From the NCBI RefSeq assembly GCF_024752355.1, contig NZ_JANTHZ010000006.1:1-64000 (forward strand): a stretch of DNA of 64,000 bases. Reading direction: 5' to 3'. Positions 1-64,000 of the stretch are shown piece after piece (position 1 is the stretch's first letter; the number at the start of each line of letters is the position of its first letter). Both the position numbers and the translations under genes were made by a program. The notes beneath the pieces are model-generated. The model made no database searches and had not been told where the DNA came from. It saw nothing but the letters and a program-made list of their open reading frames with translations. Source of the stretch: Ancylobacter mangrovi. Lineage in GTDB: Bacteria; Pseudomonadota; Alphaproteobacteria; Rhizobiales; Xanthobacteraceae.

Positions 1-660
1 CCCGCGCCGCCGCCGGCCCCGCCGCGCTACGAGCCCCAGCGTCCCGCCGCGGCCGCGCCGCGCCCGGCCGCCCCGCGTCCCGCGGCACCCGCCCCGGCTC
101 CGCAGCCGGTCCGCCGTCAGGCCGCGCCGCCGGCCGCTCCGGCCCGTCCCGCCCCGACCCGCCCGGCATCCGCCGGCAATGAGGGGCAGAGCGGCTGGCT
201 CTCCGACCTGCTGGCCCGCGCCTCCGATAACGAGACCCCGATGGCGCCCGGCGTGCCGCGCGGGGCCCGCGGACGGGATGTGCGGCCGGCGCAGCAGCCC
301 GAGCGGCCGGTGCACCACACCATCGAATCGCTCGACTCGCTGTCGGTCGACATCGCCCGCATGATCGACCACGAGACCGCGGTCGACCTGTGGGAGCGTT
401 ACACCCGTGGCGAGCGCAACGTGTTCACGCGCCGGCTCTACACCATGCAGGGCCAGCAGACTTTCGAGGAGATCCGCCGCAAGTACCGGCGCGACCTCGA
501 GTTCCGCGACACGGTGGACCGCTACATCAGCGAGTTCGAACGGCTTCTGGAGCAGGTCTCGCGCGACGAGCGCGGCCAGCAGCTCACCAACACCTACCTC
601 ACCTCGGACACCGGCAAGGTCTACACCCTGCTCGCGCACGCGGCCGGCCGGTTCGACTGA
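1..660 (+). CDS. C-terminal part of a large Ala/Pro-rich protein (5' end outside window)
   Basis: The reading frame is open from base 1 to the TGA at 658-660, so only about 219 C-terminal residues are visible. The first ~60 residues are almost entirely Ala, Pro and Arg, a low-complexity linker. A charged, probably helical region follows, beginning near SLDSLSVDIARMIDHE and ending in LLAHAAGRF. The conserved-looking block includes TFEEIRRKYRRD and YISEFERLLEQV. I recall very large Hyphomicrobiales coiled-coil proteins, often labelled only as hypothetical or apolipoprotein-like, ending in a similar block, but I cannot assign a function. An ATG at 241 is internal to this frame and unlikely to be the true start. 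A strong terminator follows 40 bases downstream. Confidence 0.75.
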   Translation, partial: PAPPPAPPRYEPQRPAAAAPRPAAPRPAAPAPAPQPVRRQAAPPAAPARPAPTRPASAGNEGQSGWLSDLLARASDNETPMAPGVPRGARGRDVRPAQQPERPVHHTIESLDSLSVDIARMIDHETAVDLWERYTRGERNVFTRRLYTMQGQQTFEEIRRKYRRDLEFRDTVDRYISEFERLLEQVSRDERGQQLTNTYLTSDTGKVYTLLAHAAGRFD

Positions 661-697
661 CCGGCCCGCAGGCTCGGGACGAGCCCGAAGAAAAACG

Positions 698-726
698 AAG
701 GGCCCCGCAAGGGGCCCTTTTTCTTT
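698..726 (+). terminator. Rho-independent terminator after the Ala/Pro-rich protein
   Basis: A perfect 7-bp stem (GGGCCCC 700-706 paired with GGGGCCC 711-717) with a GCAA tetraloop is followed by a T-rich run at 718-726. A-rich sequence at 691-695 and 698-699 could also let it act on the opposite strand, for the lipoprotein gene that ends at 797. Confidence 0.9.
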
Positions 727-796
727 GTCCGGCAGCCGCTGAAGCTCGGCACGAAACGGCGCCGCCCTTCGGCGGAAGCCGCCCCCGTCTTCGGGA

Positions 797-1456
797 TTAG
801 CGCCGCGACGCCCAGTGCACGATGTCGACCAGCACCTGGTCGGACGCCTGGTCGAGCGCCTGCGTGGCCTCCGCGCCGCTGGTGCCGATGGCCGGGACGC
901 GCGAGGTGAACACCTGCGCCGCCACGATCCGCCCGGAACCGTTGGCGACGATCTGCGCCGAGACCTCGACCACCGCCTCCGGCCCGCTGCCGAAAGTCTG
1001 GATGCCGAAGGTGCGGATGTTGGTCAGCAGCACATAGTCCGCGGTGACCGCGCTGTCGGAGCGCGCCACGCGAACCCGGCTGCCGTTCTCGAACGCCTCG
1101 ATCAGCCGCGCCTGGAACAGCGGCGGCAGGCGGTCGGCCCATTGCGCCTTGTCGAGATAGGCGATCTGGCCCGGGGCCGGCTCGACCACGATCCGCTCGG
1201 TGTCGAGCACCTGCAGCGCCGTCGGCCCGTTCACCACGAGCTGTCCGCGCCCCGCCCGCGCCACCGGGAAATTGGTCGGTGCCGTGAGGTCGAAGGTCGG
1301 CACCGACTTGTCGCCACCCGACAGCAGCGACGCGCAGCCTCCCAGCGTCAGGGCAAGAGCGATGGTCGCCGCAGCGCCCGTCAGCCTGCGACACGCCTGT
1401 CTACGTCTCAACGTCACGCGTCGTCCCCTGCCCCCGAATGCGCCCAGCCTTCCCAT
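797..1456 (-). CDS. ABC-type transport auxiliary lipoprotein, Mla/Pqi type
   Basis: A 219-residue protein with a basic N-terminus, a hydrophobic segment and a lipobox ending LGGC at Cys41, so probably an outer- or inner-membrane lipoprotein facing the periplasm. The rest (about 50-219) fits the ABC_trans_aux/DUF330 family that accompanies MCE lipid transporters. It is the last gene of a four-gene minus-strand operon and begins 2 bases after the stop of the MCE gene. A GTG at codon 14 is an alternative start giving a more normal signal peptide. In this family the lipoprotein is thought to help pass lipid to or from the outer membrane; the direction of transport cannot be read from the sequence. 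Confidence 0.85.
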   Translation of the reverse strand: MGRLGAFGGRGRRVTLRRRQACRRLTGAAATIALALTLGGCASLLSGGDKSVPTFDLTAPTNFPVARAGRGQLVVNGPTALQVLDTERIVVEPAPGQIAYLDKAQWADRLPPLFQARLIEAFENGSRVRVARSDSAVTADYVLLTNIRTFGIQTFGSGPEAVVEVSAQIVANGSGRIVAAQVFTSRVPAIGTSGAEATQALDQASDQVLVDIVHWASRR

Positions 1457-1458
1457 GC

Positions 1459-2505
1459 CTACCGTCCAGTGTAGCCAGGGACGGACGAGCCCCCAAAGAT
1501 GAACTGGCGCGGATTGCGCTCGAGCTGCCGGAAGACGCGCTCGATTTCCGCCAGCGTGCGCCGGCCGTCCGCCGCCAGCGCCTCGTACTGCCTAAGTCCC
1601 GGCCCCGTGAACTTGTTCAGGTTGTCGGAGAGCTGCGCCGTACGCACGTCGAGATTGGCCGCGAGCTTGCGCACCTCGGCGGCGGCGGCGGAGACCTGGT
1701 TGAACATCCCCTTGCCCTCCTCGCTCGTCGTGAGCGCCTGCACGTTGTCGAGGATCTGGTCGAACTTCGCCGACATGCCGTCCAGCTTGGCCGTGAACTT
1801 GTTGATGTCGTCGACCGTCCGGCCGACCTTCTCCGGGTCGAAGGAGACGATGATCTTGTCCGCGTCGGCCGCGAGCTGCTTCACCTGGCCGGCGGCCCCG
1901 CTGACATCCTTCACGAAGGAATCGATGTTGTCGGCATTGTTGCCGAGCGCCTGGCTGAACTTGTCGACATTGGCGATGACCGAGTTGATCTTGCCCTCAT
2001 TGCCGCGCAGCAGGTCGTCCACCCGCGTGGCGATGTCGTCGACCCGGCCCATCACCTCGCGCGCGCTCTTCACCAGGTCCTGCACCGCGGAGGTGTTGGC
2101 ATCGATGCGCGGCAGCCCACCATCGGGCGGCTCCGGCAGCGGATGCGCGTCCTTGGACCCGCCCACCAGCCCCACCGAGGCGAGCCCGGTGAGGATCTGG
2201 GCATCGAGATTGGCGCGGGTGTCGTCGCGGATCGGGGTACCCGGCTGCACGGCGATGGTCGCCACCACCTTGCGCGGGTCCTGCGCGTCGAGCCGCAGCC
2301 CGGTCACCTCGCCGACGGGAATGCCGTTGAAGGTCACCTGCGAGCCGGTCTGGAGGCCGCTGACCGCGCCGTTGAAGACGACGTCATAGGCCGCGCGCGG
2401 CCCGCGGCTGGAGGCATTGGAAAACCACCAGACGAAGCCGAAGCCGCCGGCGATGACCGCCAGGGTGAACAGGCCGATGACGATGTAGTGGGCGCGTGTT
2501 TCCAT
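1459..2505 (-). CDS. mlaD: MlaD-family MCE protein
   Basis: A 348-residue protein with one N-terminal membrane segment (about 7-29, ending in the WWF region) followed by an MCE domain (about 38-115) with the typical SGLQTGSQVTFNGIPVG segment. The C-terminal ~200 residues are predicted helical with repeated DDIN/VDKF heptad-like stretches, as in MCE proteins that form periplasmic hexamers or tunnels. It would bind phospholipid between the inner and outer membranes. It starts with ATG 9 bases after the ATPase gene and is 348 residues long, longer than the ~180-residue E. coli MlaD, as is common in alphaproteobacteria. Confidence 0.9.
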   Translation of the reverse strand: METRAHYIVIGLFTLAVIAGGFGFVWWFSNASSRGPRAAYDVVFNGAVSGLQTGSQVTFNGIPVGEVTGLRLDAQDPRKVVATIAVQPGTPIRDDTRANLDAQILTGLASVGLVGGSKDAHPLPEPPDGGLPRIDANTSAVQDLVKSAREVMGRVDDIATRVDDLLRGNEGKINSVIANVDKFSQALGNNADNIDSFVKDVSGAAGQVKQLAADADKIIVSFDPEKVGRTVDDINKFTAKLDGMSAKFDQILDNVQALTTSEEGKGMFNQVSAAAAEVRKLAANLDVRTAQLSDNLNKFTGPGLRQYEALAADGRRTLAEIERVFRQLERNPRQFIFGGSSVPGYTGR

Positions 2506-2514
2506 CTTCCGACC

Positions 2515-3378
2515 TCACCGCGCTCCGTTCGTACCGAAGCCGGCGGCGCGCGCCCGCTTCCCGTGGAAATAGGCGGAAACCCAGGGATGATCGGAGGCGA
2601 GCATGGTTTCGATCGGTCCGACGGCGATGACCTTCCCCTCGGCGAGAGCCGCGATGCGGTCGCACACGGTGTGAAGGCTGTCGAGATCGTGCGTTACCAT
2701 GAATACGGTCAGCCCCAAAGTCTGCTGCAATGTCGCAATCAACTCGTCGAATTCGCCCGCGCCGATCGGGTCGAGGCCCGAGGTCGGCTCGTCGAGAAAC
2801 AGGATCTCCGGGTCCAGCGCCAGCGAACGCGCCAGCGCCGCGCGCTTGATCATGCCGCCGGAAAGCTCGGACGGCGCCTTCTCCGCCACGTCCGGCGACA
2901 GGCCGACCATCTCGATCTTGGCGATGGTCAATTCGTCCATCAGCCGTGGCGAGAGGTCGAGATATTCGCGCATCGGGAACTGGATGTTCTGCCGCACGGT
3001 GAGCGAGGAAAACAGCGCGCCCTGCTGGAACAGGACGCCCCAGCGCTGCTCGAGCTGCCGGCGCTGCACATAGGAGAGCGTGTCGAGGTTCTGGCCGAAC
3101 ACCTCGACCGTGCCGGCGCGCTTGGGCACCAGCCCGAGGATGGTGCGGGTGAGCACCGACTTGCCCCCGCCCGAGGCGCCGACGAAGCCGAGGATCTCGC
3201 CCTGCATCACGTCGAGCGAGAGCCCGTTGAGGATGACCCGGTCGCCGAAGCCGACCACGAGGTCGCGCACACGGATGATCGCGTCGCCCGGCTCGGCGCC
3301 GGCGCGCACGCCGGCGGTGTCGCCGGGCTGGCCGTGCCGGGGAGCGGGTGCGTCGTGTGGGTTCGCGATCGGCTGCAC
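2515..3378 (-). CDS. mlaF: MlaF-type ABC transporter ATPase
   Basis: A 287-residue ATP-binding subunit. Walker A is GASGGGKS (67-74), the signature is LSGGM (172-176), and Walker B is EILFLDEP (191-198) with catalytic Glu197; the H-loop is in VTHDLDS. It drives phospholipid movement through the MlaE permease. The start is GTG at 3378, 7 bases after the permease stop, with GAGGC just upstream. The ~33-residue Pro/Ala/Gly-rich N-terminal extension before the ABC domain is longer than in E. coli MlaF. Confidence 0.92.
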   Translation of the reverse strand: MQPIANPHDAPAPRHGQPGDTAGVRAGAEPGDAIIRVRDLVVGFGDRVILNGLSLDVMQGEILGFVGASGGGKSVLTRTILGLVPKRAGTVEVFGQNLDTLSYVQRRQLEQRWGVLFQQGALFSSLTVRQNIQFPMREYLDLSPRLMDELTIAKIEMVGLSPDVAEKAPSELSGGMIKRAALARSLALDPEILFLDEPTSGLDPIGAGEFDELIATLQQTLGLTVFMVTHDLDSLHTVCDRIAALAEGKVIAVGPIETMLASDHPWVSAYFHGKRARAAGFGTNGAR

Positions 3379-3385
3379 CGGCGCC

Positions 3386-4534
3386 TCACATATCGATCGC
3401 GGCGAAGAACATGGCGAACAGGCCGTCCGCCACGATCACGAGGAAGATCGCCTTCACCACCGAGGCGGTGGTGTGCGCGCCCAGCGATTCGGCGCTGCCG
3501 CCGACCCTCATGCCCTCCATGCACGCGATCAGGCCGATGATCGCCGCCATGAACGGCGCCTTGATCATGCCGACCTCGAAGGTGTTGAGCGCGATCGCCT
3601 CCCGCAGGCGGTTGAGGAATATCTCCGGCGAGATGCCGCCATAGAGCCAGGCCACCAGCCCGCCGCCGAACAGCGCGCACATGTTGCCGATGAAGGTGAG
3701 CAGCGGCACCGCGATGATGAGCGAGACGAGGCGCGGCAGAACCAGCACTTCGTTCGGGTCGAAGCCCATGACCCGCAGCGCGTCGACCTCCTCGCGCATC
3801 TTCATCGAGCCGAGCTCGGCGGTGAAGGCGCTGCCCGAGCGGCCCGCCACCATGATCGAGACGATCAGCACGCCGAGCTCGCGCAGGGTGAGGATGCCCA
3901 CCATGTCGACGACATAGGTGGTCGCGCCGAACTTGCGGAAATGGAAGATGCCCTGCTGGGCGATGATGCAGCCGATCAGGAAGGTGATCAGCGCGATGAT
4001 CGGCACCGCGCGCAGCCCGGTCCGCTCCAGATGATAGACCATCGAGGTCCAGCGGAAGGTCAGCGGGCGCGCGACCACGCGCAGCATCGCCTCCACCACC
4101 GCCCCGACGAAGGACAGGAAGCGCAGCGCGTCCTGCCCCATCAGCGCGACCGTCTCGCCGATCACCTCGAGCCCGTCGCCGAACACGCTGCCACGCGGCT
4201 TGCGCGGCGGAATCTGGTGGCAGCCGCGGGCGATCTCGTCGAGCAGCGGCCGGAAGCGCTGTTCAAGGCCGACGACGTGAAACTGGACGCCGGCCTCCTC
4301 GAGGCCGCGGATCAGCCGGTCGGCCATCACCGCGCCGACCGTGTCGAGGGTGCGTACGCCGGACAGGTCGATGCGCGCCGTCTCCACCTCGCCGGCCTGC
4401 AGCTCGGCGAGGCCCGCATCGACGGCACCTTCAAGGGCACGACTCTGCGTGGCGATCCATCGGCCGTTGCCGACGAATACCAGCTCGCGCCCGTTGCGGG
4501 CGGCAGCGAGAAGCGGCGCTTCCGCAGCTCCCAA
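3386..4534 (-). CDS. mlaE: MlaE-type permease with N-terminal STAS domain
   Basis: A 382-residue fusion. Residues ~10-105 look like a STAS (anti-sigma-antagonist-like) domain, the role played by the separate MlaB in E. coli. Residues ~125-382 are the MlaE permease, with several membrane helices and the conserved segment GSMKMREEVDALRVMG. It is the first gene of the operon and starts with TTG at 4534 behind a GGGAAGGGGG Shine-Dalgarno-like run. Together with the ATPase, MCE protein and lipoprotein it forms an inner-membrane lipid transporter that maintains outer-membrane asymmetry. No MlaC-like periplasmic carrier lies nearby. Confidence 0.9.
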   Translation of the reverse strand: MGAAEAPLLAAARNGRELVFVGNGRWIATQSRALEGAVDAGLAELQAGEVETARIDLSGVRTLDTVGAVMADRLIRGLEEAGVQFHVVGLEQRFRPLLDEIARGCHQIPPRKPRGSVFGDGLEVIGETVALMGQDALRFLSFVGAVVEAMLRVVARPLTFRWTSMVYHLERTGLRAVPIIALITFLIGCIIAQQGIFHFRKFGATTYVVDMVGILTLRELGVLIVSIMVAGRSGSAFTAELGSMKMREEVDALRVMGFDPNEVLVLPRLVSLIIAVPLLTFIGNMCALFGGGLVAWLYGGISPEIFLNRLREAIALNTFEVGMIKAPFMAAIIGLIACMEGMRVGGSAESLGAHTTASVVKAIFLVIVADGLFAMFFAAIDM

Positions 4535-4799
4535 GTCGGCCCCCTTCCCTCGTCCGATCCCGGCGCCGGCCCCGCCCCTTAAGCCCGTTCGCCATCTGCA
4601 AGATTCAGTGCCCGATTCTTAGCCGCAGGGCTTCCGCCCTGTCGAGGCGATAGCCGGCTTTACTGGTGCCATATTACAGAAAATGTGTTGTCCGCTGGGG
4701 AACTGTGCTTTCCCTGTGACGCGCGCGGGCGTTGCCGGCGTCCTATGCTGGCATTCTCGCGCAGGGGTGATTCGCCCGCCGCCACGACCGGGAACCGCC

Positions 4800-5777
4800 A
4801 TGCCCGCCCTAGATGCCTTCGTCGAGCGTTTTCCGATCCGCGGCCGCTTCACCATTGCGCGCGGCTCGAAGACCGAGGCGGTGGTGATTCTCGCCGAGCT
4901 GCGCGAGGGCGACACGGTCGGGCGCGGCGAATGCGTCCCCTACGCCCGCTATGGCGAGAGCGTGGAAGGTGTGCTGGCGGCCGTCGAGGCGATGGCCGCT
5001 CCCCTCGCCGCCGGGCTCGACCGGCGCGCGCTGCAGGAGCGCATGCCCCCCGGCGCGGCGCGCAACGCGCTCGACTGCGCGCTATGGGACCTCGAGGCCA
5101 AGCGCGTGGGCGTTCCCGTCCACGAGCTGGCGGGCCTTCCCGCGCCGGAGCCGGTCGTCACCGCCTTCACCATCAGCCTCGATACGCCCGAAGCCATGGC
5201 GCAGGCCGCCGCGGCCTGCGGGCGCCCGCTGCTGAAGCTCAAGCTCGGCATGCCGGGCGACGCGGGGCGGCTCGCCGCCGTGCGCGCGGCGGTGCCCGGG
5301 GCGCGGCTCGTCGTCGACGCCAATGAAGGCTGGACGCCCGGCGATGTCGCGGAAAACCTCGCCGCCTGCGCGGAGGCGGGCGTCGAGTTGGTGGAACAGC
5401 CGCTGCCGGCCGGCGCCGACGCGCTGCTCGCCGAGATCGCGCGTCCGGTCGCCGTCTGCGCCGACGAGAGCGTGCACGGGCGCGACACGCTCGGCCGCCT
5501 GATCGGCCGCTATGACGCCATCAACGTCAAGCTGGACAAGACCGGCGGCCTCACCGAGGCGCTGGCGCTGGCGCGGGAGGCGCAGGCGGCGGGGCTCGAC
5601 CTCATGATCGGCTGCATGGTGGCGACCTCGCTCGCCATGGCGCCGGCGCTGCTGCTGTCCCCGCTCGCCCGTTTCGTCGATCTCGACGGGCCGTTGCTGC
5701 TCGCGCGCGATCGCGAGCCGGGCCTGCGCTACGAGGGCAGCCTCGTCTATCCGCCCGAGCCCGCGCTCTGGGGCTGA
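4800..5777 (+). CDS. L-Ala-D/L-Glu (dipeptide) epimerase
   Basis: A 325-residue enolase-superfamily enzyme (N-terminal capping domain ~1-115, TIM barrel ~120-325). Metal ligands fit Asp173 (VVDANEGW), Glu199 and Asp222 (ADES), and the acid/base lysines fit Lys148 (KLKLG) and Lys244 (NVKLDKTGG). This pattern matches dipeptide epimerases of the YcjG type, which recycle murein peptides by epimerising L-Ala-D-Glu. The ATG at 4800 is preferred because homology starts at once with a short beta strand; the longer frame from 4683 lacks family-like sequence. It overlaps the convergent MFS gene by 31 bases. Other specificities within the muconate-lactonising group are possible. Confidence 0.85.
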   Translation: MPALDAFVERFPIRGRFTIARGSKTEAVVILAELREGDTVGRGECVPYARYGESVEGVLAAVEAMAAPLAAGLDRRALQERMPPGAARNALDCALWDLEAKRVGVPVHELAGLPAPEPVVTAFTISLDTPEAMAQAAAACGRPLLKLKLGMPGDAGRLAAVRAAVPGARLVVDANEGWTPGDVAENLAACAEAGVELVEQPLPAGADALLAEIARPVAVCADESVHGRDTLGRLIGRYDAINVKLDKTGGLTEALALAREAQAAGLDLMIGCMVATSLAMAPALLLSPLARFVDLDGPLLLARDREPGLRYEGSLVYPPEPALWG

Positions 5778-6919
5778 GGACGATCGGCATAGGCGAGGAG
5801 CGCCAGCACCGCCCCGCCGCCCGCCATCAGCGCCGAAGCGGCAAAGGCGAGCGGGCCGAGCGCCTGCCATAACGGGCCGGAAGCCAGCGTCGCGCCGGTC
5901 ATGACGATGGCCACCGCCCAGGCCGCCATGGCCTGCGTCGCCGCCCCGCGCCCCGCCGGGGCAAGGCGCGCGACGAGTTCGACCGTGCCGAGATAGGTGC
6001 AGCCGAACGTGCCGGCATGCAGCACCTGCAGGAACGGCAGCAGCACGACCGGCGGGTCGAGCGCCATGGCGCCGAAGCGCGCAAGCCCCGCCAGGCCGCC
6101 GGCGAGCAGGAGCCGCTCCGCCCCGATCAGCGCCGTGATCCGCGTGCCGGAGCGGAACAGCACCACCTCCGCCAGCACGCCCACCGCCCACAGGCCACCG
6201 ATCGCGGTGTCCGAGAGGCCGGCCTCGCGCCACTGGATGGAGCCGAAGGCATAGAGCAGAGCGTGCGATCCCTGCACGAGGGCGGCGGCGGCGATGCCGA
6301 TCCGCAGCGCGCGCGGCAGCCGCGCCCGCGCCGAGGCCGCGCCCCGTGGCCGTGCCGGCTCCGGCAACGGTCGCGCATCCGGCTGGAGAGCGCAGGCGGC
6401 GAACGCCGCCACCAGGCTGCCGGCGACGATCATCCAGATCAGCGCGTCGGCCGGAAAGACGCGCAGGACGAGGCCGGAGGCCAGATTGCCGGCGATGAAG
6501 GACAGCGAGCCCCACAGCCTCACCCGCCCGTAATCGACGAGCCCCTCGGCCCGCCGCGCCACCGTGTAGGCGTCGAGGACCGGCAGGCTGGGCTGCCAGA
6601 AGCTCGCGGCGAGACCGAGCGCGACCAGCATCAGGGCCGCGTCCGGCGCCAGCACGACGCCGACGAAGCAGCAGGCCGTCGCGAGGGCGTAGCCGATCAG
6701 GGTCGCGCGCGGGCGCCCCGTCCGGTCGGCGAGCAGCCCGCCGAGCGGCATCGTCGCCAGCCGCACCGCCATCGGCACGGCCAGCGCGAAGCCGATCATC
6801 GAGGCGCTGAAGTCGCGCCCCGTCAGCCAGACCGGGAAGAACGGCAGATAGACCCCTATGCCGAAGAACAGCCCGGCATAGACGACGGCGATCGAATGGC
6901 GCGGCGCGACGGCGGGCAC
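5747..6919 (-). CDS. MFS transporter, HcaT-like
   Basis: A 390-residue protein with about 12 hydrophobic segments. The N-terminal pattern (GLFFGIGVYLPFFPVWL) and the loop-2 motif GGLLADRTGRPR fit the MFS_1-like group containing the 3-phenylpropionate carrier HcaT and PucC-like proteins. It would be an inner-membrane proton-coupled carrier; the substrate is unknown. Its 3' end overlaps the end of the convergent epimerase by 31 bases, so no terminator fits between them. No regulator is adjacent. Confidence 0.82.
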   Translation of the reverse strand: MPAVAPRHSIAVVYAGLFFGIGVYLPFFPVWLTGRDFSASMIGFALAVPMAVRLATMPLGGLLADRTGRPRATLIGYALATACCFVGVVLAPDAALMLVALGLAASFWQPSLPVLDAYTVARRAEGLVDYGRVRLWGSLSFIAGNLASGLVLRVFPADALIWMIVAGSLVAAFAACALQPDARPLPEPARPRGAASARARLPRALRIGIAAAALVQGSHALLYAFGSIQWREAGLSDTAIGGLWAVGVLAEVVLFRSGTRITALIGAERLLLAGGLAGLARFGAMALDPPVVLLPFLQVLHAGTFGCTYLGTVELVARLAPAGRGAATQAMAAWAVAIVMTGATLASGPLWQALGPLAFAASALMAGGGAVLALLAYADRPQPQSAGSGG

Positions 6920-7018
6920 GATCGGGCACTCACGGGGGAACGGCGCCTCTCGTTAGCAGGCGCGTTGGCGGCTGGCGAGCCGTAGCGTCAGGGCGCGCCT
7001 TCCGCTCCGGCCAGCAGC

Positions 7019-7837
7019 CTAGCTCCAAAAGGCGTGGAAGTGGTGCACCGGGCCGTGGCCGTGGCCGATATGGAGCTCGTCCGAGCGCGCCAGCGCGCGC
7101 GAGAGATAATGCTTGGCCGCCTGCACCGAGGTGCGCAGATCCTCGCCCTTGGCGAGGCCGGCGGCGATGGCGGAGGACAGCGTGCAGCCGGTGCCGTGCG
7201 TGTTCTGCGTGTTGATGCGCGGGCCGCGAAATTCATGCACCCCGTCCGCGTCCATCAGCACGTCGACGCTCTCGGGCCCCTCGCTGTGCCCGCCCTTGAC
7301 CAGCACCGCCTTCGGTCCCAGCGCCAGCAGCCGCTCGGCCTGGGCGCGGACCTCCTCGAGACTGGTCGCCTGCGGCTCGTCGAGCAGCGCCGCCGCTTCG
7401 GGCAGGTTGGGGGTGATGAGCCGCGCGCGCGGCAGCAGCTCGGCCCGCAGCGTCGCGATCGCCTCGGCCACTAGCAGCCGGTCGCCGGAGGCCGCGACCA
7501 TCACCGGGTCCAGCACCACATTCGCCACCTGGTGGCGGTCGAGCCCCGACGCCACCGCGAGGATCGCCTCCGGCCGCGACAGCATGCCGATCTTGGTCGC
7601 CGCGACGTCGAGGTCGGAATAGACCGCCTCGATCTGCTGGGTGATGAAGGCGGGCGGCACGTCGTGGATGCCGGTCACGCCCAGCGTGTTCTGCGCGGTG
7701 AGCGCGGTGATGACGCTCGCGCCATAGACGCCGAGCGCCGAGAAGGTCTTGATATCCGCCTGGATTCCGGCGCCGCCGCCCGAATCCGAGCCGGCTATGG
7801 TCACCGCAATCGCGCTCTGCGCCGCTGCATCAGTCAT
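7019..7837 (-). CDS. thiD: Hydroxymethylpyrimidine/phosphomethylpyrimidine kinase ThiD
   Basis: A 272-residue ribokinase-fold kinase that phosphorylates HMP and HMP-P on the pyrimidine branch of thiamine synthesis. The N-terminal signature [22 protein letters not shown] is typical, as are TPNLPEA and the C-terminal anion-hole motif [15 protein letters not shown]. The ATG at 7837 is chosen because this signature follows closely and GGGAGGCG lies 6 bases upstream. A TPP riboswitch precedes the gene at 7910-7987, so expression should fall when thiamine pyrophosphate is plentiful. No other thi gene is linked. Confidence 0.96.
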
Positions 7838-7909
7838 CGGCACGCCTCCCGTCGTGGCAAGGAAGAGAAGCGGCCCGCCGGCGCGGTCTCCCGCCCGGTG
7901 AGCGCGACC

Positions 7910-7987
7910 CGTTTCCTCCGCCGGCATGACCCGGATCAGGTTCGTGGGTTGGCAGGATTGCCTCTCAGCCTCGACGGCACCCCAACG
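7910..7987 (-). promoter_or_regulatory. TPP (THI-box) riboswitch upstream of thiD
   Basis: Read on the minus strand, the element contains the pyrimidine-sensor CTGAGAG (7968-7962) and the invariant ACCTGATCCGGGT (7940-7928) followed by ATGCCGGCG. A P1 closing helix is formed by CGTT (7987-7984) and AACG (7913-7910). About 70 bases of GC-rich sequence separate it from the thiD start and would hold the expression platform. In GC-rich proteobacteria this class usually masks the ribosome-binding site. Confidence 0.95.
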
Positions 7988-8253
7988 CGATCATCCTTCG
8001 AGGCATAGGCGAAGCATGGGCGACTGGCAAGACGTGCCGGGAAGCCTGCCCCAAGGTCATTTCAGAGCCAGAAAGGGCCGACCCGGCGGCGGCTCCGGGC
8101 CCGCATCCTCGCGCGGACCGGCCGCACACCTCGGGCGGGGGCGAGGGTCGCGCGGTGTCCCGGCGTGCGATCCGCAGCCCGGGCGCCGGGGGGTTGCGCG
8201 CGGGTCGCCGTTCTGTTCCTGTTGCGCACCCCGAACCGTGCCTGGAAGCCGCG

Positions 8254-8496
8254 ATGGTCCCCTTCTTCGTCCAGATCAAATGCCAGCTCGGCCGCTCCTA
8301 TGAGGTGGCCAACGCCATCGCCGATGCCGAGATCGCCTCCGAGGTCTATTCGACCGCCGGCGAATTCGATCTCCTGGTGAAGTTCTACGTCGCCGAGGGC
8401 ACGGATATCGGCCATTTCGTGAACGAGAAGGTCCAGCGCATTCCCGGCATCCAGGACACGCGCACCATCATCACCTTCAAGGCCTTCGCCAGCTAG
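8254..8496 (+). CDS. Stand-alone Lrp/AsnC ligand-binding (RAM) domain protein
   Basis: An 80-residue protein that matches only the RAM/AsnC C-terminal alpha-beta sandwich: an opening strand FFVQIKC, the helix SYEVANAIAD, the central GEFDLLVKFYV and the closing TRTIITFKAF. No helix-turn-helix precedes it; the ATG at 8254 is used because the upstream frame (from 8155) is Arg/Pro/Gly-rich and not family-like. Such single-domain proteins oligomerise and may bind amino acids or modulate full-length Lrp proteins. It ends 8 bases before the convergent exporter gene. Confidence 0.85.
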   Translation: MVPFFVQIKCQLGRSYEVANAIADAEIASEVYSTAGEFDLLVKFYVAEGTDIGHFVNEKVQRIPGIQDTRTIITFKAFAS

Positions 8497-8504
8497 CCGC
8501 GCCG

Positions 8505-9446
8505 TCAGGCGGCCGGGCCCGTGGGCGGCGTCGCCTCGACCGCGGCGGCGCGCTCGATGCCGAGCCGCTGCTCGCGCCAGATCACGAACAGCCCGGCCGC
8601 GATGACCACCGAGGCGCCGACCAGCACCAGCAGCGGCGGCACCTCGCGGAACAGCACGAAGCCGAGCAGCAGCGACCAGATCATCGCCGAATAGGTGAAG
8701 GGCGCCACAACCGAGGCCGGCGCGGAGCGATAGCTCTCGGTGAGCAATATCTGCCCGACCCCGCCGAGGAAGCCGATCGACACCAGCATCACGGCGTCCC
8801 CCGCGCTCGGCAGCACCCAGCCCCAGGCCGCGGTGGCGAGGCCGGCGACGGCGGCCAGCGCCTGGAAATAGAACACGATCGCCGCCGTGGTCTCGCTGGA
8901 GGTCAGGCGCCGCACCTGGATCATCGCCCCCGCGGTGCAGGCGGCGCTGAACAGGGCGATCAGCGCGCCGAGGCTTCCATGGCCGCTGGCGAAGCCGCCC
9001 CCGAGATGGGGCCACAGCATGATGACGACGCCGATTAGGCCGACGAACACCGCGCTCCAGCGGTAGACATGGACCTTCTCGCCCAGCATCAGCGCCGCCA
9101 GCGCGACCGTGAGCAGCGGCGCGGTGAAGCTGATCGCGGTCACGTCGGCGAGCGGAATGAGGGCCAGCGCGGAGAAGGACGAGGCCATGGCGAACACGCC
9201 GATGGTCCCGCGCATGATGTGCCCGACCGGGTGCGCGGTGCGCACCGCCGCGCTGATCTCACCCCGGAAGGCCAGCAGCGCGAGCAGCGGGAACAGGGCG
9301 AAGAAGGAGCGCGCGAACACCACTTCGCCGGTCGGAATGCGATCCGAGACGATGCGGACGAGGGCCGACATTACGGTGAAGACGAAGGTCGCACCGACCT
9401 GCAGCGCGATCCCCCTGAGGGCGTTCATGATGGCGCCAAGGAGCAC
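8505..9446 (-). CDS. DMT-family (EamA) transporter
   Basis: A 313-residue protein with ten predicted membrane helices in two EamA repeats (about 8-145 and 155-290), the usual drug/metabolite transporter design. The substrate cannot be deduced. The GTG start at 9446 has GGGAGGA close upstream; the ATG at 9428 (codon 7) is an alternative but has no clear ribosome-binding site. The gene begins downstream of the cytochrome genes on the same strand (36-base gap), so it could be co-transcribed with them. Confidence 0.85.
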   Translation of the reverse strand: MLLGAIMNALRGIALQVGATFVFTVMSALVRIVSDRIPTGEVVFARSFFALFPLLALLAFRGEISAAVRTAHPVGHIMRGTIGVFAMASSFSALALIPLADVTAISFTAPLLTVALAALMLGEKVHVYRWSAVFVGLIGVVIMLWPHLGGGFASGHGSLGALIALFSAACTAGAMIQVRRLTSSETTAAIVFYFQALAAVAGLATAAWGWVLPSAGDAVMLVSIGFLGGVGQILLTESYRSAPASVVAPFTYSAMIWSLLLGFVLFREVPPLLVLVGASVVIAAGLFVIWREQRLGIERAAAVEATPPTGPAA

Positions 9447-9482
9447 GAGTCCTCCCGGCCCGCAAGCGGGTCGGGAAGAGAA

Positions 9483-10196
9483 TCACGGAAAAGGATTGCC
9501 CCCGGCGAGCGCGATACCGCCAAAGACGACCAGCACGGCCACGGCGAGGCAGGCGATGGCGAGGGCGACCGAGCCCGGCGTCGCCGGAGCGGGGTCCACA
9601 TAGCGCCCCGCCGGCTTGCGGCCGAGGACCATGGCCGCGATCAGGTTGTCGCTGCCCAGCGCCGAATAGGCGATGTTGGCGACGACGTGCAGCGCGATGA
9701 GGCCCAGCAGGATCGGGTAGATCTGCTGGTGCAGGGCGGAGGCGCGCGCGATGGTCTCGTCGCTCGCCACGGCCGTCATCGGCGCGTAGACGATGATGTC
9801 GTCGGTGGTGAACAGCCCGGTCAGCGCCTGCGCCGCCGCCACGAGCAGCAGCGCGATCACCATCCACCCGCCGAGCGGATTGTGGCCGAGATAATGCGCC
9901 GGCCGCCCGCGCAGCAGGCCGAGACCGTAGCCGAGCGCAGCGCCCGGCCCGCGCAGGAAGGCCGAGAAGCGCGCCGTGCTGCCGCCGACGAGGCCCCACA
10001 GCAGCCGGAACACCAGCACCACGAGGATCGCCAGCCCGTTCCACTGGTGCCAGACCAGCCCGACGTCGCCATAATATTTGCTGGCAAAGGCAAGCCCCAC
10101 CAGCGCGGCAAGCAGCCATTTCGCCAGCCGCGTCGGCAGGTCCCACGCCAGCACGGTGGCTGGCGCGGAAGCCGCTTCCTCGGTCACCGCGGACAC
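9483..10196 (-). CDS. Cytochrome b561-type membrane protein lacking one usual heme histidine
   Basis: About 237 residues with four or more membrane helices, fitting the cytochrome b561/Ni-Fe hydrogenase b-subunit family. It would pass electrons between the quinone pool and the periplasmic cytochrome c' encoded just upstream. Histidines that fit ligands occur in VWHQWNG (helix 2), ALHQQIYP and IALHVVAN (helix 4). The usual first ligand in the N-terminal DLPTRLxHW motif is absent: this protein reads DLPTRLAKW. The GTG at 10196 lies one base after the cytochrome c' stop and follows a purine-rich AAGAAGAG; an ATG at 10223, overlapping that gene, is possible. Confidence 0.82.
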   Translation of the reverse strand: MSAVTEEAASAPATVLAWDLPTRLAKWLLAALVGLAFASKYYGDVGLVWHQWNGLAILVVLVFRLLWGLVGGSTARFSAFLRGPGAALGYGLGLLRGRPAHYLGHNPLGGWMVIALLLVAAAQALTGLFTTDDIIVYAPMTAVASDETIARASALHQQIYPILLGLIALHVVANIAYSALGSDNLIAAMVLGRKPAGRYVDPAPATPGSVALAIACLAVAVLVVFGGIALAGGNPFP

Positions 10197-10197
10197 G

Positions 10198-10638
10198 TCA
10201 GCTCTTCTTGCGGAAGGAATCATGGCACGTGCCGCAGGTGCGGATCACGCCGGGAAAGTTCGCCTTGAAGCTCGCCTCGTCGGTGATGGCCGCCCGCGCG
10301 GCGACCGAATCGGCCGCGAGCTTGGTGAACAGCGCCTCGAACTCGTCCTTCTTCTCCCAGATCGCGGGCAGAGCGTCCGTGCTCTCGCCCGACCCTTCCG
10401 GGAACAGGGTCGGAAGCGTCTTGGCATTCTTGGCATAAAGATCGAGAGTGCTCTGGACGGTGGCGAGGTCGAACGGGGTGGCACCGCGCAGCATGCCGCC
10501 GACGGCCTTGGTGGCCTTGCCGTACTCCTTCATCAGGGCCTCGCGCTGCTTGGCGACGTCGGACTGTGCCACGACCGCGGTCGTCGCGAAGGCGGCAAAG
10601 GACAGGGTGGCGACGACGAATGCGAGACGACGACTCAT
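10198..10638 (-). CDS. Cytochrome c' family protein
   Basis: A 146-residue periplasmic protein with a Sec signal peptide (residues 1-24, cleavage near VVAQ) and a four-helix-bundle cytochrome c' sequence. The single heme-binding motif CGTCH (135-139) sits at the extreme C-terminus, the family hallmark. The ATG at 10638 is chosen because it gives a clean signal peptide; the frame extends upstream to 10731 without signal-like sequence. It is the first gene of a pair with the cytochrome b561, an arrangement seen where the b subunit donates electrons to the c-type partner. Family roles include NO binding and electron carriage. Confidence 0.92.
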   Translation of the reverse strand: MSRRLAFVVATLSFAAFATTAVVAQSDVAKQREALMKEYGKATKAVGGMLRGATPFDLATVQSTLDLYAKNAKTLPTLFPEGSGESTDALPAIWEKKDEFEALFTKLAADSVAARAAITDEASFKANFPGVIRTCGTCHDSFRKKS

Positions 10639-10899
10639 AGGCTGCTCCCGGGTTCGGGTTTGCTGCACTGCAAACCACAGAGGCTCCACCTTAGTAAGGC
10701 TCCAAACGATGACAATCGGCCGTCTGGTCACTCGCGCGCTCGTGATGGGTATGCATTACGCAGAGTAATGTCCGCACCATATTTAGCGGTTGCGTATGGT
10801 GCTTTTCCTGATTTTGATCGCCAGCCTATGCCCTAAGGTCACAAAGATTGAGAAGCGCAATCGCCAACCAGAAACGCCACTCAAGGAAGCAAGCACATC

Positions 10900-11715
10900 A
10901 TGTCCCTGCGCAGCATCCTCCTTCACGCCGCTCCCGATAGCGGCTTCGCCGACCGTCTCGCCTTCGCCATCACCCTCGCCCGCCAGTCCGGCGCCGCGCT
11001 CAAGGCCGTCTATACGCTTCATCCCGCCGGCGTACCGCAGGTCGGCCGCGCCCTGTCCATCTACATCAACGAGCTGATGCACGAGGCGCGGGAGAAGGAG
11101 GCGGGCATCCGCGCCACGTTCGAGAGCGCGACCGCGGCGGCGGGAATCACCGCGAGCTGGGAGACGGCGCCGGGAGACGTCACCAAGGAGCTGCGCAATC
11201 TCGTCAGCTTCGTCGACCTCACGATCGTCAGCGAGACCACCGACGGCACGGTGGACGACCAGCTCGCCGCCACGCTGCCCGAGCATCTGGCGCTGGCCTG
11301 CAACGGCCCGGTCGTGGTCGTGCCGACCGGCAAGAAGGTGCCGGACCGCATCAGCCGCGTGCTGATCGCCTGGAAACCCTCGCGCGAGGCGGGCCACGCG
11401 GTGCGCTTCTCCATTCCGCTGCTGACGCTGGCCGACGAGGTGGAGGTGCTCACCGTCGCCGAGGACATGCCCAAGGCGTCCGAATCGGGCGACAAGCTGG
11501 CCGCCTTCCTCGCCACCCACGGCGTGAAGGCCAAGCACATCCATATCGACGCGGGTTCGGCCAGCCGCACCATCACCGAGGAAGCGGCCGCGTTCCGGGC
11601 CGACCTGATAGTGCTCGGCGCCTATAGCCGCTCGCGCATCGCCGAGATGGTGCTCGGCGGCGTCACCGCCTCCATGCTCGCCAAGCCGCCGGCCGCGCTG
11701 TTCTTCGCGCACTGA
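10900..11715 (+). CDS. Tandem-domain universal stress protein
   Basis: A 271-residue protein with two UspA-like domains (about 1-145 and 150-271). The second ends in the nucleotide-binding-type segment VLGAYSRSRIAEMVLGGVTASML, like the GxxG-9x-G(S/T) motif of ATP-binding Usp proteins; the first domain is more degenerate. It acts in the cytoplasm in general stress survival. The ATG at 10900 follows AAGGAAG by about 10 bases. It is divergent from the cytochrome c' gene across a 261-base AT-richer intergenic region that should hold both promoters; I could not pick a convincing -35/-10 pair or FNR-type site there. Confidence 0.9.
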   Translation: MSLRSILLHAAPDSGFADRLAFAITLARQSGAALKAVYTLHPAGVPQVGRALSIYINELMHEAREKEAGIRATFESATAAAGITASWETAPGDVTKELRNLVSFVDLTIVSETTDGTVDDQLAATLPEHLALACNGPVVVVPTGKKVPDRISRVLIAWKPSREAGHAVRFSIPLLTLADEVEVLTVAEDMPKASESGDKLAAFLATHGVKAKHIHIDAGSASRTITEEAAAFRADLIVLGAYSRSRIAEMVLGGVTASMLAKPPAALFFAH

Positions 11716-11730
11716 GCCCGGCTCCCGACG

Positions 11731-11755
11731 GGGGCGTCCGCCAGCAGGACGCCCC
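11731..11755 (+). terminator. Stem-loop after the universal stress gene
   Basis: A perfect 9-bp inverted repeat (GGGGCGTCC 11731-11739 with GGACGCCCC 11747-11755) and a 7-base loop lies 15 bases after the stop codon. It lacks a T-run, so it may be a weak terminator or a 3'-end stabilising hairpin. Confidence 0.55.
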
Positions 11756-11879
11756 TCCCCGCCGCCGCTCTCCCTGCCGGACCGACACCTTCCGCGACGG
11801 ATTCGGGTTGCCCGCGGCGGTGCGCATCGCTAGCAACGGCGCCGGCAACGTCGGCGAGGCCGACCTGGGAGTTGCGTCG

Positions 11880-12476
11880 GTGTCGGTGCAGATCGTCTCG
11901 CTGTTCCTGTTCGCGCTCGCGGGCGCCCTGACGCCCGGCCCGAACAACATGATTTCCGCCGGTTCCGGCGCCGCCTTCGGCTTCCGGCGGACCCTGCCGC
12001 AGATCTGGGGCGTCAGCATCGGCTTCACCATCATGGTGATCGCCGTCGGCATGGGGCTCGGCTCGCTCTTCACGGCGGTGCCGTACCTGCACGAGATCCT
12101 GAAGATCGCCGGCTCGCTCTACCTGCTCTTCCTCGCCTGGAAGATCGCCAACGCCGCCGGCCCGGCGGGCGGAACTGCGATGGAGAAGCCGATGACCATG
12201 CTGCAGTCGGCGCTGTTCCAGTGGGTCAACCCCAAGGCCTGGACCATCGCGCTCAGCATCATCCCCGCCTTCACCACCATCGGCGCCGAGAGCATCTTCG
12301 TCCAGGTGCTGGTCATCGCCGTGGTCTCGGGGATCGTGACCTTCCCCTGTCTTTGCGTCTGGGCCGGCTTCGGTTCGCTGCTCGCGCACCTGCTCACCGA
12401 CCCGCGCCAGCGCCGCATCGTCAACTACCTGATGGCCGCGCTGGTCGCCGCGAGCGTGGTGATGCTGTTCCTGTGA
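11880..12476 (+). CDS. LysE/RhtB-family exporter
   Basis: A 198-residue inner-membrane protein with about six hydrophobic helices and the family signature ALTPGPNNMISAG near the N-terminus; QWVNPKAWTIAL is also typical. These carriers export amino acids or related metabolites; the substrate is unknown. The GTG at 11880 is chosen because it gives the usual ~200-residue length and has CTGGGAG 8 bases upstream; the frame is open back to 11808 without family-like sequence. It is followed by 87 bases before the phosphoesterase gene. Confidence 0.85.
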   Translation: MSVQIVSLFLFALAGALTPGPNNMISAGSGAAFGFRRTLPQIWGVSIGFTIMVIAVGMGLGSLFTAVPYLHEILKIAGSLYLLFLAWKIANAAGPAGGTAMEKPMTMLQSALFQWVNPKAWTIALSIIPAFTTIGAESIFVQVLVIAVVSGIVTFPCLCVWAGFGSLLAHLLTDPRQRRIVNYLMAALVAASVVMLFL

Positions 12477-12563
12477 ACGCTGCAGCGCAGCATCCGTCAT
12501 AAAAACGTGATGCGAGTCGGGCTTATGTGCCGCATGAAACCTTCGCACCTCTTAGGGGAAGGC

Positions 12564-13391
12564 ATGACGGACACGGCCCCCGAATTGAGCGACGCGCCAG
12601 ACGCCCGCCGGTTTCGCAGCCTGTTCCTGTCCGACGTCCATCTTGGAACCAAGGGTTGCCAGGCGGACCTGCTGCTCGACTTCCTGAAGTTCCACGACGC
12701 GGACACGATCTACCTCGTCGGCGACATCGTCGACGGCTGGCGCCTGCGCGCCGGCTGGTACTGGCCGCAGTCCCACAACGACGTGGTGCAGAAGCTGCTG
12801 CGCAAGGGCCGCAAGGGCGCGCGCATCGTCTACCTGCCCGGCAATCACGACGAGTTCCTGCGCGACTATTACGGCAGCCATTTCGGCGGCATCGAAGTGG
12901 TCGAGACGGCGATCCACGACGCCGCCGACGGCCGGCGCTACCTCGTCATCCATGGCGACGTGTTCGACGTCGTGGTGCGTCACGCCAAGTGGCTCGCCTT
13001 CCTGGGCGACGGCGCCTACACCTTCGCGCTCGGCGTCAACACCTACCTCAACTGGGTGCGCCGCAAGCTCGGCTTCCCCTACTGGTCGCTGAGCCAGTGG
13101 GCCAAGCTGAAGGTTAAGAACGCGGTCAACTTCATCGGCCGCTTCGAGGAGGCGGTGGCCAACGAGGCGCGCCGCCACAAGGTGGACGGCGTCATCTGCG
13201 GCCATATCCACCACGCCACGATGCATGACAGCTTCGGCGTGGAATATGTAAACTGCGGCGACTGGGTCGAAAGCTGCACCGCCATCGTCGAGCACGAGGA
13301 CGGCCGCTTCGAGTTGATCGACTGGGCGCGCCAGACCCGGGCACGGCTGAGCACGCCGCTGATGCTGGAACGGCCGAAGGTCGCCGCCTGA
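12564..13391 (+). CDS. UDP-2,3-diacylglucosamine diphosphatase-like metallophosphoesterase
   Basis: A 275-residue calcineurin-like phosphoesterase with all metal-binding blocks: LSDVHLG, VGDIVDGW, LPGNHDEF, VIHGDVFD and CGHIHH. It resembles LpxH/YbbF-type enzymes of lipid A synthesis, though alphaproteobacteria often use LpxI, so the substrate is uncertain. The ATG at 12564 is preceded by AGGGGAAGG; longer starts from 12507 are less likely. Its stop TGA overlaps the ATG of the next gene by one base (A at 13391), so the two are translationally coupled and probably act in one glycolipid pathway. Confidence 0.88.
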   Translation: MTDTAPELSDAPDARRFRSLFLSDVHLGTKGCQADLLLDFLKFHDADTIYLVGDIVDGWRLRAGWYWPQSHNDVVQKLLRKGRKGARIVYLPGNHDEFLRDYYGSHFGGIEVVETAIHDAADGRRYLVIHGDVFDVVVRHAKWLAFLGDGAYTFALGVNTYLNWVRRKLGFPYWSLSQWAKLKVKNAVNFIGRFEEAVANEARRHKVDGVICGHIHHATMHDSFGVEYVNCGDWVESCTAIVEHEDGRFELIDWARQTRARLSTPLMLERPKVAA

Positions 13392-14452
13392 TGCGCATTC
13401 TCATCGCGACCGATGCCTGGACGCCGCAGGTCAACGGCGTGGTCCGCTCGCTGCAGAACACCGCCCGCGAGGCGGCCACGCTCGGCGCCGAGATCACCTT
13501 CCTGACGCCAGGCGATTTCCGCACCGTGCCGATGCCCACCTATCCCGAGATCCGGCTGGCGGTCGCCACGCCCTCGAAGGTCGCGCGCCGCATCGACGAG
13601 ATCGGCGCCGACTTCGTGCACATCGCGACCGAGGGGCCGGTCGGCATCATGGCCCGGCGCTGGTGCACTGGGCGCGGGCAGATCTTCACCACCAGCTATC
13701 ACACGCGCTTTCCCGAATACCTCGCCGCGCGCGCCCCGGTGCCGCAGAAGCTCTCCTATGCCTGGCTGCGGCGCTTCCACAATGCCGGGGCCGGCATCAT
13801 GGTCTCGACGCCCACGCTCGAGACCGAGCTGCGCGGGCGCGGCTTCCACAACATCATGCGCTGGTCGCGCGGCGTCGACGCGCAGCTCTTCCGCCCGCGC
13901 GGCGAGGACGAGTTCGACCCGATCGTGCGCGACCTGCCGCGCCCCATCTTCGTCTCGGTCGGCCGGGTGGCGGTGGAGAAGAATCTCGGCGCCTTCCTCG
14001 GCCTCGACCTGCCGGGCAGCAAGGTGGTGGTCGGCGACGGCCCGGCGCTCGCAACGCTCAGGGCGCAGTTTCCCGACGCGCATTTCCTCGGCATGAAGGA
14101 AGGCGAGGCGCTGGCGCGCATCTATGCCGCCGCCGACGTCTTCGTCTTCCCCAGCCTCACGGACACGTTCGGCATCGTGCTGCTGGAGGCGCTGGCGAGC
14201 GGCCTGCCCGTCGCCGCCTTTCCTGTCACCGGCCCGAACGACGTGATCGCGACCGCGCCGCAGGACGCGCCGGTGGGTGTGCTGGATGCGGATCTGCGCC
14301 GGGCCGCGCTCGCCGCGCTCGACATCGACCGCGCCGATGCCCGCGCCTATGCGCTCGGCTATTCCTGGCGCGCCTGCACGGAGCAGTTCCTCGGCAACAT
14401 CGCGACCGCCCAGTCGCGCGTGCTGCAGTTCGGCGCGGCGGCGGTCGGCTGA
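13391..14452 (+). CDS. GT4-family glycosyltransferase
   Basis: A 353-residue GT-B glycosyltransferase: N-terminal acceptor domain (about 1-170, opening DAWTPQVNGVVRSL) and C-terminal nucleotide-sugar domain (about 180-353) with the family-4 block PSLTDTFGIVLLEALASGLP. The opening motif is shared with SqdX and with the alphaproteobacterial glycosyl-diacylglycerol synthases. With the coupled phosphoesterase it may make a membrane glycolipid, perhaps a glycosyl- or glucuronosyl-diacylglycerol; this is inference. The cytoplasmic face of the inner membrane is the expected site. Confidence 0.85.
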   Translation: MRILIATDAWTPQVNGVVRSLQNTAREAATLGAEITFLTPGDFRTVPMPTYPEIRLAVATPSKVARRIDEIGADFVHIATEGPVGIMARRWCTGRGQIFTTSYHTRFPEYLAARAPVPQKLSYAWLRRFHNAGAGIMVSTPTLETELRGRGFHNIMRWSRGVDAQLFRPRGEDEFDPIVRDLPRPIFVSVGRVAVEKNLGAFLGLDLPGSKVVVGDGPALATLRAQFPDAHFLGMKEGEALARIYAAADVFVFPSLTDTFGIVLLEALASGLPVAAFPVTGPNDVIATAPQDAPVGVLDADLRRAALAALDIDRADARAYALGYSWRACTEQFLGNIATAQSRVLQFGAAAVG

Positions 14453-14486
14453 CGGCAGCGTCGGGTCGGTGCGAGGCTGGACGCGT

Positions 14487-15476
14487 TCAGGCGGCGGCGA
14501 GGCAACGCGCGAACATGTCGCCGTCGACATTGCCGCCGGACAGCACGATGGCGGCCACCCGGCCCTTGAGGTCCACCTTGCCGGCCAGCACCGCCGCGAG
14601 CGCCACCGCCCCGCCCGGCTCGACCACGATCTTGAGCTCCTCGAAGGCGAAGGCGACGGCGCGCGCGACCTCCTCGTCGCTCGCCGACACGCCCTCGCCG
14701 ACGATGCGGGAGGTGATCTCGAAGGTCAGCCGGCCCGGTGTCGCCGCCAGCAGCGCGTCGCAGATCGAACCGGTGGCGCGCTCGTTGCGCTCGCGCCCGC
14801 CGGAGAGGAAGGAGCGGGCATGGTCGTCGAACCCGGCCGGCTCGGCGGTCATGACACGGGCATCGGGAAAGCGGTCCTTCACCGCCAACGCAATGCCCGA
14901 GATGAGCCCGCCACCCGAGGCGTTGGCGATCACCACGTCGGGAACCAGATCGCGGGCGGCGAGGTCCTCCGCGATCTCCAGCCCCACCGTGCCCTGCCCG
15001 GCGATGATGTGGAAATCGTCATAGGGCGGCACGAACACCGCGCCCCGTTCGCGGGCGATCGCATCGGCGATGGCGTCGCGGTCGTCCACCCCGCGGTCGT
15101 AGTCGACCACCTCGGCGCCGAAGGCGATGGTGCGCGCGCGCTTCATCGCCGGCGCGTCCTTCGGCATGACGATGACCGAGCGCATGCCCATCAGCGTCGC
15201 GGCGGCGGCGACGCCCTGCGCATGGTTGCCCGAGGAGCAGGCGACCACGCCGCCGGCCCTCTGGTCCTCCGGGATGCGCGAGATCCGGTTGTAGGCGCCG
15301 CGGAACTTGAACGAGCCGGTGCGCTGCAGCGGCTCGGGCTTGAGGAAGACCCGCCCGCCCGTCAGCTCGTCGAGCCGGGGCGAGGCGATCAGCGGGGTGC
15401 GCACCGCGACGCCGGCCAGCCGCTCGGCGGCCGATGCGACGTCATCGATGGTCGGCAGGGCATTGGTCTGCATCAT
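14487..15476 (-). CDS. Threonine/serine dehydratase (fold-type II PLP enzyme)
   Basis: A 329-residue PLP enzyme with the Schiff-base Lys57 in GSFKFRGAYNRI, the SSGNHAQGVA phosphate-binding region and the glycine-rich loop NASGGGLISG. It lacks the C-terminal ACT-like regulatory domain of biosynthetic IlvA, so it resembles catabolic threonine ammonia-lyases or serine racemase-like enzymes. It would convert threonine (or serine) to 2-oxobutyrate (or pyruvate) and ammonia. The tandem ATG at 15476 is the only sensible start. It is divergent from the XRE-cupin regulator, a common arrangement for amino-acid catabolic genes. Confidence 0.88.
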   Translation of the reverse strand: MMQTNALPTIDDVASAAERLAGVAVRTPLIASPRLDELTGGRVFLKPEPLQRTGSFKFRGAYNRISRIPEDQRAGGVVACSSGNHAQGVAAAATLMGMRSVIVMPKDAPAMKRARTIAFGAEVVDYDRGVDDRDAIADAIARERGAVFVPPYDDFHIIAGQGTVGLEIAEDLAARDLVPDVVIANASGGGLISGIALAVKDRFPDARVMTAEPAGFDDHARSFLSGGRERNERATGSICDALLAATPGRLTFEITSRIVGEGVSASDEEVARAVAFAFEELKIVVEPGGAVALAAVLAGKVDLKGRVAAIVLSGGNVDGDMFARCLAAA

Positions 15477-15625
15477 GGGGCGAGCTTAGCCCCGCGCGGG
15501 GCGCCGCGCATCTGCAATTCGCGGCTTTCATCACTATGTTGACGGCGGATCGAGGCACGCTCCGGCGACTTGCGCGGCTCCCTCGCCCCAACCTAATGTC
15601 CAGCCAGGCGCAAACGGGAGCAGGC

Positions 15626-16246
15626 ATGTCGGGCCGCACGCGGAGTATCGATCGGGGCGGCATGGAAGCGGGAGCCCAGGCCATAACAGGCCAGCTCGGA
15701 CGCACCATCCAGCGCCTGCGCAAGGCCTACAACCTTTCGCTCTCGGAGCTGTCCGAACAGTCGGGCGTCGCCAAGTCGATCATCAGCCAGATCGAGCGCA
15801 ACGAGACCAATCCCACGCTCGCCACGGTGTGGCGCCTGTCGCAGGCGCTCGACGTGTCGATCGACCGCTTCATGGCGGCGACCGACGACGAGCCCTTCGT
15901 CGAGCACCTCACCCGCGCCGACACGCCCATTCTCGTCTCCGAGGACGGCCGCTGCCGCCTGACCATCACCGGATGGATCAAGACGGTGGAATGGCTGCAA
16001 TGGTTCGATTTCGTCGCCGAGCCGGGCGGCGAGCTGATCTCGGACGGCCACCAGCGCGGCTCGATCGAGTGCCTCTCGGTCCTCGCCGGCGAGTTGCAGG
16101 TCGAATGCGCCGACGTGGTTGAGACCGCGCGGGCGGGCGAGACGCTACGCTATCGCTGCGACCGCCGCCATGTCATCCGCAACATGGGCACCGAGCCGGC
16201 CCATGCCACCATGGTGTGCCTGCTCAAGGCCGCCGTCCTCGACTGA
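15626..16246 (+). CDS. XRE-family regulator with C-terminal cupin domain
   Basis: A 206-residue regulator: an HTH_3 domain (about 20-75; LSLSELSEQSGVAKSIISQI is the helix-turn-helix) followed by a cupin-like sensor domain (about 105-200). This class controls amino-acid or small-molecule catabolism. The ATG at 15626 has GGGAG five bases upstream and is preferred over ATGs at 15596 and 15662. It is divergent from threonine dehydratase (149-base gap), a plausible target. Transcription ends at a terminator shared with the convergent RND pump. Confidence 0.85.
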   Translation: MSGRTRSIDRGGMEAGAQAITGQLGRTIQRLRKAYNLSLSELSEQSGVAKSIISQIERNETNPTLATVWRLSQALDVSIDRFMAATDDEPFVEHLTRADTPILVSEDGRCRLTITGWIKTVEWLQWFDFVAEPGGELISDGHQRGSIECLSVLAGELQVECADVVETARAGETLRYRCDRRHVIRNMGTEPAHATMVCLLKAAVLD

Positions 16247-16282
16247 GGGCGGCCGCCGCAAGCGCAGCCCTGCCCCCAAATG

Positions 16283-16309
16283 AAAAAGGCGCCCCGCGGG
16301 GCGCCTTTT
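16283..16309. terminator. Bidirectional terminator between the XRE regulator and the RND pump
   Basis: AAAAAGGCGCC and GGCGCCTTTT flank a CCGCGG core, giving a long perfect GC-rich palindrome with A's on one side and T's on the other. It lies 36 bases after the regulator and 9 bases beyond the convergent pump stop, so it can serve both strands. Confidence 0.9.
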
Positions 16310-16317
16310 CCTTTTCG

Positions 16318-19300
16318 TCATTGTGAGCCGGCCGCTTCCGCCTGTTCCTGCTTTCGCATCCGCCGGCGTTCGCCGAAGCCGGCGAGCCAGCGGCAGACCA
16401 CGTAGAAGGTCGGCGTGAACAGCAGGCCGAAGAAGGTCACGCCGATCATGCCGGAGAACACCGCCGTGCCGAGCGCCTGGCGCAGCTCGGAGCCGGCGCC
16501 GGTCGCCCGCACCAGCGGCACCACGCCGAGGATGAAGGCCAGCGAGGTCATGATGATCGGCCGCAGGCGGAGCTGGGCCGCATGCTGGGCGGCGGCGAAG
16601 CGGTTCTCGCCGCGGTCCTCGAGCTGCTTGGCGAATTCCACGATCAGGATCGCGTTCTTCGCCGCCAGACCGATGAGCACGATGAAGCCCACCTGGGACA
16701 GGATGTTGTTGTCCTGCCCGCGTATCAATATGCCCGCCACTGCCGCGATCAGGCACATTGGCACGATGAGCACCACCGCGAGCGGCAGCGTCAGGCTCTC
16801 ATACTGCGCCGCCAGCACGAGGAAGACGAACACCACGCCGAGCGCGAAGGCGAAGATCGCGGTGTTGCCCGCCCTCACCTGCTGATAGGCGAGCGTCGTC
16901 CACTCAAAGGCGAAGCCGTCCGGCAGCGTCTCCGCCGCCAGCTTCTCCATGGTCTGGATCGCCTGGCCCTGCGAGGTGCCGGGCTGGGTGTCGCCGTCGA
17001 GCTCCGCCGCCGGGTAGAGGTTGTAGCGCGGCACGCGGTAGGGGCCCGCAATGTCGCGCACCGTGGCGAAGGAGCCGATCGGCACCGTCTCGCCGTCCGC
17101 GTTCTTCACCCTCAGCCGCAGCAGGTCCTCCTGCGTCAGGCGATAGGGCGCGTCGGCCTGCGCCTGCACGCGGTAGGTACGGCCGAACAGGTTGAAGTCG
17201 TTGACGTAGGACGAGCCGATATAGGTCTGCAGCGTCGCGAACACGTCCGCCATGTTGACGCCGAGGAGCTGCGCCTTGGTGCGGTCGATGTCGAGGAAGA
17301 GCTGCGGCGTCGAGGTCTCGAACAGCGAATAGACCTGCTTGAGACCCGGCGTCTGGTTCGCCTTGCCCATCATCGCGTAAACCGCGTTCTGCAGCGCGCC
17401 ATAGCCGCGCCCGCCACGATCCTCGATCATCATGCGATAGCCGCCGGCATTGCCGATGCCCTGAACGGGCGGCGGCATCACCACGATCATCTGCGCTTCC
17501 TCGATGGCCCCGAGCTCGCCGAACAGCTTGCCCTGGATCGCTGCGGCGGATTCGCCCGGATTCTTGGCACGCTCTTCGGCCGGGCCGAGGATGAGGAACA
17601 TGGCGCCCGCGTTCGGCGCGTTGGTGAAGGTCGCGCCGGAGAAGCCGACGATGTTCACCACATGGGAGACGCCGGGCGTGCCGAGGGCGATCTTCGCCGC
17701 CCGCGTCATCACCTCGTTGGTGCGCTCGAGCGCCGCGCCGCCGGGAAGCTGCGCCGCGACGATCAGGTAGCCGCGGTCCTGCGCCGGGATGAAGCCCTGC
17801 GGCGTCATCCGGAACAGCTGGAAGCCGCCGGCGAGGATGCCCGCATAGACGATGAGCACGATCACCGCGAAGCGCACGACGCGCCCGGTGAACCAGCCAT
17901 AGCCGCGCGAGAGGCCGTTGAAGCCCTTGTTGAAGTAGTAGAAGAAGCCGGTGAACGGGCGCGCATACCAGGCCGGCTTGTGGTCCGGCCCCCGATGCGG
18001 GCGCAGCAGCAGCGCGCACATGGCCGGCGACAGCGTCAGCGACACCAGCAGCGAGATCAGCGTCGAGCCCGCGATGGTCAGCGCGAACTGGCGGTAGAAC
18101 TCGCCCGAGATGCCGGTGATGAAGGCCGACGGCACGAACACCGAGGCCAGCACCAGCGAGATCGCGATCAGCGCCCCGCCGACCTCGTCCATGGTCTTGT
18201 AGGCCGCGTCGCGTGGACTGAGGCCGGTGGAGATGTTGTGCTCCACGCTTTCCACCACGACGATCGCGTCGTCCACCACGATGCCGATGGCCAGCACGAG
18301 GCCGAACAGCGACAGATTGTTCAGCGAGAAGCCGAACAGGCTCATGATGAAGAAGGTGCCGATCAGCGAGACCGGGATGGCGAGGATCGGGATGATCGCC
18401 GCCCGCCAGGTCTGCAGGAACAGGATCACCACGATCACCACCAGCACGATCGCCTCGATGATCGTGTCCTCCACCGCGCGCACCGATTCGGCGATGAACT
18501 GGGTCGGGTTGTACGCGGTCGAGTAGGCGAGGCCCTGCGGGAAGTTCTTGGCGATCTCCACCATCTGCTGCGAGATCGCCTGGCCGGTGGCCAGCGCGTT
18601 CGAGCCCGGGAGCTGGAAGATGCCGAGCGCGACCGAGGGCTTGGAGTCGTAGTAGGAGATCGAGGAGTTGTCCTGTCCCTCGATGTCGATCCGCGCCACG
18701 TCGCGCAGGCGCACCACCGCGTCGCCGGTCTGGCGCACGACGATGTTGCCGAACTCCTCCGGCGTCGACAGGCGGCCGAGCGTGCGCACCGCCACCTGGA
18801 AGGCGTTCTGCTTGGCCACCGGCGGCGCGTTCAGCACGCCCGAGGCGACCTGCAGGTTCTGCGCCTGGAGCGCGGCGGTCACGTCCGTCGCGGTGAGGTT
18901 CAGCGCCTGCAGCTTCTCCGGGTCGAGCCAGACCTGCATCGCATAGTCGCGCGAGCCGAACACGGTGATCGAGCCCACGCCCGGCACGCGCTGGAGCTGG
19001 TCCTTGATCTGCAGGTTCGCGTAGTTGGAGATGAACAGCGAATCGCGCGAATTGTCGGGCGAGAACAGGCTGACCACCATCAGGATGTCCGGCGAGGACT
19101 TCGCGACGGTGACGCCGATCTGCTGCACTTCCTGCGGCAGGCGCGGCGTGGCGGTGGCCACGCGGTTCTGCACCTGCACCTGCGCGATGTCGAGATCGGT
19201 GCCGATGTCGAAGGTCACGGCGATCGAGAACCGGCCGTCGGCGGTCGAGTTGGAGGAGATGTAGAGCATCCCCTCCACGCCGTTGATCTGTTGCTCGATC

Positions 19301-19497
19301 GGCGAGACCACCGTGTCGGCCACGGTTTCCGCGCTCGCGCCCGGGTACTGGCCGGTGACGTTCACCACCGGCGGAGCGATGTCGGGATACTGGGCGACCG
19401 GCAGCGCGAAGAACGCGACGCCGCCGAGGATCATGACGATGACCGATACCACCGAAGCAAAGATGGGCCGGTCGATGAAGAAATGTGAAAATCGCAT
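16318..19497 (-). CDS. RND multidrug efflux permease, HAE1 family
   Basis: A 1059-residue inner-membrane pump of AcrB/MexB type. It opens with MRFSHFFIDRPIFA and has the paired RND halves (two groups of six helices with large periplasmic loops). The proton-relay motif is seen in helix 4 as VLAIGIVVDDAIVVVE, with the two adjacent aspartates. It would take up drugs, dyes or detergent-like molecules from the periplasm and export them with an outer-membrane channel. The adaptor gene is 17 bases upstream on the same strand. No channel gene follows; the TolC-like protein at 39056-40465 is the nearest candidate. Confidence 0.95.
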   Translation of the reverse strand: MRFSHFFIDRPIFASVVSVIVMILGGVAFFALPVAQYPDIAPPVVNVTGQYPGASAETVADTVVSPIEQQINGVEGMLYISSNSTADGRFSIAVTFDIGTDLDIAQVQVQNRVATATPRLPQEVQQIGVTVAKSSPDILMVVSLFSPDNSRDSLFISNYANLQIKDQLQRVPGVGSITVFGSRDYAMQVWLDPEKLQALNLTATDVTAALQAQNLQVASGVLNAPPVAKQNAFQVAVRTLGRLSTPEEFGNIVVRQTGDAVVRLRDVARIDIEGQDNSSISYYDSKPSVALGIFQLPGSNALATGQAISQQMVEIAKNFPQGLAYSTAYNPTQFIAESVRAVEDTIIEAIVLVVIVVILFLQTWRAAIIPILAIPVSLIGTFFIMSLFGFSLNNLSLFGLVLAIGIVVDDAIVVVESVEHNISTGLSPRDAAYKTMDEVGGALIAISLVLASVFVPSAFITGISGEFYRQFALTIAGSTLISLLVSLTLSPAMCALLLRPHRGPDHKPAWYARPFTGFFYYFNKGFNGLSRGYGWFTGRVVRFAVIVLIVYAGILAGGFQLFRMTPQGFIPAQDRGYLIVAAQLPGGAALERTNEVMTRAAKIALGTPGVSHVVNIVGFSGATFTNAPNAGAMFLILGPAEERAKNPGESAAAIQGKLFGELGAIEEAQMIVVMPPPVQGIGNAGGYRMMIEDRGGRGYGALQNAVYAMMGKANQTPGLKQVYSLFETSTPQLFLDIDRTKAQLLGVNMADVFATLQTYIGSSYVNDFNLFGRTYRVQAQADAPYRLTQEDLLRLRVKNADGETVPIGSFATVRDIAGPYRVPRYNLYPAAELDGDTQPGTSQGQAIQTMEKLAAETLPDGFAFEWTTLAYQQVRAGNTAIFAFALGVVFVFLVLAAQYESLTLPLAVVLIVPMCLIAAVAGILIRGQDNNILSQVGFIVLIGLAAKNAILIVEFAKQLEDRGENRFAAAQHAAQLRLRPIIMTSLAFILGVVPLVRATGAGSELRQALGTAVFSGMIGVTFFGLLFTPTFYVVCRWLAGFGERRRMRKQEQAEAAGSQ

Positions 19498-19514
19498 GGA
19501 GCCAGCTCCCGCGC

Positions 19515-20741
19515 TCAGTTGGCGGGCTTGGCGGCAGCCGAGCCGGTGCCTTCGCCGGCAGCGGCAGCCTCGGCGGGCGCCTTCGGCTCCTCCGGCTTGC
19601 CCACCACCTTGGAGCCGGGCCGAATCCGCATGAGGCCGTTCACCACCACGAGGTCATCCTTCTCGATGCCGCTCGTGATCACGCGCTGGCCGTCATAGAC
19701 CCGGCCGAGCGTGACGTATTTCACCTGCGGGACCTGCGGCTCGTCGCCCGGCTGCATCGCATAGACGAACTTGCGCGTCTGCTCCGTGCCGATGGCGACG
19801 TCCGGCACCGTCAGCACCTCGTGCGGCGCCGAGGACGGCACCTCCACGCGGCCGAACATGCCGGGGGTGAAGGTTCCCTCCGGGTTCTTGAACACGGCGC
19901 GGCCGCGAATGGTGCCGGTGGTCTCGCTGATGCGGTTGTCCACGAAGTCGAGCGTGCCCTCATGGGGGAAGCCCTTCTCGTCGATCAGCTCCAGCTTGAC
20001 CGGGATCGCATCGGCCTTGTCGCCCATCTGCTTGGCCATGCGCTGGTAGCGCAGGTAGGAGGCCTCGTCATAGGTGAACTCGAAATAGATCGGGTCGATC
20101 GAGACGATGGTGGCGAGCAGCGTATTGGTGTTGGTGCCGCCCGAGCCGCCGGTCACGAGGTTGCCGACCGAGACCTTGCGGTCGCCGATGCGGCCGGTGA
20201 CCGGGGCGTGCAGCTCGGTGAATTCGAGATCGAGCTCGGCCGCGTGCACGGCCGCCTCGGCCGCCGCCGCGGCGGCGCGGGCGGAGCGCTCGGTCTGCAG
20301 GCGCTGGTCGTAGGTCTGCTTGGAGATCGCGGTCGAGGTCTTGTCCTCGATCAGGGTCTTCGCGCGCTGCAGGTCGGAATTGGCGAAGTCGAGATCGGCC
20401 TGCGCCTTGTCCAGGTTGGCCTTGGCCTGATCGAGCGCGACCTGGAACGGGCGCTTGTCGATCGAGAACAGCAGGTCGCCCTTCTTCACGATCTGACCAT
20501 CGGTGAAGTTGATGGTCTCCAGATAGCCGGAGACGCGGGCATAGACGTTGATGAGGTCGACCGCGGCGAAGCGGCCGACATACTCGTCATAGTCGGTAAT
20601 GGTGCGCGTTTCCGGCTTGGCGACGGTCACGGGCGGCGCCTGCGGCGCCTGTTGCTGGGCCTGCTGTTCCGAGCAGGCCGCCAGCGCGAGAGCGGCGGCG
20701 ACAACGACAAGAGCGGGAAGGCGCGACAAGGCGGTGTTCAT
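19515..20741 (-). CDS. RND periplasmic adaptor (membrane fusion) lipoprotein
   Basis: A 408-residue adaptor with a lipobox ending LAAC at Cys23, so anchored in the inner membrane. The order is typical: lipoyl half (VYARVSGYLETI), a long alpha hairpin with Ala-rich heptads, second lipoyl half, beta-barrel and membrane-proximal domains (to about 370), then a Pro/Ala/Glu tail. It links the RND permease to an outer-membrane channel. The ATG at 20741 is chosen because it gives an immediate lipoprotein signal; the frame remains open upstream to 21137 through the murJ 3' end without family-like sequence. No dedicated repressor lies nearby. Confidence 0.92.
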   Translation of the reverse strand: MNTALSRLPALVVVAAALALAACSEQQAQQQAPQAPPVTVAKPETRTITDYDEYVGRFAAVDLINVYARVSGYLETINFTDGQIVKKGDLLFSIDKRPFQVALDQAKANLDKAQADLDFANSDLQRAKTLIEDKTSTAISKQTYDQRLQTERSARAAAAAAEAAVHAAELDLEFTELHAPVTGRIGDRKVSVGNLVTGGSGGTNTNTLLATIVSIDPIYFEFTYDEASYLRYQRMAKQMGDKADAIPVKLELIDEKGFPHEGTLDFVDNRISETTGTIRGRAVFKNPEGTFTPGMFGRVEVPSSAPHEVLTVPDVAIGTEQTRKFVYAMQPGDEPQVPQVKYVTLGRVYDGQRVITSGIEKDDLVVVNGLMRIRPGSKVVGKPEEPKAPAEAAAAGEGTGSAAAKPAN

Positions 20742-20881
20742 GCAACCGTCTCCGAGAAAGGCAAAAAAAGCGCTCCGGCCCCCACTCGAAGCAACGCGAC
20801 GCGACCCGGCCCGCTCCCGGGAACGCTCAACGCGACACGCCACTAGCACAACTTTGCTGCACCGCGTAAGCAATAAAAGTG

Positions 20882-22432
20882 TCAACGTAACTTCGGCTGG
20901 GGTTGCCCACGAAGCAGGGCACGCAAATAACGCGGTCCGATCAGGGTGATGACCAGCGCGGCATAGACCGCACCGCCTGCTGCAACGCACATAAGCAGCT
21001 GGGTCTCGTTTTGCAATGCAGCGAGACTTGCGACGAGCTGGCGCGAGTGCTTTTCGACAATATACAGCGTCGCCGCGACCCCGAGGCCGATCAGGACGAG
21101 GCGCGGCAGGATGCGCAGGAGCTGGGTGTCGCCACACTCATAGCCGCGCCGCCGCGCCAGGAAGGCGAGCAGCAGCACGCAGATCCAGCCGCCCACGGAG
21201 GTGGCGAAGGCGAGGCCCACCTGGGCGAGGCTGTCCATCAGCCAGATCTTGATGAGAATGTTGATGCAGGCCGCGCCGAGCGTCGCCATCACCGGTGTAC
21301 GCGTGTCGCCGCGCGCATAGAAGGGCGACATGAAGGCCCGCATCACCACGAACGGCACCAGGCCGAGCCCATAGGCCGCCAGCGTCTGCCCCGCCGCCTC
21401 CGCCGCCTCCGGCGTGAAGGCCCCGCGCATGAACAGGCCGCGCATCAGCAGTTCCGGTATCACCAGCGAGGCGGCGAGGAAGGGCAGGACCAGCAGCAGG
21501 GTCAGCTCGATCGCCCGCGCCTGCGCATGGCGGGCGCCCTCGAAATCCTCCGCCGCGATGCGCCGCGACATCTCCGGCAGCAGCACCACGCCGGCGGCGA
21601 TGCCCACCACGCCGATCGGAAGCTGGTTGATGCGGTCGGCGTAGAACAGCGCCGCCACCGCGCCCTGCGGCAGGAAGGAGGCGATGATGGTGTCGGCGAA
21701 GATGGCGAGCTGCACGCCCGCCGAGCCGATGATCGCCGGCCCCAGCGCGATCAGGAAGCGCCGCATCTCGGGATCGAGCCGCGGCCGGCCGAAGCGCAGG
21801 CCGAGACCGTGCGATTCGGAATCGTAGACGAGCAGAGCGACCTGCAGGAAGCCCGAGATCAGCACGCCCCAGGCCGCCGCCGCACCGGCATTGGGAAACA
21901 GCCCGACGACGCTGAGCGTCCCCACCATCGAGACGTTGAGCAGGATCGACGCCGCCGCCGCGGCCCAGAACCGCTCATTGGCGTTGAGCACCCCGCCGAC
22001 CAGCGTCACCACCGCGATCAGGCCGAGATAGGGAAAGGTGATGCGGGTGAAGTCGACCGTCAGCGCGAAGCGCTCGGGATCGCTGGAGAGGCCCGGCGCC
22101 AGGGTCGCCACCACCCAGTCCGTCGCCACCAGCGCGAAGGCGAGGATGGCGAGTTGCACCAGCACCACGGCGGTCAGGATGCCGTCGGCGAAGCGATTGG
22201 CCTTGGCGTCGCCCTCGGTCGTCTTCACCCGCGCATAGGCGGGGATGAAGGCGGTGTTGAAGGCGCCCTCGGCGAAGATGGAGCGGAAATGGTTCGGCAG
22301 CCGGAAGGCGATGTAGAACGCGTCCGCCACCGGCCCGGCGCCGAGCACGGCCGCCATCACGATGTCGCGGATGAAGCCGGTCAGCCGCGAAAGCAGCGTC
22401 CAGCCGCCGACGGAGAAGATGGAGCGAATCAT
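20882..22432 (-). CDS. murJ: Lipid II flippase MurJ
   Basis: A 516-residue MOP-superfamily membrane protein with about 14 helices. The N-terminus (SVGGWTLLSRLTGFIRDIVMA) and AFYIAFRLPNHFRSIFAEGAFNTAFIP are typical of MurJ and contain the conserved arginines. It flips lipid II across the inner membrane for peptidoglycan synthesis. The alphaproteobacterial glnD-murJ-trpS order is not seen here. It ends 140 bases upstream of the RND adaptor gene on the same strand. Confidence 0.95.
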   Translation of the reverse strand: MIRSIFSVGGWTLLSRLTGFIRDIVMAAVLGAGPVADAFYIAFRLPNHFRSIFAEGAFNTAFIPAYARVKTTEGDAKANRFADGILTAVVLVQLAILAFALVATDWVVATLAPGLSSDPERFALTVDFTRITFPYLGLIAVVTLVGGVLNANERFWAAAAASILLNVSMVGTLSVVGLFPNAGAAAAWGVLISGFLQVALLVYDSESHGLGLRFGRPRLDPEMRRFLIALGPAIIGSAGVQLAIFADTIIASFLPQGAVAALFYADRINQLPIGVVGIAAGVVLLPEMSRRIAAEDFEGARHAQARAIELTLLLVLPFLAASLVIPELLMRGLFMRGAFTPEAAEAAGQTLAAYGLGLVPFVVMRAFMSPFYARGDTRTPVMATLGAACINILIKIWLMDSLAQVGLAFATSVGGWICVLLLAFLARRRGYECGDTQLLRILPRLVLIGLGVAATLYIVEKHSRQLVASLAALQNETQLLMCVAAGGAVYAALVITLIGPRYLRALLRGQPQPKLR

Positions 22433-22553
22433 GCGAAACCCGGCCGCGTTGAGCGGGGCCGGAACCTAGCCGAGCCCCGCCTCTCCCGCCAGCCGGCCGG
22501 CCGCACGGAGGCGAACACGGCCGCGCCGGGCGGCGCTCCCCTTCAGCGCGGCG

Positions 22554-23711
22554 TCAGCCGCCCAGCGCGCGGCGCACTGCCGCGATGACGCGGTCCTGCG
22601 TCGCCTCGTCAAGATAGGCGTGCATCGGCAGGCTGATCACCTCGCCGGCGAGCTTCTCGCAGACCGGCAGGCCGTTGCCGGCGGACGGATACTGCTCATA
22701 GGCGGGCTGCATGTGCATCGGCAGGCGATAATACACCGCCGTCGGCACGCCCTCCTTCTGCAGCGCCGGGCCGAGCGCGTCGCGCCCGCCCTGCGGCACC
22801 CGGATGGTGTACTGCGCCCAGACCGAGGTCGCGCGCGGGTCGACCGCCGGAACGATGCACACATCGGCGAGCGCGGCGTTGTAGCGCTCGGCGACCTTCT
22901 GCCGGGCCGCGACCTCGTCCTCGAAGATCGCCAGCTTTTCCAGGAGGATAGCGGCCTGGATCGTGTCGAGCCGGCCGGTCATGCCGATGCGCACGTTCTG
23001 GTACTTGTCGACACCCTGCCCGTGCTCGCGCACGCTCTTGAGCACCGGAACCAGATCGTCGTCATCGGTGAACACCGCGCCGCCGTCGCCGAAGCAGCCA
23101 AGTGGCTTGGCCGGGAAGAAGCTGGTCGCGGTGGCGTCGCCGAACGAGCCGGTGCGCTTGCCGTTCCAGGTCGCGCCGAAGCCCTGCGCGGTGTCGCACA
23201 GCACCTTCAGCCCGTTGGCCTTGGCGATGGCCTCGATGGCGTCGAGGTCGGCCGGCTGGCCGAACAGGTCGACCGGGATGACCACCTTCGGCGTCAGCCC
23301 CTTGCGCTTCGCGACCTCGATGGCGGCCTCGAGGCTCGCCGGGTCCATGTTGAAGGTGTCGGCCAGCACGTCGACGAACACCGGCGTCGCCCCGACCCAC
23401 GGCACTACCTCCGCGGTGGCGCAGAAGGTGAAGGAGGGGCAGAACACCGCGTCGCCCGGCTTCACGCCCCAGGCCATCAGGATCATGGCCAGCGCATCGG
23501 TGCCGCTGGAGCAGGCGATGGCGTGGCGGGCGCCGGCGAAGGCCGCGAGCCGGCTTTCCAGCTCCGCAACTTCCGGCCCGTTCACGAACCGGCAGTGGTT
23601 CAGCACGCGGGTCACCGCGTCGTCGATGCGCGTGCCCAGCCGGGCGCGCTGGGCGGCGACGTCGATGAAGGGGATCGGCGCCAGTTCGGTCTTCACATGG
23701 GTGTTCATCAT
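22554..23711 (-). CDS. DegT/DnrJ/EryC1-type sugar aminotransferase (GnnB/WbpE-like)
   Basis: A 385-residue PLP aminotransferase of the sugar type. The PLP lysine fits Lys202 in FPAKPLGCFGDGG and the cofactor-binding aspartate fits Asp173 in LCDTAQGFGA. It starts at a tandem ATG (23711/23708), 11 bases after the stop of the Gfo/Idh/MocA gene on the same strand. Such a pair oxidises then aminates C3 of a UDP-sugar. Two known pathways fit: GnnA/GnnB, making UDP-GlcNAc3N for amide-linked lipid A, or WbpB/WbpE, making a 2,3-diamino uronic acid for O-antigen. I lean to the lipid A role because related families have diaminoglucose lipid A, but this is inference. Confidence 0.87.
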   Translation of the reverse strand: MMNTHVKTELAPIPFIDVAAQRARLGTRIDDAVTRVLNHCRFVNGPEVAELESRLAAFAGARHAIACSSGTDALAMILMAWGVKPGDAVFCPSFTFCATAEVVPWVGATPVFVDVLADTFNMDPASLEAAIEVAKRKGLTPKVVIPVDLFGQPADLDAIEAIAKANGLKVLCDTAQGFGATWNGKRTGSFGDATATSFFPAKPLGCFGDGGAVFTDDDDLVPVLKSVREHGQGVDKYQNVRIGMTGRLDTIQAAILLEKLAIFEDEVAARQKVAERYNAALADVCIVPAVDPRATSVWAQYTIRVPQGGRDALGPALQKEGVPTAVYYRLPMHMQPAYEQYPSAGNGLPVCEKLAGEVISLPMHAYLDEATQDRVIAAVRRALGG

Positions 23712-23722
23712 CTTGTCCTGGC

Positions 23723-24709
23723 TCAGCCGGCGACCTTGAGGCGGCGCGGCGCCTCGGCCGGCGTGGGCTCCCCGAGGCAGCGGATGGCGGTGGCGATGGC
23801 CGCGACCCCGTCCTCGCCGGTCACCGCCGAATCCTTGTCGCCGCGCACCGCTTCGAGGAAGCGGTTCAGCTCGACGCGCAGCGGCTCGGCATAGGCCACC
23901 GGCAGGTGGCGCATCGAGTAGCTGCCGTCCGGCTTGTAGTCGAAGCACTCGGTCACCTGCCGGGTCAGCAGGTCGCCGATGACGTATTTGTTGCGGGTCG
24001 CCACATGCACCGTGCGCGCCTTGAAGGGCGTCAGCCAGTTGGTGTTGATGTGGGCGAGCACGCCGTTGGCGGTGCGGAACTGCAGCAGCGCGATGTCCTC
24101 GCGGTCCGCCACCGCCGCCTTCACCTGCGGCTGGATCTCGGCGATCTGCGAGCCGGTGAAATGGCAGATCAGGTCGATGTCGTGCACGGCGAGGTCGATC
24201 ACCACGCCGACATTGGACATGCGCGGGGGGAACGGTCCGACGCGGGTGATGCCGATGGAGAGGATCTCCTCGCCGCGAATGGCGTTCTTGATCGCCTCGA
24301 CCGCCGGGTTGAACCGCTCGACATGGCCGACCATCAGCGCCACGCCCTTGGCGCGGGCGGCGGCGACGATGGCTTCGGCCTCGGCCACTACGGGGGCGAT
24401 CGGCTTTTCCACAAGAACGTGCTTGCCGGCCTCGATGGCGGTGAGCGCGATGTCGTGGTGAAGGTGCGTGGGCGCAGCCACCACCAGCGCGTCGACGCCG
24501 CGCTCGATCAGGTCGGCGATACCCGGCACCGCCTCGCATCCGAGCAGGGCCGCGACCTTGCCGCGCTGGCCGTCATCGGGATCGGCGATGCCGACCAGCG
24601 TCGCGCCCGGCAGGTCCGACAGCACGCGGGCGTGGTTGTAGCCCATGACGCCGACGCCGACGACGCCGACGCGGATCGGATGGGGCGCCTCGGTCGGACT
24701 GTTCGGCAT
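23723..24709 (-). CDS. Gfo/Idh/MocA oxidoreductase (GnnA/WbpB-like)
   Basis: A 328-residue NAD(P)-dependent oxidoreductase: Rossmann domain with VGVVGVGVMGYNHARVL near residue 13, the family EKPIAP motif around residue 100 with its catalytic lysine, and a C-terminal alpha/beta domain. AVHDIDLICHF holds the usual substrate-site aspartate and histidine. It is the first gene of a two-gene unit with the aminotransferase. The pair should convert a UDP-N-acetyl sugar at C3 to ketone and then amine. AGGAATCG lies just before the ATG at 24709. Confidence 0.87.
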   Translation of the reverse strand: MPNSPTEAPHPIRVGVVGVGVMGYNHARVLSDLPGATLVGIADPDDGQRGKVAALLGCEAVPGIADLIERGVDALVVAAPTHLHHDIALTAIEAGKHVLVEKPIAPVVAEAEAIVAAARAKGVALMVGHVERFNPAVEAIKNAIRGEEILSIGITRVGPFPPRMSNVGVVIDLAVHDIDLICHFTGSQIAEIQPQVKAAVADREDIALLQFRTANGVLAHINTNWLTPFKARTVHVATRNKYVIGDLLTRQVTECFDYKPDGSYSMRHLPVAYAEPLRVELNRFLEAVRGDKDSAVTGEDGVAAIATAIRCLGEPTPAEAPRRLKVAG

Positions 24710-24853
24710 GATCGATTCCTAATGTCGGCTCGTGAAGATGCCCGGGGTCTAACACGCGCCTCGGGGCAAGACGAGGCGGAGCGGCGCGATTCGCCGCCCG
24801 CGCGGTTCAATCATTGATTCAGGATGTTACCGCGCCTGCACAGGCCGCCGGGC

Positions 24854-26290
24854 TCACTCGGCGGCAGCGTCGGCCTGCTGCTGCACGGACTGGGTGTTGA
24901 GGAAGCTCTTGTAGACGAAGCCGCGCTTGCCATCGGCGATGACCTCGCACCAGCCGTGGCAGGCCACGAGGTCGACCTTCTCGCCGCCCTGCAGGTTCGC
25001 CAGCGCCGAGGCGCCCTTGCGGGGGGCCGAGCGCATGGTCACCGAGCTGCGCACGAGGACCGTGCCGACCGGATCGCCGCCACCGGCCGTCTCCGTATCG
25101 TCCGCGACCTCGTCCGTCGCCGGCTCGGCGGCGGCGGTATCCGACGCGGCAGCCGGCGCGGCGCCGGTGTCGAGCGCCGCCTGCCGGACCGGCGGCAGCG
25201 GCGGCTGCTTGGGCAGCGTCACATGGGCGCTCGCCGCATCGGTCGCGGCGTCCGCCGGCACGGCGGTGTCGTCGAGACGCGGCGAAGCCGGCGGCTCGGG
25301 CGGCGCGAAGGCCGTCACCCCGGACGGGGCCGCCGGCGGGGTGGCCGTGTCGAACACGGGCTCGGCGTCACGCAGATTGAGCTTGGGGATCTCGGCCACC
25401 ACGTCGGCGACGCTGGCGGGCGCGGCCGGCGTGCTGGCCTCCTGCGTCGCCGGAGCGGCCACGGGCGGCGCCACGGCGACCGTAGCTGGCGCGGGCACGT
25501 CGTACGAGGTCGAGGGGGCGACGCTGGCGATCGCGGCATTGCCGATCTCATCGGGCGCCACCACCGCCTCCTCGCGGCCGACGACGCGCTGGAGCGCCAC
25601 CAGCCCGCCGCCGAACACGACGGCGCAGATGGCGAGAATGCCGAGCCTCTGCCAGGTGATGACGTCGCTCGAGGTGGATTTGCGCCGGCGCACCGGCGTC
25701 TCCGCCTCCCCGGCCCGGCCCGAGGCCCCGAAGGCCCGGCGGCGCGGCGCGGGCGCCTCGGCGACGGCCGGCGCGGCAGCGGCGCGCTTGCGCCCGATGG
25801 GATTGCGCGCAGGGGGCGTCGGTTGCGGAAGAGGCTGGCCTGCGGCCGGGCGCGCATCGGCGGCCTCGCCCGCCTGGTCGCCCTCGGCGGCGGGGCGGCC
25901 GGCGCGATGCGGGAACATGTCGCGCACGTCGCCCAGCGCGGAAATCCGGCTGCGCACTTCGGAAAGCGCCATCGGCTCGGGCCGCGCCGGCGTCTCGCCG
26001 CGGGGAACCCTCACCCGCTCGCGCACCATGGGGCCGGTCGGCTCGGACGGACGCTCGTCCTCATTCTCGCCGTCCGCCGCGGGCGGAACCGGCACGGAGT
26101 CGATCTTCGCCACCGCGAGTACCGAGCCGGAAACGGTCGAAGGGGCGTCGTTGCCGGTGTGCGATTCGCCCGCATCGTCGGCGGGGCGCCCGCCCTTTTC
26201 CTTTTCAAGCGCGTTGAGAATGGCGCGGAAATCACTGACGAGCGACGTGGAGAGCCCGGTCCCGCGCGGCTCCTGGGAGGAAACGGTCAT
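24854..26290 (-). CDS. Membrane-anchored SH3-domain protein
   Basis: A 478-residue protein. Residues 1-210 are polar, Pro/Ala/Arg-rich and probably cytoplasmic; a single membrane helix follows (about 215-234); residues ~240-405 are a low-complexity Ala/Pro/Thr linker; and the C-terminus (~412-470) is a bacterial SH3 domain with TMRSAPRKGASAL and the WCEVIADGKRGFVYKSFL end. The topology places the SH3 domain in the periplasm, where such domains often bind peptidoglycan. The ATG at 26290 is preferred over one at 26326. No enzyme domain is fused, so it may scaffold or target other envelope proteins. Confidence 0.75.
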   Translation of the reverse strand: MTVSSQEPRGTGLSTSLVSDFRAILNALEKEKGGRPADDAGESHTGNDAPSTVSGSVLAVAKIDSVPVPPAADGENEDERPSEPTGPMVRERVRVPRGETPARPEPMALSEVRSRISALGDVRDMFPHRAGRPAAEGDQAGEAADARPAAGQPLPQPTPPARNPIGRKRAAAAPAVAEAPAPRRRAFGASGRAGEAETPVRRRKSTSSDVITWQRLGILAICAVVFGGGLVALQRVVGREEAVVAPDEIGNAAIASVAPSTSYDVPAPATVAVAPPVAAPATQEASTPAAPASVADVVAEIPKLNLRDAEPVFDTATPPAAPSGVTAFAPPEPPASPRLDDTAVPADAATDAASAHVTLPKQPPLPPVRQAALDTGAAPAAASDTAAAEPATDEVADDTETAGGGDPVGTVLVRSSVTMRSAPRKGASALANLQGGEKVDLVACHGWCEVIADGKRGFVYKSFLNTQSVQQQADAAAE

Positions 26291-26680
26291 GACGCGACTC
26301 ACCCTACGAAGGCTTTGGGCGCCCACGGGGCGGCCGGCAAGCGGCGGAGGCGGTGGAGCGCGGAATTGTCGGCATCGGATCCGGCTGCGCCACAGGATCG
26401 GGTCTCACCTGCGGCCTCATGTTCGGTTGCACGGTGCTGACCACTTCGCATGCCTTACGTCCAGTTCGTTTGAGGGCGATGATCCGGGAATCACCGCGCC
26501 AGTTCCGCACCCCATCCTGCGTTCGGCGCCTAACTAACGGCATCGCAGGGTTTGATGCAAGAAAACCACAGCTTTTAAAATATCACCTTGATGGCCGATT
26601 GCGGCAACTCTTGGTCGGGAATGACCCCAAATCCCTTACCCTATTTTAATACCCCCTTGTGACAGCGCTATAATACCGCG
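26291..26680. other. Intergenic region between the SH3 gene and pncB
   Basis: About 390 bases with no supported gene. The part from 26560 to 26680 is notably AT-rich for this window and should hold the promoter of the minus-strand SH3 gene; a loose candidate is TTGCCG with GATATT 17 bases later on the minus strand near 26617-26589. Near 26658-26683, between the SH3 promoter region and the pncB stop, an imperfect TGAC...GTCA repeat could be a weak pncB terminator. Short frames here have no family-like sequence. Confidence 0.4.
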
Positions 26681-27973
26681 TCACACGAGCACCTCGCGGG
26701 CGTGTTCCGGCCGGGCCTCGAACACGCGCCGGTAGCGTGCGACCTCCTCGGGCGGGCCCATCGCCTTGGTGGGATTGTCCGAGAGTTTCACCGTCGGCCG
26801 GCCATTGGCCGAGATGACCTTGCACACGATGGAAATCGGGTCGAGCGCCCCGTCCGGCGCGAATCCACGGAAATCGTTGGTCAGCAGCGTGCCCCAGCCG
26901 AAGCCCATCCGCATCCGCCCGTCGAAATGGCGGTAGATGCGCTCGATGTCGTCGATGTCGAGCGCGTCGGAGAAGATCGCCAGCTTCTCGCGCGGGTCCT
27001 GCCCGCGCGACTGCCACCAGGCGATGGCCTCCTCCCCGCCCTCGATCGGGTCCTTGCTGTCGATGCGGATGCCGGTCCACTGCGCCACCCAGTCGGGCGC
27101 CTCGGCGAGGAAATGCGCGGTGCCGAAGGTGTCGGGCAGGATGACGCGCAGATTGCCTTCATAGTCCTTCTGCCAGTCGGCGAGCACCTTGTAGGGCGCC
27201 TCGGCCAGCGCCTCGTCGCTGTCGGCGAGCGCGGCATAGACCATGGGCAGCTCATGGGCGTTGGTGCCGGTCGCCTCGACCTCGCGGCGCAGCGCGATGA
27301 GGCAGTTCGAGGTGCCGAGGAAGCGCTCGCCCAGCCCCTCCATCATCGCCTGCACGCACCAGTCCTGCCACAGGAAGCCGTGGCGCCGGCGGGTGCCGAA
27401 ATCGGCGACGTTGACGCCCCCCAGCTTCTTCAGCCGCTCCACCTTCTCCCACACCCGGGTCATGGCGCGCGCATAGAGCACCTGGAGTTCGAACCGCCCC
27501 ATGGAGCGCAGCACCGCGCGCGAGCGCAGCTCGTTGATGATGGCGAGCGCCGGGATCTCCCACATGGTGGTCTCGATCCACGGCCCCTCGAAGGTCAGCT
27601 CGTACTGGCCGTCGCGCTTCTCGAGGTGGTAGGCGGGAAAGCGGAAGCTCTCGAACCAGGCCATGAAGTCGGGCGAGAACATCTGCCGGCGGCCATAGAA
27701 GGTGTTGCCGCGCAGCCAGGTCGATTCGCCGCGGGTGAGCGAGAGAGTGCGCACATGGTCGAGCTGCTCGCGCAGTTCGCCCTCGTCGACGAAATCGGCG
27801 ATCCGCACCCGCGCGGTGCGGTTGATGATGCCGAAGGTGACGCGGGTGTGGAAATGGCGCCGGTAGATCGTCTGCGCCATGAGCAGCTTGTAGAAGTCGG
27901 TGTCGAGCACCGAACGCACGATCGGGTCGATCTTCCAGGTATGGGCATAGACGCGGGAAGCGATGTCGATCAT
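26681..27973 (-). CDS. pncB: Nicotinate phosphoribosyltransferase
   Basis: A 430-residue enzyme that converts nicotinate, PRPP and ATP to nicotinate mononucleotide in NAD salvage. It opens with a typical [17 protein letters not shown] motif and carries [13 protein letters not shown] and the GTSNCLIA region; the length matches PncB of proteobacteria. The ATG is at 27973. It stands alone, 134 bases from the start-side neighbour (EmrB-type gene, same strand). Confidence 0.95.
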
Positions 27974-28107
27974 GGCGGGGCCTGCCGATGCGGATTCCCC
28001 CTTCTACCCGACGCGGGCACCTCCTTCCTAGGGCGCAGCGTGCCGCTTCGTCACGGCGCCGCGCGACCGGGGCCCGGGGCGGGCGCAGCCGCCCGGCGCC
28101 GGGCCCG

Positions 28108-29670
28108 TCAGTCCAGAATCTCGGGGACCATGTCGTCGCCCTTCTTCTTCTCGGGCGCGCTCATCAGGAACAGCAGCAGGGCGGTCGGCAGCGTGACCAG
28201 CATCATGAACTTGAAGTCGTCCACATAGGCGATAGCGGTCGCCTGCCGCGTGATCTCGGCGTTGAGCGCGGCGAGCGTCGACGGGTTGGCGATGTTCCAG
28301 AACTCGTAGGCGCCGCCCGACTGGATCATCCGGTTGAACGGGGTCACATGCGCGGCGAGCGAGGCGTGCATGATCTGGGTGTTCTGCGACAGCAGGAACG
28401 AGGTCACCGAGATGCCGATCGCGCTGCCGACATTGCGCACCAGGCTGAACAGCGCGGTGCCGTCGGTGCGCAGCTCCGGCGCCAGCGTCGCGAAGGCGAC
28501 GACGGTGAGCGGCGTGAACACGAAGCCGAGCCCCGCGCCCTGCAGCACGCTGTTGACGATCATCTCCTCGGTGCCGACGTTGGGGGTCCACCCGGTCATG
28601 TCCCACAGGCTCCAGGCGATCAGCCCGAGGCCGGCCACCATGGGCAGGCGCGGGTCGACCCTCGACACCAGCCGCCCCGCGACCATCATCGCCATCATGG
28701 TCCCGAAGCCGCGCGGCGCCATCAGCAGGCCCGCGGTCTGCACCGGGTAGCCGCTGAGCCGCTGGAGATAGGGCGCGAGCAACGCAGAGGTCGACAGCAG
28801 CACCATGCCGATGGCGAACATGATGACGAGGCCGACCACGAAGTTGCGGTCCTTGAACAGGCGCGGGCTGATGAACGGCTTCTCGGCCGTGATCATGTGG
28901 ACGGTGAAGAGATAGAGCCCGAGCCCCGCCAGCACCGTCTCGATCACGATCTCGGTCGAGCCGAACCAGTCCTTCTGCTCGCCGCGGTCGAGCATCATCT
29001 GCAGCGCGCCGATGCCGAGCGCGAGCACGGCGAAGCCGATCCAGTCGAAGCGCAGCCCCTCGTCGCGCTTGCTGTCGTTGAGGAACAGCGCCAGCCCGGC
29101 GGTCGCCAGCACGCCGAAGGGCAGGTTCACGTAGAACACCCAGCGCCAGTCGTAGGCGTCGGTCAGCCAGCCGCCGAGCGTGGGCCCGAGGATGGGGCCG
29201 AGCATCACGCCCATGCCCCACACCGCCATCGCCTGGCCGCGCTGCTCGACCGGGTAGAGGTCGAGCATGGTCGCCTGCGACAGCGGCACCAGCGCCGCGC
29301 CGAACACGCCCTGGGCGAGCCGGAAGACGACGATCTCGGTCAGCGACTGGGCGACGCCGCACAGCATCGAGGCGAGCGTGAAGCCGACCAGGCTGATGAT
29401 GAAGATCCTCTTGCGCCCGAAACGGGCCGAGAGCCAGCCGACCGGCGCGGTCATGATCGCGGCGGCGACGATGTAGGAGGTCAGCACCCAGGTGATCTGG
29501 TCCGCCGTCGCCGAGAGCGAGCCCTGCATGTAGGGCAGCGCGACATTGGCGATGGTGGAATCGAGCGCCTGCATCAGCGTCGCCATCATGGCGCAGACGG
29601 TCACCAGGATGCGGGCCATCCCGACATGCTCCGAGGGAGCGTCCGTGTTCATCGTTGCTGTGCTGGACAT
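28108..29670 (-). CDS. EmrB-type MFS multidrug exporter (DHA2 family), system 1
   Basis: A 520-residue protein with about 14 membrane helices of the DHA2/EmrB group. Signs include LDSTIANVALPYMQGSL (helix 1), LSARFGRKR (loop 2-3), and the motif-C-like GPILGPTLGGWLTD. It is the third gene of the MarR-EmrA-EmrB unit, 167 bases after the adaptor. The start ATG at 29670 follows a near-perfect GGAGGTGA; the upstream ATG at 29694 is disfavoured. It would export hydrophobic drugs or uncouplers through its adaptor and an unlinked outer-membrane channel. Confidence 0.92.
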   Translation of the reverse strand: MSSTATMNTDAPSEHVGMARILVTVCAMMATLMQALDSTIANVALPYMQGSLSATADQITWVLTSYIVAAAIMTAPVGWLSARFGRKRIFIISLVGFTLASMLCGVAQSLTEIVVFRLAQGVFGAALVPLSQATMLDLYPVEQRGQAMAVWGMGVMLGPILGPTLGGWLTDAYDWRWVFYVNLPFGVLATAGLALFLNDSKRDEGLRFDWIGFAVLALGIGALQMMLDRGEQKDWFGSTEIVIETVLAGLGLYLFTVHMITAEKPFISPRLFKDRNFVVGLVIMFAIGMVLLSTSALLAPYLQRLSGYPVQTAGLLMAPRGFGTMMAMMVAGRLVSRVDPRLPMVAGLGLIAWSLWDMTGWTPNVGTEEMIVNSVLQGAGLGFVFTPLTVVAFATLAPELRTDGTALFSLVRNVGSAIGISVTSFLLSQNTQIMHASLAAHVTPFNRMIQSGGAYEFWNIANPSTLAALNAEITRQATAIAYVDDFKFMMLVTLPTALLLFLMSAPEKKKGDDMVPEILD

Positions 29671-29837
29671 CGCATCACCTCCGGGCGGGAGCACCCGCCT
29701 CCGGCGTTCTTCGCGTGGGTATCTGCGGGCAGGAACGGTGGCCTTTCGGTCCGTCCCTGCCCGCCCGCCCGGCCGCCAAGGGGGGCGTATTGGCGGCGGG
29801 CGATCCGGTTATTCGGCGGGTCGGGTCGCGCGGGCGA

Positions 29838-31055
29838 TCAGATCACGTCGGAGATCAGACTTCCGATCGAGCGCTTCTGGCCGGTGTCGATCGACACCAC
29901 CGCGCTCATGCCGGCGCGCAGCGGGGGATCGTCCTTCGCGCTCTCGACCGTGACACGCACGGGCACGCGCTGGACCACCTTCACCCAGTTGCCGCTCGCA
30001 TTCTCGGCCGGAAGGACAGAGAATTCCGAGCCGCTCGCCGGCGCGATGCTTTGCACCGTGCCCTGCCAGGTGCGGTCGGGATAGGCGTCGATCGTCACAT
30101 CGACCTTGTCGCCGGCCTTCACATGGGTGAGGTCGGTCTCCTTGATGTTGGCATCGATCCACACCTTGTCGGCGGAGACGAGGCCCACCGCGCCCTGATT
30201 GGTCAGCGCCGCGGTGGCGGCGACGAGGTAGAGGCCGGGCTGCAGCGAATCGACCCCTGTCACCGTGCCGGCGAAGGGCGCGCGCACCGTGGCGTGGTCG
30301 TACTGGCGCTGGGCCTCGTCGACCGCCGCCTTGGCCTGCAGATATTGCGGGTGCTGCTCGACGTCGAAATCGGGGTTGCCGCCGAGCTTGGCCAGCGCGA
30401 CCTCGGCCTGTTTGCGCAGCGAGTCGAGCTTGCGCTGCTCGCCGTCGAGCGCGAAGCGCGCGTCGTCATACTGCGCCTTCGACAGAGCGGCGGAATCCTT
30501 CACCAGCTTGGCGTAGCGGTCGAAGGTCGCCTGGTCGTTCTCGACCACGGCCTGCTGCGCGGCGATGTCGCTCAGCATGCGCTGGTAGTCAACCTTCTGC
30601 GCCTTGAGGTCCAGCGCCGTCTCGGAGAGGTTCGCCTTGGCGTTGGCGAGCGCGATCTCGTACTGGCGCGGATCGATGCGGAACAGCACGTCGCCCGCCT
30701 TGACCTTCTGGCCTTCCTTCACGTCGACATCGGAGACGATGCCGGAGACGTCGGTGGAGACCATGAGCTTGGCGGCGCGCACATAGGCGTCGTCGGTCGA
30801 GACGTAGCGCCCGCCGGTGAGCCAGAAATAGCCGGCGCCGATCGCGACCACGGCGATGCCGCCGAGCATCAGCACCGAGCGCAGCCGCCGCTTGCGCCTG
30901 GGAGCGGGAGCGGCAGCAGGGGCAGGCGCCGGAGAAGGCGCGAGCGCGGGCGCCGCTGCCGGGAGGGGCCGCGGGGTTTCGATGGGGGTCGCGGGACGTT
31001 CGCTGGTCACCTCGGCCGGATCGGTGTCGCCGGGGGCGCGGGTACGATCGAGCAT
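29838..31055 (-). CDS. EmrA/HlyD-type membrane fusion protein, system 1
   Basis: A 405-residue adaptor. A Pro/Ala-rich cytoplasmic N-terminus (to about residue 57) precedes one membrane helix (about 60-80), then the DDAYVRA motif, biotinyl-lipoyl halves flanking a long coiled hairpin, and the beta-barrel segment ending in SASGSEFSVLP-like and PVRVTVE sequences typical of EmrA. It starts at ATG 31055, 11 bases after the MarR stop. It links the MFS exporter to an outer-membrane channel. A Pro-rich tail of this length before the membrane helix is unusual for E. coli EmrA but common in alphaproteobacteria. Confidence 0.92.
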   Translation of the reverse strand: MLDRTRAPGDTDPAEVTSERPATPIETPRPLPAAAPALAPSPAPAPAAAPAPRRKRRLRSVLMLGGIAVVAIGAGYFWLTGGRYVSTDDAYVRAAKLMVSTDVSGIVSDVDVKEGQKVKAGDVLFRIDPRQYEIALANAKANLSETALDLKAQKVDYQRMLSDIAAQQAVVENDQATFDRYAKLVKDSAALSKAQYDDARFALDGEQRKLDSLRKQAEVALAKLGGNPDFDVEQHPQYLQAKAAVDEAQRQYDHATVRAPFAGTVTGVDSLQPGLYLVAATAALTNQGAVGLVSADKVWIDANIKETDLTHVKAGDKVDVTIDAYPDRTWQGTVQSIAPASGSEFSVLPAENASGNWVKVVQRVPVRVTVESAKDDPPLRAGMSAVVSIDTGQKRSIGSLISDVI

Positions 31056-31066
31056 GGCGGTTCTCT

Positions 31067-31528
31067 TTACGGAGCAGCGGCGCTGGTGCGCCCGTCTGCC
31101 GATTGCAGGTTCGATTTCATCTTGCGCAGCGTCGCATCGACGGCCGCGACTTCCTTCTCGTCCACGGTGTCGCCGAGGAGCTGGGCCAGCACCTCGGCCC
31201 GCACGACGGCGATGTCGTCGATGATGGGCCCGGCCGCCGGCAGCAGATGCAGGCGCCAGGCGCGCCGATCGTTCGGATCGTGCCGGCGTTCGACGAAGCC
31301 CCTTGCCTCCAGCCTGTCGACAAGACGCGCCACCGTTATCGGTTCCACCTCGATCATCGAGGCCAGCTCGTTCTGTGTCGGCGCGGGCCCGCGGCGCAGC
31401 TTGAGCAGGATGACCCACTGCGCCCGGGTCATGCCGTAGGCGCGCGCACGCTGGTCGAAGCGGATGCGCATGAGATGCGCGACCTCGTGGATCACCGTGA
31501 GCACGTCGTCCTGGGGCATGGTGGGCAT
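31067..31528 (-). CDS. MarR-family regulator of efflux system 1
   Basis: A 153-residue winged-helix regulator: dimerisation helices at both ends and the recognition region PTQNELASMIEVEPITVARLVDRLEARG, followed by the wing RRHDPNDRRAW. The ATG at 31528 is set by AAGGAG nine bases upstream. It heads the MarR-EmrA-EmrB unit and is divergent from an Old Yellow Enzyme reductase, so it may repress both until it binds an electrophile or phenolic ligand; this is inferred from layout. A candidate operator lies 20 bases upstream. Confidence 0.93.
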   Translation of the reverse strand: MPTMPQDDVLTVIHEVAHLMRIRFDQRARAYGMTRAQWVILLKLRRGPAPTQNELASMIEVEPITVARLVDRLEARGFVERRHDPNDRRAWRLHLLPAAGPIIDDIAVVRAEVLAQLLGDTVDEKEVAAVDATLRKMKSNLQSADGRTSAAAP

Positions 31529-31547
31529 GGCAAGCTCCTTACGAGGG

Positions 31548-31571
31548 ATAATATAAGCAACGTTATTATAT
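31548..31571. promoter_or_regulatory. Candidate MarR operator
   Basis: An AT-rich imperfect dyad, ATAATATAA (31548-31556) and TTATTATAT (31563-31571), matches at 7 of 9 positions around a 6-base spacer. It lies between the divergent MarR and alkene reductase genes, in strong compositional contrast to its surroundings, where a MarR operator is expected. Confidence 0.5.
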
Positions 31572-31697
31572 CGCGCCATACCACACGTCATGCAGTATCT
31601 GCATGCCAGCTCCTCACCCGCCGGGGCTCTGGCATGCTGCACCGCAATGCTTATGTCCGACCTGATAGACTCCTCACTGAGATCGAAGGACGTGAGC

Positions 31698-32795
31698 ATG
31701 ACCTCCACGCCGTCCCTGTTCGACAGCTATCGCCTCGGCGACATCACGCTGTCGAACCGCATCGTCATGGCCCCGCTGACGCGCAACCGCGCCGCCGCCG
31801 GGCTGGTCCCCTCTCCGCTCGCCGTCGAATATTACGGCCAGCGCGCCACTGCCGGCCTCATCGTCACCGAGGCGACGCAGGTCTCCGCCACCGCCCAGGG
31901 CTACCAGGACACGCCCGGCATCTTCACCGACGCCCAGGTCGAGGGCTGGAAGGCCGTCACCGACGCGGTCCGCGCCAAGGGCGGGCGCATGTTCGTGCAG
32001 CTCTGGCATGTGGGCCGGGTCTCGCACCGCTCGCTCCAGCCCGGCGGCGCCGCGCCGCTGGCGCCCTCGGCCGTACGTGCCGACACCAAGACCTATGTGA
32101 ACAACAGCTTCCAGCCGACCGACGAGCCCCGCGCGCTCACGCTGGAGGAGATCCCCGGCATCGTCGACGACTTCCGCAAGGCGGCGGCGAACGCCATCCG
32201 CGCCGGCTTCGACGGGGTCGAGATCCACGGCGCCAACGGCTACCTGATCGACCAGTTCCTGCGTGACGGCGCCAACAAGCGCACGGATGCCTATGGCGGC
32301 TCGATCGAGAACCGCGTGCGCTTCATGAAGGAGGTGGTCGAGGCCGTGATCGCCGAGATCGGCGCCAGCCGCACCGGCATCCGCATCTCGCCCGTCACGC
32401 CCGCCAACGGAATTTCCGACAGCGACCCGGCCGCCCTTTTCGCCCATGTGGTGGACGTGCTGGAGAAGCTCGGCCCGGTCTATGTCCACATGATCGAGGG
32501 CGCCACCGGCGGGTCGCGCGACATCGTGCCCGGCTTCGACTTCGAGGCCCTGCACAAGCGCTACAGCGGGACGTGGATGGTCAATAACGGCTACGACAAG
32601 ACGATGGCGGAAGAGGCGGTCGCCTCCGGCCGGGCCGATCTCGTCGCCTTCGGCAAGGCCTTCATCTCCAGCCCCGACGCGGTCGAGCGGCTGCGGCGCG
32701 GCGTCGCCTTCAACGAGGTCGACAAGGACCACCTCTATGGCGGTGGCGCCACCGGCTACACCGACTACCCGACGCTGGAGGACGTGGACGCCTGA
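31698..32795 (+). CDS. Old Yellow Enzyme-type alkene reductase (NemA-like)
   Basis: A 365-residue FMN-dependent reductase with a TIM barrel. It opens FDSYRLGDITLSNRIVMAPLTRNRA, and the catalytic pair is in HGANGYLIDQFL (His and Asn); SIENRVRFMKEVVEAV is also conserved. It reduces activated alkenes such as maleimides, enones or nitro compounds using NAD(P)H. The ATG at 31698 follows GAAGGA by 7 bases. It is divergent from the MarR regulator, like nemRA-type electrophile responses. Its 3' end overlaps the convergent HXXEE gene by 31 bases. Confidence 0.93.
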   Translation: MTSTPSLFDSYRLGDITLSNRIVMAPLTRNRAAAGLVPSPLAVEYYGQRATAGLIVTEATQVSATAQGYQDTPGIFTDAQVEGWKAVTDAVRAKGGRMFVQLWHVGRVSHRSLQPGGAAPLAPSAVRADTKTYVNNSFQPTDEPRALTLEEIPGIVDDFRKAAANAIRAGFDGVEIHGANGYLIDQFLRDGANKRTDAYGGSIENRVRFMKEVVEAVIAEIGASRTGIRISPVTPANGISDSDPAALFAHVVDVLEKLGPVYVHMIEGATGGSRDIVPGFDFEALHKRYSGTWMVNNGYDKTMAEEAVASGRADLVAFGKAFISSPDAVERLRRGVAFNEVDKDHLYGGGATGYTDYPTLEDVDA

Positions 32796-33286
32796 TCCAC
32801 GCCGACGCTCCCCTCGGGGGTCTGCCTGAAATAGGGCAGGCCCCTGAGCCGCATCATCGCCACCGGATAGGCCATCAGCAGCGCCCCGCCGACCACGGAG
32901 CCGATCACCGTCACGGTCGAGACCTGTCCTTCGGCCGCCGCGCTGCGGTAGATGCCGAGCGCCACCGGGTAGAACAGCAGCACCGCGGTGAAGGTGCCCG
33001 GCGAGAAGCGCCCGCGCGTCGCCATCATCGGCACCACGTGGAAGAAGGTCGCGTTGATCAGCATCAGCGCCGCGAAGGTCAGCGCCGCCACCGGCAGCGC
33101 ATAGGAGATCTGGGCCTGCGCGAAGCCGAGGATCACCACCGCCGCGTTGGTGACGTAGAAATCGCTCCATTCGACCGGCAGCCTGATGACGTCGCGCGCC
33201 CAGTTCCGCCAGTCGAAGGCGAACTCCTCCATGATGTGCAACGTGTAGGCCAGCAGTCCCAGCCAGGCCCAGACCTGAAAGCTCAT
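32765..33286 (-). CDS. HXXEE-domain membrane protein
   Basis: A 173-residue protein with about five hydrophobic segments. The family motif is HIMEE, with His17, Glu20 and Glu21 in the first helix, which may bind a metal. The biochemical role of this family is not known. The ATG at 33286 has GGGAGAGGG seven bases upstream. Its last 31 bases overlap the end of the convergent alkene reductase gene. Confidence 0.85.
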   Translation of the reverse strand: MSFQVWAWLGLLAYTLHIMEEFAFDWRNWARDVIRLPVEWSDFYVTNAAVVILGFAQAQISYALPVAALTFAALMLINATFFHVVPMMATRGRFSPGTFTAVLLFYPVALGIYRSAAAEGQVSTVTVIGSVVGGALLMAYPVAMMRLRGLPYFRQTPEGSVGVDQASTSSSVG

Positions 33287-33338
33287 TGCCCTCTCCCGCC
33301 ATGAAATGCCCGGCGGGGAAATGTTACCGGCTAGCGCC

Positions 33339-34229
33339 TCAGGCCGCCAGCGGCTCCGCATGGGAGCGCACCGAGACGTCCACCGTCATGCCGAGATAGT
33401 CGCCCAGCAGACCGGTGAACCCGCCCGCCACCGGCACCGCCTGGCTCGGGTCGCGCGTGACGGCGACACGGATCAGGTTGTCGGCGGCGATGCTGCCATT
33501 GGTCGGGTCGAACTCGACCCAGCCCGCGCCCGGAAGGTAGATGTCGGCCCAGGCATGGGTCGCCCCGGCGCCGACCACCGCCGAATCGTCGCCGTCCAGC
33601 GCCGGATCGTAGAGATAGCCGGTGACGAAGCGGGCGCCGAAGCCGAGCGCGCGCACCGCCTCGATCAGCAGCAGCGCGAAGTCTCGGCAGGAGCCGGTGC
33701 CGAGCCGCAGCGTCTCGAGTGGGGCCTGCGTGCCCTCCTCGTGCCGCATCTGGTAGGTGAAGCCCTGGTGGATGCCGTTGTTGATGTCGGTCAGCAGCGC
33801 CATCGTGTCGGTCGGCCGCGCGGCGACGAAGCCCTTGGCCCACGTCTCGAGCTCGCCGGTGGGGTCGGGATAGTGGCAGTCGAGCATGCGGCCGAGGTCG
33901 ATCCGGTCGTCCGAGGAATAGACGAACGGATAGTCCCTCGCGCTCTCCTCCAGCTCGAACGGCAGGCCGCCGGCCCCATAGCGCTCCAGCGTCAGCACGC
34001 TCTCGATCTTCAATTCGTTCGACGGCTCGATGAAGTCGACCACCGCGACCGAATTGCCGAACACGTCGTGCAGCCACCGCACATTGCCGTGCGGCCAGAT
34101 CGACAGCTCGGCGTTGACGAGGCGCAGATCATGGCTGTCGCGCGGGCGCAGCATCAGCCGGTGGGGCTGGAACTCCACCGGATTGGCATAGCTGTAATGG
34201 GTCACGTGGCGGACAGTTAGGGTCTGCAT
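33339..34229 (-). CDS. Transglutaminase-like cysteine protease family protein
   Basis: A 296-residue protein with an N-terminal transglutaminase-associated beta domain (about 1-85) and a papain-like core. The catalytic triad fits Cys181 in GTGSCRDFALLL, His225 in THAWADIYLPG and Asp241 in EFDPTNG. No signal peptide is visible, so it is probably cytoplasmic. Related proteins are often next to alpha-E and circularly permuted ATP-grasp proteins, but those are not here. The substrate is unknown; a peptidase or peptide ligase role is possible. Confidence 0.9.
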   Translation of the reverse strand: MQTLTVRHVTHYSYANPVEFQPHRLMLRPRDSHDLRLVNAELSIWPHGNVRWLHDVFGNSVAVVDFIEPSNELKIESVLTLERYGAGGLPFELEESARDYPFVYSSDDRIDLGRMLDCHYPDPTGELETWAKGFVAARPTDTMALLTDINNGIHQGFTYQMRHEEGTQAPLETLRLGTGSCRDFALLLIEAVRALGFGARFVTGYLYDPALDGDDSAVVGAGATHAWADIYLPGAGWVEFDPTNGSIAADNLIRVAVTRDPSQAVPVAGGFTGLLGDYLGMTVDVSVRSHAEPLAA

Positions 34230-34281
34230 CTATGTCTTTCCATCTGGGGCGGGACCATCGGCCGCCCCGGTTCCCTCGCGG

Positions 34282-34599
34282 TCAGCGTGCGCAGATGCGC
34301 CCGATGACGAAGCCCAGCACGCCGGCCGCGACGAGGGCGTTGAATGAATAGTGGCGGGGGGGGAGCCCGGGCAGGTGCGCCACCGCTTCGCGGGTCGCAC
34401 GGGCGCTCTCGCGGGCCCCGCGTGCGGCGGACGCGTCGTTTGCCCCTGCGCGCGAGCCGGATTCGGAAGACGAGCGCGTCGAACGGGTTCCGGCCGCTGC
34501 CTTGGCCCGCGCGGCGCTTGCGCGCCCAGCGCCGGCCGCCGCTTCCTGGTCCACCGCTTCCCGCGCCACGCCATTCGGCACTTTGTCACCCTCGGCCAT
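34282..34599 (-). CDS. Small protein with Ala/Arg-rich body and C-terminal membrane anchor
   Basis: A 105-residue protein I do not recognise by name. Residues 1-75 are Ala/Arg/Ser/Gly-rich and hydrophilic; the last ~20 residues, LVAAGVLGFVIGRICAR, form a short hydrophobic anchor ending in basic residues, like the tails of DUF883/ElaB-type ribosome- or membrane-associated proteins. The AAGGAGGG seven bases before the ATG at 34599 is one of the best ribosome-binding sites in the window and argues for a real, well-translated gene. It ends 52 bases upstream of the transglutaminase start. Confidence 0.65.
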   Translation of the reverse strand: MAEGDKVPNGVAREAVDQEAAAGAGRASAARAKAAAGTRSTRSSSESGSRAGANDASAARGARESARATREAVAHLPGLPPRHYSFNALVAAGVLGFVIGRICAR

Positions 34600-34681
34600 G
34601 ATGCACCCTCCTTGTCGCTTCCTCGGTCACTGAACTCGCGCGGATCAACGTTCCAGCGCACGATTGGTTCAGGGCTGCCCG

Positions 34682-34870
34682 TCAGATGCGCCCGGTCAGG
34701 AAGGCCAGCATCTCGGCCGGCCCGCGCGCCCGGAACAGCCGGACCCGCCGGCAGCCGCACATGTCGCAGCGCAGCCGCGGCGCGTCCTCCTCGAGCACGG
34801 TGAGGAGCGTCGAATCCCCCCTCCCCAGCGCCGAACGGCGGCCGCAGCGCTGGCAGTGCGCACAGATCAT
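34682..34870 (-). CDS. Small zinc-ribbon-like protein
   Basis: A 62-residue protein with two cysteine pairs, CAHCQRC near the N-terminus and CDMCGC in the middle, suggesting a zinc ribbon; it ends in AEMLAFLTGRI. The start is uncertain: ATG 34870 begins MICAHC but the good ribosome-binding sequence GGAAGGAG lies about 21 bases upstream, closer to an in-frame ATC near 34885. A longer frame from 34954 is possible. I cannot assign a function. Confidence 0.55.
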   Translation of the reverse strand: MICAHCQRCGRRSALGRGDSTLLTVLEEDAPRLRCDMCGCRRVRLFRARGPAEMLAFLTGRI

Positions 34871-34990
34871 GGATGTCGCGTCGATGGTGGTGGCTCCTTC
34901 CGCGCAGGGCCCGACAGATGGGTATCCCACCGCCCGCCCGCAACATCCCGCCATGAGGCCGAGGCGCCGGATGCAGGCACCGGCACGGCA

Positions 34991-35899
34991 TCAGCCGAGC
35001 CGCGAGCGCCGCTTCAGCAGCTCGACGAGCTGGCGCAGACCCGGGGGCGGCTGCCGGCGGCTCGGATAATAGACCGCGAACGGCGCGCCGGGCGAGGCCC
35101 AGTCCGGCAGCACGACCTCCAGCGTCCCCGCCGTCAGCTCGGCCGCCACCCGCCAGGCGAGGCAATAGGCGAGCCCGGCGCCCTCGATCGCGGCAGCGAT
35201 GGAATAGTCGGTGTCGTTCGAGCTGAGCGGGCCGGAGACGTCCAGCCGGCGCAGGCGCTCGCCCTCCCCGAGCTCCCACGGGAAGGAGGTGCTGTCGCCG
35301 ATCCGCATCTGGATGCAGGGATAGTCGGCGAGGTCGTCGGGCGTGCGCGGCCGGCCGAGACGGTCGAGCAGAGCCGGCGCGCCGACCACCACCCAGTCCA
35401 GCGGCGGCGTCACCTGCATCGCGATCATGTCGCCGGGCACGTGGTCGGCATAGCGTATCCCGGCGTCGAAGCCGGCGGCGACGATGTCGACCGGGCGGTC
35501 GTCGGCGATCACGTCGAGATGGATCTGCGGGTAGCGCTCGACGAACTCGCCGATCACCGGCGCCAGCAGCAGCCGCGCCGCGTCGTGCGGCACGTTGAGC
35601 CGCAGGCGGCCGACCGGGTAGCGGCGGTGGAGGTCGAGCGCGCCCAGCGCGTCGCCGATCGCCTCGAAGCCGCGCGCCAGCCGCTCCGCCAGCGCCGCCC
35701 CGGCCTGGGTCGGCACGACCGAGCGGCTGGTGCGGTTGAGCAGGCGCACCTCCAGCCCCGCTTCCAGCCGGCGGATGCGGTGGCTGAGGGCGGAGGTCGA
35801 GACGCCGAGCTCGATCGCCGCGCGGGTGAAGCTGAGGTGGCGCACGATCGCCGCGAAGGCCTGCAGATCGCTCAGATCGGGGCCGCCACGATAGGCCAT
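34991..35899 (-). CDS. LysR-family regulator
   Basis: A 302-residue LTTR: N-terminal winged helix (about 7-66; FTRAAIELGVSTSALSHRIRRLEAGL is the helix-turn-helix) and a two-lobed sensor domain (about 93-295). It is divergent from a three-gene oxidoreductase cluster and probably controls it; members of this CrgA/AaeR-like subgroup often respond to aromatic or aldehyde compounds. A dyad that could be its site lies in the 207-base gap. Confidence 0.92.
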   Translation of the reverse strand: MAYRGGPDLSDLQAFAAIVRHLSFTRAAIELGVSTSALSHRIRRLEAGLEVRLLNRTSRSVVPTQAGAALAERLARGFEAIGDALGALDLHRRYPVGRLRLNVPHDAARLLLAPVIGEFVERYPQIHLDVIADDRPVDIVAAGFDAGIRYADHVPGDMIAMQVTPPLDWVVVGAPALLDRLGRPRTPDDLADYPCIQMRIGDSTSFPWELGEGERLRRLDVSGPLSSNDTDYSIAAAIEGAGLAYCLAWRVAAELTAGTLEVVLPDWASPGAPFAVYYPSRRQPPPGLRQLVELLKRRSRLG

Positions 35900-35922
35900 C
35901 CTTGCCGTCTCCTCACCGCATC

Positions 35923-35948
35923 ATTGAGCCTGGCTAAACAATTAAGCC
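35923..35948. promoter_or_regulatory. Candidate LysR operator
   Basis: An AT-rich patch contains GGCTAAAC-A-ATTAAGCC (35932-35948; arms match 6 of 8) and an overlapping ATTG...CAAT dyad (35923-35942). It is placed 24-49 bases from the LysR start, as expected for an autorepressed LTTR, and carries the T-N11-A spacing usual for this family. Confidence 0.4.
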
Positions 35949-36106
35949 GTTCTCCGCCAGCACAAACCGATTATTCTCAAGGCCGGACAGATCGAGGCGC
36001 GGGTTCGGCCAAGGGGCGGGCCCGCGGGCATCGCCATTGCCGCCTCGCCGGCATCCGCCCTGATGACCGGCCCCAGGCGAGGCCGCCCGAACCAGGAGAC
36101 AAACGC

Positions 36107-36952
36107 ATGACCTCCCATCCGGCCATCCGACCCGGCCATGTCGCCGTCATCACCGGCGGCGCCAGCGGCATCGGCCTTGCGGCGGCGCAGCGGCTCGGCG
36201 CGGCCGGCATGAAGGTGCTGCTCGCCGACCTGCCGGGCGAGGCGCTCGACGATGCCCGCTCATCGCTCGCGGCCGAGGGCATCGACGCCGTGGCCCAGCC
36301 CACCGACGTGCGCGTGCGCGACGAGATTGCGACGCTGAAGGCGCGGGCCGACGCGCTTGGTCCGGTCGGCGTGCTGCTCAGCAATGCCGGGCGCGAGGGC
36401 GGCGGCGGCCTGTTCGCCGGCGAGGAGGTCTGGCGGCGCACGCTCGACACCAACCTCTGGGGCGCGATCCACTGCCTCCAGCTCTTCGTGCCGGACATGA
36501 TCGCCGCCGACCTCCCCGGCGCCGTGATCTGCACCGGCTCCAAGCAGGGCATCACCCTGCCGCCGGGCGACACCGCCTACAATGTCAGCAAGGCGGCGCT
36601 GAAGGCGCTGACGGAATCGCTCTCGCACGAGCTGGTCGGGGCGACCTCCGGGCGCGTCTCCGCGCATCTGCTCATTCCCGGCTTCACCTATACCGGCTTC
36701 ACCCGCCGGCGCGGCGTCGAGCAGAAGCCGCCCGGCGCCTGGACGCCGGAACAGGTGGCGGACTTCATGCTCGCGGGCATGGCGGCGGGCGACTTCTACA
36801 TCCTGTGCCCCGACAACGAGGTCGACCGCGCCATCGACATCCGGCGCATGCGCTGGGGCTTCGGCGACATTCTGGAGAACCGCCCCGCCCTGTCGCGCTG
36901 GCATCCCGACCATGCCGACGCCTTCCGGCGCTGGATGGAGGGCGACGGCTGA
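36107..36952 (+). CDS. Short-chain dehydrogenase/reductase
   Basis: A 281-residue SDR with the cofactor motif TGGASGIG (17-24), NAG in LLSNAGREG, and the catalytic Ser...Tyr-x3-Lys in CTGSKQGI and TAYNVSKAAL. The Asp in LLADLP fits NAD preference. The substrate is unknown. The ATG at 36107 follows AGGAGA. It is the first gene in a plus-strand trio, divergent from LysR, and 75 bases before the aldo-keto reductase gene. Confidence 0.9.
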   Translation: MTSHPAIRPGHVAVITGGASGIGLAAAQRLGAAGMKVLLADLPGEALDDARSSLAAEGIDAVAQPTDVRVRDEIATLKARADALGPVGVLLSNAGREGGGGLFAGEEVWRRTLDTNLWGAIHCLQLFVPDMIAADLPGAVICTGSKQGITLPPGDTAYNVSKAALKALTESLSHELVGATSGRVSAHLLIPGFTYTGFTRRRGVEQKPPGAWTPEQVADFMLAGMAAGDFYILCPDNEVDRAIDIRRMRWGFGDILENRPALSRWHPDHADAFRRWMEGDG

Positions 36953-37027
36953 CCGCGCCGCGCACCCCCTGCCCGCGGCCGCGAGGCCGGCACGCCGCCC
37001 TTTCATTGCCTCTGGAGACCTTTCCCC

Positions 37028-38056
37028 ATGCCCTACGTCCCCGCCGAGAACCGCTACGAGACCATGGTCTATCGCCGCTGCGGCCGCTCGGGGCTGAAGC
37101 TGCCGGCGATCTCGCTCGGCCTGTGGCACAATTTCGGCCATGACCGGCCGCACGCGCTGAAGAGCGAGCTCTGCCGCACCGCCTTCGACCACGGCATCAC
37201 CCATTTCGACCTCGCCAACAATTACGGCCCGCCCTCCGGCTCGGCCGAGGAGGCGTTCGGCAAAATCCTTCGCACCGACTTCGCCGGCTATCGCGACGAG
37301 CTCATCGTCTCCACCAAGGCGGGGTACGACATGTGGCCCGGCCCCTATGGAAGCTGGGGCAGCCGCAAGTACCTGATCGCCTCCTGCGAGCAGTCGCTGA
37401 AGCGGCTGGGGCTCGACTATGTCGACATCTTCTATTCGCACCGGGCCGATCCCGACACGCCGCTGGAAGAGACCATGGGCGCGCTCGACACGCTGGTGCG
37501 TCAGGGCAAGGCGCTCTATGTCGGCATCTCCTCCTACAGTGCCCAGCGCACCCGCGAGGCGGCGTCGATCCTGAAGGAACTCGGCACGCCCTGCCTGATC
37601 CACCAGCCGAGCTACAACATGCTCAACCGCTGGGTCGAGCGCGACGGGCTGAAGGAGACGCTCGCCGAGCTCGGCATCGGCTCCATCGCCTTCACCCCGC
37701 TGGCGCAGGGCATGCTCACCGACAAGTATCTCGGCGGTATTCCCGAAGGCTCGCGCGCCACCCAGGGCAAGACGCTGAAGCCCGAGGCGCTCTCGGCGCG
37801 CGCGCTCGAGCACCTCAGCAAGCTGAACGCGATCGCCGCCCGCCGCGACCAGACGCTGGCGCAGATGGCCCTCGCCTGGGTGCTGCGCGATGGCGGCATC
37901 ACCTCGGCGCTGATCGGCGCCTCGCGCCCGCAGCAGGTGGTCGACTGCGTCGGCGCAATCCGTAATCTCGACTTCACCCCCGAGGAGCTCGGCGAGATCG
38001 ACCGCTGGGCGACCGAGGAGGACATCAATCTGTGGGCCCGCTCCTCGGCGGTGTGA
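37028..38056 (+). CDS. Aldo/keto reductase, YghZ/glyceraldehyde-3-phosphate reductase type
   Basis: A 342-residue TIM-barrel NADPH reductase resembling E. coli YghZ (L-glyceraldehyde-3-phosphate reductase). The catalytic tetrad fits Asp and Tyr in FDLANNYG, Lys in VSTKAGYDMWPGPYG and His in IFYSHRADP. The last is followed by the typical GKALYVGISSYS. It would detoxify or interconvert small aldehydes. It belongs to the LysR-linked trio. Confidence 0.92.
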   Translation: MPYVPAENRYETMVYRRCGRSGLKLPAISLGLWHNFGHDRPHALKSELCRTAFDHGITHFDLANNYGPPSGSAEEAFGKILRTDFAGYRDELIVSTKAGYDMWPGPYGSWGSRKYLIASCEQSLKRLGLDYVDIFYSHRADPDTPLEETMGALDTLVRQGKALYVGISSYSAQRTREAASILKELGTPCLIHQPSYNMLNRWVERDGLKETLAELGIGSIAFTPLAQGMLTDKYLGGIPEGSRATQGKTLKPEALSARALEHLSKLNAIAARRDQTLAQMALAWVLRDGGITSALIGASRPQQVVDCVGAIRNLDFTPEELGEIDRWATEEDINLWARSSAV

Positions 38057-38089
38057 ACCGCGAGCCGGCCCGAGTGGGAGGAAAGCGTC

Positions 38090-38968
38090 ATGAAGGTCGG
38101 CTTCGTCGGGCTGGGACTGATGGGATCGGGTATGGCCGGTGCGCTGCTGCGGGCCGGGCACGAGGTGACGGTGTGGAACCGCAGCCCCGCGAGGGCGGAG
38201 CCGCTGGCCGCGCAGGGCGCCACCGTCGCCCCCGACCTCGCCGCCCTCGCGGCGGGCGAGGAGATCGTCTTCACCAGCCTGCCGGACGACGCGGCGCTGG
38301 AGGAGGTGGTGCTCGGCCCGCACGGGTTGGTGGCGAACCTCGCCCGCGGCGCCATCCATGTCGGCACCAGCACCATCGGCACCGCGATGGCCCGTCGGCT
38401 TGAAGAGGCGCATGCGCAGGCGGGACAGGTCTATGTCTCCGCCCCCGTGTTCGGCCGGCCGGATGTCGCGGCCAAGGGCGAGCTGGCGGTGGTCGCCGCC
38501 GGTCCCGGAGCGGCGCTGGAGCGGCTCGCACCCGCCTTCGCCGCCATCGGCCGCATGACGCAGGTGATGGGCGAGGACCCGCAGCAGGCCAACCTCGCCA
38601 AGCTCGCCGGCAATTTCCTCATCGCCTCGGTGATCGAGAGCCTCGGCGAGGCGCTGGCGCTGGTCGCCAAGGGCGGGGTGGACCAGCAGGCCTATCTCGA
38701 CCTGCTCACCTCGACGCTGTTCTCCGCCCCGGTCTACCGGACCTACGGCCAGCTCATCGTCGACCGCGCCTATGAGCCGGCGGGCTTCGCATTGCCTCTG
38801 GGAGCCAAGGACGTCCGCCTCGCCCTCGCCGCCGGGGAGGAGCTGAAGGTGCCCCTGCCCATCGGCAGCCTGCTGCGCGACCGGCTGATGACGATGATCG
38901 CCACCGAAGGCGAAGCGAAGGACTGGTCCTCGCTCGGCGAACTCGCCAAGATCCAGTCCGGCCAGTAG
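38090..38968 (+). CDS. 3-hydroxyisobutyrate dehydrogenase-family reductase
   Basis: A 292-residue beta-hydroxyacid dehydrogenase with the N-terminal GLGLMGSGMAGALLRAGHEV NAD(P) motif, the substrate segment beginning GTSTIGT, and the catalytic Lys in ANLAKLAGNFLIAS. WNRSP after the second strand suggests NADPH use, as in succinic-semialdehyde/glyoxylate reductases. With the SDR and AKR genes it may process a branched or short aldehyde/acid; the pathway is unknown. It starts 33 bases after the AKR stop. Confidence 0.9.
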   Translation: MKVGFVGLGLMGSGMAGALLRAGHEVTVWNRSPARAEPLAAQGATVAPDLAALAAGEEIVFTSLPDDAALEEVVLGPHGLVANLARGAIHVGTSTIGTAMARRLEEAHAQAGQVYVSAPVFGRPDVAAKGELAVVAAGPGAALERLAPAFAAIGRMTQVMGEDPQQANLAKLAGNFLIASVIESLGEALALVAKGGVDQQAYLDLLTSTLFSAPVYRTYGQLIVDRAYEPAGFALPLGAKDVRLALAAGEELKVPLPIGSLLRDRLMTMIATEGEAKDWSSLGELAKIQSGQ

Positions 38969-39055
38969 GGAGCTGCCGCCGGTCTGCACGTCCGTCTTCG
39001 CGCCGGCCCGGCCGCCGACCCGTGCGGAGGCGGGCGGGCTTGCGGCGGGCATCGC

Positions 39056-40465
39056 TCATTGACCGCCCGGGGTCCGCACGCCGATCCAGGCATCGCGAAC
39101 CTGGTCGTAATGGACCTTCGGGTTGTAGGCCCGCACCTTCAGCTTTAGCCGGCCCGCGCTGAGCTCGCCCACGGACGAGAGCAGCGAGAACGAGGCCACG
39201 ACCCGGTCGCGCTGGGCCGTGACGAGGCTCGCCCGCGCCTCGAACAGCGAGGTCTGGGCGTTCAGCACGTCGAGCGTGGTGCGCTGGCCGACCCGCCACT
39301 CCTCCCGCACGCCCTTGAGCGCGATCTCGTTGGCGGCGACCGAGGCCTGCGCCGATTCGATCGCGGCCTTGGCCGCCTGCAGGCCGCTCCAGTACTGCTG
39401 GACGCTCGCCCGCACCTGGTCGCGCTCGGTATCGATATCGATGCGGGCCTGCGTCAGCTTCTCCTTGCTCTGGCGGATCGAGGAATACTCGGCGCCGCCC
39501 TGGTAGATCGGCACGGACAGGTTGAGCGTGGCCGCGACGTCGGTCCCGCGCTCGATGCGGTCGCCGTCGGAATAGTAGTTGTACTGGTTGGTGGCCGAGC
39601 CGTTGAGCGACAGCGTCGGCGAGAGCGCCGCCTCGGCCACCTTCACCTCGGTCGCGCTCTGGTCCATCGCGTATTGCGCGGCGCGGATGGCCGGATGCCG
39701 GGTGAGGCCCGAGGCCAGGGCGGCGTCGAGCGAGGCGGGCAGCAGGCCGTCGACCGGCCGCGCGGGCGAGAGCTGCTGCGGCTGGAGCTGCGTCACCCGG
39801 ACGAACACCGCGTCGGCGGTCTTGAGGTTGGCGGTCGCCTCGGCCAGCGTGCTCTTGGCGTCGGCGACGCTCGCCTCCGCCTGGGCGACATCGGTGCGGG
39901 TGATCTCGCCGACGGCGAAGCGCTGGCGGGCCGACTTCAGCTCCTCCTCGAACGCGGTGAGGTTCTGCCGGCGCAATTCCAGCAGCGCGCCGTCCTCCAG
40001 CACGTTCATGTAGGCGGTGGCGGCGTCGAGCAGGACGGTCTGCTCGGTGTTGCGCAGCAATTCGCGCTGGCCCTTCACCTGCGCCTCGGCGCCGCGGACC
40101 GAATTGGCGGTCTTCAGCCCGTCATAGATGGTCTGGCTGATGGTGATGCCGAAGCTCGACGGGTCGGTCTTGTAGTGGCTGGTCACGGAACCGATACCGG
40201 CATCGTAGCGCCCTTCCACCCATTGCGAGCCGATCGAGGCGCTGCCGAAGATCTGCGGGCGGTAGCCCGACAGCGCGATCGGCACGTATTCGTCCACCGC
40301 CCGGGTGGCCGCGCGCTGCGAATTGAGGCTGGGATTGGCGTCGTAGGCGGAGGCGAGCGCCTGATCGAGGGTCTGCGCCCAAGCACCCGAGGCTGCGCCG
40401 CTGGCGAGGCCGCAGGTGAGGAAGGCAAGTCGAAAAGTCCGGAGGAAAGCAGTCGAACCGTACAC
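39056..40465 (-). CDS. TolC-family outer-membrane efflux channel
   Basis: About 469 residues with a signal peptide cleaved near AWA-QTL, then the two repeated outer-membrane efflux (OEP) units. It opens QTLDQALASAYDANPSL, and the paired alanine-rich coiled segments and RVGQRTTLDVLNAQ near the end are typical of TolC. The GTG at 40465 gives a good signal peptide but has only a weak ribosome-binding site; the frame is open to an ATG at 40630. It could be the shared channel for the RND and both EmrAB pumps in this window. In related genomes tolC commonly follows pcm; here the upstream side is an integrase relic, so the locus may be rearranged. Confidence 0.93.
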   Translation of the reverse strand: MYGSTAFLRTFRLAFLTCGLASGAASGAWAQTLDQALASAYDANPSLNSQRAATRAVDEYVPIALSGYRPQIFGSASIGSQWVEGRYDAGIGSVTSHYKTDPSSFGITISQTIYDGLKTANSVRGAEAQVKGQRELLRNTEQTVLLDAATAYMNVLEDGALLELRRQNLTAFEEELKSARQRFAVGEITRTDVAQAEASVADAKSTLAEATANLKTADAVFVRVTQLQPQQLSPARPVDGLLPASLDAALASGLTRHPAIRAAQYAMDQSATEVKVAEAALSPTLSLNGSATNQYNYYSDGDRIERGTDVAATLNLSVPIYQGGAEYSSIRQSKEKLTQARIDIDTERDQVRASVQQYWSGLQAAKAAIESAQASVAANEIALKGVREEWRVGQRTTLDVLNAQTSLFEARASLVTAQRDRVVASFSLLSSVGELSAGRLKLKVRAYNPKVHYDQVRDAWIGVRTPGGQ

Positions 40466-40728
40466 AGCCGTCGCCGATCCATGAAGAAATGAGGAGCCAA
40501 ACGCATCGCCTGACAGGGGGCAGGCAACGCGTCTGGCTCCAGGCCGAGACGGAGCGTCAATCCCGCCCCGGTTACTTACGGGGCGGACTGCGCCAACGGC
40601 GAACGGGCCACCTCGTTGCTGTACCGGCACGCCGAGACGGCATGACGTCTGGGAAGCGCGACCGGACGAGGCGAACTATCCCAAGGATCGATTTCCCGGG
40701 TATGTCCGCGGTGTTTCCGAAGATGTAA

Positions 40729-40965
40729 AAGGAGGCCGATGACACCGCCCGGATGTCGACCGGCGGGGTGCCGATACGTTACCGGAGGTGGCTGGCGCAG
40801 ACGGGCTCTGCGTGGGGGCGCGGAGTTGAGGGCGCCATCGACAGCAACGTCATGAACGCCGCTGGACATACCCAGGTGAGCACGACCCAGCGCTACAATC
40901 GAAGCACCTTGAAGAAGACTGCCCGCGTCGCCGCGCTGCCAATTGCCAGAAGGAACGCCGGGTGA
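40729..40965 (+). pseudogene. C-terminal relic of a tyrosine recombinase/integrase
   Basis: A short open frame after an in-frame TAA at 40726. Its last ~40 residues, starting near NAAGHTQVSTTQRYNR, match the C-terminal core of phage-type integrases: the AGH box and the nucleophilic tyrosine in TTQRYNR. The catalytic N-terminal and central domains are missing; the region before NVMNAAGH is not integrase-like. It lies about 100 bases from the 3' end of tRNA-Lys, a usual attachment site. The stretch 40466-41062 holds no other supported gene. It looks like a degraded edge of an integrated element. Confidence 0.75.
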
Positions 40966-41062
40966 ACACGTTCCCGAGACGCCGGGGAATGTGATGGGGA
41001 ACGCTTTGCGCTTGTGGGCGTGATCCGGTTCCGAAAACCGCTGATCCTTCAATGGGATGCGG

Positions 41063-41138
<76 letters not shown>

Positions 41139-41459
41139 GGAACCGAATGTCGCGGGGTTGAGCCCCGCGAGCCGCGGTCGTTTAGCAAAGCTGCCGGGGC
41201 GTGTCCATACCCCCTGGCCCGCCTAATTCACCCTGTGGATGACGCGAACCGCCCACGCGGCGGCGTCTTCCGCTGCGGAAAACGCGACCGCGCGGCGGCG
41301 CGGCGCGGCCGCCTTCATGTCGTTTGCCCTACCCGCGCCGCCCTGCCCCAGCGTTGCGGCGCCGCTCCGAGGTAGATGTGACGGCTTTGCGCTTGGGTGC
41401 AGCCGGTTTGACTGCCGGGCGATCTAGGAAGATGCCGCCGGACACTCCATATTCCGGCG
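41139..41459. other. Gap between tRNA-Lys and pabB
   Basis: No supported gene. It should hold the tRNA promoter (minus) and the pabB promoter (plus). A perfect 7-bp hairpin, CGCGGGG (41151-41157) and CCCCGCG (41163-41169), sits 13 bases upstream of the tRNA 5' end and is of unknown purpose. A 62-residue Ala-rich frame at 41239-41427 has no family-like sequence. Confidence 0.5.
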
Positions 41460-42860
41460 ATGATTCACGAGCCGCCGCCTCTCGTCGTCGAGATCGCCTT
41501 CCAGGACCCCTGGCAGGCCGCGCGGCGCTTGGCCGGTGGCGATCGGGAAGGGCTGACCTTCCTCGACAGCGCCATGACCCACCCCGTGCTGGGGCGCTGG
41601 TCCTATGTGATGGCGCAGCCCTTCGGCCGCTTCCGTGTCGAGGACGGGCAGGCGCGCTGGAACGGCGAGCGCGAGGCCTCCGCCCCGTTGGAGGCGCTGC
41701 GCGCGCGGCTCCACGCCTTCGCCCAGCCCCGCCTGCCGGGCGAAATGACCTTCCAGGCCGGCGCGGCGGGCTACATCGCCTATGAGGCCGGCCGGCTGTT
41801 CGACCGTTTCCCGACCTCCGCGCCCGAGCCGGGCGAAGGGGCGCAGATCGACCTCGGCTTCTACGACCTCGTCGTCGCCTTCGACACGATGGGCAAGCGC
41901 GCCTTCATCGTCTCGACCGGCTGGCCGGAGGAGGACGCCGGCCGCCGCGCCCGCCGCGCCCGCGAACGCCTCGAGGAAGCCTCCGCGCGTCTCGCCGGCC
42001 CCCTGCCCGCGCTCGGCCCGGCGGTGGTCGCCGGGGAGTGGCGCTCGAATTTCGATGCCGCCGGCTACCGCGCCGCGGTGACGCGGGTGATCGACTACAT
42101 CCGCGCCGGCGACATCTTCCAGGCCAACTTCACCCAGCGCTTCGCCGCCGCGATCGGCGAGGCCGATCCGCTCGCGCTCTACGACCAGCTCCGCCGCGCC
42201 AATCCGGCGACCTTCGCGGCGCTGATCGTCAATGGCGAGCGCACCATCGCCTCCTCCTCGCCCGAGCGCTTCGTGCGTCTCGTCGGCGAACAGGTGGAGA
42301 CGCGCCCGATCAAGGGCACGGTGCCGCGCTCGGTCGAGCCGACGCTCGACGCCCATCGCGGGCGCGAGCTCACCGCCAGCGAGAAGGACCGCGCCGAGAA
42401 CGTCATGATCGTCGACCTGTTGCGCAACGATCTCTCGCGCGTGTGCCGGCCCGGCACGGTGAAGGTGCCCCGCCTGTGCGGGCTCGAGACCTATGCCAAC
42501 GTCCACCACCTCGTCTCGGTGGTCACCGGCGAGCTGGCGGAGGAGCACGACGGGCTCGACCTGCTGAAGGCCTCGTTCCCCGGCGGCTCGATCACCGGCG
42601 CGCCGAAGATCCGCGCCATGGAGATCATCCACGAGCTGGAGGGCCGGCCGCGCGGGGTCTATTGCGGCTCCATCGGCTATGTCGGCTTCGACGGCGCGAT
42701 GGATTTCAACATCGCCATCCGCACCGTAACGGTCGAGAAGGGCGAGGCGAGCTTCGGCGTGGGCGGCGGCATCACCACCCTCTCCGACCCCGGCGCGGAG
42801 CACGAGGAAAGCCTGACCAAGGCCGAGCGCCTGTTCCGCGCCTTCCGGCCTGCGCGGTGA
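41460..42860 (+). CDS. pabB: Aminodeoxychorismate synthase component I
   Basis: A 466-residue chorismate-utilising enzyme that makes 4-amino-4-deoxychorismate for folate synthesis, using ammonia from PabA. The conserved blocks are [37 protein letters not shown] and [18 protein letters not shown]. The PIKGT lysine is typical of PabB rather than TrpE, which has PIAGT. It is the first gene of a pabB-pabA-pabC operon with small or overlapping gaps. Confidence 0.95.
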
Positions 42861-42888
42861 GGGAGGCGGCGATGAGGGAGGCGGCGCC

Positions 42889-43473
42889 GTGATCCTGCTG
42901 ATCGACAATTACGACAGCTTCGTCTTCAACGTCGCACGCTACCTCGTCGAGCTCGGCGCCGAGGTCGAGGTGGCGCGCAACGACGCGCTCGACCTCGCCG
43001 CCATCGAGGCACGGCAGCCGGACGCGCTGGTCGTATCGCCGGGCCCCTGCTCGCCCAACGAGGCGGGCATCTCGCTGGAGGCGGTGCGCGCCCTTTCCGG
43101 GCGCCTGCCGATCCTCGGCATCTGCCTCGGGCACCAGTGCATCGGGCAGGCCTTCGGCGGACGCGTGGTGCGCGCGAAGGAGCCGATGCACGGGCGCGCC
43201 TCGCAGATTCGCCATCACGGCAGCGACGTGTTCGCCGGCCTGCCCTCCCCGTTCCCGGCCGCGCGCTATCATTCGCTGGCCGTGGAGCTGGACGAGGGGT
43301 CCGCGCTGGTGCCCACCGCCTGGAGCGAGGACGGGGAGATCATGGGCCTCGCCCATCGCGAGCACCCGACCTACGGCGTGCAGTTCCATCCCGAATCGGT
43401 CCTCACGGGACCGGGCTACGAATTGCTCGCGAACTTCCTGAAGCTGGCACGGACCAGGGAAACCGCCGCGTGA
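42889..43473 (+). CDS. pabA: Aminodeoxychorismate synthase glutamine amidotransferase
   Basis: A 194-residue class I glutamine amidotransferase. It opens [17 protein letters not shown], the nucleophile is Cys79 in [14 protein letters not shown], and the His-Glu pair is in VQFHPES. It supplies ammonia to PabB; it might also serve anthranilate synthase, as no trpG is in view. The start is GTG at 42889, behind GGGAGGCGG, 28 bases after pabB. Its stop overlaps the pabC start by four bases. Confidence 0.93.
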
Positions 43474-44291
43474 GCACGACCATCGACGTCGAGGACCGCG
43501 GCTTCACGCTGGGCGACGGCGTGTTCGACACCGCGCTTGCGCTCGGCGGCCGCGTCTTTGCCCGCGAGCGCCATGTGGCGCGCCTTCTCGAGGCTGCACG
43601 CCTGCTCGGCATCGGCGTCGAGCGCGCGCGGATCGAGGCCACCCTTGATGCGGCGATCGAGGCCGCTCCCGGCGCAGAGCCCGCCATCCTGCGCACCACG
43701 CTGACGCGGGGCACCGCCGCGCGCGGCCTGTGGCCGGCAAGCACGGGCGAGCCGACGCTGGTGACGACTCGCGCGGCGTGGAGCGCGGCGCTGCTCGGCA
43801 AGCCCGCGCGGCTCGTCACCGCGACCGGCCGGCGCAACGAGTTCTCCCCGACCGCGAACCTGAAGACGCTCGGCTATCTCGACCACATCCTCGCCGCGCG
43901 CGAGGCGGTGGCGGCGGGAGTGGACGACGCGCTGATCCTCAACACGCGCGGGCGCGTGTGCTGCTCGACCATCGCCAACGTCTTCGTGCTGATCGCCGGC
44001 CGGCTCATCACCCCCTCGCTCGGCGAGGGCTGCCTGCCGGGCATCCTGCGCGCGCTGGTGATCGAGGCCGCGCCGAAGCTCGGCCTCGCCGTCGAGGAGC
44101 GTCCGCTGGCGCCCGAGGCGCTGCACGGCGCCGACGCGGTGTTCCTGACCAACAGCGTGGGCTTCATCCGGCCGGTGACGGCGCTGGACGGGGAGATGCT
44201 GGCACGGGAGCCCGAGGTGACCGACGCGCTTGTCGCCGCCCTCGGCGCCCATGTGCTCGCCGAATGCGGCGTGGTGCTGCCCGCCCCCTGA
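43470..44291 (+). CDS. pabC: 4-amino-4-deoxychorismate lyase (class IV aminotransferase fold)
   Basis: A 273-residue fold-type IV PLP enzyme; the PLP lysine fits Lys132 in [17 protein letters not shown] and the C-terminal [16 protein letters not shown] is typical of ADC lyases. It releases pyruvate to give p-aminobenzoate. It starts with GTG at 43470, sharing GTGA with the pabA stop, so the three genes are translationally coupled. It ends two bases before the convergent DUF930 gene. Branched-chain or D-amino-acid aminotransferase activity is an alternative but the operon supports PabC. Confidence 0.92.
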
Positions 44292-44293
44292 GC

Positions 44294-45022
44294 TCAGTGC
44301 ACGGCGGCGAGATTGTCCGCCGCCCATTCCTCGCGCGGGATCGGCTCGCCGACATGAAAGGCGAAGCCGGCGACCTTGCGCCAGCCGGCATCGAGCTCGC
44401 ACTGGAACGACACCTCGTACCACTGGTGCCGGCTGCGGAAGGCGCCGCGCGGGGCGACCAGCGTCTGCCCTTCCATGCGCGTGTCGGACAGCGCGTAGTC
44501 GACCAGCCGGTCGGGCTGGAACTCGTCGCGCCAGGCATGGATCTGCTCCATCGCCTCGAGGTCGCAGAGCTGGGCGATGCGCTCCTCCTCGGCGAGGCCG
44601 GCAAGGGCGCGGCGCAGGCCGCGGCTGCGCGGATTGGCCAGCGCCTGCTCGGACAACATGCGCGAGGGGCGCACCATGTCGGGCTGCGCCCTTGCCCCGC
44701 CCGATCGCGGATGCGGAGCGGAGGGCGCCGCCGGCGGCGGCAGTTCGGGCTCAGCCGCAGGAGCCGGCGCGGGTGCCGCCGTGACGCCGCGCAGGAGATC
44801 GAAGTCGCGCTGGCTGATGACCTCGGTCTGGATCGCCGGCGGCTCGGGCACCGGCAGCGGCGGGGCGATCGCCACCAGCAGCATCAGCGCGAGCAGCCCA
44901 CCGTGCAGAACCAGCGAGGCGAGCAGGTCCACGCCACCCCTTCGCAGGCGCGGCGGGGCGGCCAGCCGGCCCGACAGGTCGTCGCCGGTAAGGCCCGGGA
45001 ATGGCACGCTCGCAACGTTCAT
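44294..45022 (-). CDS. DUF930-domain protein, TonB-like topology
   Basis: A 242-residue protein with one membrane helix (about 30-52), a short Pro/Ala-rich periplasmic linker (about 55-110) and a C-terminal DUF930 domain (about 130-242; RIAQLCDLEAMEQIHAW is characteristic). This TonB-like arrangement puts the domain in the periplasm. The function is unknown; the family is largely restricted to Hyphomicrobiales. The ATG at 45022 has no strong ribosome-binding site. It converges on pabC with a two-base gap. Confidence 0.82.
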   Translation of the reverse strand: MNVASVPFPGLTGDDLSGRLAAPPRLRRGGVDLLASLVLHGGLLALMLLVAIAPPLPVPEPPAIQTEVISQRDFDLLRGVTAAPAPAPAAEPELPPPAAPSAPHPRSGGARAQPDMVRPSRMLSEQALANPRSRGLRRALAGLAEEERIAQLCDLEAMEQIHAWRDEFQPDRLVDYALSDTRMEGQTLVAPRGAFRSRHQWYEVSFQCELDAGWRKVAGFAFHVGEPIPREEWAADNLAAVH

Positions 45023-45146
45023 CGTGCGGAACGGGATGTCATGGCGCGCAACGGCCTGGAACGCGGGCTGCGGGAGGTTCTGGCGGGTGTATGGGTTCGG
45101 ACATCACCCATCGTTCCGGCATCAATATGGCACGGGGCGCCGCACA

Positions 45147-45182
45147 CGAAAGCGCCGCCCCGCGCAAAGGCGGGACGGCGCC
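45147..45182 (-). terminator. Terminator of leuA
   Basis: A 12-bp hairpin (45152-45163 with 45170-45181, one G-U type mismatch on the minus strand) is followed on the minus strand by a short TTTCG tract. It begins about 32 bases after the leuA stop. The T-run is weak, so confidence is moderate. Confidence 0.55.
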
Positions 45183-45213
45183 ACTTCGACGATGGTTCGG
45201 CCGGAGGCGCGGC

Positions 45214-46782
45214 TCAGCCGGCGGCGGACTGCGCCTGGGCGTTGAGGCTGTTGCGCTTCGCCTGCAGCTTGTTCAGCGCGATGATGTAGGCCTGCGCCGA
45301 GGCGACCAGCGTGTCCGGATCGGAACCGCGCCCCGTCACCGCCTTGTCGCCGTCCTCGAGCCGTACCGACACCTCGGCCTGCGCGTCCGTGCCCTCGGTC
45401 ACCGCGTGGACCTGGTAGAGCGCGAGCTTGGCGCTGTGCGGCACGATTGCCTGGATGCAGTTGAAGGTGGCGTCCACCGGCCCGTTGCCCGCCGATTCCT
45501 CGGTGATGACGTGGCCGTCGACCTCCATCTTCATGGTGGCGCGCTGCGGGCCGTGGCTGCCGGCGATGACCGAGAGCGAGACCAGCTTCATGCGGTCATG
45601 GGCGACGGCAATCTCGTGATCGACCAGCGCCTCGATGTCCTCGTCGTAGACCACCTTCTTGCGGTCGGCGAGGTCCTTGAAGCGGGTGAAGGCGTCGTTC
45701 AGCGCGTTCTCGCCCAGCGAGTAGCCGAGCGCCTTGAGCTTGTCGCGGAAGGCGGCACGGCCGGAATGCTTGCCCATCACCAGCGAGGTCTTGGTCACGC
45801 CGACGCTCTCCGGCGTCATGATCTCGTAGGTGGTGTTGTTCTTGAGCATGCCGTCCTGGTGGATGCCGCTCTCGTGGGCGAAGGCGTTCCGGCCGACGAT
45901 CGCCTTGTTGTACTGCACCGGGAACGAGGTCACCGCCGACACCATCTTCGAGGCGCGGGTGAGCATGGTGGTGTCGATGCCGGTCTCGTAGGGCAGCACG
46001 TCGCGGCGGGTGTTGATCGCCATGACGATCTCCTCCAGCGCCGCGTTGCCGGCGCGCTCGCCGAGGCCGTTGATGGTGCACTCGATCTGCCGCGCGCCGC
46101 CGGCGACGCCGGCCAGCGAGTTCGCCACCGCGAGGCCGAGATCGTTGTGGCAGTGGGTCGAGAAGACGATCGCCTCGGGGTTGGAGACGCGGTCGAGGAC
46201 GCGCTCACGCACCTGGCGGAACATCGCCTCGTATTCGGACGGGGTCGCATAACCGACCGTATCGGGCAGGTTGATCGTCGTGGCGCCGGCCTTGATGGCG
46301 GTCTCCACGCAGCGCGCCAGATAGTCGATCGGCGTGCGGGTGGCGTCCATCGCCGACCACTCGACGTCCTCGACCAGGTTGCGCGCCTGCGCCACCGTGG
46401 CGGTGATGATGTCGATCACCTGGTCCTGCGTCTTGCGCATCTGGTGCTCGAGATGGATCGGCGAGGTCGAGACGAAGGTGTGGATGCGCGGGCGGCGCGC
46501 ATGCTTCACCGCCTCGCCGGCGCGCGCGATGTCGGCCGGGATGGCGCGGCTGAGGCCGGCGATCACCGAGCGGTCGGCGCGGCGCGCGATCTCGGCCACC
46601 GATTCGAAGTCGCCGACGGAGGCGATCGGGAAGCCGGCCTCGATGACGTCGACACCCATCGCGTCGAGGAGTTCGGCGACCTCGAGCTTCTCCTCGAAGG
46701 TCATCGAGGCACCGGGGCACTGTTCACCGTCGCGCAGCGTGGTGTCGAAGATCACGATGCGATCATGGGCGGAGGTGGACAT
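45214..46782 (-). CDS. leuA: 2-isopropylmalate synthase
   Basis: A 522-residue enzyme that condenses 2-oxoisovalerate and acetyl-CoA in leucine synthesis. The catalytic barrel has FDTTLRDGEQCPGASM and the metal motif STHCHNDLGLAVANSLAG; the C-terminal ~130 residues are the LeuA allosteric domain for leucine feedback. The ATG at 46782 with AAGGAA upstream is preferred over a start at 46869. It is followed by a terminator and preceded by a 334-base leader with a hairpin. Confidence 0.95.
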   Translation of the reverse strand: MSTSAHDRIVIFDTTLRDGEQCPGASMTFEEKLEVAELLDAMGVDVIEAGFPIASVGDFESVAEIARRADRSVIAGLSRAIPADIARAGEAVKHARRPRIHTFVSTSPIHLEHQMRKTQDQVIDIITATVAQARNLVEDVEWSAMDATRTPIDYLARCVETAIKAGATTINLPDTVGYATPSEYEAMFRQVRERVLDRVSNPEAIVFSTHCHNDLGLAVANSLAGVAGGARQIECTINGLGERAGNAALEEIVMAINTRRDVLPYETGIDTTMLTRASKMVSAVTSFPVQYNKAIVGRNAFAHESGIHQDGMLKNNTTYEIMTPESVGVTKTSLVMGKHSGRAAFRDKLKALGYSLGENALNDAFTRFKDLADRKKVVYDEDIEALVDHEIAVAHDRMKLVSLSVIAGSHGPQRATMKMEVDGHVITEESAGNGPVDATFNCIQAIVPHSAKLALYQVHAVTEGTDAQAEVSVRLEDGDKAVTGRGSDPDTLVASAQAYIIALNKLQAKRNSLNAQAQSAAG

Positions 46783-47116
46783 CGGCTTTTCCTTCTGTCG
46801 CGTCGGCCGGCGCCGCGGGGCGGCTCTCATCGGCTCGGAATGTCGTCTGCGAGTTCGTTCGGGCGTCATCCCCTGAGCGCCCAGGCACGAAGCCCGGCCG
46901 GCCCTCAGGGGCGGCTAAGAAGAAGCAGTCCGGACAGAAGGAGAGCGTTCCCCGCAAGCCGCTTGGCGGCCGGGGTCGCGGAACAGCAGCGGGCGGACGA
47001 AGGCGTCACGGCTCGGCTCTCGCGAGGTTGCTCGGACCGCTCTCATACCGGATGCGAGGCGGTGCTGGCAAGCCTGTCGGCAAAACCGCCGGCAGGTCCG
47101 TACCAGCCCTGCCCGC
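46783..47116. other. leuA upstream leader region
   Basis: About 334 bases between the leuA start and the phytochrome stop. On the minus strand it carries an 8-bp perfect inverted repeat, CCCCTGAG and CTCAGGGG (46870-46877 and 46904-46911), 88 bases before leuA, with GC-rich sequence between the arms that could fold further. No leucine-rich leader peptide is seen, so an attenuator is not supported. The remainder shows no other clear element. Confidence 0.45.
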
Positions 47117-49693
47117 TCAGGACGCTTCGAGCAGCGCCCGCAGCGCGGTGAGCAGCGTTCCGCTCTCATAGGGCTTGGGCAGTACCATCGCGTCCTGGTG
47201 CCCGTCCGGGATCATCGACTGGTCGCCATAGCCGGTGGCGAAGAGGTAGGGAACGCCGCGCCGGCGCAGTTCCTCGGCCACCGGCGCGGAGTTGCGCGTG
47301 CCCAGATTGACGTCGAGCACGGCGACGTCGGGCGTCAGCCCTTCGAGCTTGCGCAGCGCCTCGTTCACCGAGGCGGCGGTGACCACCGAGCCGACGCCGC
47401 CCTCCAGCATCATCGCCTCGACGTCGAGCGCGATGATCATCTGGTCCTCCACCAGCAGCACCGCGCAATCGGACAGCACGTCGCTCTCCCCCGCCGCGGC
47501 CTCGGTGCCGGCCGCCGTGCCGGCCTCCTCGACCGGCGCGACCGCGACGATGTGCTGGGCCGGCAGGCGGAAGCGGGCGACGAGCCCGCTCGGCACGAGA
47601 TCGATCGTCGCGTCGCCGTCGAGGTCGTGCGGCACGCTGCGCTCGATCAGCGCCGAGCCGAAGCCGCGCCGGCCGGTGTCGACGACCGTCGGCCCGCCAT
47701 GCTCGCGCCAGTCCACCGTGCAATCGCCATTCGGCTCGATCTTCCAGCTCACCTCGACCCGGCCTTCCGAACGCGACAGCGCGCCGTATTTGGCGGCATT
47801 GGTGGCCAGCTCGTGCAGCACCAGCGCCATGACCGAGAAGGCCCGCGCGTCGAGCCGCACGCCGGGGCCGTCCAGCCGCGTGCGCGCGCCGCCGCCATAG
47901 GGCGACAGCTCGGCGCCCAGCAGCTCGGCGAGCGCCCCGCCGCCGGCACCGCGCACGACCTGGTCATGGGCGACGGCGAGCGCCTGGATCCGCCCGCGCA
48001 GCGAATCGACATAATCGGTGATGTCGCGGCCGTCCTGCATCGAGTGCTCGACCAGCGACTTGATGACGGCGAGGATGTTCTTGACCCGGTGGTTGAGCTC
48101 CTCGTTGAGCATGCGCTGGCGGATGTCGGCCTTCTCGCGCTCCTCGGCCATCATCTCGTTGTGGCGCAGCACGGTCTCGACCAGGGCCGAGCGGGTTGCC
48201 TCGGCAATCTCGCGGTCGGCGTCGGTCCACGGGCTGGCGTGCTGGCGCACCGTTTCCTTCCAGATCGCGAAGCTCTTGCGCGGCGTCAGCCGGTCGCCGA
48301 AGGGGCCGGTCTCGTAGACCTTCTCCGGCCGGCCCGCCCAGTCCAGCGTCTGCGCCACCTCGCGGCGGAAGAACAGCAGGTAGTCGCGCGGAAGCTGGGA
48401 CAGCGGCAGGGCCAGCATGCCCGACGCCTCCTCGCTGAAGGCGGCGGCCGGCTCCCAGGCCCGCGCGAGCGAGTCCGTCGTCCAGATCTTGCCTTCGGCC
48501 GGCCCGTCGATCATGCGCGCGGGGCGCGTCACCATGGCGCCGAGAAGGCCGGGAATGGCATCGGCCGGCGGCACGCAGCCCTGCGCGGTCCACACGCCGC
48601 CCAGCCACAGCCCGATGCCGTCGCACGGCATGAGCGCGGCGAACTCGGAGAGGTTGCTGCGCAGCAGATCGAGCACGTCCTCGGTGCGCGAGGCGCGCTG
48701 CAGGAAGCGGTCCAGCGCCCGCCGGGCCTCGGTCGCGACCTGGAGCGAACGCTTCTGCTTCAGCGCCTGCAGGTGCAGCGAGAAGAAGGAGCCGAACATC
48801 TCCGCCGCGACGCGCTCGGTCATCGGCAGCACGCGCGGGGCGTAGTGGTGGCACGCGATCATGCCCCAGAGCTCGCCGTCGACCACCACCGAGATCGACA
48901 TCGACGCCGCGACGCCCATGTTGCGCAGATATTCGAGATGGATCGGCGAGACCGAGCGCAGATGCGCGAAGGACAGGTCCAGCTGCCGGCCGGCGGGGTC
49001 CCGCTCCGGCTCGATGGTGCAACGCGTGGCGTGCACGTCGCCGATGACGCGGACGATGTTGCGCAGATAGAGCCGGCGTGCCTGCTGCGGGATGTCGCTC
49101 TCGGGAAACCACTGGCCGAGGAAGCTCTCGAGGTCCTCGCGGCGCGCCTCGCTCACCACCTGCCCCGCGCCGTCATGGGCGAAGCGGTAGACCATCACCC
49201 GGTCATAGCCGAGCATGTCGCGCACGAGCCTGGCGGCGACCTCCACCAGCTCGTCGATGTCGGTAAGGCCGCGCACCCGCGCCAGCATGCCGCGCGCATG
49301 GTCGAGCGCCAGCCCGTCGTCGCCGGCGGCCGGCTCGAACTCGAAGATCGCGGCGCCGTCATAGCGGTGGACGGCGACGTCGAAGCGCCGCCCGCCAGCG
49401 ACCGTCACGCCGAACAGCAGCACCGGCGCGGTCGGCTCGTCCGCGCGCCCGAGCGCCTCGCGCAATTGCCCGGCCGCCTCGGCTCCGAGCAGCGCCTCGA
49501 GCCGCTGGCCGAGCACCGGCCCGTCCTCAGCGCGCAGCATGCCCGCGGCATTTTCCGAGCAGCGCTCGACACTCTCGCCCGCCTCGTCGCAGGCGAGCAG
49601 GCAGCCATGGCACTGGATGCTACCGGGAACGTGGATCGGCTCGCGATCGCAGTTCGAAAGATTGACGCTCTCGGGGCTCAGCACTTCGGGCAC
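47117..49693 (-). CDS. Bacteriophytochrome hybrid kinase (PAS-GAF-PHY-HWE kinase-REC)
   Basis: An 858-residue red/far-red sensor. The biliverdin-binding cysteine fits Cys15 in SNCDREPIH. The PAS/GAF/PHY core spans about 18-505 and contains the PASDIP-like PESDIP (197-202, Asp200), CHHY (281-284) and the PHY tongue PRKSF (471-475). The kinase is HWE type, with His535 in ELNHRVKN and HELATNAAKYGAL in the ATPase part. A C-terminal receiver domain has Asp750, phosphoacceptor Asp794, Thr820 and Lys840. The start is GTG at 49693. Residues 28-35 read CHGCLLAC where most homologues have a proline at position 28; no heme oxygenase gene is linked. Confidence 0.94.
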   Translation of the reverse strand: MPEVLSPESVNLSNCDREPIHVPGSIQCHGCLLACDEAGESVERCSENAAGMLRAEDGPVLGQRLEALLGAEAAGQLREALGRADEPTAPVLLFGVTVAGGRRFDVAVHRYDGAAIFEFEPAAGDDGLALDHARGMLARVRGLTDIDELVEVAARLVRDMLGYDRVMVYRFAHDGAGQVVSEARREDLESFLGQWFPESDIPQQARRLYLRNIVRVIGDVHATRCTIEPERDPAGRQLDLSFAHLRSVSPIHLEYLRNMGVAASMSISVVVDGELWGMIACHHYAPRVLPMTERVAAEMFGSFFSLHLQALKQKRSLQVATEARRALDRFLQRASRTEDVLDLLRSNLSEFAALMPCDGIGLWLGGVWTAQGCVPPADAIPGLLGAMVTRPARMIDGPAEGKIWTTDSLARAWEPAAAFSEEASGMLALPLSQLPRDYLLFFRREVAQTLDWAGRPEKVYETGPFGDRLTPRKSFAIWKETVRQHASPWTDADREIAEATRSALVETVLRHNEMMAEEREKADIRQRMLNEELNHRVKNILAVIKSLVEHSMQDGRDITDYVDSLRGRIQALAVAHDQVVRGAGGGALAELLGAELSPYGGGARTRLDGPGVRLDARAFSVMALVLHELATNAAKYGALSRSEGRVEVSWKIEPNGDCTVDWREHGGPTVVDTGRRGFGSALIERSVPHDLDGDATIDLVPSGLVARFRLPAQHIVAVAPVEEAGTAAGTEAAAGESDVLSDCAVLLVEDQMIIALDVEAMMLEGGVGSVVTAASVNEALRKLEGLTPDVAVLDVNLGTRNSAPVAEELRRRGVPYLFATGYGDQSMIPDGHQDAMVLPKPYESGTLLTALRALLEAS

Positions 49694-49893
49694 CTCCAGA
49701 CTCGCCCCTTCGCGACTGCTGGTGCACCGGCAAGAACATGGAGGCTGAGACAGAAGTCTGGACGGCGCCGATCAAAGTGGCAGTTCGGCATTCGGAAATG
49801 ATCCCGCTATCCAGACGCGACGTGAAACGTTTAGCCAAGAACACGCCTGGATGCCGGAAAGTTCCGTTTCCCCCTACCGCTTTCCCCCGGAAT

Positions 49894-51462
49894 TCAGTGC
49901 CCGCCCCCACCGCCGCCGACATGGGACGGCCGGCGCATCAGCGGCGCGAAGACGACCAGCGCCAGGAACAGGAAGGTGAGCAGGTAGAACACGTCGGCGA
50001 AGGACATCACCAGCGCCTCGCGCCGCACCATCGCCGCCATCTGCCTGAGCGCGGCGCTGTCCGCGTCCGAGCCGAAGCTGGCGAAGGCGTTCGTCATCGA
50101 GTCGAGCCGCTCCATCGCCGCGCTGCTCGCCCACTGCACCTGCTCGTGCAGGCGCGCCAGATGCAGGTCCCAGCGGTCGTTGAGCACGGTGTTGATGAGG
50201 GCGAGCCCCACCGCGCCGCCGAGATTGCGCATCAGGTTGAACAGACCAGAGGCGTTCTTGATCTGCGAGGGGTGGAGCGTGCCGAGCGACAGGTTGGTGA
50301 TCGGGATCATCGCCATCATCAGCGAGACGCCGCGCAGGATCTGCGGCACCAAAAGTTCCCAGAAGTCCCAGTCCTTGGTCAGCCCCGTCACCCGCCACGT
50401 GCCGAGCGCGAAACCGGCGAAGGCGATGCCGATCATCAGGCGCGGGTCGACGCGGGTCATCAGCCGGCCGGCGAGCGGCGCGGTGACGAACATGGCGATG
50501 CCGGTGACGAACATGGTCTCGCCGATCATCAGCGCCGAGTAGCCGCGCACCCAGCTCAGATAGATCGGATAGAGATAGGTCAGCCCGTAGAGCCCAATGC
50601 CGAGTACGAAGCTGAAGGCCGAGCCGGTCGCGAAGTTGCGGTTCTGGAACGCGCGTATGTCGACCACCGGCTCGCGCGCGGTCAGCACCCGCAGGAAGAA
50701 GGCGATGCCGGAGACCACGCCGACGATGGCGAAGTAGAAGATGGTCTCGTCGTCGAACCAGTCATTGGTCGGCCCTTCCTCAAGCACGAACTCCATGCTG
50801 CCGAGGAAGCCGGCCATGAACAGCAGGCCCCACCAGTCGAAGCGGTCGAGCAAGGCGAGGTCGGGCTCGTCGAAGTCGATCAGCGTCACCGAGGTGATGA
50901 TGACGAAGATGCCCGGGACGATGTTCACCAGGAACAGCCAGTGCCAGGAGAACAGGTCGGTGAGATAGCCGCCGATGGTCGGGCCGATCGTCGGCGCCAG
51001 CGTCGCCACCAGGCCGATCATCGGCGTGACGATGGGCTGCTTCTCGCGCGGGAAAACGGCATAGGCGGAGGCGAAGACGGTCGGGATCATGCCGCCGCCG
51101 AGGAAGCCCTGCAGCGCCCGGTAGACGATCATCTGGTCGATCGAGTTCGCCGTCGCGCACATGAAGCTCATGACGGTGAAGCCGGTCGCCGAGGCGACGA
51201 ACAGCCACCGCGTCGAGAGCGCCCGCGACAGGAAGCCCGAGAGCGGGATCATCACCACCTCGGCGATGAGGTAGCTGGTCTGCACCCACGAAATTTCGTC
51301 CGACGAGGCGGCGAGCCCCGCCTGGATCTCCGAGAGCGAGGCCGAGACGATCTGGATGTCCAGAATCGCCATGAACATGCCGAACACCATGCAGAGAAAG
51401 GCGATCATGCGCCTCGTCTCCACGGAGTGGCCGGCGCCGCCGGCCGTCACTGTCTCGGCCAT
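49894..51462 (-). CDS. EmrB-type MFS multidrug exporter (DHA2 family), system 2
   Basis: A 522-residue protein with about 14 membrane helices; MFMAILDIQIVSASLSEI (helix 1), LIAEVVMIPLSGFLSRALSTRWLF and GPTIGGYLTD are family marks. It follows its adaptor by 16 bases in the TetR-regulated unit and has GGGAGGG before the ATG at 51462. The protein ends in a run of six glycines and a histidine, which is unusual and may be flexible or bind metal. It should export drugs through the adaptor and an unlinked TolC-like channel. Confidence 0.92.
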   Translation of the reverse strand: MAETVTAGGAGHSVETRRMIAFLCMVFGMFMAILDIQIVSASLSEIQAGLAASSDEISWVQTSYLIAEVVMIPLSGFLSRALSTRWLFVASATGFTVMSFMCATANSIDQMIVYRALQGFLGGGMIPTVFASAYAVFPREKQPIVTPMIGLVATLAPTIGPTIGGYLTDLFSWHWLFLVNIVPGIFVIITSVTLIDFDEPDLALLDRFDWWGLLFMAGFLGSMEFVLEEGPTNDWFDDETIFYFAIVGVVSGIAFFLRVLTAREPVVDIRAFQNRNFATGSAFSFVLGIGLYGLTYLYPIYLSWVRGYSALMIGETMFVTGIAMFVTAPLAGRLMTRVDPRLMIGIAFAGFALGTWRVTGLTKDWDFWELLVPQILRGVSLMMAMIPITNLSLGTLHPSQIKNASGLFNLMRNLGGAVGLALINTVLNDRWDLHLARLHEQVQWASSAAMERLDSMTNAFASFGSDADSAALRQMAAMVRREALVMSFADVFYLLTFLFLALVVFAPLMRRPSHVGGGGGGH

Positions 51463-51478
51463 GGCCGCGCCCTCCCGC

Positions 51479-52699
51479 TCAGTTGCCCGTGCCCTCGCCG
51501 GCGTGCGCCCCACCCGTACGGGCGTCGCCCGTGCGCGTGTCGACGACGGCGGTGACGGACATGCCCGGGCGCAGCTCGGACTTGGCGAGCGCAGAGGCGT
51601 CGAGGGCGATGCGCACCGGCACGCGCTGCACGATCTTGGTGAAGTTGCCGGTCGCGTTCTCCGGCGGCAACAGGCTGAACACAGAGCCCGAGGCCGGCGA
51701 GACGCTGGTGACGGTGCCCTGGAAGTCCTCGTCCGGGTAGGCGTCGACCTCGACACGCACCTTCTGGCCCGGCTTCAGCCGGCCGAGCTGCGTCTCCTTG
51801 AAGTTCGCGTCGACATAGACCGCATCGAGCGGCACGATCGCCGCCAGCCGCGTGCCGGCCTGCACGAGCTGGCCGACCTGGACGGCGCGGTTGCCGACCA
51901 CGCCGTCGACGGGGGCGTGGACCACGGTGAAGTCGAGATTGCGCTGCGCCTGGTCGCGGGCGGTGCGGTTCTCGTCCAGCACGCGGCCGGCCTCGGTGCG
52001 CTGGGCCTGCAGCACGGCGACGTTGGCCTGCGCCGAAGCGACCGCCGCCCGACCGGCCTCGACATTGGCCTGCGCCTTGTCCCGATCGGCGCGCGCATTG
52101 TCGAGCGCGGAACGGCTGGCGAAATTCTGCTGGGCGAGCTTGTCCTGCCGGTCGAACTCCAGCTTGGTACGGGCGAGTTCGGCCTCGCTGGCGGTGAGCT
52201 GCGCCTTGGCCTGGTCGACCGCCCGCTCGGCGGCGCGGATCTGCTCGTCATAGCTGCCGAGCACGGCCTGCTGGGTGGCGATCTTGTCCGCGGCCGCGCG
52301 CAGGGCGAGCGTGTAGTCGCCGTCGTCGATGCGGGCGATGACGTCGCCGGCCTTGACCGGCTGATTCGTGTCGACGTCGACGCTCACCACATAGCCGGAG
52401 ATCTTGGCGGCGAGGACGGTCGTGTCCGCGCCGACATAGGCGTCGTCGGTGGAAACCTCGAAGCGGCCCACCTGCCACCAGTGAAGGCCGTAATAGCCCC
52501 CGCCCGCGAGCGCGGCGAGCAGCAGCGCGCCGAACACCAGCGGCCGGCGCGAGCGGCGCCGGCGCGGCGTCGGCGTGGACGCGGCAACCGCTTCCGCCGG
52601 CTGCTGTTCCGGCTTCTTCAGTAGAGTGAGCGCCACCGGCCCGGTGGGCACCTCCTGCGTGCGACCGGCGGCCTCTGCCGCCTTGCTGGCTTCTGCCAT
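51479..52699 (-). CDS. EmrA/HlyD-type membrane fusion protein, system 2
   Basis: A 406-residue adaptor with an Ala/Arg-rich cytoplasmic N-terminus, one membrane helix (about 53-72, ending in YYGLHWW), the VSTDDAYVGAD motif, lipoyl halves and a long coiled hairpin rich in Ala/Gln/Asp, and a C-terminal Thr/Gly tail. The ATG at 52699 is preferred over a start at 52723 because AAAGGGG lies just upstream. It is the first gene after the divergent TetR promoter region and is co-transcribed with the MFS exporter. Confidence 0.92.
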   Translation of the reverse strand: MAEASKAAEAAGRTQEVPTGPVALTLLKKPEQQPAEAVAASTPTPRRRRSRRPLVFGALLLAALAGGGYYGLHWWQVGRFEVSTDDAYVGADTTVLAAKISGYVVSVDVDTNQPVKAGDVIARIDDGDYTLALRAAADKIATQQAVLGSYDEQIRAAERAVDQAKAQLTASEAELARTKLEFDRQDKLAQQNFASRSALDNARADRDKAQANVEAGRAAVASAQANVAVLQAQRTEAGRVLDENRTARDQAQRNLDFTVVHAPVDGVVGNRAVQVGQLVQAGTRLAAIVPLDAVYVDANFKETQLGRLKPGQKVRVEVDAYPDEDFQGTVTSVSPASGSVFSLLPPENATGNFTKIVQRVPVRIALDASALAKSELRPGMSVTAVVDTRTGDARTGGAHAGEGTGN

Positions 52700-52722
52700 G
52701 CGCCGCCCCTTTCGCATAAACA

Positions 52723-52772
52723 TTGACTGAACCGTTCAGTTGTCTATATAGCAAACTAAACCGTTCAGTCAA
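52723..52772. promoter_or_regulatory. Symmetric divergent promoter with two TetR operators
   Basis: TTGACT (52723-52728) and its reverse complement AGTCAA (52767-52772) flank a shared, self-complementary TATATA (52745-52750) with exactly 16 bases on each side, giving one -35/-10 pair on each strand. A perfect 15-base dyad ACTGAACCGTTCAGT (52726-52740) and a one-mismatch copy ACTAAACCGTTCAGT (52755-52769) lie over the two -35 boxes, 29 bases apart. A repressor bound at both would block both promoters. The TetR gene (plus) and the pump genes (minus) diverge from here. Confidence 0.88.
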
Positions 52773-52825
52773 ATCCTTTGACAAGCGGGTCGCATGCGAC
52801 CTATGGAGTATGAAACGAGGACAAC

Positions 52826-53485
52826 ATGACAAGCACCGCGCGCACCATGCCCGTCACTGCGCCGGGCCGTTCCGACGCCGAACCTGCCAAGCGCCGCGAG
52901 ATCCTCGACGGCGCTCGCCACGTCTTCTTCGAGAAGGGGTTCGACGGCGCCAGCATGGATGAGGTAGCGCGCGTCGCGGGCGTCTCCAAGGCGACGATCT
53001 ACGTTTATTTCGGCAGCAAGGAAGACCTGTTCGAGGCGCTGGTCCAGGTCGATCGCGCCCGCTCGGCCGAGCACCTGTTCGAGGTCGGCGAGGGCGACGC
53101 GGACGCGGCCACCGTGCTGCGGCGCATCGGCGTGTCCTTCATGACGATGATGGTGCGCCCGGACCATATCCGGCTGGTGCGCATGGTGATCGGCGTCGCC
53201 GAGAAGTTCCCCCGCATCGGCCAGACCTTCTTCAACGACGGCCCCTGCCTCGGCGGGCGCCGGCTGGCCGAGCTGCTGGAGCGGCAGACCTTGGCCGGCG
53301 CGCTGGCGGTCAGCGACTACGAGACGGCCGCCTTCCAGTTCCTCAATCTGTGCCAGGGCAACATCGTCAAGGGGCTGATGTTCGGCAGCGACCCGACGCC
53401 GGTGCCCGAGATGATCGAGAAGACGGTCGACGGCGCGGTGAAGGTGTTCCTCGCCGCCTACGGCACAGAGACCTCCGGGAGCTAA
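52826..53485 (+). CDS. TetR/AcrR-family repressor of efflux system 2
   Basis: A 219-residue TetR protein: HTH at about 43-63 (MDEVARVAGVSKATIYVYFGSK) and a helical ligand-binding domain, with a TetR_C-like region around FMTMMVRPDHIRLVRMVIGVAEKFP. The ATG follows GAGGACA. It is divergent from the EmrAB-type pump and separated by the symmetric operator region, so it almost certainly controls its own gene and the pump. The ligand is unknown. Confidence 0.95.
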   Translation: MTSTARTMPVTAPGRSDAEPAKRREILDGARHVFFEKGFDGASMDEVARVAGVSKATIYVYFGSKEDLFEALVQVDRARSAEHLFEVGEGDADAATVLRRIGVSFMTMMVRPDHIRLVRMVIGVAEKFPRIGQTFFNDGPCLGGRRLAELLERQTLAGALAVSDYETAAFQFLNLCQGNIVKGLMFGSDPTPVPEMIEKTVDGAVKVFLAAYGTETSGS

Positions 53486-53551
53486 GACGTCTAGGAGCTG
53501 AGCCCCCCGCGAGCCGCCCCCCGGAAGCCGCTCCCCCGGCAGGCACGGACC

Positions 53552-54814
53552 TCAGAACGCCGGGACCGCCCTGCCCTCGCCGTCGCCCTTCTGCTCCGGC
53601 CGGGCGGCCAGCGCGCGCTCCTCGTCGACGATGTAGTCGCGGATCACCGGAACGTCGTCGCGCTCGTTGGCCAGCAGGAGCTGGAACACCATGTTCGAGC
53701 CGTGCAGGAAGCCGAGTTCGACCGCGACCAGGTAGAACTCCCACATCCGCGCGAAGCGATCGCCCATCATCTCGACCACCTCCGCCCGCTTCGCCTCGAA
53801 GTTCAGGCGCCAGTGGCGGATGGTCCAGTAATAGTGCAGCCGCAGCATCTCGCAGTCGCCGACCCACAGCCCGGTGCGCTCCAGCGAGGTGAACACCTCC
53901 GACATCGCCGGCACGTAGCCGCCGGGGAAGATGTACTTGCGGATGAAGGGCGCGGTGGTGCCGGGCAGGGACATGCGCCCGATGGCGTGGATCATGGCGA
54001 AGCCGCCCGGCGCGAGCAGCCGCTTTATGGTAGTGAAGTACTCGTCGAAATGATTGACGCCGACATGCTCCATCATGCCGACCGAGACGATGCGGTCATA
54101 GGTGCCGGTCAGCTCGCGATAGTCGCGCTCGAAGAAGGTGATGCGGTCGGCGACGCCGGCCGCCTCGGCGCGCTTCTTCGATTCGGCGAGCTGCTCGGTG
54201 GCGACGTTGATCGCCGTCACATGGACGCCGAGCCCGGCGAGATAGATCGCCAGCGCCCCCCAGCCCGAGCCTATCTCCGCCACCCGCATGCCGGGCTCCA
54301 GCTTCAGCTTGGCCGCGATGTGCCGCAGCTTGGCCTGCTGCGCCTCCTCCAGCGAGGCATCGGGAGTCGGGAAATAGGCGCAGGAATAGATCATCTGCGA
54401 ATCGAGCCACAGCCGGTAGAACTCCGGCGGGTGGTCGTAATGGCTCTGCGCGTTCGACGCCGCGCGCCCCAGCGGGTTGGACTGGTGCCAGCGCTTCAGC
54501 GAGCGCCAGCCCTTGCGCAGCGCCTGCTGCACCGGGTGCGAGGCGAGGCCGGTGCGGTTGATCGAGAATAGGTAGAGGAAGTCGTAGACGCTCGACCCGT
54601 CCTCGAAGCTCAGCCGCCCGTCCATATAGGCTTCGGCGGCGACCAGCTCCGGGTTGAAGAACAGCTCGCGGTCGAGCTTGTCGTCGTGGAGCCGCATCAC
54701 CACGGCCGGCCCGTCCGAGCCGCTGCCGAACACGGTGCGCTGCCCGTTCGGCTCGAGCACGGTCAGGCTGCCCTTGCGGACGAAGCGCTTCAGGAGATGG
54801 GGGAGAAAACGCAT
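53552..54814 (-). CDS. cfa: Cyclopropane-fatty-acyl-phospholipid synthase
   Basis: A 420-residue SAM-dependent methyltransferase: N-terminal CFA domain (about 1-135), then SAM-binding RVAEIGSGWGALAIYLAG and downstream EHVGVNHFDEYFTTI and FIFPGGYVPAM-like blocks. It methylenates unsaturated acyl chains in membrane phospholipids. The ATG at 54814 is preferred over the frame start at 54880. It converges on the TetR gene with a 66-base gap. The name is secure at family level; related fatty-acid methyltransferases cannot be excluded. Confidence 0.93.
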   Translation of the reverse strand: MRFLPHLLKRFVRKGSLTVLEPNGQRTVFGSGSDGPAVVMRLHDDKLDRELFFNPELVAAEAYMDGRLSFEDGSSVYDFLYLFSINRTGLASHPVQQALRKGWRSLKRWHQSNPLGRAASNAQSHYDHPPEFYRLWLDSQMIYSCAYFPTPDASLEEAQQAKLRHIAAKLKLEPGMRVAEIGSGWGALAIYLAGLGVHVTAINVATEQLAESKKRAEAAGVADRITFFERDYRELTGTYDRIVSVGMMEHVGVNHFDEYFTTIKRLLAPGGFAMIHAIGRMSLPGTTAPFIRKYIFPGGYVPAMSEVFTSLERTGLWVGDCEMLRLHYYWTIRHWRLNFEAKRAEVVEMMGDRFARMWEFYLVAVELGFLHGSNMVFQLLLANERDDVPVIRDYIVDEERALAARPEQKGDGEGRAVPAF

Positions 54815-54928
54815 CGGAAAAGCCGCCTTCGGGTGCCGGAAACTCGCCGGCATCGGGCATAAGCGCGCCCGCGCTGTCAAGGCCGCCGCCGGCGCGCGGG
54901 CCGGGGCGCCCTTCCCGGGCGGCGGATT

Positions 54929-56023
54929 TCAATCGGTGAGCGGTGCCGTCCGGTGCGGCCTGCGCGGCGAGGTGCGCGGCGCCGAGCGGCGATAGGTGTC
55001 GCGGCCGGCCTTTTTGGCCTCGTAGAGCGCGAGGTCGGCATCGACGAACAGCCGGGCCGCGCCGACATCCGGCATCCCGGCGAGGGCGAAGCCGATCGAG
55101 GCGCTCATGGCGACCGATTTGCCCTGCCAGACGACCGGCACGCGGATCGCCGCCACCGCCGTCGCCACCCGCTCCTCGACCCAGGAGGCGGCGCGGGGAC
55201 CGAACACCAGCACGCCGAACTCGTCGCCGCCGATGCGCGCGACCAGGCTGTCCGGGCCGAAAACCTCGCTGAGCCTCTGCGCGGTCCGGCGCAGGCACTC
55301 GTCGCCGGCGGCATGGCCGAGCGTGTCGTTGATCAGTTTGAAGCCGTCGACGTCGAGCAACACCAGGGCGGCGAGCCGCTTCTGCGCGGCGGGGGCGAGC
55401 GACTGGCCGAGCCGGGTCTCGAACACCCCGCGATTGGCGAAGCCGGTCAGCGCGTCGCACTCCGCCAGCACCCGCATCTGGTCCCACAGATGCTTCTCGT
55501 AGGTGATGTCCTGCTTGGTGCCGAAGATGCGCACCGGGCGATCACCCTCGCATTCCACGTCGGCCGACAGGCGGACCCAGCGCGACGTCCCCCTCGCCGT
55601 GCGCACCTCGATGTCGAGCGTGAAGGAGCCGCCTTCGCGGATCGCCTTCGCGCGCAGCGCCTCCATCTCCAGCCGCGAGGTCTCGGTGTAGAGGGCGAGG
55701 ATCAGGTCGCGCGTGACGCGCATCCGCCGCGGCAGCTCGAAGATGTCGTAGACGCCGTCGGTCCAGGTCAGCTCCTCGGTGGCGAGGTCGCATTCCCATA
55801 CGCCGATCTTCGCCAGCGAGGAGGAGCGCTCATACATCTTCTTGTAGCGCGCCAGCTCGCTCTCGCGCTCGCGCAACGCCTGGCTGCGCCCGGCAAGGCT
55901 CCGCTCGAGCCGCCCCACGAGCTGCTGCAGTTCACCGTCGGCCGATGACTCGATGTACCCGCGCAGTTCCGCGAGCAGGGCGGCATCCTCTTCCATCGTC
56001 GAGAACGTGTGATCCTTGTGCAT
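54929..56023 (-). CDS. PAS-GGDEF diguanylate cyclase
   Basis: A 364-residue signalling protein. Residues ~15-65 form a coiled N-terminus, ~70-180 a PAS/PAC sensor (GVWECDLATEELTWTDGVYDIF ends with the RWVRLSADVE PAC region), and ~190-350 a GGDEF domain with the intact active site GGDEF at 265-269. The inhibitory I-site RxxD is absent: the position reads FGPD. So it probably makes cyclic di-GMP without product inhibition at that site. No membrane helix is seen. The ATG at 56023 is chosen; the frame extends to 56086. Confidence 0.9.
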   Translation of the reverse strand: MHKDHTFSTMEEDAALLAELRGYIESSADGELQQLVGRLERSLAGRSQALRERESELARYKKMYERSSSLAKIGVWECDLATEELTWTDGVYDIFELPRRMRVTRDLILALYTETSRLEMEALRAKAIREGGSFTLDIEVRTARGTSRWVRLSADVECEGDRPVRIFGTKQDITYEKHLWDQMRVLAECDALTGFANRGVFETRLGQSLAPAAQKRLAALVLLDVDGFKLINDTLGHAAGDECLRRTAQRLSEVFGPDSLVARIGGDEFGVLVFGPRAASWVEERVATAVAAIRVPVVWQGKSVAMSASIGFALAGMPDVGAARLFVDADLALYEAKKAGRDTYRRSAPRTSPRRPHRTAPLTD

Positions 56024-56112
56024 GGCGGCATTCCGGCGCAATGACTGATCGTGCGGCCATTTCCCGCTCGGCTGGAAAGGCAACATAGACCGGAAGCGCG
56101 CCTTCGCCGATG

Positions 56113-57495
56113 CTACTGAACTACCTCTCTGGCAGAGACCGCGCGGCTCTGCGGCTCGGGCCGCAGCAGCTTGCGCACCTGCGCGCTGGCGACGATCTCG
56201 CCCTTGTCGAAGAACGCCTCATGGTTGCGCTCGATATCCTCGAGCACATACCGGTAATTCACCATCAGCCCGGCCGCCTGCTTCATACCGCGCACGGAGA
56301 CGTCGCCGAACGGGTTGATGCGCTCGAGCCGCGCCCCGTTGCCGAGATGGAAGCGCGCCACCGGATCCACCGGGCGGCCCCGCGGCGTGCGCACCGCCAA
56401 CAGGAAGCGCGCCGCCAGCGCGCCGATCACCGGCCGCAGCACCGCCTGCTTGGCGGCATTAGGTGCGCCCGGCTCGTCGAGCGCGGCGAGCGCGGCCCGG
56501 TCGTCGGCGGTCAGCACCTCCGATTCGGGATTGGCCCGCTCCGCCTCCAGCCAGTCGCGGAAGGTCGGCACCGGCGACAGCGTGACGAAATGGGTCAGGT
56601 TCGGGAATTCGCGGGAGATTTCCTCGACCACCTGCTTGATCAGGAAATTGCCGAAGCTCACCCCGCCGAGGCCGCGCTGGCAGTTGGAGATGGAATAAAA
56701 TGCCGCCGTCTTCGCCTTGGTGGGATCGAGCGGGACCCGGTCGTTGCTGAGGATCGGGGCGATGGCTTCCGGCGGGTCGCGGGTCAGCGCCACCTCGACG
56801 AAGATCAGCGGCTCGTCGACCATGGCGGGATGGAAGAAGGCGTAGCAGCGCCGGTCCGGGCTGTCGACGCGCGCACGCAGGTCGTTCCAGTCCCGGATTT
56901 CATGCACCGCCTCGTACCGGATGATCTTCTCCAGAACGTTGGCGGGCGTTGACCAGTCGATCCTGCGCAATACCAGGAACCCTCGATTGAACCAGGAGGC
57001 GAACAGATGCGTGAAGTCGCGGTCTACCTCGGCAAGTTCGCCGCGGCGAGAGAGAATGTCGAGCAGATCCGCGCGCATGGCCACCAGCGCCGCGGTGGCG
57101 CCGGGCGCGAGATTGAGCCGGCGGACCAGTTCCTGCCGCCGCGGCTCGCTCGCCGCATGGATTTCCGCGATGTCGCGGCCGCCCGATTCAGCGCCGAAGG
57201 CCGCGACCGCCGCGGCGAGCCGGGCCCTGTCCGGGCCGAACTCGTTCGCCAGCGCCTCGAAGAAGGCGATCCGCTCGCCGGTCTTCAGGCCGCGATAGGC
57301 GATGAGGATCTCCTGCGCCAGCGCCACGCCCGACGCCTCGCCGCGCCCGGAGAGCAAACGTTCGCACAGCGCCGCGATGCTCGCCGCGCGGATGGCGCCG
57401 GCCGGGCGGCGCTCGCGCCCCAGATCGAGCAGCGAGCGCCCACGCTCGGCAATGGTGCCCAGCAGATCACCGAAGAAGCTCGAACTGTCCGTCAT
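56113..57495 (-). CDS. Malonyl-CoA decarboxylase
   Basis: A 460-residue single-chain MCD (MLYCD family): an N-terminal helical domain and a GNAT-like catalytic domain with AFYSISNCQRGLGGVSFGNFLIKQV, FVTLSPVPTFRDW and the FHLGNGA region holding the expected histidine, ending NHEAFFDKGEIVAS. It converts malonyl-CoA to acetyl-CoA and CO2. The ATG at 57495 is set by GGGGAGA; the frame is open to 57963 without family-like sequence. MatB/MatC malonate genes are not linked, so it may mop up malonyl-CoA rather than degrade malonate. Confidence 0.92.
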   Translation of the reverse strand: MTDSSSFFGDLLGTIAERGRSLLDLGRERRPAGAIRAASIAALCERLLSGRGEASGVALAQEILIAYRGLKTGERIAFFEALANEFGPDRARLAAAVAAFGAESGGRDIAEIHAASEPRRQELVRRLNLAPGATAALVAMRADLLDILSRRGELAEVDRDFTHLFASWFNRGFLVLRRIDWSTPANVLEKIIRYEAVHEIRDWNDLRARVDSPDRRCYAFFHPAMVDEPLIFVEVALTRDPPEAIAPILSNDRVPLDPTKAKTAAFYSISNCQRGLGGVSFGNFLIKQVVEEISREFPNLTHFVTLSPVPTFRDWLEAERANPESEVLTADDRAALAALDEPGAPNAAKQAVLRPVIGALAARFLLAVRTPRGRPVDPVARFHLGNGARLERINPFGDVSVRGMKQAAGLMVNYRYVLEDIERNHEAFFDKGEIVASAQVRKLLRPEPQSRAVSAREVVQ

Positions 57496-57593
57496 CTTCT
57501 CTCCCCACGGCCGACATGCGGCCGAGAGGGAATGAGAGACCGCGCCGGAGAGCGGCGCAAGCCGGTCCTTGGTCGAGCGGGCCACCGGCGCGG

Positions 57594-58949
57594 TCACGCC
57601 CCGGTGATGGCGTCGACGATCAGCTTGAAGTTCAGCACGATGATGAGCGCCGCGGCCAGCGAGGCGAGCACGATCTGCCAGCGCGGGGCGACCAGCGAGC
57701 CCAGCTTGCGCCGGTCGGCGGTGAACATGATGAGCGGCACCACCGCGAAGGGAAGCTGCAGGCTGAGCACCACCTGGCTGAGGATCAGCAGCGCCCCGGC
57801 CCCCTTCTCGCCATAGGCGATGGTGACCACCGCCGCCGGCACGATGGCGATGACGCGCGTGATGAGCCGCCGCAGCCACGGCGCCAGCCTGATGTTCAGG
57901 AAGCCTTCCATCACCGCCTGACCGGCGATGGTGGCGGTGACGGTGGAATTGAGGCCGCAGCACAGAAGCGCGACCGCGAACAGGGTCGGCGCCAGAGCGC
58001 TGCCGAGCAGCGGGTTCAGCAGTTCGTGCGCCTTGCCGAGGTCGGCGACCTCGCCGGTGCCGCCGACATGGAAGGTGGAGGCGGCGAGGATGAGGATCGA
58101 GGCGTTGATGGTCAACGCCAGCATCAGCGCCAGCGTCGAATCCCAGGTGGCGAGGCGGATCGCGTCCTTCTTGCCTTCCAGCGTGTCGTCATGGCGCCGG
58201 GTCTGCACGATGGCCGAGTGCAGGTAGAGATTGTGCGGCATCACCGTCGCGCCGAGGATGCCGAGCGCCAGATAGAGCATGTCCGGGTTGCGCACGATCT
58301 CGGTCGTCGGCGCGAAGCCGCGGATCACCTCGCCCCAGTTGGGGTCGGCGAGCGCGATCTGGATGCCGAAGCAGGCCGCGATGACGGCGAGCAGCGCCAC
58401 CACCAGCGCCTCCACCCAGCGGAAGCCGAGATTCTGCAGCAGCAGGATCAGGAACACGTCCATCGCCGTGATCACCACGCCGATCTCGAGCGGAATGCCG
58501 AACAGCAGGTTGAGGCCGATCGCCGTGCCGATGACCTCGGCGAGGTCGGTGGCGCAGATCGCCAGTTCGGCGAGCACCCACAATACGAAGCCGACCGGGC
58601 GCGGGAAGGCGTCGCGGCAGGCCTGCGCCAGATCGCGCCCCGAGGCGACGCCCAGCCGCGAGCACAGCGCCTGCAGCAGGATCGCGATCATGTTCGAGAG
58701 CAGGGCGACGGCGAGCAGGCTGTAGCCGAAGCGCGAGCCGCCGGCGAGCGAGGTCGCCCAGTTGCCCGGGTCCATGTAGCCGGTCGCCACCAGGTAGCCC
58801 GGCCCCATGAAGGCGAGGAAACGCCAGATGGTCGACTTCTTCGGCACGGCGATGCTGCCATGCACCTCCGAGAGCGCGGGGTCGCCGCGCTCGCGTCGCC
58901 AGTTGAAGGACGCAGAGCTTCCTTGAGGCCTGTCGAGCATCTGTTTCAC
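57594..58949 (-). CDS. mntH: Nramp-family manganese/divalent metal transporter
   Basis: A 451-residue inner-membrane proton-coupled Mn(II)/Fe(II) importer with about 11 helices. The metal-binding helix 1 motif is DPGN (60-63) in [16 protein letters not shown], and helix 6 has [16 protein letters not shown]. The start is GTG at 58949 or ATG at 58940. A Mur/Fur-type box TGCAA-N5-TTGCA lies only 6 bases upstream of the GTG, predicting repression by manganese through Mur. Confidence 0.95.
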
Positions 58950-58954
58950 GCTAT

Positions 58955-58969
58955 TGCAAATGAGTTGCA
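58955..58969. promoter_or_regulatory. Candidate Mur/Fur-type box upstream of mntH
   Basis: TGCAA (58955-58959), five bases, then TTGCA (58965-58969) form a perfect inverted repeat like the alphaproteobacterial Mur-responsive sequence. A minus-strand promoter fits TTGACA (59001-58996) and CATCTT (58978-58973) with a 17-base spacer; the box covers the expected start of transcription. Confidence 0.7.
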
Positions 58970-59007
58970 GTTAAGATGTGGCACTGCAGCGGCGCTGTCA
59001 ACGGTTC

Positions 59008-59022
59008 TGCGAACCATTCGCA
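59008..59022. promoter_or_regulatory. Perfect inverted repeat in the mntH/DUF3750 intergenic region
   Basis: TGCGAA and TTCGCA around a CCA spacer form a 15-base dyad between the divergent genes, just upstream of the mntH -35 box. It differs from the Mur-like box. It may be a second regulator site for mntH or for the DUF3750 gene. Confidence 0.45.
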
Positions 59023-59096
59023 ACTAAAAGGACACTTTTTCGCGCGCAGCCGCCAATTCGCTGGCGCCGGGCGCGGGCTTCGGCACAGTGGAGCCG

Positions 59097-59840
59097 ATGC
59101 TGCGCGCCGCCCGTCTCTCGCTTCTCGGCTTCATGCTGCTCTTCGCCCTGCCGCTCGGCGCCCATGCGCTGGTGCTGTGGCGCGAAGCGGACCTCACCCG
59201 CACCTGGCGCAGCGCCGACTGGTCCAGCACCGGCACCCTGCCCCTCGCCGCCGACCGGCCGGAGGCGATGGTGCGGATCTATTCCGCCCGCGTCGGTCGC
59301 TGGCGCGGCATCTTCGCCGTCCATAGCTGGATCGTGTTCAAGGAGGCCGGCGCGTCCGCCTATGAGCGCTTCGACAAGGTCGGCTGGGGCTCGCCGATCC
59401 GCCACAACGGCTACCCGCCGGACGGGCGCTGGTACGGCAACGAGCCGGTCATCGTCGCCGAGGCGACCGGCGAGGAAGCGGCGCGGCTGATCCCGAAGCT
59501 GCACACGGCGATCGCGGCCTATCCCTACGATCATTCCGGCGACTACCGGGCCTGGCCGGGGCCGAACTCCAACAGCTTCGTCGCCTTCGTGCTGGGCCGG
59601 GTGCCGGAGCTCGGCGCCGCCCTGCCCCCGACCGCGATCGGCAAGGACTACCCGGTCGACGGGGACTGGATCGGCCTCGCCCCCTCCGGCACCGGCCTTC
59701 GGGTGACGCTGGGCGGCTATGGCGGCCTGACGCTCGCCTGGGTCGAAGGGGTGGAGCTCAACGTTCTCGGCGCGGTCGCCGGGCTCGATCTGCGCCGCCC
59801 GGGCCTCAAGCTGCCCGGCTTCGGGCGCATCGGCATCTGA
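59097..59840 (+). CDS. DUF3750-domain protein
   Basis: A 247-residue protein with a hydrophobic N-terminus (about 8-25, perhaps a signal anchor) followed by a DUF3750 domain with FDKVGWGSPIRHNGYPPDG and RWYGNEPVI. The motif NSNSFVAFVLGR may hold catalytic-like residues, but no activity is known to me. The ATG at 59097 is used; GTG 59088 is possible. It is divergent from mntH. Confidence 0.85.
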   Translation: MLRAARLSLLGFMLLFALPLGAHALVLWREADLTRTWRSADWSSTGTLPLAADRPEAMVRIYSARVGRWRGIFAVHSWIVFKEAGASAYERFDKVGWGSPIRHNGYPPDGRWYGNEPVIVAEATGEEAARLIPKLHTAIAAYPYDHSGDYRAWPGPNSNSFVAFVLGRVPELGAALPPTAIGKDYPVDGDWIGLAPSGTGLRVTLGGYGGLTLAWVEGVELNVLGAVAGLDLRRPGLKLPGFGRIGI

Positions 59841-59963
59841 CGCGCCCCGAGCAAATAACGGCGGCGATGCGCGCGCGGGCGAACGGGAAGACACGCTCCG
59901 TTCACTTCCCATGCGACATTCTCGGTTGCAGGATGTCACGGCGCACGCGGGGAACACACAGCC

Positions 59964-60797
59964 ATGATGCCGAAGCTTCTCATCTCAATGCGGCGGGCCG
60001 GGCTCGCCGCCGCCCTTCTCGTGACCACGGCCCTCGCGGCGGGGCCGGCCTCCGCCGCCGGCTGCGGCAACGACGCCTCCGGCTTCGACGCGTGGCTGCG
60101 CGGCTTCCGCCAGCAGGCCGCCGCCAAGGGGTTCTCCCCGCGCACGCTGCAGGCGCTCGACGGCCTGACCTACAGCACGCAGGTGATCCGGCTCGACCGC
60201 AACCAGAAGCACTTCAAGCAGAGCTTCGAGCAGTTCTCCTCCAGCCGCATCAGCAAGGGCCGCATCGCCAAGGGCCGGCAGATGATGCAGAAATACGCCT
60301 CGACGCTGTCGAGGATCGAGCAGCGCTACGGCGTGCCGGGTGAGGTCGTGGTGGCGATCTGGGGCCTCGAGACCGATTACGGCGTCAACCAGGGCAAGAT
60401 GCCGGTGTTCCGCTCGCTGGCGACGCTGGCCTATGACTGCCGCCGCTCCGACTTCTTCACGACCCAGCTCCTCGACGCGCTGCAGATCGTCCAGCACGGC
60501 GACCTGTCGATCGACGCGATGCGCGGCGCCTGGGCGGGCGAGCTCGGCCAGACCCAGTTCCTCGCCAGCTCCTATGTGCGCTTCGCCGTCGACTTCGACG
60601 GCAATGGCCGCGCCGACCTGATCCACAGCGCGCCGGACGTGCTCGCCTCCACCGCCAACTATCTGCGCGGCTATGGCTGGCGCGCCGGCGGCGGCTGGCA
60701 GCCCGGCAGCGCCAACTACCAGGCCCTGCTCGGCTGGAACAAGGCGGAGGTCTATGCGCGAACCATCGCCCTGTTCGCCAGCAAGCTGAGCAACTAG
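59964..60797 (+). CDS. Lytic murein transglycosylase, MltB-like
   Basis: A 277-residue periplasmic enzyme with a signal peptide (about 1-32, PASA-AG) and an SLT_2/MltB domain. The catalytic glutamate fits Glu136 in AIWGLETDYGVNQG, and AWAGELGQTQFLASSYVRFAVDFDGNGR is the typical C-terminal block. It cleaves glycan strands to 1,6-anhydro products. It lacks a C-terminal PG_binding_1 domain, so it is a short form. It sits with other peptidoglycan enzymes at 62.6-64 kb. Confidence 0.92.
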   Translation: MMPKLLISMRRAGLAAALLVTTALAAGPASAAGCGNDASGFDAWLRGFRQQAAAKGFSPRTLQALDGLTYSTQVIRLDRNQKHFKQSFEQFSSSRISKGRIAKGRQMMQKYASTLSRIEQRYGVPGEVVVAIWGLETDYGVNQGKMPVFRSLATLAYDCRRSDFFTTQLLDALQIVQHGDLSIDAMRGAWAGELGQTQFLASSYVRFAVDFDGNGRADLIHSAPDVLASTANYLRGYGWRAGGGWQPGSANYQALLGWNKAEVYARTIALFASKLSN

Positions 60798-60965
60798 CGG
60801 CACTGGCCGGCGCACCAAACGGCGGTCCGCCCGGCAAGGGCGCGCGGCAGCGACGGGTCGAGCCGGCCGGCGGGCGTTCGCGAACAGCCCTTGTGCCGAA
60901 TTTCCTGTTGCCCGCGCCCGGCGGCGGCGGTCAGTTTGCGCGCACCGGATTCGACGCAGGTGCCC

Positions 60966-62591
60966 ATGATGACGACCGCCGCCGACACCTATGACTACAT
61001 CGTCGTCGGCGCCGGCTCGGCCGGCTGCGTACTCGCCAACCGCCTCTCCGCCGATCCGAAGAACCGCGTGCTGGTGCTGGAGGCGGGCGGGCGCGACAAC
61101 TGGATCTGGTTCCACATCCCGGTCGGCTACCTGTTCGCGATCGGCAATCCGCGCGCCGACTGGTGCTTCAGGACCGAGGCCGAGGCGGGGCTGAACGGGC
61201 GCGCCCTGAACTACCCGCGCGGCAAGACCATCGGCGGCTCCTCGGCCATCAACGCCATGATCTACATGCGCGGCCAGGCGGCCGACTACGATCACTGGCG
61301 CCAGCTCGGCCTTTCCGGCTGGGGCTGGGAGGACGTGCTGCCGGTCTTCAAATCGCATGAGGACCACTATCTCGGCGCCGGCGAGTTCCACGGCGCCGGC
61401 GGCGAATGGCGGGTCGAGTTCCCGCGCCTGACCTGGAAGCTGCTCGACGAGGTGCGCGAGGCGGCGCGCCAGGCCGGCATCGCCCCGATCCCGGATTTCA
61501 ACACCGGCGACAACGAGGGCTCGTCCTATTTCCAGGTGAACCAGAAGCGCGGCTTCCGCTGGAGCGCGGCGCGTGGCTTCCTGAAACCCGTCCTCTCGCG
61601 CCCCAATCTGCGCCTCGAGACCTCCTGCCACACCGAGCGTCTGCTGGTGGAGGACGGCCGCGCGGCGGGCGTCGTCTATCGCCGCGACGGCGTCAGCCAC
61701 ACGGCGCGGGCGCGCGGCGAGGTCATCCTCGCCGCCGGGGCCATCGGCTCGCCGCACCTGATGAAGCTCTCCGGCATCGGGCCCGGCGAGGAGCTCGCCC
61801 GGCACGGCATTGCCGTGGCGCTCGACAGGCCCGGCGTCGGCGCCAATTTGCAGGACCATCTGCAACTGCGGATGATCTACAGGGTGTCGGGCGTGCCGAC
61901 GCTCAACGAGCAGTACCACTCGCTGTTCGGCCGCGCGAAGATGGGGCTGGAATATGCGCTGTTCCAGCGCGGCCCGCTGACCATGGCCCCGTCCCAGCTC
62001 GGCATGTTTACCCGCTCGCGCCCCGACAAGGAGCGCGCCGACCTCGAATTCCACGTCCAGCCGCTCTCGCTCGGCAAGTTCGGCGAGCCGCTGCACCGCT
62101 TCCCCGCCTTCACCATGAGCGTGTGCAATTTGCGCCCGACCAGCCGCGGCCGGCTGACGCTCGCGGACGGGGTGGGCGCGCGCGCCCCGCTGATCCAGCC
62201 GAACTACCTCTCCACCGAGGAGGACCGGCGCGTCGCCGCCGACAGCATCCGCGTCGCCCGGCGCGTCGTCGCCCAGCCGGCGCTGGCGCCCTACGCGCCG
62301 GACGAGATGCTTCCCGGCCCCGATATCGACGACAGCGAGGAGGCGCTGGCGCGCGCCGCCGGCGACATCGGCACGACGATCTTCCATCCCGTGGGCACGG
62401 CGAAGATGGGCCTCGCTTCGGACCCGATGGCGGTGGTCGACGAGCGGCTGCGGGTGTTCGGCATCGAGGGCCTGCGCGTCGCCGACGCCTCGATCATGCC
62501 AACCATCACCTCGGGCAACACCAACTCGCCGACCATCATGATCGCCGAGAAGGCCGCCGCCATGATCCTCGCCGACGCGCGCGGGCGTTAG
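60966..62591 (+). CDS. GMC-family FAD oxidoreductase (choline-dehydrogenase-like)
   Basis: A 541-residue flavoprotein. The FAD motif is GAGSAG (15-20), the FAD ring-binding block NYPRGKTIGGSSAINAMIYMRG, and the second signature GAIGSPHLMKLSGIGPG. The catalytic His region is TTIFHPVGTAKMG, followed by NTNSPTIMIAEKAA. It would oxidise an alcohol (choline-type or other) at the membrane or in the cytoplasm. The ATG at 60966 is preferred over an upstream frame from 60891. No betaine aldehyde dehydrogenase is linked, so the substrate is open. Confidence 0.93.
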   Translation: MMTTAADTYDYIVVGAGSAGCVLANRLSADPKNRVLVLEAGGRDNWIWFHIPVGYLFAIGNPRADWCFRTEAEAGLNGRALNYPRGKTIGGSSAINAMIYMRGQAADYDHWRQLGLSGWGWEDVLPVFKSHEDHYLGAGEFHGAGGEWRVEFPRLTWKLLDEVREAARQAGIAPIPDFNTGDNEGSSYFQVNQKRGFRWSAARGFLKPVLSRPNLRLETSCHTERLLVEDGRAAGVVYRRDGVSHTARARGEVILAAGAIGSPHLMKLSGIGPGEELARHGIAVALDRPGVGANLQDHLQLRMIYRVSGVPTLNEQYHSLFGRAKMGLEYALFQRGPLTMAPSQLGMFTRSRPDKERADLEFHVQPLSLGKFGEPLHRFPAFTMSVCNLRPTSRGRLTLADGVGARAPLIQPNYLSTEEDRRVAADSIRVARRVVAQPALAPYAPDEMLPGPDIDDSEEALARAAGDIGTTIFHPVGTAKMGLASDPMAVVDERLRVFGIEGLRVADASIMPTITSGNTNSPTIMIAEKAAAMILADARGR

Positions 62592-62617
62592 GCGACGCAG
62601 GCGCCCCCGGGTCGCCC

Positions 62618-63541
62618 TCACTTCGCCAGCAGCACCTGGCGGCAGACGGATGGAAGGTCCTTCAGCATCAAGGGCGGCTTGGGCTTCGGCGGCACCTTGG
62701 GCGGCTTCGGGTGGAGGTTCTCGTCAGAGAACCACCAGTCGAGCGCCTCGCCGCAGCCCTCGCCCGGCGTCACTGCCGCCTGCGGCCGGCAGTCCGCGCT
62801 GCCGGCAGGGCACGCGAGGCGCACATGCATGTGGTAGTCGTGGCCCCAATAGGGGCGCACCTTCTGCAGCCAGCCGCGCTCGCCGGTGGCGTCGCGGCAC
62901 AGCGCCTTCTTGATCGCCGCATTGACCAGCACGCGCTCGACCTCGGGGTCCTGCGCCGCCGCCCGGATCACGGCGAGCAGCGAGGGCGTCCACACCTTGG
63001 CATCGACGTCGAGCCGGTCCGGCCGCACGATCATCGTCGCCGAGACCTTCTCGCGCTCCTCGCGGGTGAAGGGGCGCCCGGGCATCGGCCTCAGCCAGAT
63101 GTCGGCGTCGAGGCCCACCTGGTGCGAAGCGTGGCCGCTCGACATCGGCCCGCCGCGCGGCTGCGACATGTCGCCGACCAGTATGCCCGGCCAGTCGGAA
63201 ACCTGCGGCACCTTCGCGGAAAAACGCTCGAGAAAGGCGATGAGCGCGGGATGGCCCCAGTTGCGGTTGCGCGAGAGCCGCATCACCTGCCAGCTCGCGC
63301 CGGTGATCGGCAGCGCCTCGGCGCCGGCGAGGCAGCCCTTCGAATAGAAGCCGATCGACTGCTCGGGCATCGGCGCCGGTCCCTTCTCCGCGCCGAAGAG
63401 CTGGCGGGCCGGCACCGTGTCGAGTTTCGCGGACGCCGCCTGCTGCGCCATGGCCGGCGCCGACAGCCCGCCGATCAGGATCGCCGTGCAGACGGCCGCC
63501 CGGCGCCAGCTCCCACCCCGTCCCGGCCGGCACGCGTCCAT
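62618..63541 (-). CDS. mepA: Penicillin-insensitive murein endopeptidase
   Basis: A 307-residue periplasmic LAS-type metallopeptidase with a signal peptide (about 15-32). The zinc motifs are HASHQVGLDADIWL and WGHDYHMHVRLACP. It cuts D,D- and L,D-crosslinks in peptidoglycan. It is longer than the E. coli enzyme by a Pro/Lys-rich C-terminal stretch. It starts 7 bases after the L,D-transpeptidase-like gene on the same strand, so they are probably co-transcribed. Confidence 0.94.
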   Translation of the reverse strand: MDACRPGRGGSWRRAAVCTAILIGGLSAPAMAQQAASAKLDTVPARQLFGAEKGPAPMPEQSIGFYSKGCLAGAEALPITGASWQVMRLSRNRNWGHPALIAFLERFSAKVPQVSDWPGILVGDMSQPRGGPMSSGHASHQVGLDADIWLRPMPGRPFTREEREKVSATMIVRPDRLDVDAKVWTPSLLAVIRAAAQDPEVERVLVNAAIKKALCRDATGERGWLQKVRPYWGHDYHMHVRLACPAGSADCRPQAAVTPGEGCGEALDWWFSDENLHPKPPKVPPKPKPPLMLKDLPSVCRQVLLAK

Positions 63542-63548
63542 AATGGCC

Positions 63549-64000
63549 TCAGCTCATCGCCTGCGTCATGACGACGAAATCCTTGGGCGAGCGCGTGTCG
63601 GTCGTCGCCGGCAGATCGGTGATGAACATGGTCGAGCCGGGCACGAGCAGGCCGGCGAGCTTCTGGTTGGCTTCCGGCGCCACGGTGATGCGGTCGATCG
63701 CCTCCGCCGGCTTGCCGCCCACCACGCCGTTGCCCTCGAACGCCACCGCGGTCCAGGAGACCTCGCCGCCGACCTTCTTCAGCACGTAGACCACGTTGCC
63801 GAGCGGCGTCTGCGGATCGGCGATGGTGACCGGCGCGGTCAGCACCTCTTCGCCGTCCTTCAGCACCACGAGCTGCCGGTCGGCGCCGCTGATGACCATC
63901 GAGACGGCGTCTTCCGCGTTCACCGGCCCGGCGGCCGGATCGGTCTCGGCCTTGGCCTCGGGGCTCTTGGGCGCATCGTCCATGATCGCCGTGGTCGCGT
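63549..64000 (-). CDS. L,D-transpeptidase-family protein (5' end outside window)
   Basis: An open frame to the edge of the window; only the C-terminal ~150 residues are visible. SMVISGADRQLVVLKDGEEVLTA-like strands and TPLGNVVYVL resemble a YkuD/L,D-transpeptidase fold but without the catalytic His/Cys signature in this part. The catalytic domain may lie upstream, outside the window. An ATG at 63983 is probably internal, as the frame is open beyond it. The stop is 7 bases before mepA. Confidence 0.7.
   Translation of the reverse strand, partial: ATTAIMDDAPKSPEAKAETDPAAGPVNAEDAVSMVISGADRQLVVLKDGEEVLTAPVTIADPQTPLGNVVYVLKKVGGEVSWTAVAFEGNGVVGGKPAEAIDRITVAPEANQKLAGLLVPGSTMFITDLPATTDTRSPKDFVVMTQAMS

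Follow-up and report, generated by a model that had tools for sequence, protein, structure and literature searches.

A likely TetR-controlled divergent efflux switch in Ancylobacter mangrovi with conserved putative operators and a species-specific mirror-symmetric promoter region

The 50 bp at positions 52723-52772 of the window, by which we mean the whole 64,000-nucleotide stretch of Ancylobacter mangrovi DNA analysed here, look like the control region between a drug-efflux pump operon on the minus strand and a likely repressor gene on the plus strand. Across the genus and Xanthobacter relatives, comparison of orthologous regions shows conservation of two TetR-type dyads (putative operators O1 and O2) and of a predicted pump promoter at a fixed register to O2. 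Most of the regions (31/39) also keep a separate TTGACA, a candidate -35 element in front of the repressor gene. The mirror symmetry of the region, judged by the same alignments, is specific to A. mangrovi and mostly absent in its relatives. We think it reasonably probable that the locus as a whole is a TetR-controlled divergent switch in which the repressor gene has a separate ancestral promoter, and to which a lineage-specific bidirectional start has been added. Apart from the symmetry, the locus resembles any ordinary efflux switch under TetR control.

Table 1. Features of the divergent locus in window coordinates.
Feature	Position	Strand	Remarks
EmrB-type DHA2 MFS efflux permease	49894..51462	-	predicted start ATG 51462 (MAETV...)
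EmrA/HlyD-like membrane-fusion subunit	51479..52699	-	predicted start ATG 52699 (MAEAS...)
TTGACT, plus-strand -35 of the proposed shared promoter	52723..52728	+	TTGAC here in 5/39 loci
Putative operator O1, ACTGAACCGTTCAGT	52726..52740		arms 7/7; dyad here in 39/39 with at most 2 mismatches
TATATA, -10 of the pump (minus) and possible shared -10 for plus	52745..52750		preceded on the minus strand by TGC, an extended -10
Putative operator O2, ACTAAACCGTTCAGT	52755..52769		arms 6/7; dyad here in 39/39 with at most 2 mismatches
TTGACT, -35 of the pump promoter (AGTCAA on the plus strand)	52767..52772	-	39/39, same place relative to O2
TTGACA, probable ancestral repressor -35	52778..52783	+	exact in 31/39, always exactly 5 bp past the minus -35
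CTATGG, candidate -10 region for the ancestral repressor promoter	52801..52806	+	4/6 to CTATAT; predicted, variable in relatives
TetR-family gene, AefR-like C-terminal domain	52826..53485	+	219 aa; presumed autorepressor

A profile search of the TetR-family product gives PF00440 at 70.8 bits and PF14246 at 125.3 bits, and both the TetR_N helix-turn-helix and the TetR_C_7 domains score above their cutoffs. On the minus strand the EmrA/HlyD-like adaptor comes first and the EmrB-type DHA2 permease follows. The permease scores 456.5 bits with TIGR00711 (cutoff 230.2; the scan covered 49894-51468, two codons longer than the gene as tabulated), and TIGR00998 is the top-scoring model for the adaptor at 277.1 bits, under its cutoff of 390.8 (scanned over 51479-52723). 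The longest open reading frame for the adaptor starts at 52723; in 29 of the 39 loci compared below, a GCCAT in the 90 bp upstream of O1 bears on the start at 52699. Just past the pump operon, a long minus-strand open reading frame (47117-49693) resembles, by eye, a phytochrome-type sensor histidine kinase with a receiver domain.

The region reads TTGACT-N16-TATATA-N16-AGTCAA, with a 16-bp spacer on each side, and the two 15-bp dyads have centres 29 bp apart and are mirrored exactly about the TATATA axis. The original prediction described a central TATATA, TTGACT boxes at 16 bases from it, and two dyads, one perfect and one with a single mismatch, and all of these are present where it placed them. 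The 50-mer agrees with its reverse complement at 42 of 50 positions, against 36 for the runner-up among the 50-mers of the window, and the TATATA is the only one within the 64 kb. Part of the mirror symmetry is automatic, because each dyad is nearly palindromic and the two are equidistant from a palindromic hexamer. Searching the 4.9-Mb genome for TTGAC-N17-TATATA-N17-GTCAA at up to 3 mismatches returned this site (0 mismatches) and one site with 3 mismatches, and the reversed control of the pattern, under the same threshold, gave no match. At 0 mismatches the operator consensus occurs in the genome only as O1 and O2. The rank of the 50-mer, the genome-wide uniqueness of the pattern and that of the operators together argue that the arrangement exceeds chance.

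Two other roles for the dyads were considered. Relaxing the operator search to 2 mismatches brings the genome matches to four, O1 and O2 included, while the reversed control has three, and a wide regulon is rejected; the operators sit between repressor and target and are not scattered over the genome, as in a self-contained divergent TetR autorepressor locus. A role as RNA hairpins is held unlikely, since the dyad is imperfect in 20/39 loci at O1 and 13/39 at O2, and since the pump transcript is predicted to start downstream of O2. One of the two extra matches is a single related dyad, ACCAAACCGTTCGGT (C15:467971-467985, within locus L070), upstream of a paralogous TetR gene of the AefR-like type (43% identical) and near an open reading frame that by eye resembles a KUP potassium transporter. 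The two genes together suggest that the AefR-like TetR subfamily may recognise ACYRAACNGTTYRGT.

Loci for comparison were taken from genome contigs (37 loci) and from 30 genomes of the genus, that of A. mangrovi included. Orthologues with the dyads were present in 54 loci, which were kept; 15 of these duplicate another locus across the stretch compared, so that 39 are distinct, that of the window among them. Loci of the genus set, such as L045 and L046, match Ancylobacter loci (L006 and L007, respectively) without a difference over the stretch displayed, and the relatives thus point to Xanthobacteraceae, probably to Ancylobacter or a neighbouring genus. We left out eleven distant relatives (L029-L039), for which 400 bp of upstream sequence gave no match to the full operator pattern, and also L068 and L069, whose matches at only 42-47% identity are at the level of paralogues (L068 has one dyad with 2 mismatches). 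The TGA in the TetR matches of L046 and L066 falls solely at the end of the matched stretch and is an ordinary terminal stop. The TetR tree is a quick one computed without bootstrap, in which the outgroup is not cleanly one-sided (one row is misplaced) and L026 has a long branch.

Both dyads recur in all 39 distinct regions with at most 2 mismatches, those of the Xanthobacter relatives included, and the pump promoter is conserved with them. Its -35 TTGACT is invariant, including the three C-A-A columns that lie outside the dyad; the -10 at 16 bp begins with TAT in 36/39, and TGn precedes it in 27/39, the A. mangrovi locus among them. In a scan limited to its vicinity, this conserved site is the best minus-strand promoter in every one of the 39. 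The pump direction is likely the stronger of the two, because its predicted extended -10 (TGCTATATA) is without counterpart in the plus direction. O1 sits at the predicted pump start in A. mangrovi; in the more widely spaced relatives it lies further downstream.

A different picture is seen for the elements that make the region symmetric. Measured start to start, O1 and O2 are 38 bp apart in 17 loci, 39 bp in nine, 40 bp in eight, 36 bp in two, 35 bp in one and 29 bp in two. The two 29-bp loci are that of the window and its nearest relative, L041, whose protein is 85% identical, and they form a pair with SH-aLRT 99, such that one change on the TetR tree accounts for the 29-bp state; the other 37/39, including Xanthobacter, have 35-40 bp. 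The 29-bp gap is thus most simply derived, by a loss of about 10 bp, rather than ancestral, as read from this quick tree. An exact TATATA is found in 1/39 regions, and TTGAC at O1 in 5/39, where it is joined with a -10 of at least 4/6 in the A. mangrovi locus alone. In the original prediction, lack of conservation of the TATATA and both dyads among orthologues was named as counting against it: the dyads have held up and the TATATA has not. With the 29-bp spacing, the TATATA and the O1 TTGAC present in two, one and five of the 39 loci (A. mangrovi counted in each), we reject the 50-base symmetry as a conserved design.

An older, separate promoter probably serves the repressor gene, the shared -10 being a recent addition in A. 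mangrovi. The scan for plus-strand promoters ran from 30 bp ahead of O1 to 40 bp past the start of O2, and the best site is at the TTGACA box in 29/39, at O1 in 4/39 and elsewhere in six. It is this predominance of the TTGACA box, which is also present in the A. mangrovi locus, that points to the separate promoter as the older; its columns are conserved in 33-38 of the 39 loci, and for the TTGACA/CTATGG pair a start is predicted near 52814. A weakness of this reading is the variable -10 (CTATCA, CTATGC, CTATGG and others), which has at least 4 matches to TATAAT in just 12/39. Eight of the 39 have no exact TTGACA, and five of those fall below a 5/6 match. We note that L062, L064, L013, L025 and L026 keep both dyads and the pump promoter with no good TTGACA match at the repressor -35. 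The back-to-back arrangement, with -35 boxes 5 bp apart, suggests mutual hindrance between two polymerases at this point as well.

The alphaproteobacterial promoter consensus is given as CTTGAC-N17-CTATAT (PMC2873474). On its TTGAC and CTATAT positions the A. mangrovi locus matches 11/11 in both directions, at N16, a spacer one base short of the consensus. This is the top plus-strand score among the 39 loci, and with the TTGACA promoter of the same locus at 9/11, the repressor transcript of A. mangrovi could start mainly from the shared -10. At the O1 site the best plus-strand scores of the relatives are 9 in L041, 9 in L043 and 8 in L042 (tied with its TTGACA site). L042 and L043 have their best score there without a good -10; L041 has a longer plus-strand spacer and a -10 that overlaps that of the pump with a two-base offset, and weak bidirectionality may be common to this locus and that of A. 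mangrovi. The exact sharing of the -10 is seen in A. mangrovi alone, which makes a recent addition plausible. A stricter sigma-70 scan, in which T was required at position 6 of the -10, found no promoter in either direction within 52600-52900, and the -7T of the E. coli consensus is missing in both directions at TATATA. The -10 is nonetheless readable on both strands (CTATAT each way), as in bidirectional promoters, which are defined by divergent starts 7-25 bp apart and overlapping -10 elements (Warman/Grainger; PMC10268837). Starts are predicted at 52738 (minus) and 52757 (plus), 19 bp apart and inside that range.

These matches could also mean that in A. mangrovi both genes rely mainly or solely on TATATA as their -10, with the two directions competing and one repressor shutting both symmetrically. 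The full scores in both directions, the separation of the predicted starts and the TetR-family precedent of PacrA/acrR all agree with this, but the 29-bp geometry and the hexamer are not conserved, the conserved separate repressor -35 is present in this locus as well, and TGn precedes the -10 in the minus direction and not in the plus direction. We consider it rather unlikely. The original prediction held, further, that polymerases on the two strands must compete for the same -10. That necessity is undercut by the candidate TTGACA promoter, and the five E. coli bidirectional promoters tested elsewhere show little competition, their basal activity being too low for it; strong activation of one direction did cause competition (PMC12825309).

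At the other extreme, the plus-strand promoter could be accidental, TATATA serving the pump alone and the repressor gene using only the downstream TTGACA promoter; the symmetry would then come down to the near-self-palindromic form of the two operators and the self-palindromic -10, plus a TTG that precedes O1 by chance. The three columns before O1 (O1-3 to -1) are unconserved, the commonest bases being T in 16, C in 19 and A in 25 of 39, against the 33-38 of the TTGACA columns, and the rarity of TTGAC at O1 agrees with this. However, both 29-bp loci score best on the plus strand exactly at the O1 site, and a good -10 and -35 at 16 bp are expected to yield some transcription, which counts against this explanation; we regard it as improbable.

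A plausible scenario under the preferred reading, a divergent switch with a separate ancestral repressor promoter and an added bidirectional start, is as follows. A dimer of the AefR-like TetR protein would bind O2, over the pump -35 and spacer, and O1, at the pump start, and turn the pump off, and a ligand would free the dimer. The repressor gene would be transcribed from the conserved back-to-back promoter at 52778-52806. At about -59 to -45, O2 is upstream of this promoter, which may thus be only partly repressed. In A. mangrovi the gap between O1 and O2 would have shrunk by about one helical turn, from 38-40 to 29 bp, and this loss, the TTG before O1 and the palindromic TATATA would have given rise to a second, bidirectional repressor start that shares the pump -10 and could be closed by either operator. 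The pair of dyads and the divergent locus around them are real and conserved; the repression we infer, and binding of TetR to O1 and O2 is suggested by their position, by the usual habit of such loci and by their uniqueness in the genome. That a single repressor could close both directions, as originally proposed, is consistent with the sequence in that each dyad covers one -35 and the predicted start of the opposite direction: O1 lies over the plus -35 and the minus start, O2 over the minus -35 with its spacer and the plus start. Conservation of the symmetric geometry is not supported.

We hold as tentative, and somewhat doubtful, the narrower idea that a deletion of about one helical turn between the repressor sites made an ordinary pump promoter fully mirror-symmetric and bidirectional in one lineage, the sites being kept on about the same face of the DNA. 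If true, it would illustrate from nature the origin of bidirectional promoters and of symmetric double repression. The locus is a compact case in which the probable ancestral layout, with a separate repressor promoter and operators 35-40 bp apart, can be compared in close relatives with the derived symmetric one, and the gain of bidirectional transcription is thus directly testable.

In literature on EmrR/TetR and AefR operators, titles and abstract openings among the matches listed gave no description of an operator of the O1/O2 type, and a search on operator sequences gave, by title and among the matches listed, none on such a locus save for the gonococcal TetR-type repressor MtrR. The operators of Tn10 tet are spaced about 30 bp apart. 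AcrAB is an RND pump, whereas the pump here is of the MFS EmrAB type. Bidirectional promoters as such are reported to be widespread: in E. coli 19% of detected RNAs come from them, with starts mostly 18 bp apart (PMC12825309), and in Salmonella 10.7% of chromosomal starts are in divergent pairs (PMC10268837). These start maps, which count shared and overlapping -10 elements together, contradict the claim that fully shared -10 boxes are uncommon (PMC12825309, PMC10268837). The E. coli and Salmonella promoters have a near-symmetric -10 on both strands, as here, where the starts are predicted ones 19 bp apart (PMC12825309, PMC10268837).

The E. coli PacrA/acrR region is alike in that a TetR-family repressor gene is divergent from a pump operon and the -10 is partly common to both directions, and AcrR represses both RNAs in vitro (PMC12825309). 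It differs in being activated by SoxS/MarA; the A. mangrovi locus, known from its sequence, has an exactly palindromic TATATA, two separate symmetric operators and a further conserved candidate repressor promoter, unlike PacrA/acrR as described (PMC12825309). In Pseudomonas syringae the TetR-type autorepressor PmeR is likewise divergent from an efflux operon, mexAB-oprM, with two intergenic palindromic sites, but those sites overlap each other and the pump is of the RND type (PMC12421961). Tn10-type tetA/tetR shares with the present locus two operators per TetR-type repressor, overlapping promoters and operators, and two promoters for the repressor gene (PMC3037858). Its TetR subfamily and pump are different, and an exactly shared -10 is not described in the passages compared (PMC3037858). 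One repressor promoter of the tet operon is reported to stay usable when one operator is bound (PMC3037858), a parallel to the downstream repressor promoter proposed here.
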